DNA of 64,000 nucleotides. Origin: Harmothoe impar. Lineage: Eukaryota > Annelida > Polychaeta > Phyllodocida > Polynoidae. The DNA lies in contig OX381709.1 in NCBI GenBank assembly GCA_947462335.1, positions 63,356,609 through 63,420,608 on the forward strand, given 5' to 3'. This document shows positions 1-64,000 of the stretch, one piece after another. The position numbers and the translations under genes are program-made. The stretch's first letter is position 1, and each line of letters starts with the position of its first letter. Under the pieces are notes generated by a model. It was not told the origin of the DNA, searched no databases, and saw only the letters and a program-made list of their open reading frames with translations.

Positions 1-283
1 CCCGGCTCTGATGAGCAAGCGAGGGCCTATTCCTCTTTTGAGGTGGGCCCAAAATTGAACAAAAGAATAAACTCAAAAAAAAGCCTTAAGATTGAAAGAG
101 TTGTAGATACTGATTTTAACGAAGAAGTCCCATTCATTAGTTTACAAATAGTCAGTGTAAGTACGCCCATGTATAGGAGAGAGACCTTGCTTATTTCTTA
201 TAAAGTTGTAAGATAGTCACATCATGATGCACATCATCATAAACGCAATCATGATACATTTCATTGTAAGTAGACGAACCAGT
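1..283. other. No recognised feature
   Basis: AT-rich sequence without a gene, RNA or clear repeat that I can support. Confidence 0.5.
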
Positions 284-330
284 AGACTCGCCTCTCTGCC
301 CTCTAAAAGAGAGGGCAGAGAAGCGAGTCT
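284..330. repeat. Short inverted repeat (hairpin)
   Basis: Two 20-bp arms around gagggcagag, with one mismatch and a short AAAA-containing loop. C-rich tracts follow at 346-419. No function assigned. Confidence 0.6.
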
Positions 331-519
331 CACTCTTAAAAAACCCTTCCCCTCCCCCCCTCCCCCCCTCCCCCCCCATGCATCTTAAAGAGTGCCCCCC
401 AGAGTGCCCCTCCCCCCCCTAAAAAAAAGAGCCACATTTTTAAATTATTTTTTAGCAAGCTTTCAGCTTGCTTTTTTTCTTTTTTAAAATTTATTTATCC
501 ATAAAAATCTCAAGTGACT

Positions 520-806
520 TATTTTGAAATTCGCGCCAACCTAGTAGTCACGTGACCCCCTTAAGTAGGTCACTTCCAGTCACGTGACCTATTTGAATTT
601 CCCGCCAACATGGTGGTCACGTGACCCTCTTAAGTAGGTCACTTCCGGTCACGTGACCTATTTGAATTTCCCGCCCAAAGGTCACGTGACCGGAAGTAGG
701 TCACTTCCGGTCACGTGACCTATTTGAATTTCCCGCCAAAAGGGAGGCCTCTCATTGGCTGCTTTTGAATTTCCCGCCAAAAGGGAGGCCTCTGATTGGC
801 TGCAGG
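520..806 (+). promoter_or_regulatory. Promoter-like repeat cluster: E2F-like, CACGTG, ETS and CCAAT motifs
   Basis: Imperfect tandem repeats contain TTTCCCGCC(A)A at 598, 667, 729 and 770, a related gcgccaa near 532, and CACGTG at 549, 581, 618, 650, 683 and 712. ETS-type CCGGAAGT or its complement is near 643, 690 and 704, and inverted CCAAT (ATTGG) is at 754 and 795. Positions 680-697 and 703-720 form a perfect 18-bp inverted repeat. The cluster abuts the truncated LINE. It could be a retroelement promoter or a host promoter; nothing downstream except the LINE is on the right scale. Confidence 0.5.
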
Positions 807-2040
807 TCGATTGAGTAATAAACAGTACTTAACTATAGTCCCGTTCCGATACATACTATACTACTGTTACTTATCATGTGGTGTCCCACAAGGGTCTATT
901 TTAGGCCCCCTTCTTTTTCTCATATATGTGAATGATATAGACAGTCTCTGTGAATTTACAAAAATCAGTTCTTATGCTGATGACACTGTAATATTTGCAT
1001 CAGAGGATGACCCAGTTTCATCTTACAGGAAACTCCAAGATGATCTAGACCATTTTTCACACTGGTGCAATTTAAATAGATTAACGATAAATTCCAAAAA
1101 ATCACAAGCAATGAAATTCGGAACTCCTGGTCAATTACAAAATTTCAGAATATCTCCCCTAAAATTAAACAATAATGAATTAGCTTTTGTTGATAATTAT
1201 AACTATCTAGGTGTAAAACTGGATCAACCATTGAAATTTGACAAACAAATAAATAACATGAGATGCAAAGCTGCAGTCAAACTATATATTTTTGGGAGAC
1301 TCCGCAGACAAATGTCTTATGCACAAGCCCTTAGAGTTTATAAGTCGAAAATGCTACCCTACATGGAGTATGGTGGTATTCTTGTACATGATACTAATAA
1401 AACCCTACTAACAAAGCTTCAAAGATTGCAAAATAGAGGATTAAAAGTAGCCCTTTATTCACCACCCAGAACTTCCATAGAGAAAATTCATAAAGACGGT
1501 AAAATTAATTTTTTAGAAGAAAGAAGGCAAAAACAAATAGCAATTCACGCTTATAAAATGACAAAGAAAGACAAGTACCTAGCAGTTCCTGCTAGGGAAA
1601 CCAGATTACATGATGCCCCTGTTTTAAAGACATATGACAGACGCCTACAGGCCTTCAAGCGTAGCGTTACTTATAAGTGTTCATATTATTGGAATGATCT
1701 GGGTGTGAACGATAGGCTCATACCAACCCTAGAAGAGTTTCAGACAAACAGGAAGAAATTTCTTGCCTCTCTTAGAAAATAATATTTTTCAGCTTTTTTC
1801 CTATACATTACCTACTATGTTCAATATTTGCAAATGTTTACCTGTTCCCTACTCTATATTGCTCTATCCCATACTATTTTTATATTAGCTTTGTTACTGT
1901 CTGGTACCTGGCAATTACTGTAAACTGCAATAACCTAATACGGCCCTCAGGAGCCAGGAGAATATAGGCACCGCAAACTAAAGGAGCCTAACCTGTTTAA
2001 CTCCTGATTAAAAATTACTTCAAAAAAAATAAATATATAT
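806..2040 (+). mobile_element. 5'-truncated non-LTR retrotransposon (LINE), RT C-terminal part and 3' UTR
   Basis: A reading frame at 796-1782 carries reverse transcriptase motifs: GVPQGSILGPLLFLIYVNDI (residues 29-48 of the frame) and the catalytic YADDT (60-64). YLGVKL of the thumb and a basic C-terminal region ending at a stop at 1780 follow. YADD with GVPQGS is the non-LTR (CR1/Jockey-like) pattern; I cannot fix the clade. The RT fingers and any endonuclease or ORF1 are missing, so the copy is 5'-truncated at about 806-815. The remaining frame has no stop. About 260 bp of 3' UTR ends in an A-rich tail near 2030, then runs into a TA microsatellite. Confidence 0.85.

Positions 2041-2113
<73 letters not shown>
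2039..2113. repeat. (TA)n microsatellite, left flank of MITE
   Basis: Nearly pure TA dinucleotide repeat of about 70 bp, running directly into the terminal inverted repeat of the element at 2114. Confidence 0.97.
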
Positions 2114-2116
<3 letters not shown>

Positions 2117-2290
2117 TCAACTCCCTCTAATGTGGCCACCCTTGGGACTATGAAAAGGTGGCCGCATTGGTGGGGTGACTGCATTGGAGGGAGTCATTTT
2201 CTATACATTGTAGTATGTTTGGGACTATGAAAAGTGTCTGTATTAGAGGGATTGGCTGCACTGGAGGGGTGGCCGTTAAGAGGGAGTTGA

Positions 2291-2293
<3 letters not shown>
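2114..2293. mobile_element. 180-bp MITE with CAGT termini (pogo/Tc1-mariner-like)
   Basis: Left end CAGTCAACTCCCTCTAATG and right end (complement) CAGTCAACTCCCTCTTAACG form terminal inverted repeats, flanked by TA on both sides. TA target and CAGT ends fit the Tc1/mariner-pogo group. No coding capacity. Internal short repeats of 'gggactatgaaaag' occur twice. A diverged copy lies at 23856-24051. Confidence 0.8.

Positions 2294-2361
<68 letters not shown>
2294..2361. repeat. (TA)n microsatellite, right flank of MITE
   Basis: Pure TA repeat of about 65 bp starting immediately at the right terminus of the 180-bp MITE. Confidence 0.97.
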
Positions 2362-2362
<1 letters not shown>

Positions 2363-4892
2363 CGGTTAATGGAGAAAGAACGAGCAAATTATATTCTCAG
2401 AGATCAGTACTTCCTCGCTAGTTACAAGGAGGGTGAGGATCTTCCAGATTGGTGTGAAGGACGCGAACTAGTAGTAGCTGATGGGTGTTTATAAACACAT
2501 CGATAAGTGGCAGGAGGTGGGAGTGATATCGGATAACGCAGGGCAAAGCCTCGTGTAACATCAGTGGTAGCATGAACTCGTGTGGGCGTACATGAACAGG
2601 TAGAGTTATGGGGATACACTATGTCTATACAAGGAGGTGCAGGCATGATGCTATGGTGTAAACATTATTACATACAGATGACACACATTGCATGTGTGTA
2701 TGTGGGGTAGGGAAGGGTATGTGATGGAAATGCTATGTGGTTATCATCTTTTAAGAACGTGTTATGTCAATGGGCTTAAATTCTCATGATTATTCTAAAA
2801 CGATACATAGATGATTCATGTGACACAGGAAGAAGCTACACTGTAAATAGTGGACCCATGTATATTGCAAATCAATGGAAGCTTCTATTGCCCATGATAC
2901 ATGGTAAAACTACAGTAAATTCTACTGCTCAGCTAACAGTGTAGCATGTATGAGGCATTAAGTAACGGTCACATGGGTTAAGATGTGGGGGTTAATTACG
3001 TGTATCAGGTTCCTCCTCAACATTCATTACCCGCCGCGGCTTGCCTCATTGATAATTACAAAGTCTGTGACCTCTGCTTATCGATTAACAGGGATAGTGT
3101 ATTGACTGAGGAAGTCCACATGCACTATACCAGACAACAACACATGTACACATCATAAATAGTCACTGTATATGTATATCAGTATGTCATGACAGTGTGT
3201 AGTCCGCAGTCAATGCATGATTAATCAGAATTTATCAAGTTCAAATGGAATCAAACTTCAAGTAATCATACATCTTGGCAAGCTGATTTTCAGAAACAGA
3301 ATGTACATACGCAAAACGAATATATGCTAATAACCCATAACTCGACGCACACGTGCATGCTAAGCTGTCGGCCCCTCCCTTCTTGAATGTTGAGACGGTA
3401 ATCGATTAATACTATAGTTTTAGTTAATGCATCAAATCCGATTCCTCGCATGATAGCAGCAACAACAAGCCTTTGACGGTAAGATATTTGGCTAACTAAC
3501 CAAAGACCATTTTACAGCCCTATCGTTATGCATATGTAAATATTATGATCAGTTAATCACGGAGTGGCTCAAATTCTATCTGAAATACTTCTAAACAATA
3601 TAACATTGGCACAGCAACCACACAGTGACGTTTTGGTACAACTACCCCAAACCCTGGATCTCAGACATCCTAGTTGTCTACACCTGTGTACAGCAAAGGG
3701 AAACGTCTCCTCCAAGAAAAATGTCAAGTTCAGAATTGAGGTCATGAGCTTGCCAGTTATACATGAATATTTCATTAGCATAACATACCACTTCTAGGTA
3801 AATATTTCTAAAGTGGCCTGTTGTATTCACAATAAATGGTAGTCTAGATCAATGTTTGTTACATTGGATCGCATTGGATCGCATCTCACTCGGCTCCGCC
3901 TCGTGTGATACGATCCAATGCCCCACTCGTGAAGAAACCTCTCATTCAGACAGATTATCGTGGACCTCTGTCTATTAACCACTCCCTCACATGTTATGAG
4001 AAGCAGTATTAGCCCATGGTTCAATTGTTTAAAAGGCTAAATGGATTATGGTCCTGGCCTCTCAATGCAACTTTCACCGATGAATTCTTATATATATTTG
4101 TATAATTTTCTAAATAATCAAATTTCCACAATATTTGACCTACTAATGATGGATACACCATCTAAATAGACTTAAACTCCTGACTCTACTGGGTTTGAAT
4201 TGGTGTATGACATGCCCATGTTACTTTAGTGCATGTATGAAGAAACTGTGTCATAACCATGGACACTGAAGATCGGCGACATCTTCCAAATTATCAGATA
4301 TAACTCTCAACTACCCGTTATTCTTTTAAAATTGGCATACTCTAAAACAATTACAATAAATTAAGGAACTATACAGATTTAAATACCTGACAGTATTGGC
4401 TTTAATTTGATACCCATAATGATGATATCATTTGATTTTCTTAAAGATTACCTGTATTTATAGCCTTGGCTAACTGATAGTTGTCGGGATGCGGTAGATC
4501 CCGACAATCCCGACAGGTACTCAGATGATTTTCCAATTATTCAAATTGCAATAAAATCTGAACCACTCATGATAAAATTAATTATTGTCCAATTGTATCC
4601 ATTTCGAGTGTCCACCCTACTTTAAATACAAAGTCTCCACTTTTGAAAACATGTTTACATTATACCTTAATTACGAGGGGCGTGCAATACATTTACCATT
4701 GGGTGCATCAATAGTGTCAGTGCATGGTGCTTGAAATACATTGTAACTGTACATAGCATTGGCATATTCTTATCCACTAATGAGCCTATTGTCGGCCGTG
4801 TATAGTACACATATATGCCTGTTTACCCAATCCGTAAAGCGCTTTGGTGTTTGTTGGCATGTTTGGTGGGTGTGAAGGGGGCTCTCAGCCAT
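2362..4892. other. Intergenic sequence, no gene seen
   Basis: AT-rich, with no supported coding region. A small imperfect inverted repeat (cattggatcgcat ... atacgatccaatg) lies at 3872-3920. Nothing else recognised. Confidence 0.5.
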
Positions 4893-5106
4893 TAAACCAC
4901 AGTGGAAGGCTAAGACAAAGGCTTCGCACCTTGGTTATATTGCATACCGTGGTTTAAAACAGATAGACAATGGTTATGAAAGGGTATTAGGATTAACCAC
5001 AGCTTGCTGGTAGGGCGACTTGGGCTTCGCCCTCGTCTGGCCCCCACCAGCAAGCTGTGGTTAATTCTACATACCCTATCATAACCATAGTCTATCTATT
5101 ACGTAA
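4893..5106. mobile_element. Foldback/MITE family A, copy 1
   Basis: The core at 4961-5100 is a long near-perfect hairpin: agatagacaatggttatg ... cataaccatagtctatct, with inner arms around attaaccacagcttgctgg. The same core recurs at 14403-14537 with the same left shoulder (agacaaaggcttc.caccttgg). Non-coding, and family membership is clear from the shared sequence. Confidence 0.75.
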
Positions 5107-8000
5107 ACTGCAGGTTGTGGCACCACTGGTTAACCTTCTTATAATTTACACCGATGAGAAGAGGTCCACGTTTGATGCACATGTAATCGGTTCTGACATT
5201 AAGACTTGATGGTGATCCGTATCAGTTACTCCCCAATATTGGGCTTAATGAGGGATGTTATTGTTAAGAATATATACATGTGTATATTTAGATTGGTTCA
5301 ATATCTAAATGTTCCCGTTTCACAGGTCAAAGAGTGCATGTAGAAGAGTTAACTTTCTCAGAGTTCTCGTTGTATTGAGGTGACTAAACTACCACTGTTT
5401 CACTATCACATTCAGAATATCAAAAAGTGTACCGCTTTATTATACTGTATTAAGATGGTGTGGAGGATAAGTTTTGGATATATAAGCTTTGTTATATACA
5501 CAGCTATGCATATTAGGGAGTGGCCATTTGCTGAGGTGGTATTTGTTCTCTTGCTGGCGTGCGGAGACCCCCCCCCCTCCCTGCCCATTTATGTAAAGTA
5601 CCGTGTGGCTCTTTTCACGACCCCCTCCCACCACCCCAACCTACCCCCCAAGAGGGTGCAAATGTGTTTTACCTCCACTACTCTTTAATCACCCCCGGGC
5701 CCCGTTATTTAAAAACGACCACTCCCTCAGATATCTATGGCAGTGCTGTGGTTGTGTATTAGGAACACAGCAGGAATCTGGCGCATGCACCTAGACTATG
5801 GCTTATGTCTGGGATAACGTAATAATCCTTTCTTAAATCTGTATATTCTCCATATCTGTATGCAGTCTTCTGTCGATACGTGGCAATAGAGAATACGTGT
5901 ATAGTTTATTATAATAAAAGGCATGGGAGTCTACTTTCGTAATTAAACGGTTAGACAAGACCTGCCCAGCTAACAGAAATACGTTATTTTACACAGTTTA
6001 CATCAAAATAACGTTTTTAAAGTTATAGCGTATAAAGTTTTTGCCATAATAAGGAGCCATAGTGGAACATTATATAACTCTGTATAACATTTTTTGTTCA
6101 CTTTCACTCCTTTTTTTTGCCGTTATATATCCAGAGCGTCTGTTGAAAGGCCAAGTTTTTAACCGGAATCCAACTGCTAAGAGCACCTTTATATGTACTG
6201 TCTTTTTATTAGTATATGACAGCATCTTTATATTTCAATAGCTAACAAAAGTATCACAAATCATCCGTCTCAGGGGCCGAACCAGGAACTTGAAGGGGCG
6301 GGAGGGGGTCCACCAAACACCAGAAATGTCGAAAAGCTTCGTGCCACAACTCGCGGCGGACCCCCCCCCCCCCCCCCCCCCCCACCACGTGTATGTCCGG
6401 GCGAGACGTGCATGTAGCGTACGTATAATGTTCTCTTGGCATTATCCGTTACATATATTAGACTATTTTAAATACAACTCTTAACTAATCATGATTTTGG
6501 TTTTACATCAAACTTTTTCAAATTCGAAGAGGAACCCCGACTGATCAGTGCCATGTTTGACTGAGGTGCTGATTGAACGCTGATTGAGGGGTGCTGACAA
6601 CACTGTTAGAAGTTAATGTAGCCGTAGCAGTAGAATCTTCTGTAGTTTCACGGTGTATAATACGGTATTTGTGTACATGGGCAGTAGACTACACTGCTTC
6701 TTGTAGTTCACAGTGTGGAAGGGAGTCATTTTCGTTTTACTATTTACAGTGTATAGAGCAGTTTTGAGATGATATTATATGGCTACTAAAAAAACATTAT
6801 TTAGGGTAGGTATGTTCGTTCGTAGGTTTCTTTCATGTTACCTGACAGGGCCGACCCTACTTTTGTATGCCATTTTGAAGAAATTTCTATATTTTTATAC
6901 TTTTTTGGGGGTCAATTTTAGGATATGTGGAGGGCTGGCTAGTACTTTCATATATAGAAATATTTTTAAAATATTTATCATCACACGGCACAGCTTACAT
7001 AAGTTGTGCTACCTATTTATCATCACACGGCACAGCTTACATAATTTAATAACAATATTTTCATCATGTTCTGTTATACTAATATAATAATTGAGCTTGG
7101 AATTCCATGTAACCAGTGTACGTGGAAGAATGTCATTTTTCTAACAATAAACTTTTCAAACTTAAACTCGATTGATGCCAATTGGTTAGCATGCCTGGTA
7201 CTGGTATCTGTCCTCTACGGTCTACCATGATGCTTTTCAATTACAGTTTGTGCTTGAGGACGTGTCCGCGAGCAGCTAGCTCGTTCTGATACAGTACCTA
7301 CCAAGGTATTTTTTAAGTGTGATAAAAAAGCTAGGCCATGTGGAGGCAAAGGGGGACATGTAATATGTATGTATGGCACTACTGAAACATTAAAGTTATT
7401 GTGGCTGTGTTTATGACTACAATGTACACGTTGTCTCACTCTGGTTATGTTTGTCTTTTGTCGTTGTTTCTTAACTACAGGAAATCATCCATTTTAAATG
7501 AAACAGTATTTTTGAATGCCGTAGATACTCAGTATTAGATCATAGAAAGTTTGTTTCATTGAACGTGGTTGCATGCAATGTGATATTACTGCTGATTAAT
7601 CGTGTCGTCCATTTGCCAAGAATTCTTTCTTAGTCTACACATACATGTACTTATTCCTGCTCAAATAACCAACCCTCCTTTGTGTAAGATCTCCCACCTT
7701 ACACACCCCTCCAGTATTCAAATCAAGTTAACAACTGTAAATAGCCGTGTATATCCGCGTGAGATTAACTTTAATCCTAAGGTGTGTTTGTATGCTTTCA
7801 GGGTGAAAAGGGGGACGTAACTGCCTATAGTTATTCAGCACATATACATGACTGGACCCTCCATGTTCTTATGCAACCCACAGTGGCAAGAGACATGGCC
7901 CTAGTGCCTAGCTTTAATTATTTACGGACCAGTCGCTCTGGTGGGAGAGCAGGTTAGGTGAGTGTATCACTTTCACAGTCTTGGTGCCATTGGTGCCTTA
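5107..8000. other. Intergenic sequence with low-complexity tracts
   Basis: No gene supported. Holds C-rich tracts (about 5568-5582; poly-C at 6360-6383) and a 41-bp-spaced direct repeat of tttatcatcacacggcacag at 6975 and 7016. Otherwise unremarkable AT-rich DNA. Confidence 0.5.
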
Positions 8001-8330
8001 TTATGGCTCTGCTACAAAACTGCGTCACTCTCCAAGCCGCAGCTCGGCGTCGCGCCCATTGGTCACGGGTGACATAACCGAGTCGGTGCCAGTAGGGCCT
8101 TGCTGATTGGCCGACGCAAACAATGGCGGCGCGGGCAGGCGCACGGTCGCCACAAACATAGCTTAACAATAAGTGGTTGCCTAGCTGTGTAAGCCTGCGC
8201 GCCGCCTGCTACTCCACACCACCTAACGGGGGAGACATGTACTAACCCGGAGCCCCCCTCCCTCCCCTCCGACTAGTGGCCTGCGGCTGGCAGTGCAAAG
8301 CTCTGCTTGACCTGGCCTCCGAGGAGTATG
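8000..8330 (+). promoter_or_regulatory. Candidate upstream promoter / CpG-rich block of the sodium channel gene
   Basis: Locally GC- and CpG-rich against AT-rich surroundings, with inverted CCAAT boxes (cccattggtca at 8055; gattggcc at 8105) and a YY1-like caatggcggc at 8121. These motifs are common in TATA-less animal promoters. It lies 1.1-1.4 kb upstream of the start codon and could feed a non-coding first exon. No transcript evidence. Confidence 0.35.
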
Positions 8331-9049
8331 CCATTGGCCAAGGGCAGTCCACTGAGGTAGTGGTGGGAGAGCCGGAGCAGCACCACTAATGATCCAAGAC
8401 TTACAGGAAAACATCAGCAACATCATGAAAGGAACTTAAAAGGACTAATATATACCATTAGTAATATATAAGTAAGTAAACTATAGAACAAGGATCTGTA
8501 CCACCAACCAGTCTGAACCTCTGTCCAATACTCCATACTTCTGCCTGGAGGAACTAAAGATCGAGGCCTCCCAGTCGTTAGGATCCCGGGCTGCACACAC
8601 CTAGTGCACACACCTAGCTCTATGTGTACAGCCTACCTCAGTGGTGGAGTGGCTGTCACACCTGCAGGAACCCCATGGACACCTGACCAGCCACACCACC
8701 TGTGTATATTACCCTGCTACCCATGCTCTACCTTCACCAGCCTAGAACTCTGCAACATGTACCAAACAACAAACGACCGTGAACGGATATCTTATCAACT
8801 TTGTCACCAGTAAGACAACTTATTGGCAACATTGTGTATTATATTGTAAATGCACAGCTGCACAGAAGTGAAACTAACTGTGACATAACAGCAAATCGGA
8901 TACGCATCAGCTCTGAGCATTGAGAACTGTTCCCCTTTCTATTTTGGGGAAAGCTTGATCATTCATATCTGAACTTTCCTGGTGAATCCCCCTTCCTCAG
9001 TTGTGTGTTATATTACATGTGTGAAATTGTTGTTTAATACCAATCTTAA

Positions 9050-9432
9050 CCCTGGAGGAGTTTGGTCACAGAGCGCCGAGTATGGAAACAACGCCGAGGT
9101 CATGGCCTGTGGGTGCGTAATGGGCGCGCCGACTGCTCGCTTTGGGACGGACACCAACTTCACATTCAGCCTAGCACCCCACCACGCCCGGAGCAGGCCC
9201 CTGAGCCGCTCCGAGCACCTCGCCCCCGGCCGCCGCCACAGGCCGGAAGCGCTCTGCCCCACCCCCGACCTACTGCTTCACCGTCCGCTGACCCCCCGAG
9301 GAGGCAGCGTTAGCCACCGACGGTCGCAGATCCGTACACTTTGTTCCTTAAGGAGCTGACGGTCTCCTAGCCCCTGGAGAAGCCCCCTGTCCCCTGCCGA
9401 GCACACTCCTGACGTCGCATCTACCTGCCGCC
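9050..9432 (+). promoter_or_regulatory. GC-rich 5' flank, probable 5' UTR of the sodium channel gene
   Basis: GC-rich sequence, continuous in composition with exon 1, ending in the Kozak context gccgccATGG. Proline-rich reading frames across it in several frames are composition artefacts. A transcription start cannot be fixed; there is no clear TATA box close by. Confidence 0.45.
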
Positions 9433-10005
9433 ATGGAGGATCCGCAGAACGACATCCAACTTCCGGCCGGCTCTGCCGCTGAGATGGCGGCGGCCGGCCT
9501 TAACACCAACAGTAACAACCCTGCCGGGGCCTCCTCCGGCATGGATGACCATGGACGAGGCTCCACTCCTGTGCCCATCGAGCCCATCGAAGTCATCACC
9601 ACCCCTCCGGAGGAGGATGTTGCAGGCCAAGACTATGGCGACCAGTCGCAGGCGGTGCCGCCCGATGGTGACAGGCCGCCCGTGGACGAGGATGCCGCCT
9701 CCAACGTGTCCTCCAGCCTGGTGGCCTACCAGTTTAAGCGCTTCACCAAGGACTCTTACCAACTGCTCCTGGAGCGTGAAGAGGAGATGAAGCGGAAGGC
9801 GCAGGAGAAGAAGGACCGTCCGTCCGAGGGACGCCTGGTGGACGGCGAGCTGGTGTACGATCAGGACAACGGAGACGAGCCGGCCCTGGAGAGGGACCCC
9901 AACCTCATTGAGGGCAACACGCTGCCTGAGCACCTCGAGCAGGAGTTCCCCAAGGAGCTCTTCAACCAACCCATAGAGGAGATCGACGAACTCATCAAGG
10001 ACAAG
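9433..10005 (+). CDS. Sodium channel exon 1: cytoplasmic N-terminus (residues 1-191)
   Basis: This is the first in-frame ATG of the frame and has a strong Kozak context (gccgccATGG). The exon encodes 191 residues: a low-complexity Ala/Pro/Asn/Asp-rich leader (about 1-100) that I do not recognise, then the conserved N-terminal block from about residue 105. That block contains [20 protein letters not shown], equivalent to the FxxFTxxSLxxIExR region of Nav channels. The end, [12 protein letters not shown], runs directly into TFVV of exon 2. The donor is AAG|gtaggc, phase 0. The exon is GC-rich with many CpGs, unlike the AT-rich introns. The leader looks longer than usual for the family. A long antisense reading frame over the exon is a composition shadow. 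Confidence 0.92.
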
Positions 10006-13000
10006 GTAGGCCCGAGCTACTCCATATTGCTCCATGTATAAATGGGTCATACTTATCATGATCAACTGCTAATCTTTTAGATTTCAAGTTTTCAGGTAAC
10101 TTGTTCCCTCTGGTACGGGTTTAATTTCTTTTAATCAATGTATAATATTGCTATATCCCTCTTTCCATAACACATCCCTAGATCCCCGCTGTCATTCTAT
10201 ATTTGCTATCTGCCTTGTTTAGTAGTTCACCGCTGCTTCAACAACTATCTTATAAGTTACCAATACTTTAAGCAATTCTTATTCAAGTTAGGTCTATATA
10301 TTTGTTACCCAGATTTTTATCTAGAAGTGTGTAGAATTATAACATCATTGTTGAATAATCCTGTGCTTGTAAACCATTGCTATTGTTCAAGTTTCTCCCT
10401 TGTTATGTCATTCCATTTTCATGATTCCATCACAATTTCCATAATTCCTATATTCTTAGTACACATTGTACACCACCTTTGTAGCTGCTTATTACAATAC
10501 ATGGTATGATATTTATACCGTATGCATGATCTACTCCTGAACCCAATCCCCACCTCAATTTCAGAAGGTTCCTCAAAGTAGACATGTGTATAGAAGACAA
10601 TTATTACTAACACAGACAAGACCTAGTTGATACACTAGTAAACAGCTGGTGATAGCCCACTCTATCAACTCCCTCCCATAAGGCTACATCTACTCCTATT
10701 TTAACATCGCGTATTAATCAATTGTTAATTTTCCACAACATTGTCCTTTCCCTCACATGCCCTATGGTTGACATACAAATGAACAACGCCAGACCCTTCA
10801 GACCATTGGCCACAAATTGATGTCACACATTTTCCATTGACTCGCCTCGGCCCGGCCTCTCTTGCCTATACACTACAGATACGTCCCCACCCTAGCATCA
10901 CCCTCCAGGCCCTAACCTGTCCGGCCTATTGTATCTCCCACTTAGTGGCCAGACCATGGAGGAGCGCTGAATCAGACTGATTTCTAAGGTGCGTCCTGGC
11001 GGGTCATTGTTTTCGGAGGTCACCCCTACTAATCCGTATTGACCAGTGGTCAGGTAGGATCGATGGCTACCCTATAGCCTGCAGCCTCACCTGTACAACT
11101 CACCTGAGGTACACACCACCCACCTATATACCCCCTCCTCCCTCCCCATCCCACACCTACATGCAGAGTTCTACTCAACCCCAGACTCCTCATTGATCTA
11201 GCTATCCCTTCACATACCCACAAACCCACTCAACACTTCTCCACGGCAGCATCTCTAGTGTCCATGTCTATCTACATTATTACTTATATAATTACAACTC
11301 TATATATACCCTTATTTACATAACCTCTCGCTCGCAACACATGTATACATTACTACTGAACAACTCAACTCCAATTTACACCGACTAAACTCAACTCCAA
11401 TTTACACCGACAAATGCACTTTGATATAGACAGGAAAATGTAATGCCCTACTGATGCATACTTCTCAATTTTCCAAAAATGGTGACTCCAATAATTGATA
11501 TACATCTTTGTATCATAATATTGTAGGCTAAATTAGGTATATGAAGTTGGCTCTCTATGCCACAGTACACATGCATGTTAGTATTAATTACCATAGTTCA
11601 TGTATTATTGATAAAATACATTTGTATGTGGGTTGTTGGGGCACCCCGCAGGATCTGCACTGGGGGGGTTTCTGTAGTCTAACGTGGTAATAACCACATG
11701 TACACATGGCAAACTGGATTTAATCAATGGTGGCCTGATCCAAGTGGTGGGTGGCCAATTAATGCCGTATATTATACGGTTACATGCATAATCGACGTGC
11801 ACCCACTGTGCAAACGCGTGTACAATGGCGCCATTTCTAGTATTAGAAGCACACTATTGCATGCATTTCGCAGGGATTAAATTGTGGGTCGGTCAGATCA
11901 TGATTCTAGGGTGTTTCAATAAAGGATTTATTTTCTGTGAATTTAGCAACTTCGCAATATAATGCCTCTGTGGACCCCCCCCCCCTCCCCCAGGAGCAGT
12001 CAATTCCCTCACATGTTGTTGGTGTGATAGAATACCTTCACGGAATTGTAGGGAAACGATACTCGCTCAGAGCCATAGATCCAGGAGTAATAGCGTTAAT
12101 AATGAGTGCATATAAACTACAACAAAACAATGAGCGTAATAATGAGACGTAAAACAGATCAATGCCTGACAGGTTAAGTCCATAATAAATGGCCTCCCAC
12201 GGAGAACTGGGGAATGATTTAGATAAATACATTTTCTACCAGCACTGCGCGGCATAATGGATGATTAGGTTACAATTAGTAGTGTCATGGGACACGTTAA
12301 TTGTCACCTATAACAAATATTTAAAGAATTCTTTTTAAACAAGCAGAACATTAGTTCCACTGCTTTACACAGACATACTGTGCTTTGTTTCGACGTGTTT
12401 CTTTGGTTAGACATGAGCTGAATGGAAACTCTTTATAATCCTCACCCTTAAAATAGTCCAAATTACGGGTCATGGTGTGGATACGATCTGGGAGAGAGGC
12501 ACTGCCATAAGTCCTGGGCAGTACTGAGCCTTTTGCTGAGTACCTTACGCGTACATACAGGATTACACAAGGTCGAGCAGGCTTATGAAGTAAGATTTCT
12601 AGCTCTTAGATGTACATAGACATAAGTATGAACCAAGGTTCATTTGACAAAGTAACTTAATGAGAAATGAATGCTAAATATGTGATTAGGAGTGAGTGAA
12701 TGCCATGTTCTTGATTCTGATAAAAGATGGCTTTAAAAGAAATCATATTGTTATCATATACACCAATAAGATTTTTCTAGACACCAGCTAACATTTTAGT
12801 AACATATGTATGCGTCACATGCCTTTACAAATACTATTCAAAACTTCCGTTAGATCCACCGCTAACCGCAACTAATAGGTATTATGTTGTTTAAAGACTG
12901 ACAAGCTGCCAGCATATATAGCACCAGGACTTTGACTCTGACGTCAGTCCTCGGATCTTATCAAGGATATAATCCATAAGGTACATACTAACTCAACTGC

Positions 13001-16000
13001 CGAACAAATGTAGAACCCATGTTGGTGTAAGAAATATTTGATAAGGTTTTATGGTGGTAAAATGGTATAATGAGAGATCAGGATTTCCTTCTACACCCCT
13101 TATTCATAGAGTTTCTTAGAGTTCACGTCCAGTGCGGCCTCAAATTGCAGAGGCGGACTTAGGACATTAAAATGGGGAATGGGGCACCAAACACCAAAGA
13201 ACCAAAAAGAGTCACATATGATCGGAGTAAAAAAGCATTAGGAAAAACATTCAAAAAGGGGAACCAGAACTCTTAAATTCTATCCTGGACATGCATCTGT
13301 ACTGCATTCATGCAATGTCAAATACAATTAGTATATGCACTCCTCAAATTATATGTAGTATGTTGAGTATCAATAGATGGTTACCATAGATATGAATGGA
13401 GAAAAAAAAAAGCCAAATTGCTGTCGCATCCTCATGCAGTTACTTCTCTTAATCTGATCGTTCATATATAGACTCCTATATATGTAATGCTACAGATAAC
13501 ATCAATGTGGAGGAGGGTGTAATCACGGAGTGGCTTGTCAAGTGGCTTCACTTTTTCATGTGGCTTCGCATGTGGCTTCATTTCTAATTTTGGAAGTTCG
13601 CTTTTGAAATGTTTGGATACTTGAATGCCCATACCAAAATTGGTCTTATCCCCTTCAAGCCTGTAACATTTATTACTACAATTTATGTATCACTACAGAT
13701 GACCAGAGGTTGGGCATAGTCAGTAAAATAAGTTAATATGGACGATTTTCAGATTGGAATCGAACAACGTGTTTTGTAACTCAAACTGTAACTATGTAAC
13801 CCACAAAGTCAACATTTCATTTCACACATGCATGTATCCTGTTCCCGAGACCTTACCTGTCTCCGGGTTCAGACTGGTGGGGCTCCTATCCCGCCTGGAG
13901 GACTTCAAGACCACCTGGTATGCACACCTGAGTGGTTCCTCCTGGATAACTGCTTAATCATCCCGCTGGGATCAGCGGGCGTGAGGCACTGACTGCTGTG
14001 CACTTGATTAATAATGCACATGTCATATGGCGAATTCCTATATGTATGATATGGAAATCCCCCTGAAATAATTAGTATTGGCAGCTAAGAGACATTCTCC
14101 ACTTAGCGATACATTCCCACAGCATTTGTCTCCAACCCCAGGGCTCCTCCCACAGGGTCATGTATTTCAACGACAGTCAGACAATGCTGGACCTTCCTCA
14201 GTCCAACATTCTCAGACTGTTAGATAGTTTAGGAATGTTCTCCTGTTAACTTAGCAACTTGGTAGAGGTCCAGCATTGCACAGGCGTCCAGCATATAGGC
14301 CTGGTCGCGAGCACGCAGCGGATATCAGGCATCTTAACCCACGGTGGACGCCTGAGACAAAGGCTTCACACCTTGGGTATATTGCATACCGAAGGTTAAG
14401 TCAGATAGACAATGGTTATGAAAAGGTGTAGGATTAACCACAGCTTTCTGGTAGGGCGACTTGGGCTTCGCCCTCGTCTAGCCCAACCAGCAAGCTGTGG
14501 TTAATTCTATATACCTTTTCATAACCATAGTCTATCTGTTACTTATCCATGCTAAATAACCTGACGTTTGCATACAATGACAGTTATGTAGATGCAGGAG
14601 TCAACCATATACATGTTGGATATAGGAATTGATACATTTGCAAACTGTAGATTGGTGATACTCTCCATTAGGCAACCGTCCAGTTATGATACCCGAAATA
14701 TAAATACATTGAAGACCATTATGGTTTTGGGTAAAGCCAGGTACTACATTCAAAACAAACACTGTGCACTTAGTATTCTATGTTGCATGCCCTTAATAGT
14801 TAATGTACCGTTTTCTTATTCAGCTCTTGTTAAATATTTAACACAACATACCTACAGCATTCAGGAGAGCATAATTGAGCATTGGCTTCCTAGATAATGG
14901 CGAGACTTAGCATAATAAATATGATATTCATGTTAAATACAAAAACAGTTTGATGTTTTGATGTTCTCTTGGAATTGTGAAATATTCAGATCCTTTATAC
15001 TTCGGAGAATCCTCTAGAAATGTCAGGGAATCTGACGTAAACTGTAATAGTCTATGGGAAGTTCTATGATAGATTGTGCATTGTGCATGAAAGAAAGTCA
15101 GAGACAGCATGGCAGCAGCCACTTGGGAGTTTAGCAGGAGCTTTATACAATGTACCTAACGACGAATATGTCTACACTGTTGTTCAGTATCATATCTATA
15201 TTTAATTATTTGGCGTGTTCTTGAACTACTGCTATCGGATGTACTTTAATGCATCCTGTCCACACGGGCTCGTCCGCATTATATATTGAGCAAGCTAAGA
15301 CTAACAAAGAACCGTGACCTTAGTGTATTGATACACACAAGGGTGGGACTGAAACCAATGCACATAGCAAATGGTGGCATCGTGCTGAGTGGTATACATG
15401 TCTGTAGAAGTGGTTGATATTTACTCGAGCCTTGGTCTGGACGTGGCACCCCAATTTGTAACATGTTCACCTCCAGGAATGGAAATAAAAGGTTCTTGGG
15501 CTGGGGTCGGGGTTGGGGGAGGGGGGTGTCTAACTCCTAAATACACCTGAAACAAGGAGCTCTCCGAGTATTTGCCTATTTCGGAGCCAGTTGGCTAAGC
15601 AGTTCCCTGCTGGGCACATGGATATGGATATCCCACAGGGTTGATATGAGAAGGTGTACATTTAGGAACCATCCCCCTCCCCCTCCCCCAGTCCACACAA
15701 CGGGGGCATGGCAGTCCCATGTAGCACCGTGGAGGCATGTTGACCAGCCGCACCGAATGGCGACCAGGGCATTGCTCCAGTGGATAACGTGATATATAGT
15801 TGGTCAAACACGACTAATCCTTGCTGGTGGGCTCCGTGTATAACAACCAAGACCTGTCGGCACTACAGTGGCCATGGCCGGCGAGCCAGCTCACACCAGG
15901 GCCTGGCTTCTTTTTGCTCCCTAAGCCATAAACCGACAAGCAGTAGGCTTAGATTCCAGTGGAACCCGCTGCAATGAAGATACTGGGTCAACAACGTAGT

Positions 16001-19000
16001 TATAAACTTGTTCCAATATCGAAAAGAGATATGTTAATGACTAACATTATGTTAGCACGTTACGAGCAATGATAACCAATTTGGAGCAACATGGCAAAAT
16101 AAAAAAAGTCACACACTGAAAGCCTTGGTAACTGATAGATTGAGTTCAAGACACCGTTCTGCAGGTTCTTCCGGCATTAAACCTAAAAGGATTCTGTCAA
16201 AACAAATAGGTGTTATAAGACACATTTTATAACGGGTTATCCTGGTTCAGAATAAATGTGCCACGGCAATTACATGGTATAGGTATTGTTTGTTGCTGGT
16301 GGAGTGACCGTTAGACTAAGGCTGTAGGAGCAGGAGGAGGTGGGCAGTAGCCCTAGGCCTGTGTGATCTGGTGAAGTGGGCAGGGAGGGAGGACTGAGTG
16401 CTCAAGGTTATTCTACAGCAGGTCAAACATAAACATGACCGAGGAAGTTCAGCCCAACCCAGCTCTCTATTTGTGCTACGACACATTAGAATGACGCCCC
16501 CAACAACACGGGTCGGAAACGGCCAGCGTGTGTACATTATTAATAGCTTAACTCTGCCATGCACTTGTTGTATGTGGTCAGGATGAATGGAACCTTATTT
16601 CACTGATATAGGAAAGGCATCGATCGTTATTGTATAGGAGTAACCACCATGTGAGTTGGATGTGGCACCTTTACAACGATACACGTCACACATTAAATAT
16701 GAACATTTTGTCAAATAGTTTACCTGGAAAAAGTCAAATGACCAGAACTCCTCTGACTTTTGGCTTTGGGACCTTGTCCCCAAAGCCATTTACACCACAG
16801 AGGGATAGTTGGTAAAAAGATTACAAGAAAATACTACCGATGGCATAGGTCCCCTTGTTCATTGTTAGATAAAGCCCCAGTTGGCCCTTTAACCTTGCCC
16901 AGGCCTGGTCTCCCCATGTGTCTGTACAGGTGTATGTGAGACTAATTTAACCTCGATCTGGTTTTCAGTTACTGCATGTAGAACCAGTATACATTGTGGT
17001 AAGGCCTAGACACCCAGTTCACAGCCATATTTTGAGTTCTTGAATGTGCCTGTCAATGGCAATGATAGGTACCAGTCAAACAACTATTGACTCCTATGTC
17101 AAGTCAAGCTGTCAATGTCAATGGTAGTCCCCATACTATGTACATGCAGGACCTATACTAGAAGTTGAGTGGTCCAGGGTGGCTCTTGAAATGACTCAAG
17201 CCCGCCCAAAGATAAACTGTGAACTCAGACATAATTACCCCCCCCCCCTCACACAAACAAACACTTGCAATAACATTTTGCCATCCATAAAGGAAGGCCA
17301 TCACAGGCCCTCCCTCTGCCCCTTCCTCCTCCTCCCTCTCTCCCCTCCTTCTTCCAGCTCATAACAATCCTATAAAAACCCAAAGCCACTACGGCTCTGC
17401 CGTAAAATCATTGAATTTATCCCCTTGTATCTTATATTACCACAAGTTCTTTGCAATTGGAACAGATAAACGTAGGCCTATCATATCCAATAGTACCTTC
17501 ATATGTTCAACTGGTGGACATGGATTATAAAAACGAACCCCAGCCACTCTTTTAACAATTCGTTATATCTCCAGGCCATATGCTTGCCTTTTAGCCACTT
17601 CAAAGCACAAAGGTCATAGTCACACAGTTCTACATTTTCACCCAGAACAGCCCACTAAATACTGTACAGCTGATGACGATGAGCTCTGACAACTATGAGT
17701 TACATAATGCGCTGTTTAATTGTTAGAAACTCGTTTGTATATCGACCAGGGGTTGGTCAGAAACCCGGGGTCAGAAAGTGAACAGTCCTTGACACTCTGG
17801 AGGTGACCCCAGATGCATGTCAAGAGGGAAGAATCAATAGTCTAACTGCAAAATCATGTCCAAACGCGATGTGGTTCCCATATGTTTAGTGTGAGGTTGG
17901 ACCATGTCAGCACATAATGCTACACAGATGCTACCGTTGTATACAACCAAGGGGGCGTGTGCTCTTGTGTGACACCCGAGCATCTTTTAAGTGACATGTC
18001 CTTATAAGAGAAGGGTGGAGTTGACAGCCGCCCCTGGAGTTCACATGGCGTGTGGGCTTGGTGCATACCTGCAGAAAGAATGTAGAGATGAGGTAGGGAC
18101 GTTGACAGCAGTTGTCATTGTTTCTATAAGGACACCTGTATCCCAGGAATGGTTTTGGTTTGGTATAGGCACTACCTTTCTCCTTATCATGCTTTCCTGT
18201 AGTTTATATTCTTATTAGTATTTTTGTTCAACTTGGGATAGAATCAGAGCAGGGCGTACGACAAATATCATAAGTTACATTTGGATTTAATTATACAGAT
18301 GCATCAGACCCTTTATCGGTAGTTTAATGACTCAGGTTGAAAGGTATTCCCTGATGTTCTCTTTTAAGTTGGTTACCCCGTAAACACATCAAATAATATA
18401 GGGTAGATTCACCATAAGTCGACCCTTCCCGTCACAGTTTTTCATGACCATTAAAAGAAGTTTGATCGTGTGATATAGAAGCATGATAGCATCATACCAG
18501 GTGTATCAGACAAAAGGGGATGGTCTAGGCATTCGGATTAACCATATTTGATAAATTTTTATATGATATTAATATATCAAATTTTGGCCTTATATCAGAA
18601 AATTTCATACAGCCTATTTTCACTCGATGGCGACCAAAATTAACCCAGAGTTGACCAGATTTACCTCCATCTAAACAATGTGAAGCATTTTGAATGTATA
18701 TCCTAACCAACTGGAACTTCTTAGTAAAGTGTTATCAGAATCATGCTAGATCATTATTATGTCTTTAAGAATGTATTTTCCTAATGTTAGGATATCATAT
18801 AAAGTAGGCATATTCTGTAGCATTATTTGTAGAATCAGCATTGCTATGGGGGGCCAGCTAACACCTCATAGATTGAGGTCGTCTCATGGTGAAATTGTGG
18901 TCGACTTACAGTAAAATTAGTGAGTCAAGATTGGTAACCTCTCAAACATATGCATATGAATATTTTCTTAAAAACATTGTTGAATCATGTTTATCACATA

Positions 19001-22000
19001 TGCATGCATTCATATGCACTCATTAAACAATGTATTGAATTGAGCAAATGGATAAAAACAGTACAGAAGTGAGATAATTACGGAGATTTCCTGATCTCTC
19101 TTGCCTGAAAACTGCTCATACAGCCTCGCTTCAGGGCATTATATGTATATGAAAATAAATAGTTATGTAAAAGGTAACGGTGCAATGGGGGCCAATATCA
19201 CATGCATTTAAATCCCAATGCATCTCTAATATCCTGTATAGCATAGATGCTTGACAATGTGGTCCAGTAGGTGGTCGACTCACAGTAGTAGGTCGGAAAT
19301 AGGTGAGCTTACCCTAAAGTTGTTGGTTATTCAATTTGAATCGACTGCTGCCCTTTGTTTTTAGATTTGTTGACACCCATACTATGAGCTGGGAAGCTTG
19401 TTCAGGTCATTTATTTTCGGAATTGTCATTGTTCTGACAGTCTAACGGGTATCTAGAAACTAGATATTACATTAATTTGGTAATAATGATTATAAAAACG
19501 TTAATACAGTGTTTTTGATTTAAAGTTTTGGTAGTTTAACTAAAACGACACCATGTATACACCGGCTGACTCTCCTCTCACAGGTTTCTCTATAAAAACC
19601 TCCACTTGGTTATACATTAAAGCAGCCTCACACATAACACAGATGAGATCTATGTGTGCCTCCTCTGACCCTGGAGGCACACTAGACATCTGCTCTCCTA
19701 CAGGTAGATTCTGCTACTGTCGTAGTCGACCAGATTATACAGGCGCAATCTACCTATTTATGTCTATATCCCATACACTATTACTGGTTATTAAATGCTT
19801 ACCATTTTGGTATCCTGATCATATGGATCTTGATATGGCCACGGATATTGACAGTTCAAATAATCTACCGTAATTTATAAGAATTTAATCGATTTCAATT
19901 CCAAAAGGAAAGAGTACTAAACCATAGATGTTTTTGACATCATCAAAGCATCCTATCTGTTGGTTCCCGATGACCTTTAATCAAACAGAGACAGAGGTAC
20001 TCTCAATAACGGGAACACTCCCAATGGGTTTCACTGTTGACACTTTGAAGTGTCAATGAAAAGAAAACGTCCACTACTGACAGTGTAAGCTGTCGGTAGG
20101 TTTTTGTATGAAAATTGACTGGAGGTGTGGTATCTGAGGCTGCATGTTATCCTATGTCAGCTATATGGCATTGTATATCCTATGTGTGCCACAAGAAGAG
20201 GAATGTACCAGTGTAACCCAGTCATGTATACATAATATACATAGCTCCTAGAGTCCACACAACCCCACCACGCCCTCCCTATGGAATACATCTGGATATA
20301 CACTTCCATCCTCATGAATGGCAGTGTTATTGTTATCATGTTATCGTGGGCTCATAATCAACACATACTCAAATACCCAGCTATGTGCTCCAAGTCCAAG
20401 TGTTTCAAAGAAGTAGCTACTCTTCAAGCGAGGTTAACGTATAAACTGAGGATTCCCCACCCATTTATAGCTCTTTCATCTCATTTTGTTTTGCTCAAGG
20501 AGCAGCTCACGTTCAGGGCGTGTCTGTGAGTTAGGAGGCGTGGGTGGCCCTGACTGAGTATATATAGTACTAGAATCCTTGTATACATGGACGCCTGACG
20601 TCAACCTGCTGCAGGGGTCTCTTTAGTGATTTCTGTCCTACTTAATCTAAGTATACATCTCAGTGTGCCACATGGGGAGGGGTGTAGAGGAAACCACCAG
20701 ACAGACATGTCCCAGTTAGGTGAAGAGGAAGTGGAAGGCAGAATGGATATATACAGAAACCCTTACCATAATTATATAAGTATATCATTGTTTCTGAAGG
20801 ACTGCACTTTTATGTATGTACTGGTTATTATAGATCAGTTCTGCTATGACCTTGGACTCATGAATATAATATTATTATGAATGAAATTTTATAACATTTT
20901 CAGCAGTGCCAATTGCAGGCTTCAGCATTATTTCGGGTCTTGATGAGGCTATCGAGAGGTTGCTACACAGTGATTTGCATTGTTAAGTTAGAAAATCTAC
21001 CTTTAGTCTATGTTTGTACTTGACAAGTTAACGCCATATTTTGCTTTAGATAAGTGCTCCCAGTGCTTTAGATGCAGGGGAAACATAATTGTTCAATGAA
21101 CTTCAGGAACCCTCTTAATGCGGAACGAGCATCAATATGAAATCAGTGACAACATAAAAGTTAACAACCAATCTTAGTGCAACACAATGGAGGCCTGGGT
21201 TCCCCTTCTCAGATGTTTAATTGATTGTAGGTAGACAGTTTTCACTCGTCACCGTTAGAGTTCCTCACCCAGTGCTTAATTGCATCCTTTGTGTTGGCCC
21301 CATGCCTAGGTGCGGCTGGACTGGGGTGGGCCCCTTTGATGCCCTGCCGTCAGTCAATACCTGTAGCTTGCCATGACCAGGTGTGGTCAATATACACGGG
21401 ACTGACCAGTGGCCGGACCCATTGCACAATCCCCTACCGTTACCCGTATATCTACATAGTAGGATAAAGTGTCACAAGTGAAGTGTCGGCACTTTGAGAT
21501 ATCATTACAAGCTTACAGTCATGATGTACACGAAGTACCGAGGGTGGAGTTACTATGATTGTAGTACATTTACTACAATAATAGTAACATGCATTGGTTT
21601 ATCATTGGGTACTTTCCAATCCCATGTTCCTCTCAGGGGCGGTGAGGGTAATCGAATCGACGCATTGAGGTGCTTGCTCATTCCAGAGAGGCTGCGGTGA
21701 CCATTCTGTTTCATAGAATTATGTCCTCGAGGGACTACAGGGTGTGGAGGGTGTCGGGTGCATCGTCTGTGGTCCTCCGAGCTGTTTTTGATGAACCCCC
21801 GAAATGCCAAGCCGAGAAAAAAAATAGGAAAGTGGACAGGACCCTTTCATAAAGAGGAAATAGCTAGCAACGTGGCTGTACTTAGATGGGATATCAAGCG
21901 TGCATCTAATCATGCAGACCAGTGGTTTAAGTCCCAGTGGTTTAAGTCCCTGCCTCCACTGCATATATTCATACATCATTCTATTATGCAGTACTGTGGT

Positions 22001-25000
22001 CGACATGGTAATATTGGTACTGCATTAATCTATGTATATTCAGAAATAGGATACTGCATATACATGTGATGCCATGGTATATCACATGTATTGTATGTAT
22101 ATTCAATATATCCTCCAGCAGACGAACCGCATTTAAATGGAAGCCATGTTATAATGGCTTCACATTATGAAAAACGTGTGTAGCTATAGCATATGCCATA
22201 CTAGGCCAGCATGGCTGGAAGATGAATTGCTTTCTTTACAAGTCACATTTAATAGTATAATTACCAAGTATATTCATTTGATTGGGTCTTTATACTTAAA
22301 GCTGCACTCTCATCTTTAACCGTTCCCTTGTCAGTGACTAAAACAATGATAGAAATGTGACCTTTAGATCCATGATGGTATCGCTGATGTTAGTGACTTC
22401 TCAATGTGATATGACCTTTGTTGCATGTACGTCTATATACTAAACTGTCATAACTGGTGCTGTAAAGTACTGATGTACACGTTGCTTATATAACACTTTC
22501 ATCCCATATAGATCCCAGCAAGATGTTTTACATATTCCAAATAAATATTTCAAATAAAATTAACATTTCCAAACTCAACGCTTGCCCCCCCCCCCTGAAA
22601 ACCCCCTCCTCTTATCACAATGGCCCATCGCCACGGTCCGCCCTTCATTGATTAGGCAGACCTCTCTGCTCGTTATTGCGGCTGGAATGTGATCAGATTG
22701 TGCTCGTGGTGGTTCTCGTTGGCCCTTACCCCATTGTGCATGGTGACTCAGGGTCGGACAGCCATCGAGTGCCATGCTGCACCCATCTCACCCGCCGTCG
22801 TCGGCGCGGACTTTACGTAAGGTTCGCCCGACCCCGGCCAGGAGCCGCTGGCCATTGGCATTAATTTGTCCGGTTGGCTGCATGAGGGTCATAACGCGAT
22901 TACGCTTTGCTGCCATCTGACCCATGCCCCCCCCCCCAACCTGCATGCTCCTCCTACTGTAAAGTACTACCCACCTCCAGCGTACACAGTGTGTGCATGG
23001 TCAGGGTTCCGCGGGTGGGTTCTATACTTGTAAGACAAAACCATTCCAGAAAATAAAATGTCACAAATACGTTATGAAATGACCTTTGGAAAAGAATTAA
23101 TACCACTGTTGGAAAAGCTGGGTCTTTGATCCAGGGTTAACGAAAGACATACGAAAGACATATCCAAATAAAAATAACTTAGTAGTGTATGGAAAGTCTC
23201 ACCGACTTAAAACAGATCTGTCAGCATGGCTAGATTAATCATGCATGCACACACGCACTTAATGGATGGATGCCTGGACAGTCATGTGTTGGTTTAATTT
23301 AAAATGTTCAGAAACCACAATGTGTAACCAGTTAACATCCTAAGACATGCTTCATGTCCATGTGTCATGATGCTCCAATGAAGTACCGGCGAGTTACTCC
23401 CCTGACCTGCATTGGTGCATCATGACGACAGAGGGACAGTGTATTTAAGATTTAATAATGTAACCGTGCAACACAGCTGAAATATATATATATGATACTT
23501 CTCTATGCGAAGTCATACACATGCCGCCTATACAGATTAGGTTGCGTATAGCGGCATGGCGGATTGGCGGAGTGGCGGCGGAAGTAGTATTGTGAAGCAG
23601 TGTGAGCATCACTTTGACCCTTACATTCCCATACTGTAATTAAACCACACCTCAACAGCCTAATTAGTATTGTTAGTATGCATATTTATGTATTCGAAAT
23701 TAGTGTGCTGCAGCCTTAATTACTCGTTCTTGGGGTCGTCATTGGAAAATACTCATGATGGGGACATACCACTAGCATAAACCTTTGCACTCATTAATAG
23801 GTAACACTATAAAGATTAATTCCAAGCTTTGAAGCAAACCAGAAGAAGATGCAAGCAGTCAAGTTTATCTAATGTTGCCACCCTTAGCACTATAATTATA
23901 CTGTCGGATGTACCCGGGTAGTGGAATTGGCGGGTGGCTATATTATAAGTCAATTTCTATATACATGTATTCGATGTTGTGTCTGGGACAAAAGTGGCCT
24001 TATTAATTGGGTGGCCGCATTCAATAAATGCACGGCTGGTAAGAGTGCTTTAAGCTCTATTGTCTATTAAACCACAGCAAAATGGTTCACACCAATGCAA
24101 TTTCCTGTAGCTTCATATAACATAGTTTGAAGTCCGGCTAATAGCTGAGTCACATAATTATAAGACAAGTTATTATTACAGAGTCTCAGATACTTGCGGC
24201 TTAACGTTTACATCAATAACACCATAGATATGTATATTTATGATAACACCTTTAACTTTTAAATGCGTACCTGGGCCAGGCCACCTCTGCCAGCCAAACT
24301 CCGATTCTGACTGAAGGGGTCAAGAGGTGGGTCTTTTAAATCATATACTTTAAGCAAACCCAGCACCTTTTAGCAAAGCATACCCGCCTACGTATGGTCT
24401 GAAAACGTTGTTATTCAGCATAGGAATGGGACATGGGTGTGGGTTTAGTGGTGCGCTGGTAGTGGTGCTTGTGGTTGGGGGTTGAGGCTCCACTCCCTGC
24501 CTCTCACATCCACGCTACATGTATGCTTACCTGTGTGTTAGTAATGCCTGTTGGATCCAGCATACCTGGTTAACTTGATCACATGGGCTTGTGGGATCAC
24601 GGCCTACTTCTCTGTGCTGGCTGGATCCCTGTGCCGCCGGTTTCTCCTCCTCACCCCACTAAGCCGCCTGTCCTCCAGGGCAGGAGCCCCTGATGCTCAC
24701 TGACACGGTTAAGCGGTGGAAAGATATTGTAACCGATACAGGCTTCGTTAGGCCTGTTTATTACAGGGTTAGAGGCCTTTTACTCCACCACGCAATCCAC
24801 AGTAGCCTGGCTAATATTTGTCCCTGGTATTGTTTGTTAGCAACTTCACATGGTGGTCTAATAAGGACTATTTCGATCTCTTAATCTTGAACATGGCGAA
24901 ATCGTGTAATGTCTTATTTCTCCTCAAGGCCATGTGTGCTGCGTTGCATGGTAAGCATTATCAAAGCGGAGGCAGATTGCAATCTATGATTTTACACTAT

Positions 25001-28000
25001 TCCACTCATTCTTTTAGGTTTGACATGTACAAGGTTGTTCATGTATTTGGGGGCGGAGGGCTAAGGAGGGGATAGCAGCCCCCCCCTCCTCCCACCCACA
25101 TTCACCCTGGCTGCAATGTTTCTCCATAATTTAGCCAAGGATTATGGCGTAAGATTAATCCATGCTATAAGAGGCATTATAACTTATGCAGATTCGATAG
25201 GGTGGCAGGAGGCTAAGGCTGTGGGTGTAAATTGCAGAATCATTTGAGCTTTATGACAAATTGCAGGCATGGTTGAGTCACCATACGGGTTTATATTTAC
25301 AAAATGTTAGTTATTTGCATACCAATCAGTCGTATAAAGAATAACCGCGTCCAGCACTAGTTTTCTTTTTTTTTTCACCGTGTAGATGATATAGCGGAAT
25401 GTCTTGGAATGCCTACCAACTGAGCTAACCCGGCAAGTATCAGCAAGAGTCTAGAACTATTGATGAGATAGTCAATGGTGCATGGCTATGGTTTATAATA
25501 ATCCATGTGGATGATAATGTTGGGTATTCATTTCTTAAGTCATGATAGAAATACAATGGTAACCCTGGGATGGTAACCCACTCTGGTATTTTAATATAAT
25601 TATTACATGATGGATATGGCCTGATGAGGGGTCCATACACCATTCTTAACAAATACCATGTCATTAGGACAGAGCTCTGTCATTTTCAATGTAAAGATGC
25701 CCATTCTGTAAAAGCTGTAGTTTCAATATGGCTCGATCAATTACTTCCATATTCCGTTTAGGCATTGGTTACATGTTGCAAATGGACTATGAGAAGTCTC
25801 AAGGGGTTTGCATATGATTTTAAGATAGTCAGAATGATCAGTGGTACATAATAACACGAGGAACAGTTCTCACAATCAATGCTGGGATTAAGGCTCAATG
25901 AGGCCGTGGTTCAGTCATTAAAAGGGGTGCCATGGGCCTATAGGACTAAACCAAGTGAAGTGTAAAATACCTCTCTCAGCAAGTTGACAGTCCAGGCTTA
26001 GTTAACGTGCGACAAAATGGCCAGCTTGAAGGCGAAACGCTTGCTGCTCCTCCAGTATCAGTCGGAGGCTAACAAGGGCTGGCACTCTAGGCCTTTATAG
26101 AGAAGGTGAGGGTTTAAACCCCAGTCAAGTCATTCCCAGAACATTAATACCACGCCTACTGCTAGTATACAGCCTGCCGCACAAGTGGGGGAGGGGGGGG
26201 GTCGTGTGTGGGCTCTATTCACAAGCTGTAGTGCTCTGTCGGTGGGGTTTAGAATAATGTGTAACCCCCTATCATTTGTGTTGAAGGGGTTAAAGCTGCT
26301 ATATATTTTGGTCTCATTCATGCATATGTTAGAGATATATACCCATTAGACTGTAATATTAACCCAAATCCAAGGGAACATGGGTCGGCTTCCCTCCTGT
26401 GTTATGCCTTACGTATAGGCGTCCCGAGGACCCTTGGTTAGGGGTACACTTTTGATTGAAAAACGACAAATCTTCAAGTTGTAATGATTGTACTGTATCC
26501 CGGAATTGTATACATTCGAAAACTGCAACCGCCTTTCAGGTTGAATCTTCTAAAACTTCAATTCTGGCACAGTATCGGCCTACAGATTTCTTTGTGGTAC
26601 AATGACATTTTAAGGCAGCTTTTTTTCCCATCAAGGGATCAGGGGTGTACAGGGGTCACCCCGGGGGTCACACATCGCTTTCGTCGTCTTGTCAACTATG
26701 AAGGAAGGACGCGTTACCGCTACAATACGGTAAACGCGATAGTGGGTTCGGTGCCCGGGGGGGTACTCAATTTTTTTTTGACACGGGTGTGCGGCTGGCC
26801 CTTTGACAACCCTTACCCTTGGTGAGGGGGATTTTGGTCAGAAGTGACCCTTGGTGAGGGGGATTTTGGTCAAAAGTGACCCTTGCTGAGGGGGATTTTG
26901 GACAAAAGTGCCTAGGTTTTAGCAATTTTCCCCGAGGACTTGGCCTTGGTGTAAGAATTTTGGTCAAAAGTGACCCTTGTTGCAAAGAATTTTGGCAAAA
27001 AGTGACCCTTTTTGGGGGGATTTTGTTGAAATCTCCGAAAAGTGACCCTTGGTGAGGGGGATTTTGCTGAAAATTGACCCTTGGTGAGGGGGATTTTGGT
27101 GAAGAGCAGACCCTTGGTGAGGGGGATTTTGCTCAAAAAGTGCCCTTCCCAGCCGCACACCTGTGTATACAAAATATATGAAGTGCCCCCCCCGGGGGTT
27201 CGGTGACCTTGGATCACCCCTATTTAGGGCATGGCTTTTGTCAGTTTCCCTTGATTAGGGTATCGGTTTTGAGGAATTTGCTCCCTTGATAACGGTATCC
27301 AATTTGGGGGCATGCTCGCACATGGTAACTATAAAGAAGATAGGCAGTGGCCTCGGAGCAGTGTCACCCCCTGGGAGACCCCTCTGCGGGGCAACTGGCA
27401 TTCAGATAAGCAGTGCATGCCTGATGGTAGTTAGAGTACCCCTTATTATGCAAGGCACTGTTTTAAAGCATACAGTGACTGTGGTGTCAGAGAACAATGA
27501 AGTCAACTTATTTAAACAGCTTTAAACCACTAACAGGATCCTTTTCTACAGGTGGCTCTGCGTACTTCAGTGTAAGTATGTAGCTGATAAACCTGATGTG
27601 GCCAGGAGAGTTAAATGTTTTCATAAGATTAATCTTGCTCATAGATCATTAATGACTATCATCCACAGGGCATCAATCGGCCGTTATACGGCCATTATAG
27701 GCAATTTGCATAGGAAATGCATGGCAATTTTATCCGTATACGGTCGATTTATGCTCTGTTGACGGTGGCCATCAGATATACAGGTGTGATGATCTATTAT
27801 TATGTTGAAGAACTTGTATCGTGTTGAGTTGCAAACATTACATCTGGAGATGTAATTATTCTCCAGATGCCTAATCGCCAAGATGTATCTTGCCAGCGCT
27901 TATGAATATAGATATGTGAGCAGGCTGAGACATCATGATCCAACATATTTCTGCAATTTTTGTCACAATCGCTTCTCAAACATGAGTTGAAAAATATAAT

Positions 28001-31000
28001 TGAAAATGATGAATAAGCTCTAAATGCATTGTATCCCATGAAAAATACAAATATTACAAAAAAAAAACACGTATTTTTTGTATAAAATCTGCTCTGGGAT
28101 GAATTCCAAGGTCGGATTTCAGTTTTTGTGCAACTGATAAAATGTCCAAGAGATCAGGACCAATGATACCAAATTTTGAATAATGGAATGGTTTCCATGA
28201 CAACCAGAAAGTGTGCCAATTCTCAATAGAAAACGCTCCATTGACGTTCAAGAAATATAGAACACTTCCACCAAAGATTAGTAGTTTATCATTCAGTATT
28301 CCTACCCTATAAATCTTGTATTACATATTGAATGTAATGCAGATTTAACTTATGCAAAGTATGATCATGCAGTTGTTTATATTGTATTCATCAGAAGACT
28401 CAGTAACTCATTGGTCCAATAACAAAGAGAATCCAGGCACATGTCATGGTCTATCGACTACATATGCCTACCACATGACCGTTCTATGTCTATATATAAT
28501 GCATGAAGATCTTAAGTTGCCACACATTTTAGACATGCAAATATATACATGGCCTCTTGTGCTTACTTCCTGAAAACATGAAGCAGTCTGGATTGAGAGT
28601 ATCCCACACATTGTGTGGGTAGCTGTACAAAGGATTGAGTGCAACAGCACTGACTTGGTAATACCCTGAGGCAGAACCTGCATTGGTGAGGGCTAATACT
28701 ACACATACCGAGGAAGGCATGTCCAAGAAACCCATGTGAACGTTTACACTTACTCAATTCCCAAATATAGCTGTCAGACCATGAAATACATTAGCCAGAC
28801 TATAATTACTGGACATCGATTCTCTGTCTCTTTGTAGCTCTATAGTGATCGATGCCCAGTTTTATACTTCAGACCAGTGGCTCATTTTGGCTGTTTTTCG
28901 CCTCACAGATTGCTCCTAGCGCAAAATCCTGACTAGGTGTCAATATATTCTCTATGCCAATGTGTAATATGAGGGTAGAAAACAGTGGAACCTCAGTTAG
29001 AAAAAATCCTACTGAACAGTTTTTGAGAAAATTAGGGTTTTGTTGCCCTTTTTTGCTGTTTTTAGTACATTTCCTACATAACCCGTGAACGTCAGCATTT
29101 CTCAATTTTCAGGTATTTAGAATTAGAATTTGACATTTTTTTATTCGCAGTAGGATTCCTGAATACCGAGCCATTCTAGAAAAGCTATTCTTTGGAAAAA
29201 ATACTTAGTATTTCTTGATGATTTTCGTTGCACAAATTTAGGTTGTAATATAAAAACTGCATTGTCATCCAATCAAAGTGTTTATGCACTGTTGATGGTC
29301 ACCCCCTCCCACCCTCTTCACTGTGCATTGAAGGAGAACAGGCAGGGGAGGTACACGTGTCTGTATATAGCTGTTGACCTGGGTGCTGGGTGCATTTTTT
29401 ATTTATGGGGTGCCAACTGTTCATGAAAGAAAATTCAAATAGATTTTTTTTTTTTTAGTATCAGATTAATGCAACTACTACAAATGAGTCGTGATAGCAC
29501 TTAAAGCATTCTATTTGCATTAATATGAATGGTGGCCACCTTATGGGGTGCCAAATATTCATGAAAGAAAAATTGATAAGAATTTGTTTTTTATTAGCAT
29601 TAAATTGATGCAACTACAATTCGAGATTGCATTTCAAGCATCGGGGCATTCAATGAATGGTAGTCATCTTAAATATATGGGGTGCCAACTGTTCATAAAT
29701 AAAAAAAAGAATAGAATTAGTTTTTTTATTAGTATCAGATTAATGCAACTACAATTTGTGATTGCACTTAAAGCATTGTGGCATGCAATGACTGGTAGCC
29801 ACCTTGAATGTATGGGGTGCCAACTGTTCATGAAAGAAAATTCAAATAGATTTTTTCTTTTTTTAGTATCAGATTAATGCAACTACTACGAATGAGTCGT
29901 GATAGCACTTAAAGCATTCTATTTGCATTAATATGAATGGTGGCCACCTTATGGGGTGCCAAATATTCATGAAAGAAAAATTGATAAGAATTTGTTTTTT
30001 ATTAGCATTAAATTGATGCAACTACAATTCGAGATTGCATTTCAAGCATTGGGGCATTCAATGAATGGTAGTCATCTTAAATATATGGGGTGCCAACTGT
30101 TCATAAATAAAAAAAAGAATAGAATTAGTTTTTTTTTATTAGTATCAGATTAATGCAACTACAATTTGTGATTGCACTTAAAGCATTGTGGCATGCAATG
30201 ACTGGTAGCCACCTTGAATGTATGGGGTGCCAACTGTTCATGAAAGAAAAAAAAAAAAGTTTTTTTTTTAAGAATCAAATTAATGCAACAGCAACTCAAG
30301 ATTGCATTTAAGCATTATGGCATTCAATGATTGGTGGCCATCTTGAACCTATGGGGTGCCAACTCTTCATGAAAAAAACAACTAAATTGGATGTTTTTAA
30401 CAGTTTAAAATTAATGCAACTACATTTCAAGATTGCATTTAAAGCATTGTGGCATTCAATGAATGGTGGCCATCCTAAACCTATGGGGTGCCAACTGTGT
30501 TTGAAAAAGGTATCAAATAGAAAGGTTCTTATATAGATATCAAATTAATGCAACTACAATTCTTCATTGCACTGAAAGCATTGTGGCATTTAGTAAATGG
30601 TAGCCATCTTGAATGGGTTGAATGAAGGAAAAATCAAATAGGATTTGTTTTTTTGATAGTATCAAATTAATGCAACTACAAGTCAAGATTGCATTTCAAG
30701 CATCGGGACATTCAATAAGTGATAGCCATCTTGAATCTATGGGATGCCAACTGTTCATGAAAGAAAAATAGAATAGATTTTTTTCTATTAGTATCAAACT
30801 ACTGCAACTGCAATTCGAGATTACATTGAAAGCATGGTGGCATTCAATCAATGGTTGCAATCTTGAATTTCGAAATGAACATACACACAGACATATAGGC
30901 ATGAACATGGTGTTCTCCTTCATATAGATATTCATGGATTTCTACTTCTAATAAATATAGCTTTCTGTTACATGGATGTCGATGTCCAGTTTTAGATATA

Positions 31001-32613
31001 TATCCATATAGTGCATTGGAGTGCTATAATGTTGGACTGCTGTATATTAACATTAAACTTGACCAGCGAAACAAATGCATTATCTCGGATAACAGATGCC
31101 AATCTTTCGATGGATAAAATAACACTAGAAATATATAGCCTCATTTGGAATAAGTTCTCAATGCACAGCCTAATTGCAAAGTTGCCTGTTTGGAAGGCAA
31201 ACAGATGAATGGCTGTTGATTTTATATTTTTTTTATATATCATTATGTCAAAGAGGACTTCTTTTGCAAAATTACTACTTGTATTACCCCAATATAAATT
31301 GTAAGTATCATTAGTGAATGGGTATATATGGGGGGGGGAGAGAACTGAGGGATCGACCTGGGGTGAATGTAGTATGTATACCAATGCTGGACACAAACCT
31401 ACGTAACCCCCTCTCAGCCTCGAACTTGGACATCGGCCATAGGCTGGTCGCCATGCTTGCATAAAGAAGGCTGGAGCTGTGGTCGTCCAAATAATATTTG
31501 AAGTATTCTGGCCCCAGAGAACGATGTAATTAATGCAACGAGTATTGAGATTGTAATACTAGAGGACCATTGCAACAAATGTTTTATTACAAAGACAGTA
31601 ATAGTTGTTACTGTATCGTAAAATAACCAGCACTAAAATAAGACTATTTAAATTACATTCAATAACTAAAATAAATAAAGGGTTTCTATAATATCATAGG
31701 TATCCTATTTGAAAAAAGGCATGTTACATTGAACCACAGTCTTTGGAGCTACCGTACTTCTAACATGTCCAATGTTCATTCTACATGCTACCTTAATCAT
31801 CTGCATACATATGTATATAATGAATGGCATACAGACCAAACACACACAGACCATGATTAAATGACGTTATTATTGATTGATTGTCATGTGTGATACAATA
31901 AACAAGGTAAAACAGAAAACATTGGTAGTAATTAAAAGTATTTATAATCATCCTGTCCACTGTCCGATCGCAAAGACACTAGATTACAGCCGAGCCATGA
32001 TAAGTTCAATACCCATACTCTCCTTAAATACATCTTTCTTTATATGCCAACAGTATACGTATGTAGGACTCTCATAACTACCAATGTGTCCCGAACAAAG
32101 GGAACTTGTCTCATGGATGACCCACCACAACACAAATAGAGACACTAATGCAGAAAACGTATCGAAGAATACAAATAAACACAGAGAGGTTGTGTTGGTC
32201 TCAAGTAGCCTGGTGCCACGAGGTGTAAGTCAGGGGAGTTTATGTGAATAAACGCCGACCTGCCTGTAAGTATTGACGGAATGTGTTAAACCAAGCCCCC
32301 TGCTACAACCCCAACCCTGTCCTCTTGCACAAGTAGCACACACTCCACACCACCATGCACCACTCCTTCTGAGTCATCTTACACAGGAGTGCTGAAATCT
32401 GATTTTCTATGGCTCATTTGCCATTTAGTTCCATTCTCTGGTTTTCCTTCTGCTAGTGGTTTGTTAATGGAGAGTAGAGTAAACTAAGGTTCCCCACAAC
32501 TCTTACATAAACATGTCATCTACAGCGTATCTAGTATCAGTTGTCTGCCCCCTTGTCCGTTATATAAATTGTATATCAAACAAGGAAAACTAATGGCTAA
32601 TATTTTGATTCGA

Positions 32614-32706
<93 letters not shown>

Positions 32707-33889
32707 ATATACAGTGAAATCTCGTTATAAGGAGGACGGTTAGCGGACGGTTATAAGGAGCATATTGGCTTTGCCAAAACCTTTTCTTTACTTTTCTATA
32801 GTAAAAAAACACCATTAGAACGAGTATTTCTAGCCAGAAATCGTTTATAAGGAGCAAATATTTTCAAGATAGTAAGTTATTCTTTATTGAAATAAGGTGT
32901 AATAATGTGTGAGCCTTTGTCAGGACTTGCATTGTAAGGGGCCAGGGGGAGGCTGGGCCTTTGTCAGGACTTCTCTGTGATATGGGTGGCCTACAGGGGT
33001 GTTGGTACGGACCTGTGAGTGGGGGGGGGGGGGGGGGCCTGGGGGGGGGCCTTTGTTAGGACTTCTCTGTGATATGGGCGGCCTACAGGGGTGTTGGTAC
33101 GGATCTGAGTGGGGGGGGGGATGGGGGGCAGGGGGAGGCGGGGCCTTTGTCAGGACTTCTCTGTGATATGGGCGGCCTACAGGGGTGTTGGTACGGACCT
33201 GTGAGTGGGGGGGGGGCAGGGGGGGCGGGGCCTTTGTCAGGACTTCTCTGTGATATGGGCGGCCTACAGGGGTGTTGGTACGGACCTGTGAGTGGGGGGG
33301 GGGCAGGGGGGGCGGGGCCTTTGTCAGGACTTCTCTGTGATATGGGCGGCCTACAGGGGTGTTGGTACGGACCTGTGAATGGGGGGGGGGCAGGGGGGGC
33401 GGGGCCTTTGTCAGGACTTCTCTGTGATATGGGCGGCCTACAGGGGTGTTGGTACGGACCTGTGAGTGGGGGGGGGGGGGGCAGGGGGGGCGGGGCCTTT
33501 GTCAGGACTTCTCTGTGATATGGGCGGCCTACAGGGATGTTGGTACGGATCTGTGAGTGGGGGGGGGGCAGGGGGGCGGGGCCTTTGTTAGGACTTCTCT
33601 GTGATATGGGCGGCCTACAGGGGTGTTGGTACGGATCTGTGAGGGGGGGGGGGGGCAGGGGGGCGGGGCCTTTGTCAGGTCTTCTCTGTGATATGGGCGG
33701 CCTACAGGGGTGCACAGAACGTTTCGACCTGAGGGGGGGACCCCTCTGCACCCCCCCCCCCAAAAAAAAGGGGAGGAGGGGGGGGGGGCTTTGTTATGAC
33801 TTGTCAATGACCAAAATCGGTTACAAGGAAGGTTGGTTACAACGAGCAAATTTCCCTTGCCAAAAGTTGCTCCTTATAACGAGATTTTA

Positions 33890-33962
<73 letters not shown>

Positions 33963-36900
33963 TATACATCACGTAATATCACCAATATCTCCTATAGTAG
34001 CCCGACGACCTACCAAGAAATTACGATCATGAATCGTCCAACAAAGTAAATTATGGCTTATTGCCAATATACCAGGACCTTCAAATTGCCACTTGAACGT
34101 ATCTTTCCAACAACATGATATGGCAAAAAAAAAGTTCATTGAACTGTATCATTTTTGATGACTATCAGCAGATCTAGTTTGACTACAGCATTGGTACATA
34201 CCTAAAATCTCTTTAGCTTTCATAATTAGCTGTGGGCATTATCATGCTATGCAGGGGACAAAGTTAGTCATGAGCAGTCATATGAAATCTATTATATTCA
34301 TTGCAGCACCCTTTGTGGTAATTTCGATTTTCCCTGAGAGACCTACCCTATCAAATTAAAATACAATTGTCACCAACGTCTAATACAATAGCTTTTCTAA
34401 CACATCATTGAAGAACTCATCATTTGAGTCTCGTTCGATAAAAATGTCATTCTGACGGTTCTTAAAAATTCAGTCATTGGAGCTTGATGACTCAGCTTTG
34501 GGTATCTAAAACAAGCCTAGGAAGTCGTTGAAAGCCTCTTGGGTAACACGAAAATAGTAGGCACCCAATTACGACAGTAACAGATATGCATCCTCTCTAA
34601 ATTGATTCAAGATATTAGCATTTCTTTCCAATGGTGTAGTTGAGATATTCGCAATAGTTATAATTATTAATATCTATACACGTCATACCCATTGGTCCCA
34701 CGCAACATACTTCTAATTAGGATGATGCACCGTCATATAGTGATATATATTTCGAATTATTATATTGAAAATCTATAGATTTCCAAGTTCCTTTTACTAT
34801 ATCATTCAATTCGATTCTCTTTGGCAGCTGTAATTGTCCTTGCAATGCCATAGTAGTAGTAGATATCATGAAATGACAATTTCAACATTTTAAAGGGTGC
34901 ATTCTCACCACTCGCCACATAGCAGACTAGAACCGTACTATAATTGTGAGTGGGATACTCACAGCGGAGTGGTAGGACAAGGGATTTCTCACCTTGGTTA
35001 TTTGATAGATAGACTATTTATTCACTATGGTTATGGAAGGGCAACACAAAATAACCACAGTAGACTGGCAAGACAAAGGAGTTCATACCTAGGTTATTTA
35101 CACATACCCTCACATAACCTCACAGCTGTGGTTTAAAACAGAAAGACAATGGTTATGTGAGGTCAATTCAAAATTTAACTACTGTAGAGTATAAGGGTGC
35201 CAGCCAGTTTAGTTACCCTTCCATAACCATAGTCTATCTATTACATAGAGTGACAAGTAAGCGTGAAACCCAAGCATCATGCTGTCCCTGAAGTGCTAAG
35301 TATAGCACTGGATACCCTTGTATTGTGGACTACAGTAGGGTTACATCAGTCTGTACTGCAAGTTGCTACTGGTGGTAACAACGTAATAGAATCTAGACCT
35401 CATGAATGGCTATAATTGATTGGTTCCAGTAGCTACTGTGGTCTATTAAACCTATTCCAGGTAGCCACATACTCACTATAGGCATATACAAGCTTTATGC
35501 GGCAATATGTTTTTAGTATTAGATTCTTTATGATTCATGTCTAATTATTTATTAATCACAATGTTTGCTTTAAGGCGTATCTACAACTTATTCATATAAT
35601 GGTTACACTGGACGTTAATGTATGGTTCTGTATAGTAATTGAAATACAGGCATCCTCGAGATTTGGAGACGCTTATCCTGTGTTAATACGTATGTACAAG
35701 AGTATACCATGTGCTATAAATACCCAAATCTGTGTATCTTGTCTGACACGTTTATGGTTTCAGACATGCAGAGATGAACATATTTAGTGGACATCTTACT
35801 GAAATAGCACTGGCATGTAAATTATACATGGCATGTCAATATTGCAGTCATACCTTAGACCCTAATTAGAATCACAGTATAAGAGGTTCAATAGCTGTTT
35901 AGGACTCCTTGTCCCTGAATTATTAATCAACTGTCCGTCTCGCTTTACTTCACAAAGGTTGTTCAAATTTGTTATGTCCCAGTTACTTCCTCCCACTAGC
36001 TATAGGCGTCTGACAAACAACTAAATGCAGTCAACCGTTGGGTTCAAGCGATTAAAAATTCCAATACTTCTATTATACATAGGACCACATAGGGTGCCAA
36101 ATGGTGACGCTTTAACACTGCATTGGCTCCAGGTATGATGGGATAATAAATATTGTCTGGCCATAGAAATTAACAACACGAACCCGGATTATCATACAAG
36201 TTTAATCTCTTTAAATCAGTTATAAGCCACCTGGACAGTATGATATTTAGAGCTGTGAACTATGGGTCCCCTGGTTAGGGCGTATGTGTGCATACTAGCT
36301 TGGATAATCCTGGTTAAATATACGATTGTAGGAGCATGGCACTGCTTTTTTCCACTATAGAGTGATTGCCTCTTTGGATTTCTTTTTCTAGTAACCTCTT
36401 TAGATGAACGACAGATATTTCCAAAACTAACGCTTTGGAAGAGCTGCCCCTGCACTTTATTATACCTTTACGCATTCGTGAGAGAGGTGGATGAAGCACA
36501 AGGGTAAAGGAGTAGCTATTGAATACGTGCCAGGCGTCATCTTAGCTAAATGAGTGAACTCGTACATACATCTTCATAGTTTATGTGTATACATTTTCCC
36601 AATGGTTTCTTCTATCTTTAGATTTAGTGGTACTCGTACTATTATACGTCCTGCTAAAGTATTGATCTAAACACCAAAATACCAGACATACAATCGTATA
36701 ACCTTGATCTGCTCACCGTTGACGACATCCTTAGTGTGTTGCCCACACCTCACTACAGAGGTCCCTGTCATTGAAGAAGAGACCGACCCATATGTCTGCC
36801 AGCCAGATCAGAACAATTGAGAGGAGGGGGGCAAGGGTACACCAAGGATGGTAACTGCCACGTCCTCTTTGGACCTAGTGTATACACACATTACTAACTC

Positions 36901-39900
36901 TTATTATTTAGGATTGTTGCTGGGTCTAGATGTTCATCATGAATTACATTGATGCAGCTTATCTATACCGATGAACATTTTGTTGTTACCGCACATAGAT
37001 GCATGAAGGCCAGTATGGGTCCTGAAGAAACCTCCCCTGAGGGTGCCATTTAAGCCCCCTCCTCCCTTGGATGCTACAGTATTGGAGGGACGTGTATCTA
37101 TGCTACAGGAAGTGGTAGGTAACAGAAAGTAGTGGGCCATTAGGTAAGACATCTTGTGCTATCAGGACGCTGGATGCTCACAAGCCTCGCTATCCTCCGC
37201 CAGGCGGGCCCCAATGTGGACCCATTTAACTTGGTGTATTGATCAGGAGAGCTGCTGACCGATAAGCCTATGCTAAACGTACAGTGCATACGAGGCTAGG
37301 AACAGAACTTGGACCACGGCGCAATGATCCTAGTGGAAGTTTTGGGTCCTGTTGATCATACTATGGCTGGTAGCAATGTTAAGCCACACCCGCGTCTCCC
37401 AAAACATTCAGAATGTCACAAAGCAGCGTTTTATTCCAGCTTCAGCGGATAATCTACCACTGGGTCTGATGAATAGCATCCCTGAGAACTGATCATTACC
37501 TCCATTGTAGGGTTTCTCAATGAGTGTCAATTGGCGCTAGCTGTGAGACGTGACTTTGTTAATAAAAAAAACTGACCAAACCCAAACTCATAGACTATTA
37601 TCACCAGGTCCCACACCCATGCTGAGAATGCACAGTGGCCATGCAATTTATTTTATAAAAGTATTAGTCCTACAATATTGATAGGGTTTTCTGCAATTGG
37701 CCAATGGTGCACTCCTAGCAAGAACAGTGTACCATTTAGTAACGTAATGGACCATTTTAACCTTCACTGTGTTAAATCTGCCTCAAAGGTGGCCTGACAG
37801 ATTGTGAGGAGAAATGAAACAGAGAATTTGGAACCAGCAATAATATAGCCCTTTGCAAATATTCGTTTTTACATGAATGACAAAATACATATAAAATATA
37901 TTGGTGAAATTATTAGTTCAACTACACCTTTGGTTAATAATGGGATATCATGACCACTGAAAATTCACGACTTAGTGTGAATTCTACACCTACTCGAAAT
38001 GTGCCCTAGTGGGGCCTCAAATTAGTCAACATTTTGGAGACAATTTGAACAAATATTATACTGTAGGCTATTGCAAGCATCTCACTCATTGGACAGTACA
38101 CTCAAGAAAAGGCAAGGATACATGTCGCACTCAGAAAAGTCTGATTGTACTTTACCGGTATCTAAATGAGAACTCAATAGTTGCTTCTCTAGTATTTTAA
38201 GCTGTCCAATGGTTTATTACACCCCATATATGTGGTATTTCTCAACCTATGGTAGAGACGTTATGTCTTCTGTTACGGTTTATAGGCGCACAAATAGCCC
38301 ATTTAATGTGCCATTTAAGAGTTTAATGCGTCAAATGGCGCAGGGCGCGGCCCTCTCAATACCCCAATGTCGCTATGTCTCTCGAATCAAAGTTAAGTTT
38401 ACAAATACATTTAAAATTGGATCAAGTATTCATGTCCATTTGTTGTAATCGCCAACGCTCCAAAAATACCCCTCGACTATTACCCTGATTAACACTGTAG
38501 GTTATAAAAGCCACCTCCCAGATGTTATGATCAGCGTATTGATTTTGGTGTATGATACCTGTGTACCCCCTGCCGGATAGGCATACATTACCTCATGACC
38601 CGGGTAAAGCTATTTAATTATGTATGAACTACGTGATACATGTTCAATGATATGATTGAGCCGCCAATCACGGGTAATCGGCTGGTAATAAACGTATACA
38701 CAATCAGGTTCTATTCTTAGTGTTGGGGTCCTAATGTCGGGTGTGCGTAAACCAACCGAACATTACTCTTCATTTTCTCCCTTTCATATTGTATCACGTC
38801 CTATCAACATAATATTGCCTACTGCGGGGATTATAGCTAAAGGATATTCACTTGTTGTAGGAATATAAGTTGGCATAGATGCCGGTATGGTCTGTGCATG
38901 TTTATAAAGTGATGTTTACATGGACAGAGCTTGATGACAATGACGTGATGCATTCGACTCAATGTGTGAAATCTGTATTCATGCAAGGTCTATTAATGTG
39001 TCAAAAGGGGAATCTTTCACAGCCGTGAAGTATGAGATCAAGTATTACACTCAGTCCCATGCGATACGATACAGATCCCCACATAGTTAATTATGAAGCC
39101 TTCCCGTGAAATATATACATCTGTATTAATTGTTATAAAAACTTAAGAAAAAACAGACCTGCGCCTGAATTGAGCAGACAGTGCATGCTTAACTATTTCG
39201 CATAATTTGCCCCATATTCGGAATGGCGTTCCATTACAAGGAGAATAGCATTGTTCCCCAGCTAACTTCCCGATATCAACCCCCTCACCAATGCTGCTGG
39301 TAAATAATCCCTCCCACAACCCACAGTCCACCCTGCCACTCATGGGAACTCCATGACCACCTCCTGTGAACATGCCGACGCGCTGCAGGTAGTCTGGTTA
39401 AGCAGGGCAGACAAATTCATGTACAGTTCATCACAGTATGGCTCCTCCAGGCCGTATCATGTATACAGAAGCTATGCAGGGGTACCCGAGGTCACATTGG
39501 TATGAAACTGCCTATAGATACAACATACTTACAAAAAAGGCAATGACATAACAGTACATACACACAGATATGTAAAGGTGTCAACTGTGTCTCCCACGTG
39601 GCTCTGGCAAAAATGGAGTGTCAAACAGCTATTGACTCTGCTATTGACACTGATAGTAGAGAGTCAACTCAAGTTGACACTGATAGTAGAGAGTCAACTC
39701 ACGTTGACACTGATAGTAGAGAGTCAACTCAAGTTGACACTGATAGTAGAGAGTCAACTCCAGTTGACCCTTCATATAAGCAGAGTCGTTAGCTGTTTGA
39801 CTCTCTATTTTACCAGAGCCACGCGGGAGACACAGTTGACACCTTTTATTCTCTCTGTGTATGTAGTACTAGGCCCAATATTGTTACATATAGCAAGTGT

Positions 39901-42900
39901 ATTTGGATAATATATGCTACTATACACAACCTCCATACATAGGCATGCTGTGAAAACAATTACTCTCCCCCTGTGAAGTACTACATGGTTATATAAGTGT
40001 GTATCGTTCCGTTTGATACTAACAAGATCGTCTCCACACAATAATTACCACATAGTCAAATAGAACAAAACAATTGGCAAATACATTGTATTGTAACTGT
40101 TTGAGTAAGACCAAGATTGCATGGCTAACAATGTACTTAAATGTCTCCAATATGTGCCACCATTTCCATAGGAGAGTGGAGGCCTACACACAACACAAGG
40201 AATCACGCTATATCCTACCCCCTACCCAACCTGATATATGTATAACTAAGGTCAATGTTTTAATGTTTTAAACAGAACATGAACACCAGATATTATGTCT
40301 AAACTGCTAGGGTAACGGTCCCAGTTATCTAACTTCTATCTTGCTGGTTATGTCATCACATCTTAAATACACCTCTAGATGCCCGTCAAAATAGGCCTGC
40401 GTATGGAAGCAACGTCTCAGAGGGTATGCTGGCAACATTGCGGACAATGAATATTCAACTTTGAATCAAAGTTTGATAACATGAGTATCCATACATGAGC
40501 AATGGACAATCACCTACTGGTCACCGCCCACTGGGCAACATCGGTCGATTAAGCCCATACATTTCCTATAATAACTTCGGCCGAATCTAGAGCCCAGTGG
40601 ACGGTGACCAGGGGCCGGATTGAGAGGGATGTAGACAGGGGGTGGGGGTGCTGTATCACTTGTCGATTTTAAGAAATGTCAATGTCCCTTGTCGATTTTA
40701 AGAAAAAAAATCATGTCCTTGTCATTGACACTGTAAGAATGTCACTATCCCTCATGCCACTTGCCGATTTTAAGGAATGCCTATGTCATTTGTCCATTCT
40801 AATGAATAGGTCTTGTCACTAGGGTCATGTCGATTTGTCGATTTCTTCCGGTCTGGGGCCCTATTCAGGGAAGGGAAAAATGCAGCTCCGTCACTCCTGC
40901 CTCAAATATTGAGAAATATTGAGACATTGATTGCTACAGAAGAGGATCCCAAGTTTCCTAACTGCACCCACTTCCTGCTGCTACCCTATACGGTATAAAC
41001 CCTCACTAACCGTTACTATGTTCTCACACCATGGGACTAAGCTGTTCAAACAGACTGGCCTCCTCCCAGCTGTACACCGTCCACACTCCACCTGCTGATA
41101 TATATCAGCGAGCCAAGTCAACCCCATGTTGGCATGACATGTATCTAACTACAACCTAATGTAGCCACATAGAACATGGCATGTTTGTAAGTACAACCTC
41201 ATGTTGCCACATAGAACATGACATGTTTGTAAGTACAACCTCATGTTGCCACATAGAACATGACATGTTTATAAGTACAACCTCATGTTGCCACATAGAA
41301 CATCACAGTGCCACCAAATATTGCCACATAGAGGATGATAGGCCTATGCATTTAAAGCTGGGCCATCAGGGAATAAGTTCAGCATTTTCCATACATGGAC
41401 TAAAATAACATTTCCACCAGAGGGCAGCAGTGTTTGGACAGGGGACCATGAGCATTGTCCAGCTACAACATATTAACTCTATCTTATGCCTGTAAGAGCT
41501 GAGCTACCAGCCCTGTGAATGAAAACTGAACTATATCCAAAACGGCTTTTGGCCTCACTTCAACCATGACAGTCAAGCTTTAATTACAACCCCATGTAGC
41601 CACATAGGGCATGACATGTATTTGACTACAACCCTATGTTGCCACATAGAACATGACATGTTTTTAAGTATAACCTCATGTTGCCACATAGAACATGACA
41701 TGTATATCTAACTGCAACCTAATGATGCCACATAGAACATGACATGGTTTAACTACACCTCAACGTTGCCACATAGAACATGACATATCTTTAACATGCA
41801 CCCAGGAAACACGAAAGCTCTTTGTAAAGTTTCCTGCTGAGTAGTGGTTGATATGATATTAGGGCCATAACCCATTAGCCGATTTGGAGGCATTATCGGC
41901 CAATACACCCTCAACAAACAGACCCAATGCAGTACTTTGTAGTATAATTTTGTCAATGTATCGGCCGATACTGCCACCAAATCGGGTAATGGGTTATGGC
42001 CCTTAAACAAATGTATATTGTTTTCCAAACTCCCCTCCCCAACCCACTCCCTCTATCTTCCCTTACCTATGGATATCTCTTATGGATTGCATTATATATA
42101 AGCCCTACATGATATGAACACAAGGTACACATGAGTTGGGCCCATGATAAGCTGGCAGTACCTTGCAGCGCCTCACAGCTACAGTAGTAGGCCGATTGAA
42201 CACTGAGGCAAATCCAACGGGGGCAATACTAAAGGCCAGTTGCTAGTGGTCTCACGGTGTATTTATCTAATGATCGTGGCAGAGCTCCCCTTCTGGACAC
42301 CCGACAAGTAGTCAGGAGTCAATACAGGCTGACTGGATGGGGTAGGCGTTATGTGGACAGGTCCTACCAACATGCACATAGTCTGTAATGTAATATAGAC
42401 CTGATTAGGTGAAGAGAACTCTGCTAATTTGGGATATCATCACTTGGCAGTGGTATAGAATACTCATGTATGCAACTTCCCGAAATGGGGTATACTGATT
42501 GTTGGATGGATCAGGTATGGGTGTGGATCAGGTATGGATCCATATAGGGGTAGGAGGTCCACAGCGTCCGGACCCTCCCCTCTTGGGACTTAAACTAGGT
42601 TTACTGACTACTTGGATCCCCGCAATGCTTTTCTTTACTTCCCGGTAATGTGCCAAGAGGTGTAGCACGACTGTTTCACTCCAGTACAGACTACAGTTCG
42701 TAATTCAAGTCATGACGTACCATTCATGTGCGTGGAACTGTGTTAATTTGGGATACCCTAGGGTACAGCACCAAATTTATGTGAAAGTAAAAGTAGTCCA
42801 CTCGTCAACACAGTCAAAGAATGGTTCAAAATTACTTCGAAATGATATAGTTTCCTTTTTGGCTACTTGTCTTGAGTGGCTCTAGTCCTGTGTATTAAAT

Positions 42901-45900
42901 TACATCATGAATAATGGCAGTGGTACATGTCAGAAAGACGAGGGGCTGGGTGAGATGATGTCTGCGACTGTCTGCCAAATGTCTAAGCTGCCTCCAGAAC
43001 ATCAGCATCAAACATGTATGGTGGCATGGTGACGTGAGGGACTGTCCAGGTCAGGAGGTCATCTTCTCAATCATACTACTGTTTCAGCTTTTGTTGAATA
43101 TATTGAGCGGGTTTATATCAGAGTTACTCTGCATGCCTAATCTTATCTCCATGCAGATATGGGGGAAGAGTTGCACTTCATGAAGTCTAAATAATTACAG
43201 CTGCCAACAGCTTCTACCACCTGAAAGAAACCATTAAAAGGCACAATAAACAATAAAGGTAATACATCTATCAAAAAAGCTAATGACAGTCAGCATAAGC
43301 CAAGTGATCAACAGTTTTTCTCATGTGATGGCCACTGTCCACTGGGCTCTAAGTTATTTAGGAAATATATGGCTTTAGTAGGTAAAGTTCCCCAGTGGAC
43401 GGTGGCCATAAGCAACTTTTAAGTCAGGTAAGTTTTGTAATTGCATGGATATAATATATATATACGTACATGGGGTGTGTTTATTCATAAAGACCCTAAA
43501 GTTCAAGCCCCATATATACAAGCTGATAGCCTGCAGTACATGACTATACAGCTAATTCATCACAGGGTGCTAACCATAACTCTCATACAAACACTTACAC
43601 ATGTAAGACAAGCAGGAGATCGATGCTGCCGTCTGAATAATTAAAGTATTATCGTCTATTATAGGCAGCCCTATGCTGGGCCTCCCACCCCATGTATAAT
43701 ATGTTACATAAATTCCCCAGTGTTTATACAAACCTAATAAAGCTTTAACGCCTAGCGCCTGCGATTTCACGGAAACTATATGGCATGGTGTACATGTAGG
43801 GGAACTCCCATGGTGCGTTAACCCCTGAGTCAAAATTGTCCAGCTATGATAACATGGAAGATGAGCCCAGAGGAGCAAATGGAGTACCGATAGTTACTAT
43901 TTAGTTCCTGTTCTTAGGTATTATGATGATGATATTTTGAAAAATAACTGCCATGTCAGAGAGCACAAACTTCGATACTTGCTAAAAAATGCGATATCAA
44001 CTCTGAATGGGTGAAAGGGGTAGAACAAACTTCCAAGCACGTGTAAAAGAACCTGCTATAAACGTTCAAAACGCTGAAGAGATGAAAGGCTTGGCTAAAA
44101 CTTCCAAGCACGTGCAATAAAGTATGTTATAAACGTGCAAAGCCTGATCTGAACATCCACAATCCCTGAGGACTATGCAAGACACACATTAGTCTGAAAA
44201 ATAGACGAGAAGGTGTGAGGCGGTCAAGTTAAGGTTGGGGAAGGAGACGGGGCAGGTCACAGGGGGTGCTTAGTTTAGGCCTCATATTAAAGCAACCATC
44301 CTGGGTGTTCGTGATAAAATCCCTGAAACCTACCCAGTCCTTCTGTAGGATAATCAAAGTTTGCCGGGACTTATGGAGGGAGGGAGGTAGTATTTACTTG
44401 TGGAGCATGTGAGGTGATTAAATAGGTTTACACAGTGCAGGGGGCCAACTGTCACCGTCATGGACGGTGTGGTGTGTGTTGGTGCCAGTGTGAGCGGTAA
44501 CCTACCAGGGGTCTGTACTGTATGCCCTCCACACCCTACCCTGCCAATTAACACACATTCACATGGAGGATTTACATGTATTGGTAGTTACAACACACGG
44601 GTGGGTTCATGCCCGGAGGCCCACTACATATGTACTCTACATGCAGTGGTATTTACCAATAAAATACTACCAATGGCATTAATTAGTACATCGTATGAAG
44701 TACTCTACCTAAAGATTATTGCAGGTTACCTGATTAATTAGCTATTAAAGGAAACATCTCTGGCAAAAAGATATAAGATGAGGAAGCTCATCATGTAATA
44801 CCTGCATAGATGTTTGGACCATAATTATAACTATTAAATAAGATGCTGACTCATAGCTTATAAGTCGACCATGATGAGTCTATCTATGCATGTATATGTA
44901 TCTGTTCTGGAAGGCGGGGGTCACTCCAAGGCGGCTGATCCATATTTGCCTATAATTATGCATTGTGAAATAGGGCGATAAAGGGACTGATTTGTAGGAC
45001 AGGGAATGCATGACTGGTATCAAATCTATGCTATGGAAAACAAGTTGGAACTGAGAACAGGGGAGGCTGGTTAAGGGCCCGGAACACATCCCTATCTCTT
45101 TATACTACTCACATCGGGCTTGGGGCACGAATGGTTCACTGTTTTTACATACATAAGGAACGATACTCACTTTTCATTTAAAACTTATTTCCCTAGTGCT
45201 ACAGATGGCATGTACTATTTACCCTGAAAGAGTCATATACATGTATTGCTTTATTGTACTACATGTATATCCTTAGGCGCCAGGATGCGTAAATGCAGCA
45301 GCCAAAGGGCATATCAGATTAATGAAGCACCATGCGACCCCTTGGTGGTGTATCCTCATAGAATGTCTCTAGCCGGACGCTTTTTTGTCATTCACATGTG
45401 TACCCCATTATCATATCTGGTATCTATATAGAACCCACTCTAGATATCTATCATACCACACAATACACCTTCATGGATTTTCAAGAATCTTACAAAATGC
45501 ACATTTCTTCATCGACCCAACGGATTATTGCTTTACCTCCTCTTACACTTCAATAACATACAGTAACAAGTATTTTTACGATTTCTACCATTCCCTCAAC
45601 TCGGTCTCTAGCTTCTCATCATCTACATAACCATACGCTAGCATTCATTCACCTATAACCCTCTTTTCCCAAAGTCATCAATTAACGCTGGTATTGCTGA
45701 AGTATACACTGTCCATCATCTAGCCTCACATGTATCCGTCTGCACATTCGGGCTGCTATGTGTTTCAGGGTCGACGAGAGACATGTGGATCTTTCGAGTT
45801 TCCACCGTTCATCTTTCTGGAAGCAGCAGAGGAGGGTCCGGTAAGAGAGACCATGGTGTAATGGTCCATCCATGTGGGGAGGCCAAGCCCCCAAACGTCA

Positions 45901-48900
45901 CCATATTGTCACTGTACTAACCTCACCGTTATATAGGACTAAGGATGAATGTCAGCACCACCTGTTATTGATCGGCTTTCATGGAATGGGGGACCGATCA
46001 TTTCAGAACTTCACTTGCAGGTTTTTTGTTCCAGCCCACACATTCATGAATGTCCTTATTGCAGATCTCATTTTCTTTCCAGTGTTGACACTGTTATCAT
46101 ATATGTAATTATAATGTTGTTATTGAGTTATCACTGGTAGTGCCATTACTGATATCAAGTTGAATATGGCACATTCTTAGTTCCTTTCGTTTCAAACGCG
46201 TTATTCTAACCAATAGTGTGTTGATTACCCCAGATGATGAATGGGGGATGATACATGGCATAGCTGAGTACAGATCAAAGTCCAGCTGTCATGAGCGGTT
46301 CCATAAGTATAGGACGTCATATGGAAAGAATTAATTGTTTTCAGTTAATCATTTTACTTTGAGTTTTCTTTCATTTATCTTATATTTTTCTACGTCTTAA
46401 AATGTTTCGTTGTCTTTGTAAACATGTTGTGCATTTTGAAGTCGACCTTTTGAAGGAAAATACTTTATTTACAGAGTGTATTCTTTTCTAAAGCTTTCAT
46501 CTGTACTACTTGTTTCATTCGACAATATTTTTTCAACTAAAAGTATATGTTAAAAATAGAGCCTTCCATCTGGCTGGTGTACTCGGGTTTTTCGAATATC
46601 TGAGTAACTTTTCTTAACTCGCTTAATTAAAAAAAAGATTTATTATGGATATCACTCTTCATGTGTCGATTTAATATCTATATATAATATATATATTGCC
46701 AATCTACTGGACTGAATCGTCTATCATCGGAAAATATCTTAAACTTTCAATCAGTCGTGAATCAATTGAGTAGTAATGCCCATGCTTCCCTATGGGTGAT
46801 GGATATATTATACCATAATGATATATACATTGTCTGCATGAGTCTAGGGCTGTGTAGTGATGTCACCCGAGAGGTACAGGAGTCACAAGGTGCCAGGCAC
46901 GTTCAGGTCCCTGTGTGAATGTAGAAGTATGTTAATTAGCTCCACTGTCAGCGGGTTTACATGGTCCCGGGTGCTACCCCAGCTTTATATTTACACCATG
47001 AGACCAGAGATAGAGAGAGGAACGTCAAATGATTCTAGTCTGTATAAGGATGGGACTCTATTTGATAAATCGAGAATTTGAAAATATAAAACACGATGAC
47101 AGCTCTATGGATTATCATACATAACAGTGTAGTCAACATAAAAAAATACTACCTATCCCGAACGTGATAACCCTATTGATGGTGCGAGTGAAAGTTTTTG
47201 ATCATTGTCATTATTGATATTGGAAAGTTCCTCATCCCCGCGACCATTCCTTTCTTTCAGACATTTGTCGTCATCACAAAACGCTTCAAGAAAACGTATA
47301 TTCATCGGTTCAGCGCTACCAATGCGTTCTTCGTCCTGGCCCCATGGAATCCCATCCGACGTGCGGGCATCTATGTAGCCACAAGTCAAGTGTTCGATTA
47401 CCTCATCATTCTAACCATCCTCGTCAACCTTGTAGTTCTTGCTATTCCTGCCGAACAAATCCCAGAGACAGTAGAGTAAGTAATGATGATGATACATGTA
47501 ATAATAATATCATTATGGGTTTGCATTATCATATTGATTTGTATTCAATAACTCAAGATAAGATGAAATGTTTTCATAATCATCTAAATAAAGAAGTACT
47601 CACTTTTAAAGCTGCTGGTAATGGCGTTGAACGTTACACTGTTAGAAGTAACTACTGTTCCTAGACAGCAAATACACTGACACTTTGGCTCCAGTAGATG
47701 CTGCTGTACAACCGCATCTTAAGGTCTAGACTCCAACTCTCAGTATTGGTGCCATTTCTACTAATCTATATGAGGGAAACAGAAATATACATGTACAGCA
47801 ACATTTGCTTATTATTTTTTACAGCCAAAGTACTGTATAGTTACAGCACATGTTGTTGTTCAGTAAGAGCAACCTCTTACAGTGTAGGCTATCATATTTA
47901 AGGTATTAACAGGACATCTAGGACCTTCATTATTTTACTGGAAACTATTGTTATCGTGGGTGTGTATGGAGGGCTGCCTTTTGAATTCTTGTTGCCAGTG
48001 AGCCGAGGGCAAAGGGGGATTCTTGTAAATGATGATCATCAATTTTAATGGAACATGCTGTGACTTTCTATATTTTCAGAAATGTCTTCCTTGCAATTTA
48101 CGTGGCGGAGATGGTTGTCAAATTGACCTCCAGAGGATTTGTATTAAATGCGCATACATATTTACGAGACGCATGGAATTGGTTAGATTTTGTAGTTATA
48201 ATAACAGCGTAAGTATTGATTCTCTTGACTTATTATAATATGGTAAAAACCATTACAATAGTACGTATTTTGTCCAAAATAATACAGTTCAACATGATAC
48301 AGAACTATGGGAATAGGTTTTGGGCGATATCTTGGCAAGCCGATGTTAGCTAGCTAGCTTCATATAATTATGTATACACAAGTAGTACTAGAGGTAAAGT
48401 CATACCGATTAGCCAATATCCTTCTAATATAATATACACTTCTCGAGAAGCTAAGTGTAAAGGACGATCAAAAAAGAGTTTCCACGCCAGATGTCATGAT
48501 TTAACTTTGTTTTAGATAGGAGACCTTCAGTTTGCATAATCGGAAATCACTTTTTTCCATTTACAGATTCGTCACATTAGGGCTTGGGAATTTAGAGGGA
48601 GATGCTTCAAATATACAAGCATTACGAGCCTTCAGGGTATTTAGGGCTGTGAAGACTATATCTATTATACCAGGTATGTGTCTAGACTGAGAGTCATATT
48701 CTGTTCCTAATCGCTACTCTCCCACTAGGGTGGTATTTAATATTAGTTATTAGATAAGTGATTGGCATCGCAAGCACCTGAACAGACACCAGATTCCAGA
48801 GAGATACTCATTGTCCCAATTTTCATTTAAAAATCCCTATTCGATATACATTGTATCTGATATAAGAGTTTTATGTTATCAGTTAAAGAATATCAGTGGG

Positions 48901-51900
48901 TGATATTACCATGCCCTATTGTAACACCCCCTTGTGTAATATCCCATATTTAGTTAAAATAGCAGTAAATTACTTGTGTATTACAACTGCGTGTGTAAAC
49001 TGTTTCTAACGTTGAATTCTACATTGCAGGTCTAAAGACCATTGTCGGAGCCCTTATAAATTCAATGAAAATGTTGTTCGAGGTCATCGTCCTTACGTTC
49101 TTCTGTATGATGGTCTTTGCCCTCTTTACACTCCAAGTTTATATTGGCATCCTGCGGCACAAATGTGTAAAGGACATAGAACCAGCGCTGGCAGTCTCCC
49201 ATTATGAATACGCCCTACACCTGAAAAACCAAAGTAAGTGCCGTAGTTTAACAGCAATTTTACTTTAAACGGAGCAAGCATGGAAATCGGAGAGATCGGT
49301 TGCAATCATCACTGTGCTTGTTGCCTTTTTGACATCCAGAGATTCTTTAAATGTTATAAGTAGTACACCGACATGGCATTTTCAGCCAGGAGTGTTCTTG
49401 GGTTAGTATACATTCGATTGAGTTATCCTTTATATCTACCCGCATTACATGTACTACGTCCTGATTAATTTCATGAGATCTCCCTATAAACATTGCCAAG
49501 CTATATTGTGAGTGATACATTTTCAGCAAATTGGGCCACGAATGATGATGGTGACTATCTACTATGTGGTAATAACACACGTGCTGGGCCATGTCCAGCC
49601 AACCACACCTGCTTACCAGACATCGGAGATAACCCCAACTTTGGTTACACCAGCTTCGACAACTTTGGTTGGGCTCTTCTGTCTTCCTTTCAATTGATTA
49701 CTCTAGACTTTTGGGAGGACGTGTACAACAAGGTAAGTCAATGTTTAAGGTGGGTCAATATGATGCCCTTTCCGTTCACTGCACAGGTACATTCTCTAGC
49801 TTGACCACAGATCACCAGGGGACCTTTGTGTCATATTGCAACAAGTTATATCAAATTGTCCTAAAATGGACAAAGGTGTTGCCTGACCGGGGCGAGAACC
49901 ATTAACCTTTGGATATGAAGGCATGCATTCTACCACTGTGCTATTGAGTCTGTAGTGGTGGCTCTCATTCAGAAGTCATACATAAGCAGCCCTTAGTATA
50001 TTTCTATTTCCTTTCAACTTTTTTTTCAATGGACAAAAACTTTAGAAATATGCCGGGACCGTTCAAACGGGATTCTCTAGAGAGAGAATATCAAAACCTA
50101 TATCCAGAGAGAGTTATATAGATATTTAGCTACTTTTAAATACTATCTCATGTAGGTATGTGGCAAAACACTGTATAATCCATCACATGAGACATTAACT
50201 TAGGGCTTAAATATCTTAGAAAATAGCCCGGGACCCCCCTATTTTCTCAATTTCTTTGGAAAGTGTATGCTATTATGGTCTTATGGTGAAAACCTGACGA
50301 AAATCTAGCTACTTTTACATCAAGGGATTGACCGACCTTAATGGAGACATGGCTATGTAACACAATACATTCTTCATTGTATAGCTGTAAATTAACCTTG
50401 AAGTCGTCTACAAGGCTATAATGATGTTCATAAATTCCAGGCAATAATACTCCTTATCCGTTTATCCTCAGGTTATACGGGCAAACGGTCCCTTCAACAT
50501 TTTCTTCTTCGCCGTTGTGGTATTCTTTGGTTCATTTTACCTCATCAACTTAATGTTGGCTGTCGTCAGCTTAAGTTATGAAGAGGAGGCCCTTCAAGCT
50601 GGAAAGGTAGGTAACAACTCATAGAATAATACAGTATGGATGAAATCGTCAGGTGCTAGTGTCAGTTCTATTTGAGATGTTTAAAATATCAAATGCACTG
50701 TAAGCCCACCATTTGTAATGGTGTATGTTTTGTATAACCTCCCCGGATAACCTCTGACCTTTGCTACTATCTGTGCTTCCCATACGCTCGAATCCACTCA
50801 TCAGCGATGCCACAATGCAGCGCAGTAGTCTCAGAACGTTGCATCAAGGTAGACAACTGGTTGGTCATAGTTCATCAAGCAGTTGTCAACACTGATTTAA
50901 TGGTCTGCACACACTGGGAAACATATGTGCATGTCAGAATCCGATGCGACACTGCATCGATTTGATGCAATGTTGCACGTGCAAGGTTCTACACTGTTAG
51001 GTACGACCCATTGTCTTTGATGCAAACCTTTCAGAATTTCACGGTATGGCCACTCCAAACAAAAAATGTTGGTCCACGGATTTCCCGCACCATATTTTCG
51101 AAAAGAAAAAAAAATTGGGGGGGGGTCTATGGACTCGCCTGCATTTCCTGAGGAATTTGGATTTTTTGGGTGGCTTTTCTTTCGTCGTGAACCAGGAAAT
51201 CAGTCTGTAAAAATCAATAAAATGTTTTCAGAAAAAAAGAGAATTCGCCCGTTCCTCTTGATTTAAGGTTGAAATCCATCGAGAAAATTTTGGGGGGAAA
51301 AACGCCCACCCTCACAAATTTTTGAAAAATAAAATCCGTAGACCAACGTTTTTTTGGGTGTGGCCTAAAACACCAAATATAGTATTTCAATTGAATAATT
51401 ATCATTCTTTTCTCCCCTATTAGTTGAATGTGGCAAGTATATTTTGTCTAGGGACCGCCTAATCCATGCGAGACCCCCTACATGAAACGATAGTGTCCTA
51501 ACATATGATAACGCATAATATGATACTTTCAGATAAACAGAACAGTAAGGAACAAAGTATTGATGAAAATACAAACTAGAAAATAATATTGTAATAAATT
51601 TAGGTAAGATCTAACTTATATGAAACGATGATGGTACAATCATTCATATATCTTGTTAGGTATCTGTACACTGAGGTATATATCCGGAACCTAACATACG
51701 CATAGGGCAGTTATACATACATATATATATATATGAAGAGTTTGGATGCAAAACGACATAAATCCATTTTGAGAGTTTTGAGATAACAGCACATTTCTAA
51801 TTTTGAAGAAATGGTGAAGAGAAAATATTTTTTTCAATCACTAATTATTAATGGGCAATAAATAGAATATCTAGAAATAGATTTTTGAAATCCTTGATTA

Positions 51901-52554
51901 TTTTTGAAAGAGAAAATAGCTGATTAAATGTGATTTTTCAATTTTTTTGCAAAACGACATAAATCCAAAAGTGGTTTTTCTGTATTTACCCCTAAATTGG
52001 TACCAGACCTAATGTTTCTGGTTTGAGTAGGACATCAATGAAACACCAACATGTGATCATTAAAGATCATTGCATCATATTTCTTAATATATGGCCAATT
52101 ATGTTTTTTTGCAAAACGACATAAATCCCAAAACAGTTTTTTTTGCAAAACGACATAAATCCACATGATCATAAAATGTCACTTTTGTGTCCATTTTTCA
52201 CATTTCTTTGGAGTAAGAGTGCTCATTTCACTTTGAGATAATACTTTTAGCAGTAGAGAGCAACATCATATGTAATGATGTTCATTAAAGACATTTCACA
52301 TGCAGGAATTGAGAGCCATACATGCAGAAACAATGTTTAGTAAGGTGGATTTATGTCGTTTTGCAAAAAAACGCTTTTGGATTTATGTCTTTTTGCAAAA
52401 AAAACTGCATTTTAGGCAGGCTCTATTTACTATTTGAGGACATATTTTAAGAAATTTTTTCCACAATTTTTTTTATCATGCCCTAGGCTATGGCTATAAC
52501 CAGTTTTTTCCCGTTTTTGTATTTTGGTGCTTATGTCGTTTTGCATCCAAACTC

Positions 52555-52647
<93 letters not shown>

Positions 52648-52670
52648 TATATATATATATATATAATATA

Positions 52671-52737
<67 letters not shown>

Positions 52738-55700
52738 AGCACAATCAGCACAACAATGCATAACAATATCTAACCGTAGATATAGATATTATGATATTAT
52801 GATAAGTGCCGCACAAGCTCTGACCCTATAGCTCGCAGTTAGTCTTTTAAACACTAATAAATTCACATAGTGTTAGGCTTAATCGGCATGGAAATGATCT
52901 GCTTATAAATAAATGTAGGCAATACGGACTAAGTAATGTAGTATTCATTGCGGTTGAACTAATCATAGATATTGTCATCTAGCTATACACATGGAAATCT
53001 TTGCTGTCTTACTCCAGATTTGTTGTGGAAAGTGAACCATGTTTTAATTATTTCACTTATGGCAGTCCATTTGGAATCATGTGTATTAGTTGGTTTCCTT
53101 GCCAAACAGCGAACCAGTTCTCTTACTATTCGGATTTGGTCATTTGAGTTTAAAGCTGCCCCGTAAAGAATCTTCACATGACTTAGTTGTTTACTTATTA
53201 AGTATGCAACAGTATCTATATTCAAATGGGATAAATACTGTAATTTCTCTCTTTCCACTTAGAAATGTAAAGTTCTAGTTCCCAACCATGGGGGTCCAGT
53301 GGTATGTATTCTCAGAGGCTGTTCTTCAAATCCCTACTACAAGTAGGGAGTAGTAGGGAGTAGTACTAGTGGGACGTCAGGTTATTTTCCGGTGCCACTG
53401 TATGGACACTTCTACCACTACATGCCAACCCTCAAATATTTGGGAGATGATTTGAAATGTTTGATATCCATACGAGTAGTTTATACTATTTTTCTGCCAT
53501 AAGGTAATTAACTCCAACATGTGTGCCTGAAAATATGGGTAGCTTGGAATAACAACAAGCAGGTAGACTGAAACAGCAGTATCGGTACCCCAGTAGGCAC
53601 AAAATTTAGCTCAAAGTTGAATCAATGTTGAATCAACATTGAATCAACATTTGCAACCGTTGGTCAACATTGATTCAATGTTCTGTGCACACTGGGATGT
53701 ACCAGAAACCAACACATGCGCAGCTCGGACAGAAGCTGAGGAGGCTCTCTGATATTCACATTCAAGAATACAACCAGTGCATAAATAACTCAGACAATAT
53801 TGGCAAGTTTGATATTCTTAAAACCCGTCAAAACGATTTGAAGTATCCATATGGGGCGCGCGAGTACCTAGGTCACACACACTTCCCTTATATTTATATA
53901 GAAATATTATTACAAAGCTGCGCATAGATTCTAACTGTACTCAGGACAGCTTATCAAGAAGTGATAGAGGAAAAAAACATTGAATTATAATGTGCACACA
54001 TTGTAACGTTACGCAAGATGCCCGCAAAAGCTTTGAAGAAAAATAATTAAGTTTGCCACAGCTTATGACATGCATTGGGACAACAGAAAGGTCTCGCAAA
54101 TATTAACTGTAGAACCATATTGTATATCATCAAACAGGCCGGGAGCCATCAACTATATACATGTATATTCCTATATAAAAACTGTGTATAATGCCATCAT
54201 TGCTAACTCAGTGCTGACATAAATGTATCTTTACATTAGTCAATAAAGCCATCTTGAATCTTGAATTGTGTGCCACTTCGTAAGGAATTCCAATTATCAT
54301 TAAAACCTGATTTATGTTTTGTAAACTTCTAGGTGGAAAAGGAGAAAGAGCGAAAACGAGAAAAACGAGAACGAAAGGAGAGGAAGGAGAAGGAGAGGAA
54401 GGAGAGGGCTGCGACTCTGTCGGGTTCGTCCGGGGGAGACGGTGCTGGAGATCAGAGTGTGGGAGACTGGCCGCCAGCTGGAGAGGGAGGACAGACCAAC
54501 AACAACAAGACCACCTCAGACAACAACCACCTGCAGCTGGCCGGGGGCGGCAATGTCAACGGCTCCAACTCGGCCAGCAATGTGAGCCTCAACGGCCGGC
54601 TCATCCTGGCCGACCCCAGCAGGCGCATGAGCAACTCACTCAAGGTGGAGATGGACGATCGGGCCGGGCGGGGCGTTAAGGACATCTCAGATGGCCCCAA
54701 GATGGGCACGGACGGCAACGTGCTGTCGGACAATGACCGCCTCATGTCCAGCACCGGCTGTAAGCAGGTGAGTGGAGTTGGGGTTTACCTGTGCGCAGGT
54801 GAGTGGGGTTGGGGTTTACCTGTACACAAGTGAGTGGAGTTGGGGTTAACCTGTACGCAGGTGAGTGGGGTTGGGGTTTACCTGTACGCAGGTGAGTGGA
54901 GTTGGGGTTAACCTGTACGCAGGTGAGTGGGGTTGGGGTTTACCTGTACACAAGTGAGTGGAGTTGGGGTTTACCTGTACGCAGGTGAGTGGAGTTGGGG
55001 TTTACCTGTACGCAGGTGAATGGAGTTGGGGTTTACCTGTACACAGGTGAGTGAGGTTGGGGTTTACCAGTAACGCAGGTGAGTGAAGTTGGGGTTTACC
55101 TGTACGCAGGTGAGTGGAGTTGGGGTTTACCTGTACGCAGGTGAGTGGGGTTGGGGTGTACCTGTACGCAGGTGAGTGGGGTTGGGGTTTACCTGTACAC
55201 AGGTGAGTGGGGTTGGGGTTTACCAGTACGCAAGTGAGTGGGGTTGGGGTTTACCTGTACACAGGTGAGTGGGGTTGGGGTTTACCTGTACACAGGTGAG
55301 TGGGGTTGGGTTTACCTGTACACAGGTGAGTGGGGTTGGGGTTTACCTGTACACAAGTGAGTGGAGTTGGGGTTTACCAGTACGCAGGTGAGTGGCGTTG
55401 GGGTTTACCTGTACACAGGTGAGTGGGGATGGGGTTTACGAGTACGCAGGTGAGTGGGGTTGGGGTTTACCTGAAACCAGTCTAGCAGATGCATTGGGGT
55501 TCACCTGTAAGGTGGTGAGCAGGTTTGCTTGTGTTCAGTAAGATTGTCTGACACACCAGGCCCGGTGGTTAATACAGTCAGATAATTATTGGAATTTTGC
55601 ATGACACTTTAAAATAAACTTATCATAATTGCAACGACAGCTATTGAATGATACTAATGCAACGCGGGTAATGTATAAAATACCCCAATATATAGTAAAT

Positions 55701-58700
55701 ATGAATATGTTAGGGCCAGAATCAAAGGAAACGAGATTTTAATGAATGGATTCCACGGTTAATTGATAGTAGCCATTCAGTATTATTACTGTATCAGACT
55801 GGCTTGCAGAAAGGTGGTCTGACAGGAGTGCATGCCCCTATGCATACGAATGTACTCATACTAAAACTCTTTCTCTGTCCACCAGTTCGGTCATCAGAAC
55901 TCGCAGATTGACGACTCGCACAGTATAATGTCTATGGACAACCAAGGGGATGCTCCAGGCGTAATGATCCAAGGTAGGTCTGGAAGCCTACATATATACT
56001 CTATACTCTTACCGAAGGCTTCAATATTAGAATGATTAAACTAGCAAAACCAATAGAATACTGCCATTACTAATATGAAGGCATCCGGGTGATTCCCTTA
56101 ATAATCACCATGCCCCATGTCAATTTTAAAAAGAGTCTATGCGCTTTAAGAAATGCCAATATCCCATGTCATTACATGTCTTCTTATTGGCTTTGGGACC
56201 TTGTCCCCAAAGCCATTTACACCACAGACCAGAGTGTCGCTTTTTTTGGCTTTGGGACCTTGTCCCCAAAGCCATTTACACCACAGACCAGAGTGTCGCT
56301 TTTTCGACAAGAAAAGACTAGCATAGGCCCCCTTGTTCATTGTTATATATAGCCCTAGCTGGCCCTAAAACCTTGCCTAGGACTGGTATCCCCATGTGTC
56401 CTTATAGGTGTGTGCAAGACTAATTTATCCTAGATCTTGTTTTCAGTTACTACATGTAGAACCAATGTACCTTGTGGTAAGGCCTAGATATCTTGTGAAC
56501 AGCCATATTTTGAGTTCTCTAATGTGGCTGTCAATGGCAAGGATAGGTACCAGCCTAATAACTATTGACTCCTATGTCAAGCCAAGCTGTCAATGTCAAT
56601 CCCAATTCCCATACAGGACCTATACTGGAGGTTGAGTGGTCCAGGGTGGCTCTTGAAATCACTCAAGCCCGCCCAAAGACAAACTGTGAAGTCCAACATA
56701 ATTACCCCTCCCCCACCCAACACACACATGCACCAACCCTGAAATAATATTCTACAGTCTTTAAAGGAAGGTCATCACAAGTCCTCCTTCTGCCCCCCTC
56801 CTCTTCCCTGTGCCTCCCTGTGCCCTCTCCTCCTCCTCCTCCTCCCTGTGCCCTCTCCTCCTCCTCCCTCTGCCCTCTCCTCCTCCCTCTGCCCCTCCTA
56901 CTACCCCATCTTTACCCTCCTCCCCACTCTACCTCCTTCTTGTTACCTTCTCCTCCCTCTGCCCACTCTACCCCATTTTCCTCCTTCCTGTTACCTTCTC
57001 CCCCCCCCCCCTCTGCCTTCCCTCCTCCCTCTGCCCCCTCCTCCTCCCTCTGGCTGCCAAGATGGCTGCCGAAAACTCAAGATTGTCTGATTTCCTTGTG
57101 TGATACATGGATAACAGGGTTTTCTGGGATGTAGAATCAGTTCTCAGGCTCAGATTTTCAATCCGAGAAATTTCCAAGATGGCTGCCAAGATGGCTGCCA
57201 AAAACTCAAGATTGTGTAAGGGCAGTGGTTACCGAACCGACCCAGTAACGTACGGCGCTGTTAGATTGTCAGACGGGGAAGTAGCTCAGTGGTAGAGCAC
57301 TTGGCTCCGGAGTCAGGGGGTCGTGGGTTCGAGTCCCGCTTTCTCCAGACGATTTTTCCGCGACCGTTACACTGGTGGAGAAAGCGAGCGCACTCGCTGG
57401 TACGGTTGACTTAGATGGTTGGAGCATCCCAACTTGCTGGGGATTGGCCACCTGCTGGCGGTTGGTAGTTGGAGGAGCAGGTAGTGAAGAGTTGGTTCCC
57501 AGTACGGGCAGTTGGAGTTCAGCATGGAGTCAAGTCAACAAATTGGCTGGATCGGTTCGGCACTGTGAGCTTCTATCATTGGCTGCTACGGGGCATGATA
57601 GAGGCTGGGGGAGCTGTGTAAGGGCAGTGGTTACCGAACCGACCCAGTAACGTACGGCGCTGTTAGATTGTCAGACGGGGAAGTAGCTCAGTGGTAGAGC
57701 ACTTGGCTCCGGAGTCAGGGGGTCGTGGGTTCGAGTCCCGCTTTCTCCAGACGATTTTTCCGCGACTGTTACAATTGTCTGATTTCCTTGTGTGATACAT
57801 GGATAATCGGGTTTTCTGGGATGTAGAATCCATTTTCAGACTCAAATTTTTAATCCGGGAAATTTCCAAGATGGCTGCCAAGATGGCCACCAAAAACTCA
57901 AGATTGTCTGATTTCCTTGTGTGATACATGGATAATAGGGTTTTCTGGGATGTAGAATCCATTTTCAGACCCAAATTTTCAATCCGAGAAATTTCCAAGA
58001 TGGCTGCCAAGATGGCCACCAAAAACTCAAGATTGTCTGATTTCCTTGTATGACTCATGTATAATCGGGTTTTCTGGTGTGTAGAATCCATTTGTAGGCT
58101 CCGATTTTTGATCCATGTAATTTTCAAGATGGCTGCCAAGATGGTATTTGCATAGGCATCAATGGAGTGCATCGCCACCAATGGAATTGCATTGGTACCT
58201 ATTTGATTCCATTAGTACATATTGGATTCTATAGTTATACCAGCTGCAGTAAAACCAATTAAAATCAAAAAGATTTAGCTAAGTGCATGTAGTTAACTGA
58301 CCATGCAGTGTTGCTGCAAACCATCAAATATGAATTGCATAAGAACCCCAGAAACTCCAACAATTATAAATATATGCCCCCTTTTTTTCTCACCTGTAGT
58401 TCATGACAATCCTATAAAAACCCAAAGCCACTACGGCTTTGCCGTAAAATCCTTGAATTTGTCCCCTTGTTCCTCCTGCCGTTTGCCACTAAGCCTCAAC
58501 ATGCCCATTTCGCCGTGTCGAATTAAGGGGTCTAGGGTCGTTTGTAGTCACGTTGTGTATGAAATAATCTATTATAATTTTGTTTCCATACTGTTGAATT
58601 ATCAAGATGATGACGACCAGGAGCTTATAGACCGGAACTGCCAATGCTGTGGCCGTTGCTGCTACGGCTACCCACGATGGCTGGCGTTTCAGAATGTTCT

Positions 58701-61700
58701 CTACATGATAGTGACAGATCTCATCTTTGAGTTGTTCATCTCCGCCTGTGTTCTCTTCAACGTTGTCGTCATGGCAATAGAACATACGCATATGCAACCG
58801 GAACTAGCCAGAGCCCTGGAGTATGCCAATCTAGTATGTATCTTTTTTTAAAGTGCAATGTATAATTATCATAATTGCCAATACGAGCAAGTTCCCTCTC
58901 AATTATATGGATACAATTTAGATAGCATGAAAGTACATGCATTCACTGAGTTTTATGATTATGTTTTTATTTGACAGGTCTTCACAGTGATATTCACATT
59001 AGAGGCCTTCTTAAAACTAATGGCCATGGGAAAGGACTATTTCAAATCGTCGTGGAACATCTTTGATTTTCTCATCGTCATAGTGTCTCTTATCGATCAG
59101 TCACTCGCCGCTATGGAGGGGCTTGATGAAATACAGGGACTTGAGACTATCAAAGTATTGAGAATGGTAAGCTTCGTCACGTTTGTGTAATGTATATTAT
59201 GATTCTACAGACGCATGAATCTTTCTGACTAATAACATAATTGCCTATTTTAGGTTCATGTTTCATACAACTTAAACAATTTTAACTATTCATGACATAT
59301 ACTCCAAGGCAGACAGACACTTCATAAAATGAAAGAAATTAACATTGTGGGTGTTTTCCCATATAATAAGCCTTACAATCGCAATGTTTGCATATCCCCC
59401 ATAGCGCCCTTACTTGGGAGACATGTTAAACGCATTATCGGATATTGGGTTATTGAAGGGGAAGCAACAGTAAGAAATTATGACACTGCACAATCTAACT
59501 GCTGCAATAGTTATACTAGAAGCGATTCAACTTCAAGCATCGTGCAATTTCCGATTCTGCGCCTTAACGATATATTCTATGATTGGATTTTTTCTAGGTA
59601 CGATTAATGCGTATCTTCCGACTGGCACAAACATGGACCACTATGAAGGTGCTTATCGCCATCATGGTGCGGACACTGGGGGCCCTGGGCAACCTTTGTC
59701 TCATCCTCGCTATTGCTATCTACATCTTTGCTGTCTTCGGAATGCAGCTACTCGGGAAGTCGTATACACCGGATAAATTCCCAGGGGGAGAGGTACCACG
59801 GTAGGTTTATGTCAAGTTCCCTTATTTAAAGGTACTGTGATAGGTTCATGTCAAGATCCTAGATGGAGAGGCACCATGGGAGGTTCATGTCAAGTTTGCA
59901 GATGGAGGGGCACCCCTCCCCCCGTCATAAAAAAAAGCTACCAGTCCGTTATGATATTACCCCTAGAGAAATCTTAAAATAGATTATGATATAACTATGT
60001 ATTCATACAATTCAAACTATGATGCCACTACTGCACTCCTGCTGTTGTAGTCTATACACTTAAACTATTTAGAAGTTAGTCATGGATATTTTTCTCGTTT
60101 CAGATTTAGGTTTGAAAGCTTCTGGCACGCGATATTCCTAATATTCCGCATCTTGTGTGGTGAATGGATAGAACCGCTCTGGGACTGCATGCTGGCTGCC
60201 GGCGAGTACTGGTGCTCGTTTGTCTTCTTTCCCACACTAGTACTGGGGAATTTTGTGGTAAGTGCATTCTTATTAATATGGTTAATTACTGTTCTATTGA
60301 TAAAGAGTAATATTTGAACAGCACATATGATGGATATTCATCTTGGCTGTCCGAATTACTGATACGATCATTTGAAAATGTTACCTATGAGCCCGGGGGG
60401 GCACTCAATTTTTTTTTGACACGGGTGTGCGGCTGGCCCTTTGACAACCCTTACCCTTGGTGAGGGGGATTTTGGTCAGAAGTGACCCTTGGTGAGGGGG
60501 ATTTTGGTCAAAAGTGACCCTTGCTGAGGGGGATTTTGGACAAATGTGCCTAGGTTTTAGCAATTTTCTCCGAGGAGTCGGCCTTGGTGTAACAATTTTG
60601 GTCAAAAGTGACCCTTCTTGCAAAGAATTTGGCAAAATGCGACCCTTTATCGGGGATTTTGTTGAAATATCCGAAAAGTGACCTTTGGTGAGGGGGATTT
60701 TGGTGAAAATTGACCCTTGGTGAGGGGGATTTTGGTGAAAAGCAGACCCTTGGTGAGGGGGATTTTGGTCAAAAAGTACCCTTCCCAGCCGCACACCTGT
60801 GTATACAACATATACCAAGTGCCCCCCCGGGCCTATGAGCATCGAAAGGACTTTGTGGTTCAATTTATGGTCCTACTCACAAATGCCGTCTTCGCATAGG
60901 TCTTGTTAGATTTACATTCTTCATACCATATCGTTGATACACATAAATATCATAGTATGCATTTTATATTATCGCAGATACTAAACCTGTTCCTTGCTCT
61001 GATGCTCAACTCCTTTGCCACCGACAACCTGAGTAAGGTGAAAGAAGAGGCAAAGGACGATAAGATGAAAGAAGGTTGGTCCAAGCTTAAAGGACTCTTC
61101 AAGAGCAAGAGCAGTTCAGTGGAGCCACAAGGTGGACTTGAGTCCAAGAAACCCTCCATTGCTGACATAGTTGAGGAGCTGAAAAGGCAGCAGAAAGCCG
61201 TGTACGGGGATGAGGATGACAGCATGTCTGTTAGATCTGCAGGATCCAAACTTAGTATTGCAGAAAGTAAGCCCACATTACCACACTTTATTCCCTGATC
61301 TAAGTGCCAAATTGTAGCTTTCCTGTGGATATAGTATACATATTAGTGTTATGTAATATAGTAGGTCTATAATTATAGACTATATCATGCATAGCCGACT
61401 TAATTGTCAACTTACTTACTTCTTTAAGCTGAGTTGATAATACAACAAGAATCGAGATCATTCATGATTGAAGGACCTGCTGCTCCAGTAGGCTACGTCT
61501 ATTTGATATCCCTCTTCACACCAGTTTATTAAATCAAATATGCCATTATGTTTGTAGAGGATCGGGTGAGATCAATAGAGCTCACTGCTATGAACGGAGA
61601 TTCATCATACCTAGAGGACGAAAGTGCAGAAAACGCTAAAAACAGAGAAAAATCCCCCAATGGTACCATCAGAGGCAAGAAAACAAACGTAAGGCACCCA

Positions 61701-63125
61701 AAAGTATCACTGCTGTATAGGGAGATTAGCATGCTTTAATTATTTGTTGATGCAGTCAAATGAAACAGATAGATAGAAATAATCTAAAGAAGGATGCAAA
61801 GTCATTGGGAAAAGATGTCCAGAGAGTGAAACCAGTTCAACAGTTATACTGTTAAATTCTGGAATCCTCACTGTGTCTTTCATAATGGTTTCATACAATT
61901 GATTTATCTATTTCGGTTAACATAAGCTTCCCCAGATTATGTTGCCACCATCTAATAGGCCTACACGAACTCCCGAAAGCCGCTAACCTAAATAATAGAT
62001 ATACCACCAGTCGATAACACACACCTGGTCTTGATACTGGTTGTTTTGATGTTTCTAGGATATTGCTGAGGCTTTTCAAACAGACCGTGGGAAGTTTGCT
62101 GAATTCAACACAGCGATGACAGAAAATAGCAAGAAACCAAGCCCTGAGGTGATTGATACCGACCCTAAATCTAGTAAGACGGCCTGGGACAAAGAACCAA
62201 AGAAGGATGACATGAATAGGGACGTAGAAGCTGATGAGGATCAGGAGGACAATACAATCCATGATTGTTTTCCACCCATATGCTGCTCATGCACGTAAGT
62301 ACTTCTAGTGAATCACTGTGGTGGCACCCCATACAGGAGCCTTTTCCGATCCAGAGAACGGTAGAAACACAAGATTTTCTCTCATATGGCCAATAGGTGA
62401 AATTAGAGTTTCTTTTGGTTGAGCCAAACATTTCTCCCATCCAATAATCAGAGGAACATACTGTATGAATGATACTCTCTCTCTTTCCCCCTTTCCTCCT
62501 CTCTCCCTTTCTTCCCTCTCCTCCCTCCCTTCCTCCCCTCTCCTACCTCTCTTCCTTGCCCCTCTCCCATTCTTCCCTCTCCTCCCTCTCCTCCCTCCCT
62601 TCCTCCCCTCTCCTCCCTCTCTTTCTCGCCCCTCTCCCATTCTTCCCTCTCCTTCCTCTTTTCCTCCTCTCTTTCTTCCTGCCCTCTCCTCCCTCTCTTC
62701 CTCGCCCCTCTCCCATTCTTCCCTCTCCTCCCTCTCTTCCCCCCTCTCCTCCCTCTCTTCCTTGCCCCTCTCCCATTCTTCCCTTTTGTCCCTCTCTTCC
62801 TCCCTTCTCCTCTCTCTCTCTCCCTCCTATCTTCTACTCTCTTCTTCCCTTCTCCTATCTCCCTTCTCTATTCCTCCCCTCTCCTCTCTCTTGCTCCCTC
62901 TCCTCCCTCTCTTGCCCCTTTCTTTCTTCCTGCCCTCTCCTCCCTCTCTTCCTGCCCTCTCCTCCCTCTCTTCCTAGCCCCTCTCCCATTTTCCCTCTCC
63001 TTCCTCTTTTCCTCCTCCCTCTCTTCCTTGTCCCTCTCCCATTCTGCCCTTTCCTCCCTCTCTTCCTCCCCTCTTCTCTCCTCTCTTCCTCTCCTCCCTC
63101 TCTTCCTCTTCTCTTTCTTCCTCCC

Positions 63126-63169
<44 letters not shown>

Positions 63170-63848
63170 CTCTCTCCTCCTCTTTTCCTCCCTTCTCCTA
63201 TCTCCCTTCCTTCCCCTCCTCCCTCTTTTCCACCCCTCTCTTCCTCCTTCTGTTCCTCCCCTCTCCTCTTTCTTCCTCCCATCTCCACCCTCTCCTATTT
63301 CCAAAACTATCTACATTAAAGTACTGCCTCGAAAAACGTTAAGATGTGCCTTACCTAGGGTGGCAACCATATTATGATTGTTGATACCTGTTCAACACAG
63401 GCATTACATTTGCATTCTGCTTCAGTATATCAGAGAGCAGCCACACAGTTAGCTTCTCCCATTAAACTGGTTACTTGATAATGTGTTATTTCACAGAAAA
63501 TGAATTTGAGCAACTTACCTTCCTTTCAGATTCTGTGGCTGTTACCAGAGTGTTTCTGAAAGTGCATGTGGAGGCTGCTGGACCAGATTCCGACGGGTCG
63601 TCCACAAAGTGGTGGAACACAAGGCCTTTGAGTACTTCATCCTCCTCATTATTGTGGCCAGTAGTTTTACACTGGCATTTGAGGATGCCTACCTCTACCG
63701 GAACCACGAGCTCAATAGGATCTTGACCTACCTCAACTATGCATTTGCCGCCATATTCATAGTAGAAATGTTACTCAAGTGGATCGCCATAGGATTCCAT
63801 AAGTACTTCACTGCTGTCTGGACAGTGCTTGATTTCTGCATTGTTATC
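9433..63848 (+). CDS. Voltage-gated sodium channel alpha subunit, partial (17 exons, 3' end outside window)
   Basis: Spliced CDS: 9433-10005, 47261-47475, 48080-48208, 48567-48673, 49030-49233, 49527-49732, 50472-50606, 54333-54767, 55886-55973, 58607-58833, 58978-59166, 59598-59800, 60104-60257, 60978-61266, 61558-61688, 62059-62294, 63530-63848. All introns are GT-AG and every phase joins without a stop, giving 1280 residues. The product is a pore-forming plasma-membrane channel with four six-helix repeats; DI, DII and DIII S1-S3 are here. Visible: DI S4 with R326/R329/R332/K335, DI filter Asp470 (LDFWED), DII S4 with K832/R835/R838/R841/R844, and DII filter Glu924 (CGEW). The family is certain. 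Nav1 versus Nav2 is open because the DIII filter residue is not in the window; segments such as [10 protein letters not shown] and [18 protein letters not shown] recall the Nav2/DSC1 branch from memory. The I-II linker (about 170 residues) is short compared with vertebrate Nav1. Confidence 0.95.
10006..14333 (+). other. Intron 1, segment 1
   Basis: Start of the 37-kb first intron (donor gtaggc at 10006). AT-rich, with no nested gene supported. A short tandem duplication of caactccaatttacaccga occurs at 11368-11410 and a C-rich tract at 11977-11990. Confidence 0.6.
14334..14546. mobile_element. Foldback/MITE family A, copy 2
   Basis: A second copy of the element at 4893-5106, with matching outer arms (agatagacaatggttatg / cataaccatagtctatct) and the same central gggcgacttgggcttcgccc hairpin. 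Lies in intron 1. Confidence 0.75.
14547..16761. other. Intron 1, segment 2
   Basis: No gene, RNA or clear repeat family recognised. Confidence 0.5.
16762..17428. mobile_element. Dispersed repeat family B, compact copy
   Basis: Starts with a hairpin ggctttgggaccttgtcccc and ends with cccaaagccactacggctct followed by gccgtaaaat. The whole 0.67-kb order (tttacaccacag, cccttgttcattgtta, gagtggtccagggtggctct, cctataaaaaccc) recurs in intron 9 at 56189-58470. Inverted ggctttggg / cccaaagcc at the ends suggests a non-autonomous DNA element. No coding capacity. Confidence 0.65.
17429..23855. other. Intron 1, segment 3
   Basis: No gene supported. A GC-rich, CpG-containing block at about 22600-22960 stands out from the AT-rich background. 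A 16-bp tandem duplication (ccagtggtttaagtcc) lies near 21920. Confidence 0.5.
23856..24051. mobile_element. Diverged copy of the 180-bp CAGT-ended MITE
   Basis: Aligns by eye with 2114-2293: cagtcaagtttatctaatg, ttgccacccttagcactat, gtggccgcatt and ggctggtaagagtgctt occur in the same order. Its ends have decayed and it is not within a TA microsatellite, so it looks like an older insertion. Confidence 0.55.
24052..26745. other. Intron 1, segment 4
   Basis: No gene or repeat family recognised beyond small G/C tracts. Confidence 0.5.
26754..27197. mobile_element. hAT-like MITE family C, copy 1 (8-bp TSD GTTCGGTG)
   Basis: Flanked by GTTCGGTG at 26746-26753 and 27198-27205. Terminal inverted repeats cccggggggg.actcaa / agtgccccccccgggg include an inner gtgtgcggctgg / ccagccgcacac. 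Between them are about eleven units of a 32-bp tandem repeat (cccttggtgagggggatttt ggtcaaaagtga). An 8-bp target duplication is characteristic of hAT transposons. Repetitive reading frames across it are not genes. Confidence 0.85.
27206..29390. other. Intron 1, segment 5
   Basis: No gene or repeat family supported. Confidence 0.5.
29390..30885. repeat. 134-bp satellite array with a three-unit higher-order repeat
   Basis: About eleven copies of a 129-139 bp unit, marked by tatggggtgccaactgttca, attaatgcaactacaa and gcattgtggcattcaatga. The block 29407-29813 (three units) is repeated nearly exactly at 29814-30222, giving a higher-order period of about 408 bp. The 3' units are more diverged. 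Repeated short reading frames here are artefacts. Confidence 0.9.
30886..32616. other. Intron 1, segment 6
   Basis: AT-rich, no gene or repeat family supported. Confidence 0.5.
32617..32711. repeat. (TA)n microsatellite, left flank of the 1.2-kb MITE
   Basis: About 90 bp of TA repeats ending at the terminal inverted repeat at 32712. Confidence 0.97.
32712..33892. mobile_element. 1.2-kb non-autonomous TIR element (CAGT ends, TA target) with internal minisatellite
   Basis: Left end CAGTGAAATCTCGTTATAAG and right end (complement) CAGTAAAATCTCGTTATAAG form the inverted repeat, extended by ggag. TA flanks both sides. Subterminal copies of ttataaggagca / gcaaatttcccttgcc follow. CAGT ends plus a TA target again fit pogo/Tc1-mariner. 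The interior is almost entirely an 87-bp minisatellite; there is no transposase. Confidence 0.82.
32940..33800. repeat. 87-bp G-rich minisatellite inside the 1.2-kb element
   Basis: About nine to ten units with cctttgt at 32958, 33050, 33144, 33231, 33318, 33405, 33496, 33582 and 33669. The core is cctttgtcaggacttctctg, then tgatatgggcggcctacagg, ggtgttggtacgga and a run of 8-17 G. Because 87 is divisible by three, both strands show long repetitive reading frames, which I regard as non-genic. Confidence 0.92.
33893..33968. repeat. (TA)n microsatellite, right flank of the 1.2-kb MITE
   Basis: About 70 bp of TA repeats starting at the right terminus of the element. Confidence 0.97.
33969..34974. 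other. Intron 1, segment 7
   Basis: No gene or repeat family supported. Confidence 0.5.
34975..35246. mobile_element. Foldback/MITE family A, diverged relative
   Basis: Shares the shoulder and arm motifs (gacaaaggagttcatacctaggttat, agaaagacaatggttatg, cataaccatagtctatctatta) with the copies at 4893 and 14334, but rearranged and partly duplicated. Intron 1. Confidence 0.55.
35247..39573. other. Intron 1, segment 8
   Basis: No gene, RNA or clear repeat recognised. Confidence 0.5.
39574..39847. mobile_element. Foldback element with 70-bp arms and internal 30-bp tandem repeat
   Basis: The left arm aaaggtgtcaactgtgtctc, then ccacgtggctctgg and gtgtcaaacagcta, is matched in inverse order by the right arm ending gagacacagttgacaccttt. 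Between them, 39645-39765 has four to five 30-bp units (acactgatagtagagagtca actcaagttg). No coding potential. The target duplication is not clear. Confidence 0.8.
39848..41124. other. Intron 1, segment 9, with small repeats
   Basis: No gene supported. A 95-bp inverted-repeat element lies at 40517-40611. Degenerate repeats of cttgtcgattttaagaaatg occupy about 40655-40850. Confidence 0.5.
40517..40611. mobile_element. Short foldback family D, copy 1
   Basis: Arms ctggtcaccgcccactgggc and gcccagtggacggtgaccag are nearly complementary, around a loop of about 55 bp. A related element is at 43327-43409. Confidence 0.6.
41125..41335. repeat. 42-bp minisatellite, first block
   Basis: Units of 42 bp with agaacatg at 41171, 41213, 41255 and 41297 (core gccacatagaacatgacatg, then tttgtaagtacaacctcatg). 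The period is a multiple of three, which explains a 14-residue repetitive reading frame. Confidence 0.88.
41580..41792. repeat. 42-bp minisatellite, second block
   Basis: The same 42-bp unit (ttgccacatagaacatgaca) resumes after 245 bp of unrelated sequence, with more divergence between units. The array was probably interrupted or expanded twice. Confidence 0.82.
41862..42002. mobile_element. 141-bp PIF/Harbinger-like MITE (TTA target duplication)
   Basis: Terminal inverted repeats of about 40 bp start gggccataacccattagccg and end cgggtaatgggttatggccc. TTA flanks both sides (41859-41861, 42003-42005). GGGCC-type ends with a 3-bp TTA duplication fit PIF/Harbinger. Confidence 0.75.
42006..47260. 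other. Intron 1, last segment
   Basis: No gene or RNA supported apart from foldback copy 43327-43409. A direct repeat (acttccaagcacgtg) occurs near 44030 and 44100. It ends at the acceptor tttctttcag at 47260. Confidence 0.55.
43327..43409. mobile_element. Short foldback family D, copy 2
   Basis: Arms atggccactgtccactggg and cccagtggacggtggccat, similar in sequence and spacing to the element at 40517-40611. Confidence 0.6.
47261..47475 (+). CDS. Sodium channel exon 2: pre-S1 and DI S1 (residues 192-263)
   Basis: The acceptor tttctttcag precedes [20 protein letters not shown], which matches the conserved Nav pre-S1 block. [11 protein letters not shown] and the S1 helix ([19 protein letters not shown]) follow. 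The donor is gtaagt, and the exon ends in phase 2 inside Glu263. It follows a 37-kb intron. Domain order and phase both join cleanly to exon 1. Confidence 0.95.
48080..48208 (+). CDS. Sodium channel exon 3: DI S2-S3 (residues 263-306)
   Basis: Encodes [20 protein letters not shown] (S2) and [16 protein letters not shown] (S3). The LRDxWNWLDFxVI signature is diagnostic of Nav domain I. Acceptor tattttcag, donor gtaagt; starts and ends in phase 2. The preceding intron (47476-48079, 604 bp) has U2-type ends. Confidence 0.96.
48567..48673 (+). CDS. Sodium channel exon 4: DI S4 voltage sensor (residues 306-342)
   Basis: Encodes [36 protein letters not shown], written here by parts: S3-S4 loop to residue 321, then S4 with Arg326, Arg329, Arg332 and Lys335 at every third position. 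Acceptor ttacag, donor gtatgt. I saw no second, mutually exclusive copy of this exon in either flanking intron, unlike the DI S3-S4 exon pairs of vertebrate Nav genes. Confidence 0.95.
49030..49233 (+). CDS. Sodium channel exon 5: DI S4-S5 linker, S5 and start of extracellular loop (residues 342-410)
   Basis: Starts with [14 protein letters not shown], the highly conserved DI S4-S5 linker. S5 follows ([20 protein letters not shown]), then [10 protein letters not shown] and a variable turret segment ending HLKNQ. Acceptor attgcag, donor gtaagt. Intron 4 (48674-49029) and intron 5 (49234-49526) are short and I see nothing else in them. Confidence 0.95.
49527..49732 (+). CDS. Sodium channel exon 6: DI pore loop with filter Asp470 (residues 410-478)
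   Basis: Contains the extracellular Cys-rich turret ([19 protein letters not shown], with N-glycosylation sequons NNT and NHT). [19 protein letters not shown] follows, then [10 protein letters not shown]. Asp470 aligns with the D of the DEKA/DEEA filter, and Phe471 is the aromatic site that in Nav1 affects tetrodotoxin binding. Acceptor attttcag, donor gtaagt, ends in phase 0. Confidence 0.96.
49881..49951 (-). ncRNA. tRNA-derived SINE head (degenerate), in intron 6
   Basis: On the minus strand, TAGCACAGTGGTAGAATGC (A box, complement of 49933-49943) is followed after about 33 bp by GGTTCTCGCCCC (B box, 49889-49900). Order and spacing match a tRNA promoter, but the B box is imperfect and the acceptor stem does not close well, so this is a decayed tRNA-related sequence rather than a tRNA gene. 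Confidence 0.45.
50472..50606 (+). CDS. Sodium channel exon 7: DI S6 (residues 479-523)
   Basis: Encodes [20 protein letters not shown] and [20 protein letters not shown], the pore-lining S6 helix with the conserved SFYLxNLxLAVV motif. It ends QAGK at the start of the I-II linker. Acceptor tatcctcag, donor gtaggt, phase 0 on both sides. The next intron (50607-54332, 3.7 kb) holds two inverted-repeat elements and TA microsatellites. Confidence 0.96.
51048..51365. mobile_element. 318-bp TIR element in intron 7
   Basis: Inverted ends ggccactccaaacaaaaaat + gttggtccacggattt and aaaatccgtagaccaacg + tttttttgggtgtggcc match over about 36 bp with a few mismatches. Interior non-coding. No target duplication resolved. 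Confidence 0.65.
51735..52557. mobile_element. 823-bp TIR element in intron 7, flanked by TA repeats
   Basis: Left end gaagagtttggatgcaaaac + gacataaatcca and right end ttatgtcgttttgcatccaa + actcttc are inverted repeats. The subterminal word gcaaaacgacataaatcc occurs several more times inside, in both orientations. No transposase. Short TA repeats lie on the left (51718-51734) and a long array on the right. Confidence 0.8.
52558..52735. repeat. (TA)n microsatellite
   Basis: About 175 bp of TA repeats with rare G or AA interruptions, starting directly at the end of the 823-bp TIR element. Long Ile-Tyr reading frames on both strands are artefacts. Confidence 0.97.
53592..53696. mobile_element. 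Small MITE-like repeat with CCCAGT ends
   Basis: Ends cccagtaggcac and gtgcacactggg are imperfect inverted repeats enclosing several copies of tgaatcaacattgaatcaac-like sequence. A related end (gcacacactggg) occurs near 50910. Low-confidence family call. Confidence 0.45.
54333..54767 (+). CDS. Sodium channel exon 8: I-II cytoplasmic linker (residues 524-668)
   Basis: Begins with about 28 residues almost only Lys, Glu and Arg ([20 protein letters not shown] onward), expected to form a charged single helix or coiled coil. A Gly/Ser/Asn-rich disordered segment and [21 protein letters not shown] follow; the RRMSNS part resembles a basophilic kinase site. Acceptor cttctag, donor CAG|gtgagt, phase 0 on both ends. 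The donor is the first unit of a 31-bp minisatellite. Read-through adds about 21 residues and then a stop at 54831. Confidence 0.9.
54768..55480 (+). repeat. 31-bp minisatellite made of 5' splice sites, start of intron 8
   Basis: About 23 tandem units of 31 bp: caggtgagtggggttggggt + ttacctgtaca. The first unit contains the authentic exon 8 donor CAG|GTGAGT at 54765-54773, and most later units (54799, 54830, 54861 ... 55450) repeat CAGGTGAGT or CAAGTGAGT. The unit is not a multiple of three, so use of a distal donor would normally shift frame or hit a stop. Rich in GGGG and GGTT runs. Confidence 0.95.
55886..55973 (+). CDS. Sodium channel exon 9: I-II linker (residues 669-698)
   Basis: A short exon encoding [29 protein letters not shown]. 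The acceptor has a good pyrimidine tract (ctttctctgtccaccag) and the donor is AAG|gtaggt. It starts in phase 0 and ends in phase 1, which fits exon 10 exactly to give Asp698. No transmembrane content. The phase fit and the two strong splice sites are the main support. Confidence 0.82.
57215..57371 (+). repeat. 5' LTR of the TRIM-like element
   Basis: 157 bp, TGTAAG...GTTACA. A 60-bp leader, the 73-nt tRNA-like gene, a T5 run at 57353-57357 and 14 bp to the CA end. Confidence 0.88.
57275..57347 (+). tRNA. tRNA-like gene in 5' LTR
   Basis: 73 nt from GGGGAAG to TTTCTCC+A. The acceptor stem pairs 7/7 with two G-U. The D arm is GCTC/GAGC and the T arm GTGGG-TTCGAGT-CCCGC. The A box TAGCTCAGTGG and B box GGTTCGAGTCC match consensus, and a Pol III terminator TTTTT lies 5 nt downstream. 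The anticodon arm pairs best as CTTGG/TCAGG with an 8-nt loop CTCCGGAG; a 7-nt loop would expose CCG (Arg) but leaves a poor stem. It may serve as primer and promoter rather than in decoding. CCA is not encoded. Confidence 0.7.
57373..57386 (+). promoter_or_regulatory. Primer-binding site of the TRIM-like element
   Basis: TGGTGGAGAAAGCG is the exact reverse complement of CGCTTTCTCCA (tRNA-like 3' end, 57337-57347) followed by the CCA added after transcription. It starts one base after the 5' LTR, as expected for a retrotransposon PBS. Confidence 0.85.
57617..57773 (+). repeat. 3' LTR of the TRIM-like element
   Basis: Identical to the 5' LTR except for one C-to-T change at 57767, pointing to a recent insertion. 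Confidence 0.88.
57677..57749 (+). tRNA. tRNA-like gene in 3' LTR
   Basis: Identical 73-nt copy of the tRNA-like gene at 57275-57347, with the same A and B boxes, expanded anticodon loop and downstream T5. Confidence 0.7.
58607..58833 (+). CDS. Sodium channel exon 10: pre-DII Cys cluster and DII S1 (residues 698-773)
   Basis: Encodes [11 protein letters not shown], then a juxtamembrane cluster [14 protein letters not shown] with five Cys (709-716). [20 protein letters not shown] begins DII S1, followed by [11 protein letters not shown] and the start of S2. The C-C-x-W-FQN layout is typical of Nav domain II. The acceptor attatcaag has a weak pyrimidine tract, but it is the only AG that restores phase. 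Donor CTA|gtatgt. Confidence 0.93.
58978..59166 (+). CDS. Sodium channel exon 11: DII S2-S3 and start of S4 (residues 774-836)
   Basis: Encodes [20 protein letters not shown] (S2), [17 protein letters not shown] (S3), a loop, and [10 protein letters not shown], the first two S4 charges (Lys832, Arg835). Acceptor tttgacag, donor gtaagc, phase 0 on both ends. Intron 10 is the shortest here (144 bp). Confidence 0.96.
59598..59800 (+). CDS. Sodium channel exon 12: rest of DII S4, S5 (residues 837-904)
   Basis: Continues S4 with [10 protein letters not shown] (Arg838, 841, 844), then [20 protein letters not shown] and S5 ([20 protein letters not shown]), ending [18 protein letters not shown]. The LGALGNL and IFAVxGMQL motifs are hallmarks of Nav DII. 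Acceptor tttttctag, donor gtaggt. QTWTTMK, where Nav1 usually has xxWPTLN, is one reason I lean towards the Nav2 branch. Confidence 0.96.
60104..60257 (+). CDS. Sodium channel exon 13: DII pore loop with filter Glu924 (residues 904-955)
   Basis: Encodes [20 protein letters not shown] and [16 protein letters not shown], the DII P-loop. Glu924 in CGEW is the second filter residue. [15 protein letters not shown] starts S6. Acceptor ctcgtttcag, donor gtaagt, ends in phase 0. The downstream intron carries a hAT-like MITE. Confidence 0.96.
60392..60831. mobile_element. hAT-like MITE family C, copy 2 (8-bp TSD CCTATGAG), in intron 13
   Basis: Flanked by CCTATGAG at 60384-60391 and 60832-60839. Same termini and same internal 32-bp repeat order as the copy at 26754-27197, so the array moved as part of the element. 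Lies 134 bp after exon 13 and 146 bp before exon 14. Confidence 0.88.
60978..61266 (+). CDS. Sodium channel exon 14: end of DII S6 and start of II-III linker (residues 956-1052)
   Basis: [20 protein letters not shown] is the S6 end with the conserved LNLFLALxLxSF motif. A charged linker follows ([20 protein letters not shown], then KSKSSSVE, and [20 protein letters not shown]). Acceptor ttatcgcag, donor gtaagc. Several Ser sites lie next to basic or acidic residues; phosphorylation is only an inference. Confidence 0.94.
61558..61688 (+). CDS. Sodium channel exon 15: II-III linker (residues 1052-1095)
   Basis: Encodes [20 protein letters not shown], then [24 protein letters not shown]. Hydrophilic, with no transmembrane segment. 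Acceptor atgtttgtag, donor gtaagg. The two-base start completes Lys1052 and the exon ends in phase 0. Support is the exact phase fit on both sides. Confidence 0.82.
62059..62294 (+). CDS. Sodium channel exon 16: II-III linker with Cys cluster (residues 1096-1174)
   Basis: [20 protein letters not shown] resembles the KIAEAFNRI block of Nav II-III linkers. An acidic/basic stretch rich in Asp, Glu and Lys follows, and the exon ends [10 protein letters not shown]. Acceptor gatgtttctag, donor gtaagt, ends in phase 2 within Thr1174. The following 1.2-kb intron is mostly a pyrimidine-rich tract. Confidence 0.9.
62470..63295. repeat. Pyrimidine-rich (CCTCT)n-like tract in intron 16
   Basis: About 825 bp almost without purines on the + strand, with repeated words ccctctcctccctctcttcc and cccctctcccattcttccct, and a pure (CT)n run at about 63130-63164. 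It starts about 175 bp after exon 16 and stops about 235 bp before exon 17. Long Ser/Leu/Pro or Arg/Glu/Gly frames on both strands are artefacts. Confidence 0.95.
63530..63848 (+). CDS. Sodium channel exon 17: DIII S1-S3, last exon in window (residues 1174-1280)
   Basis: Begins [17 protein letters not shown], the second half of a Cys cluster split by intron 16. [20 protein letters not shown] and [20 protein letters not shown] (S1) follow, then [17 protein letters not shown] (S2) and [14 protein letters not shown] (S3). VEHKxFExFI and ALAFED-like motifs are typical of Nav domain III. Acceptor cctttcag, donor ATC|gtgagt at 63849. The gene continues beyond the window. Confidence 0.95.
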
Positions 63849-64000
63849 GTGAGTTTAGATCAAATTTACTTCCATTTGACTATGCAAAATAGGGTTTTAG
63901 ATAAATCATCTATATGGTTACGTAGAGGTTAGATTTTGAAATTAGTTATCAATTTAAAATTTTGTTATCAATTTAAACTTCCTTTTTTAATGATAATATA

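Follow-up and report, generated by a model that had tools for sequence, protein, structure and literature searches.

The evidence from the window, by which we mean the whole 64-kb stretch of Harmothoe impar DNA that was analysed, confirmed that positions 57215-57773 hold a 559-bp TRIM, that is, a short LTR retroelement without a recognised gene. Its two LTRs, detected as a direct repeat and by reading the sequence, lie on the forward strand, are 157 bp long with TG...CA ends (5′ LTR, 57215..57371; 3′ LTR, 57617..57773), and differ from each other at a single place, CCGTTACA versus CTGTTACA. They are bordered by a 4-bp target-site duplication, ATTG, at 57211..57214 on the left and 57774..57777 on the right. 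The element sits within a 129-bp satellite whose units at 57076, 57897, and 58026 carry the empty site CTCAAG-ATTG-TCTGATTT, and these unoccupied units demonstrate the insertion and its 4-bp duplication from the window alone. The LTRs, their ends, and the ATTG duplication had been put forward in the original prediction, and the direct repeat, the sequence, and the empty satellite sites bear them out.

Each LTR contains a tRNA-like gene on the forward strand (57275..57347 in the 5′ LTR and 57677..57749 in the 3′ LTR), detected by both ARAGORN and the Rfam tRNA model RF00005, with 53.9 bits against a cut-off of 29 bits. The gene at 57275..57347 has an Ala-like acceptor with A73 and with G3:U70, which we take to be an Ala mark, and an anticodon loop of 8 nt, so that it is tRNA-like and not a readable tRNA. 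The minimum-energy fold of the RNA, folded alone and unconstrained, showed no cloverleaf. Downstream of the gene is a T5 run on the forward strand (57353..57357 in the 5′ LTR and 57755-57759 in the 3′ LTR). The claim that every LTR carries a full tRNA-like gene with a Pol III terminator thus stands as regards the ARAGORN and RF00005 matches, and has to be toned down as regards the anticodon loop and the T5 run, which is only a candidate terminator. The promoter-like elements of the 5′ LTR, also on the forward strand, are a box A-like TAGCTCAGTGG (57282..57292) with the TRGCY/YGG motif and a box B-like GGTTCGAGTCC (57326..57336) with GGTTC, both motifs as given by Kojima 2024 (PMC10886601).

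The internal region (57372..57616, forward strand) is 245 bp long and has no recognised gene; from its length alone, mobilisation proteins would not fit in it. A single base, C (57372), separates the 5′ LTR from a 14-nt primer binding site (PBS), TGGTGGAGAAAGCG, at 57373..57386 on the forward strand, which pairs exactly with positions 63-73 of the LTR tRNA-like gene (CGCTTTCTCCA) plus CCA. The genomic DNA beyond A73 reads GAC, and the CCA is therefore not encoded in the DNA, precisely as had been predicted. When both strands of the 64-kb window were scanned, this 14-mer occurred once. A hairpin, AGCGAG/CTCGCT (57383..57398, forward strand), overlaps the end of the PBS, and a purine run, GGGGGAG (57607..57613, forward strand), a candidate polypurine tract, ends 3 nt before the 3′ LTR.

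We searched for the 559-bp unit in the genome from which the window comes (1,511,831,793 bases in 736 contigs). It produced 1778 first-look candidates. Scoring covered 40 of them, the window copy included, and each of the 40 was 99-100% identical to the unit and came to within 2 bases of its full length or reached it; the matches listed also contained two short partial ones, of 69-72%. Identical flanking 4-mers, of 21 different kinds, were present in 34 of the 39 family A copies fetched, and the PBS was exact in 38 of the 39. The original prediction had made its case depend on other copies with distinct target duplications and on PBS complementarity in those copies, and both were found, the latter also in sister families whose PBSs had changed correspondingly. 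Its third condition, a 157-bp repeat occurring widely as a lone SINE, was addressed indirectly through the matches to the 559-bp unit, all 40 scored ones being whole units. The high identity (99-100%) and the 4-bp duplications demonstrate that family A spread recently. The window's satellite flanks were common to 4 of the 39 fetched copies, indicating that part of the spread of this particular insertion was probably passive copying along with the satellite. A scan of viral contigs returned 25 stretches, none of which was confirmed as a relative; two further viral contig scans matched 2 and 58 stretches.

The sister families came to light through a frame of the family A interior that is open by chance. 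A protein search with this frame led to a stray ORF, P0001, and a further search led to P0002; read back as DNA by hand, both fitted a different tRNA 3′ end with a PBS altered in step, which gave the idea of a covariation test. Searching the window's genome with P0001 yielded 150 scored places, including families B and C and others. Family B has an LTR of about 230 bp and an interior of about 226 bp, family C an LTR of about 231 bp and an interior of about 440 bp, and family D an LTR of 224 bp with tRNA copies about 690 bp apart; a core of the interior is common to families A, B, and C. In the six family B and C elements scanned, the LTR tRNA-like genes reached 58.7-62.4 bits with the Rfam tRNA model, and in families A-D the DNA after position 73 does not encode CCA. 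Two of three family D copies had a 4-bp duplication, one of these in a TA repeat.

To compare tRNA end and PBS across the families, the PBS was set by position only, as the 14 bases beginning one base past the LTR end, and the tRNA 3′ end was set by box B. Of 131 loci, 99 were usable; the other 32 were dropped for having no LTR pair by script, no box A/B, no ACAC LTR end, or fewer than two tRNA-like copies. The element's own LTR tRNA end plus CCA matched its own PBS at 14/14 positions in 64 of the 99 elements and at 13/14 or better in 84, with the worst matches coming from old copies that were kept in the counts (L140, 8/14; L168, 9/14; L171, 9/14). The tRNA end differs between the two LTRs in 24 of the 99. 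Three types of pair were distinguished: type A, CCCGCTTTCTCCA with PBS TGGTGGAGAAAGCG, in 38 elements; type B, CCCGGTGTCTCCG with PBS TGGCGGAGACACCG, in 16; and type C, CCCGGTGTCTCCA with PBS TGGTGGAGACACCG, in 10.

When 70 distinct segments were aligned, pairing at the 11 encoded tRNA-PBS positions was present in 96.1% of cells, the cells being non-independent since the families are clonal. The covariation score was 0.252, compared with 0.094 in shuffled data (reached in 0 of 500 shuffles) and at most 0.085 when the partner was slid. Changes on both sides were seen at position 65 (GC 46, CG 20, GU 4), at position 67 (GC 47, UA 20, GU 1, other 2), and at position 73 (GC 34, AU 29, GU 2, other 5). 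Two of the five covariation measures failed to exceed the shuffles: pairs changed on both sides numbered 4 against 3.1 (111 of 500 shuffles), and further pair types 11 against 9.8 (62 of 500). Pairing was kept in 99.6% of cells in the acceptor stem, where one pair went from UG to AU, and in 92.0% in the hairpin over the PBS end, one of whose pairs is altered on both sides between families. A control was provided by the U5 tail of families B and C, CGGAGAAACCG: it too comes close to complementing the tRNA end, and judged by eye it ignores the change at position 73. We interpret the pattern as at least two probable switch events, one between A/D and B/C, involving positions 65 and 67 together, and one between B and C at position 73; a possible fourth co-change in L182 was dropped, as the two LTRs of that element disagree. 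The covariation thus comes from few lineages, and this is a point against reading it as self-priming.

The B/C switch was also followed by a census, in which four exact-pattern genome searches retrieved LTR ends of the B/C type that are followed by a PBS at a distance of 28-44 bases. At position 73 the census counted 44 A-T, 53 G-C, 4 A-C, and 4 G-T combinations, that is, 97 of 105 LTR-PBS pairs matched and 8 mismatched (Fisher p = 4e-20, a value overstated by the clonality of the copies and by a few local duplicates and palindromes). Several A-T pairs stand, by eye, on B-like U5 tails (for example C12:8168871, C18:34534322, and C18:56011989), hinting that there may have been more than one switch. 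Covariation across families and the genome census together rule out chance as the source of the PBS match.

Host tRNAs were then considered as the source of the primer. A pattern for host tRNA-Ala gave 231 matches, and 12 genes (2 TGC, 2 CGC, 8 AGC) were fetched from the 100 listed. Their 3′ ends are CCCCGGCATCTCCA in the 2 TGC genes, TCCCGGCATCTCCA in the 2 CGC genes, and forms of GATGCCCGGGTTCTCCA in the 8 AGC genes, so that the 12 end mostly in ATCTCCA or GTTCTCCA. Four host Ala 3′ forms, the L241 form being left out, fitted the three PBS types at 10-12 of 14 positions with a longest run of 10, compared with 14/14 for the element's own LTR tRNA, and host tRNA-Ala as a simple explanation was rejected on this comparison. 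A type C gene begins with 25 bases identical to host Ala(TGC) and differs from it at positions 66 and 67, where wobble pairs are kept; the PBS follows the LTR version. In the genome, the A/D end not followed by G had 51 matches, consisting of 23 in D-type pairs or one triple (assigned by spacing, with 3 of 10 pairs read whole), 2 in an A pair, and 26 singles. All 26 singles were read: LTR-like or palindrome flanks were recognised by eye in 25, and the remaining one is not a tRNA. B/C-type ends not followed by A had 13 matches, at least 2 of which coincide with LTR or junction sites. A tRNA family search of the genome scored the best 63 of 100,471 candidates.

If a tRNA-like RNA with CCA acts as primer, longer copies of it may adjoin LTR ends. 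We defined an extended copy as an LTR end followed by at least 17 bases complementary to the tRNA-like 3′ end with CCA, and found 8 loci for the A/D/E types, all of which were read, and 3 for B/C. L244, L245, and L263 are palindromes that reach the LTR start, and L245 is integrated, with the target-site duplication GTAG, and reaches the LTR start on both sides. L247 is a composite with arms of two LTR types. L248 has a 21-22-nt complement after the 3′ LTR and a long flank duplication, and the complement in L260 runs to about tRNA position 26; these two, which are unambiguous and are not palindromes running to the LTR start, may represent copies of the primer or snap-backs that aborted. Retroviral primer copies are usually 18 nt long. 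Two matches of about that length were rejected as clear primer copies, since small indels in the normal interior could also produce them: relative to such an interior, the 18-nt match in L261 shows two changes and two gaps of one base each, and the 20-nt match in L262 shows two changes and a single gap close to the PBS. Outside the eight, L246 is an older palindrome-like relative. Most of the eight loci being palindromic or ambiguous, they lend weak support to self-priming.

A DNA snap-back is a further possible source for such structures: the 3′ end of plus-strand strong-stop DNA would fold on its own LTR tRNA-like stretch and be extended. For the extended copies and palindromes as a group we hold this account to be evenly balanced between right and wrong, and it is compatible with the other readings. 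L244, L245, and L263 appear better explained by snap-back synthesis than as primer copies, given the integrated palindrome of L245 and the arms of L244 and L263 that likewise reach the LTR start. However, snap-back leaves the covariation of ordinary elements unexplained, and L248 and L260 stop short of the LTR start, as an aborted snap-back could also do. PMC7472051 describes two ways of copying: in HIV and MLV the primer tRNA is itself copied into one strand, whereas the PBS of Ty1 and Ty3 is inherited from the element RNA. By analogy with Ty3, a Gypsy element whose PBS is thus not copied from the tRNA (PMC7472051), this would count against self-priming.

Since the LTR tRNA end and the PBS match and change in step across sister families, the element likely supplies its own primer, and we consider it probable, from the sequence comparisons, that this primer is an RNA made from the tRNA-like gene in its LTRs. 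Pol III would start at the tRNA-like promoter of any LTR copy. Where it stops at the T run just downstream, a short precursor would result, to be trimmed and CCA-tailed as tRNAs are; where it reads through as far as the 3′ LTR, the product would be a template RNA. Once CCA-tailed, the tRNA-like RNA would pair with the PBS and be elongated by the reverse transcriptase of an autonomous partner, likely Gypsy; insertion of the product by that partner's integrase would leave the 4-bp duplication. Template synthesis must read through the T run of the 5′ LTR, a point that counts against self-priming, as do the predicted non-cloverleaf lowest-energy fold, the 8-nt anticodon loop, and the fact that Kojima 2024 reports no such complementarity in the families described there. 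With a little more confidence than doubt, we propose that these elements form an LTR lineage free of host tRNA primers, in which termination and read-through from one Pol III promoter would give the primer and the template, respectively, and in which primer and PBS would have co-evolved as a private lock and key that separates sister families in one genome.

Other explanations can be weighed against this proposal. The primer could be a host Ala-like tRNA, the LTR tRNA-like sequence and the PBS being alike through shared descent from that tRNA, and in this respect LTR types B and C resemble host tRNA-Ala(TGC) at 59 and 60 of 72 aligned positions and the Helenus families reported in PMC10886601 use host tRNAs. 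Yet the PBS tracks LTR-specific changes at positions 65, 66/67, and 73, the host Ala 3′ forms fit the PBSs less well than the elements' own tRNAs, and no stand-alone tRNA gene was apparent among the A/D-type-end genome matches read, which makes a host primer unlikely. The original prediction had allowed priming by the element's own transcript or by a host tRNA of the same family; the pair is supported, with the host option weakened by the 12 host Ala genes that end otherwise. The match could also act in cis, the tRNA-like 3′ end of the element RNA (in the 5′ LTR, or at a CCA-tailed template 3′ end) pairing with the PBS to give structure or circularisation, or to let the RNA prime from its own 3′ end, with no free small RNA. 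That 11 of the 14 pairs are encoded within the same RNA and that in L247 an antisense internal region-U3-tRNA-CCA piece is fused to an LTR end would agree with such a use; the other three PBS bases, TGG, fit the CCA that is unencoded after position 73 in families A-D, and L247 has arms derived from different LTR types, which points to an origin from two molecules, so that we regard cis action as quite improbable. Finally, tRNA-derived SINEs are common, and they have a tRNA-like Pol III promoter without LTRs, PBS, or integrase-type duplications. The present elements share that promoter with them and differ in possessing LTRs, a PBS, and 4-bp duplications. The notion of a chance tandem pair of such SINEs is refuted by the genome copies, which repeat the 559-bp unit in full, its TG...CA ends, 4-bp duplications, and PBS included, and we give it practically no credence.

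The original prediction had named the plant TRIM Cassandra as the closest parallel. Helenus (TRIMp3; Kojima 2024, PMC10886601) proved closer, with tRNA-derived sequence in the LTRs and 4-bp duplications. As described there, Helenus comprises animal TRIMs of 311-1263 bp with tRNA-derived boxes A and B in both LTRs, some of them predicted as tRNAs, a Gypsy-like PBS just after the 5′ LTR, and, in animals, 4-bp duplications. Its PBSs fit host tRNAs, which in bivalves are those for Lys, His, Ile, Pro, Glu, and Ser, and mobilisation by Gypsy is inferred for animal Helenus (PMC10886601). Like Helenus, the present element is short (559 bp) with two LTRs, carries tRNA-derived sequence with a TRGCY/YGG box A and a GGTTC box B in both of them, and has its PBS one base after the 5′ LTR; the 4-bp duplication in 34 of 39 family A copies agrees with the Gypsy inference of PMC10886601 for animals. 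For the polypurine tract before the 3′ LTR, also a Helenus feature, the GGGGGAG run is a candidate, and for the lack of mobilisation proteins, a further Helenus trait, the observation here is the shortness of the 245-bp interior. In contrast to reported Helenus, the PBS fits the element's own LTR tRNA at 14/14, versus 10-12/14 for the host Ala ends compared. By most of the anatomical features tested the element is of the Helenus kind as that source defines it, and its proposed mode of priming differs. PMC10886601 reports LTR tRNA-like sequence without complementarity to the PBS and concludes that it has no part in priming; judged from their sequences, the elements described here are an exception to that statement. 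The portions of PMC10886601 drawn on here describe no self-encoded primer for Cassandra. As in Cassandra, a Pol III small-RNA gene lies inside the LTRs of a miniature LTR element; Cassandra LTRs hold 5S rRNA, whereas in the window only RF00005 tRNA matches reach the cut-off. Tf1 takes its primer from the 5′ end of its mRNA through RNase H cleavage. The proposed mechanism is like that of Tf1 in using an element RNA as primer and unlike it in that the primer would be a tRNA-like RNA with added CCA. Searches of open-access full texts, a body that excludes most subscription papers and bioRxiv preprints, turned up no other account of an LTR tRNA priming the element that carries it.

Together, these results add to the tRNA-in-LTR TRIM anatomy already known from Helenus (PMC10886601) an LTR tRNA-like end and a PBS that match and co-vary. 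Because different primer-PBS pairs coexist in one genome, the priming question is testable, and the ends of RNA and cDNA from the sister families can show which primer is used. Self-made primers would be 73-76 nt long and would end CGCTTTCTCCA-CCA, GGTGTCTCCG-CCA, or GGTGTCTCCA-CCA for the three types, and under self-priming the primer-cDNA junction would join the LTR tRNA-like-CCA to GTGTAACGG... in type A or GTGTGAGGG... in types B and C. According to PMC7472051, priming in LTR retroelements and retroviruses normally relies on host tRNAs, and small RNAs derived from host tRNA 3′ ends can target these elements at the primer site. An element with a self-made primer, if that is what these are, would escape both the dependence on host primers and the targeting by such small RNAs.

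The 559-bp element at 57215-57773 lies within a satellite (57051-58144) with a 129-bp unit. At four other places in the genome, copies of the element are bordered by the same satellite sequence, so duplication of the satellite unit together with its insertion is probable. Other tandem repeats are also present in the window. One has a 31-bp unit that includes the splice-donor-like CAGGTGAGT and is present in about 23 copies (54758-55473), and this stretch overlaps the end of an open frame. Another is a GC-rich repeat at 32938-33712 with periods of 87, 174 and 264 bp, in which several frames are open on both strands. Open frames at 58297-63932 are candidate exons of a voltage-gated sodium channel, and one at 796-1782 is a candidate fragment of a non-LTR reverse transcriptase.

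Host tRNA genes in the same genome form large tandem arrays on contigs C12 (62640037-62773253) and C11 (47271381-47388365). All four genes read in the C12 array were Lys(TTT), and many places in this array lie about 1360 bp from one another; the three read in the C11 array were all Ala(AGC), and there many places are spaced about 300-560 bp apart. Additional LTR-like tRNA types were also observed in this genome (loci L215, L225, L229 and others), whose anticodon arms contain, for example, CAGCAGGTTACGTGATCTG or ATTGGCCCATGGGTCTAG and which share the end CCCGCTTTCTCCA.

Inspection of related loci fetched from the genome revealed palindromic LTRs at L244 (positions 314-739), L245 (466-759) and L263, in which the LTR runs through A73, the last base of the tRNA-like gene, into CCA and then into the whole LTR as its reverse complement. 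The palindrome at L245 is flanked on both sides by a GTAG duplication. These loci resemble snap-back products of reverse transcription that became integrated; such products would form when the 3′ end of plus-strand DNA folds onto the tRNA-like stretch of the same LTR and is extended. A composite was found at L247 (385-971), where one LTR and its PBS run into antisense sequence from another LTR type, comprising its tRNA, U3 and interior. An element of the related D family, found at L248 and L258 (C5:19669700-19671050), is missing most of its 5′ LTR, carries beyond its 3′ LTR a terminal stretch of 21-22 nt complementary to the tRNA, and has a duplication of about 40-45 bp in its flanks; this element is perhaps a reverse-transcription intermediate that was captured without integrase.
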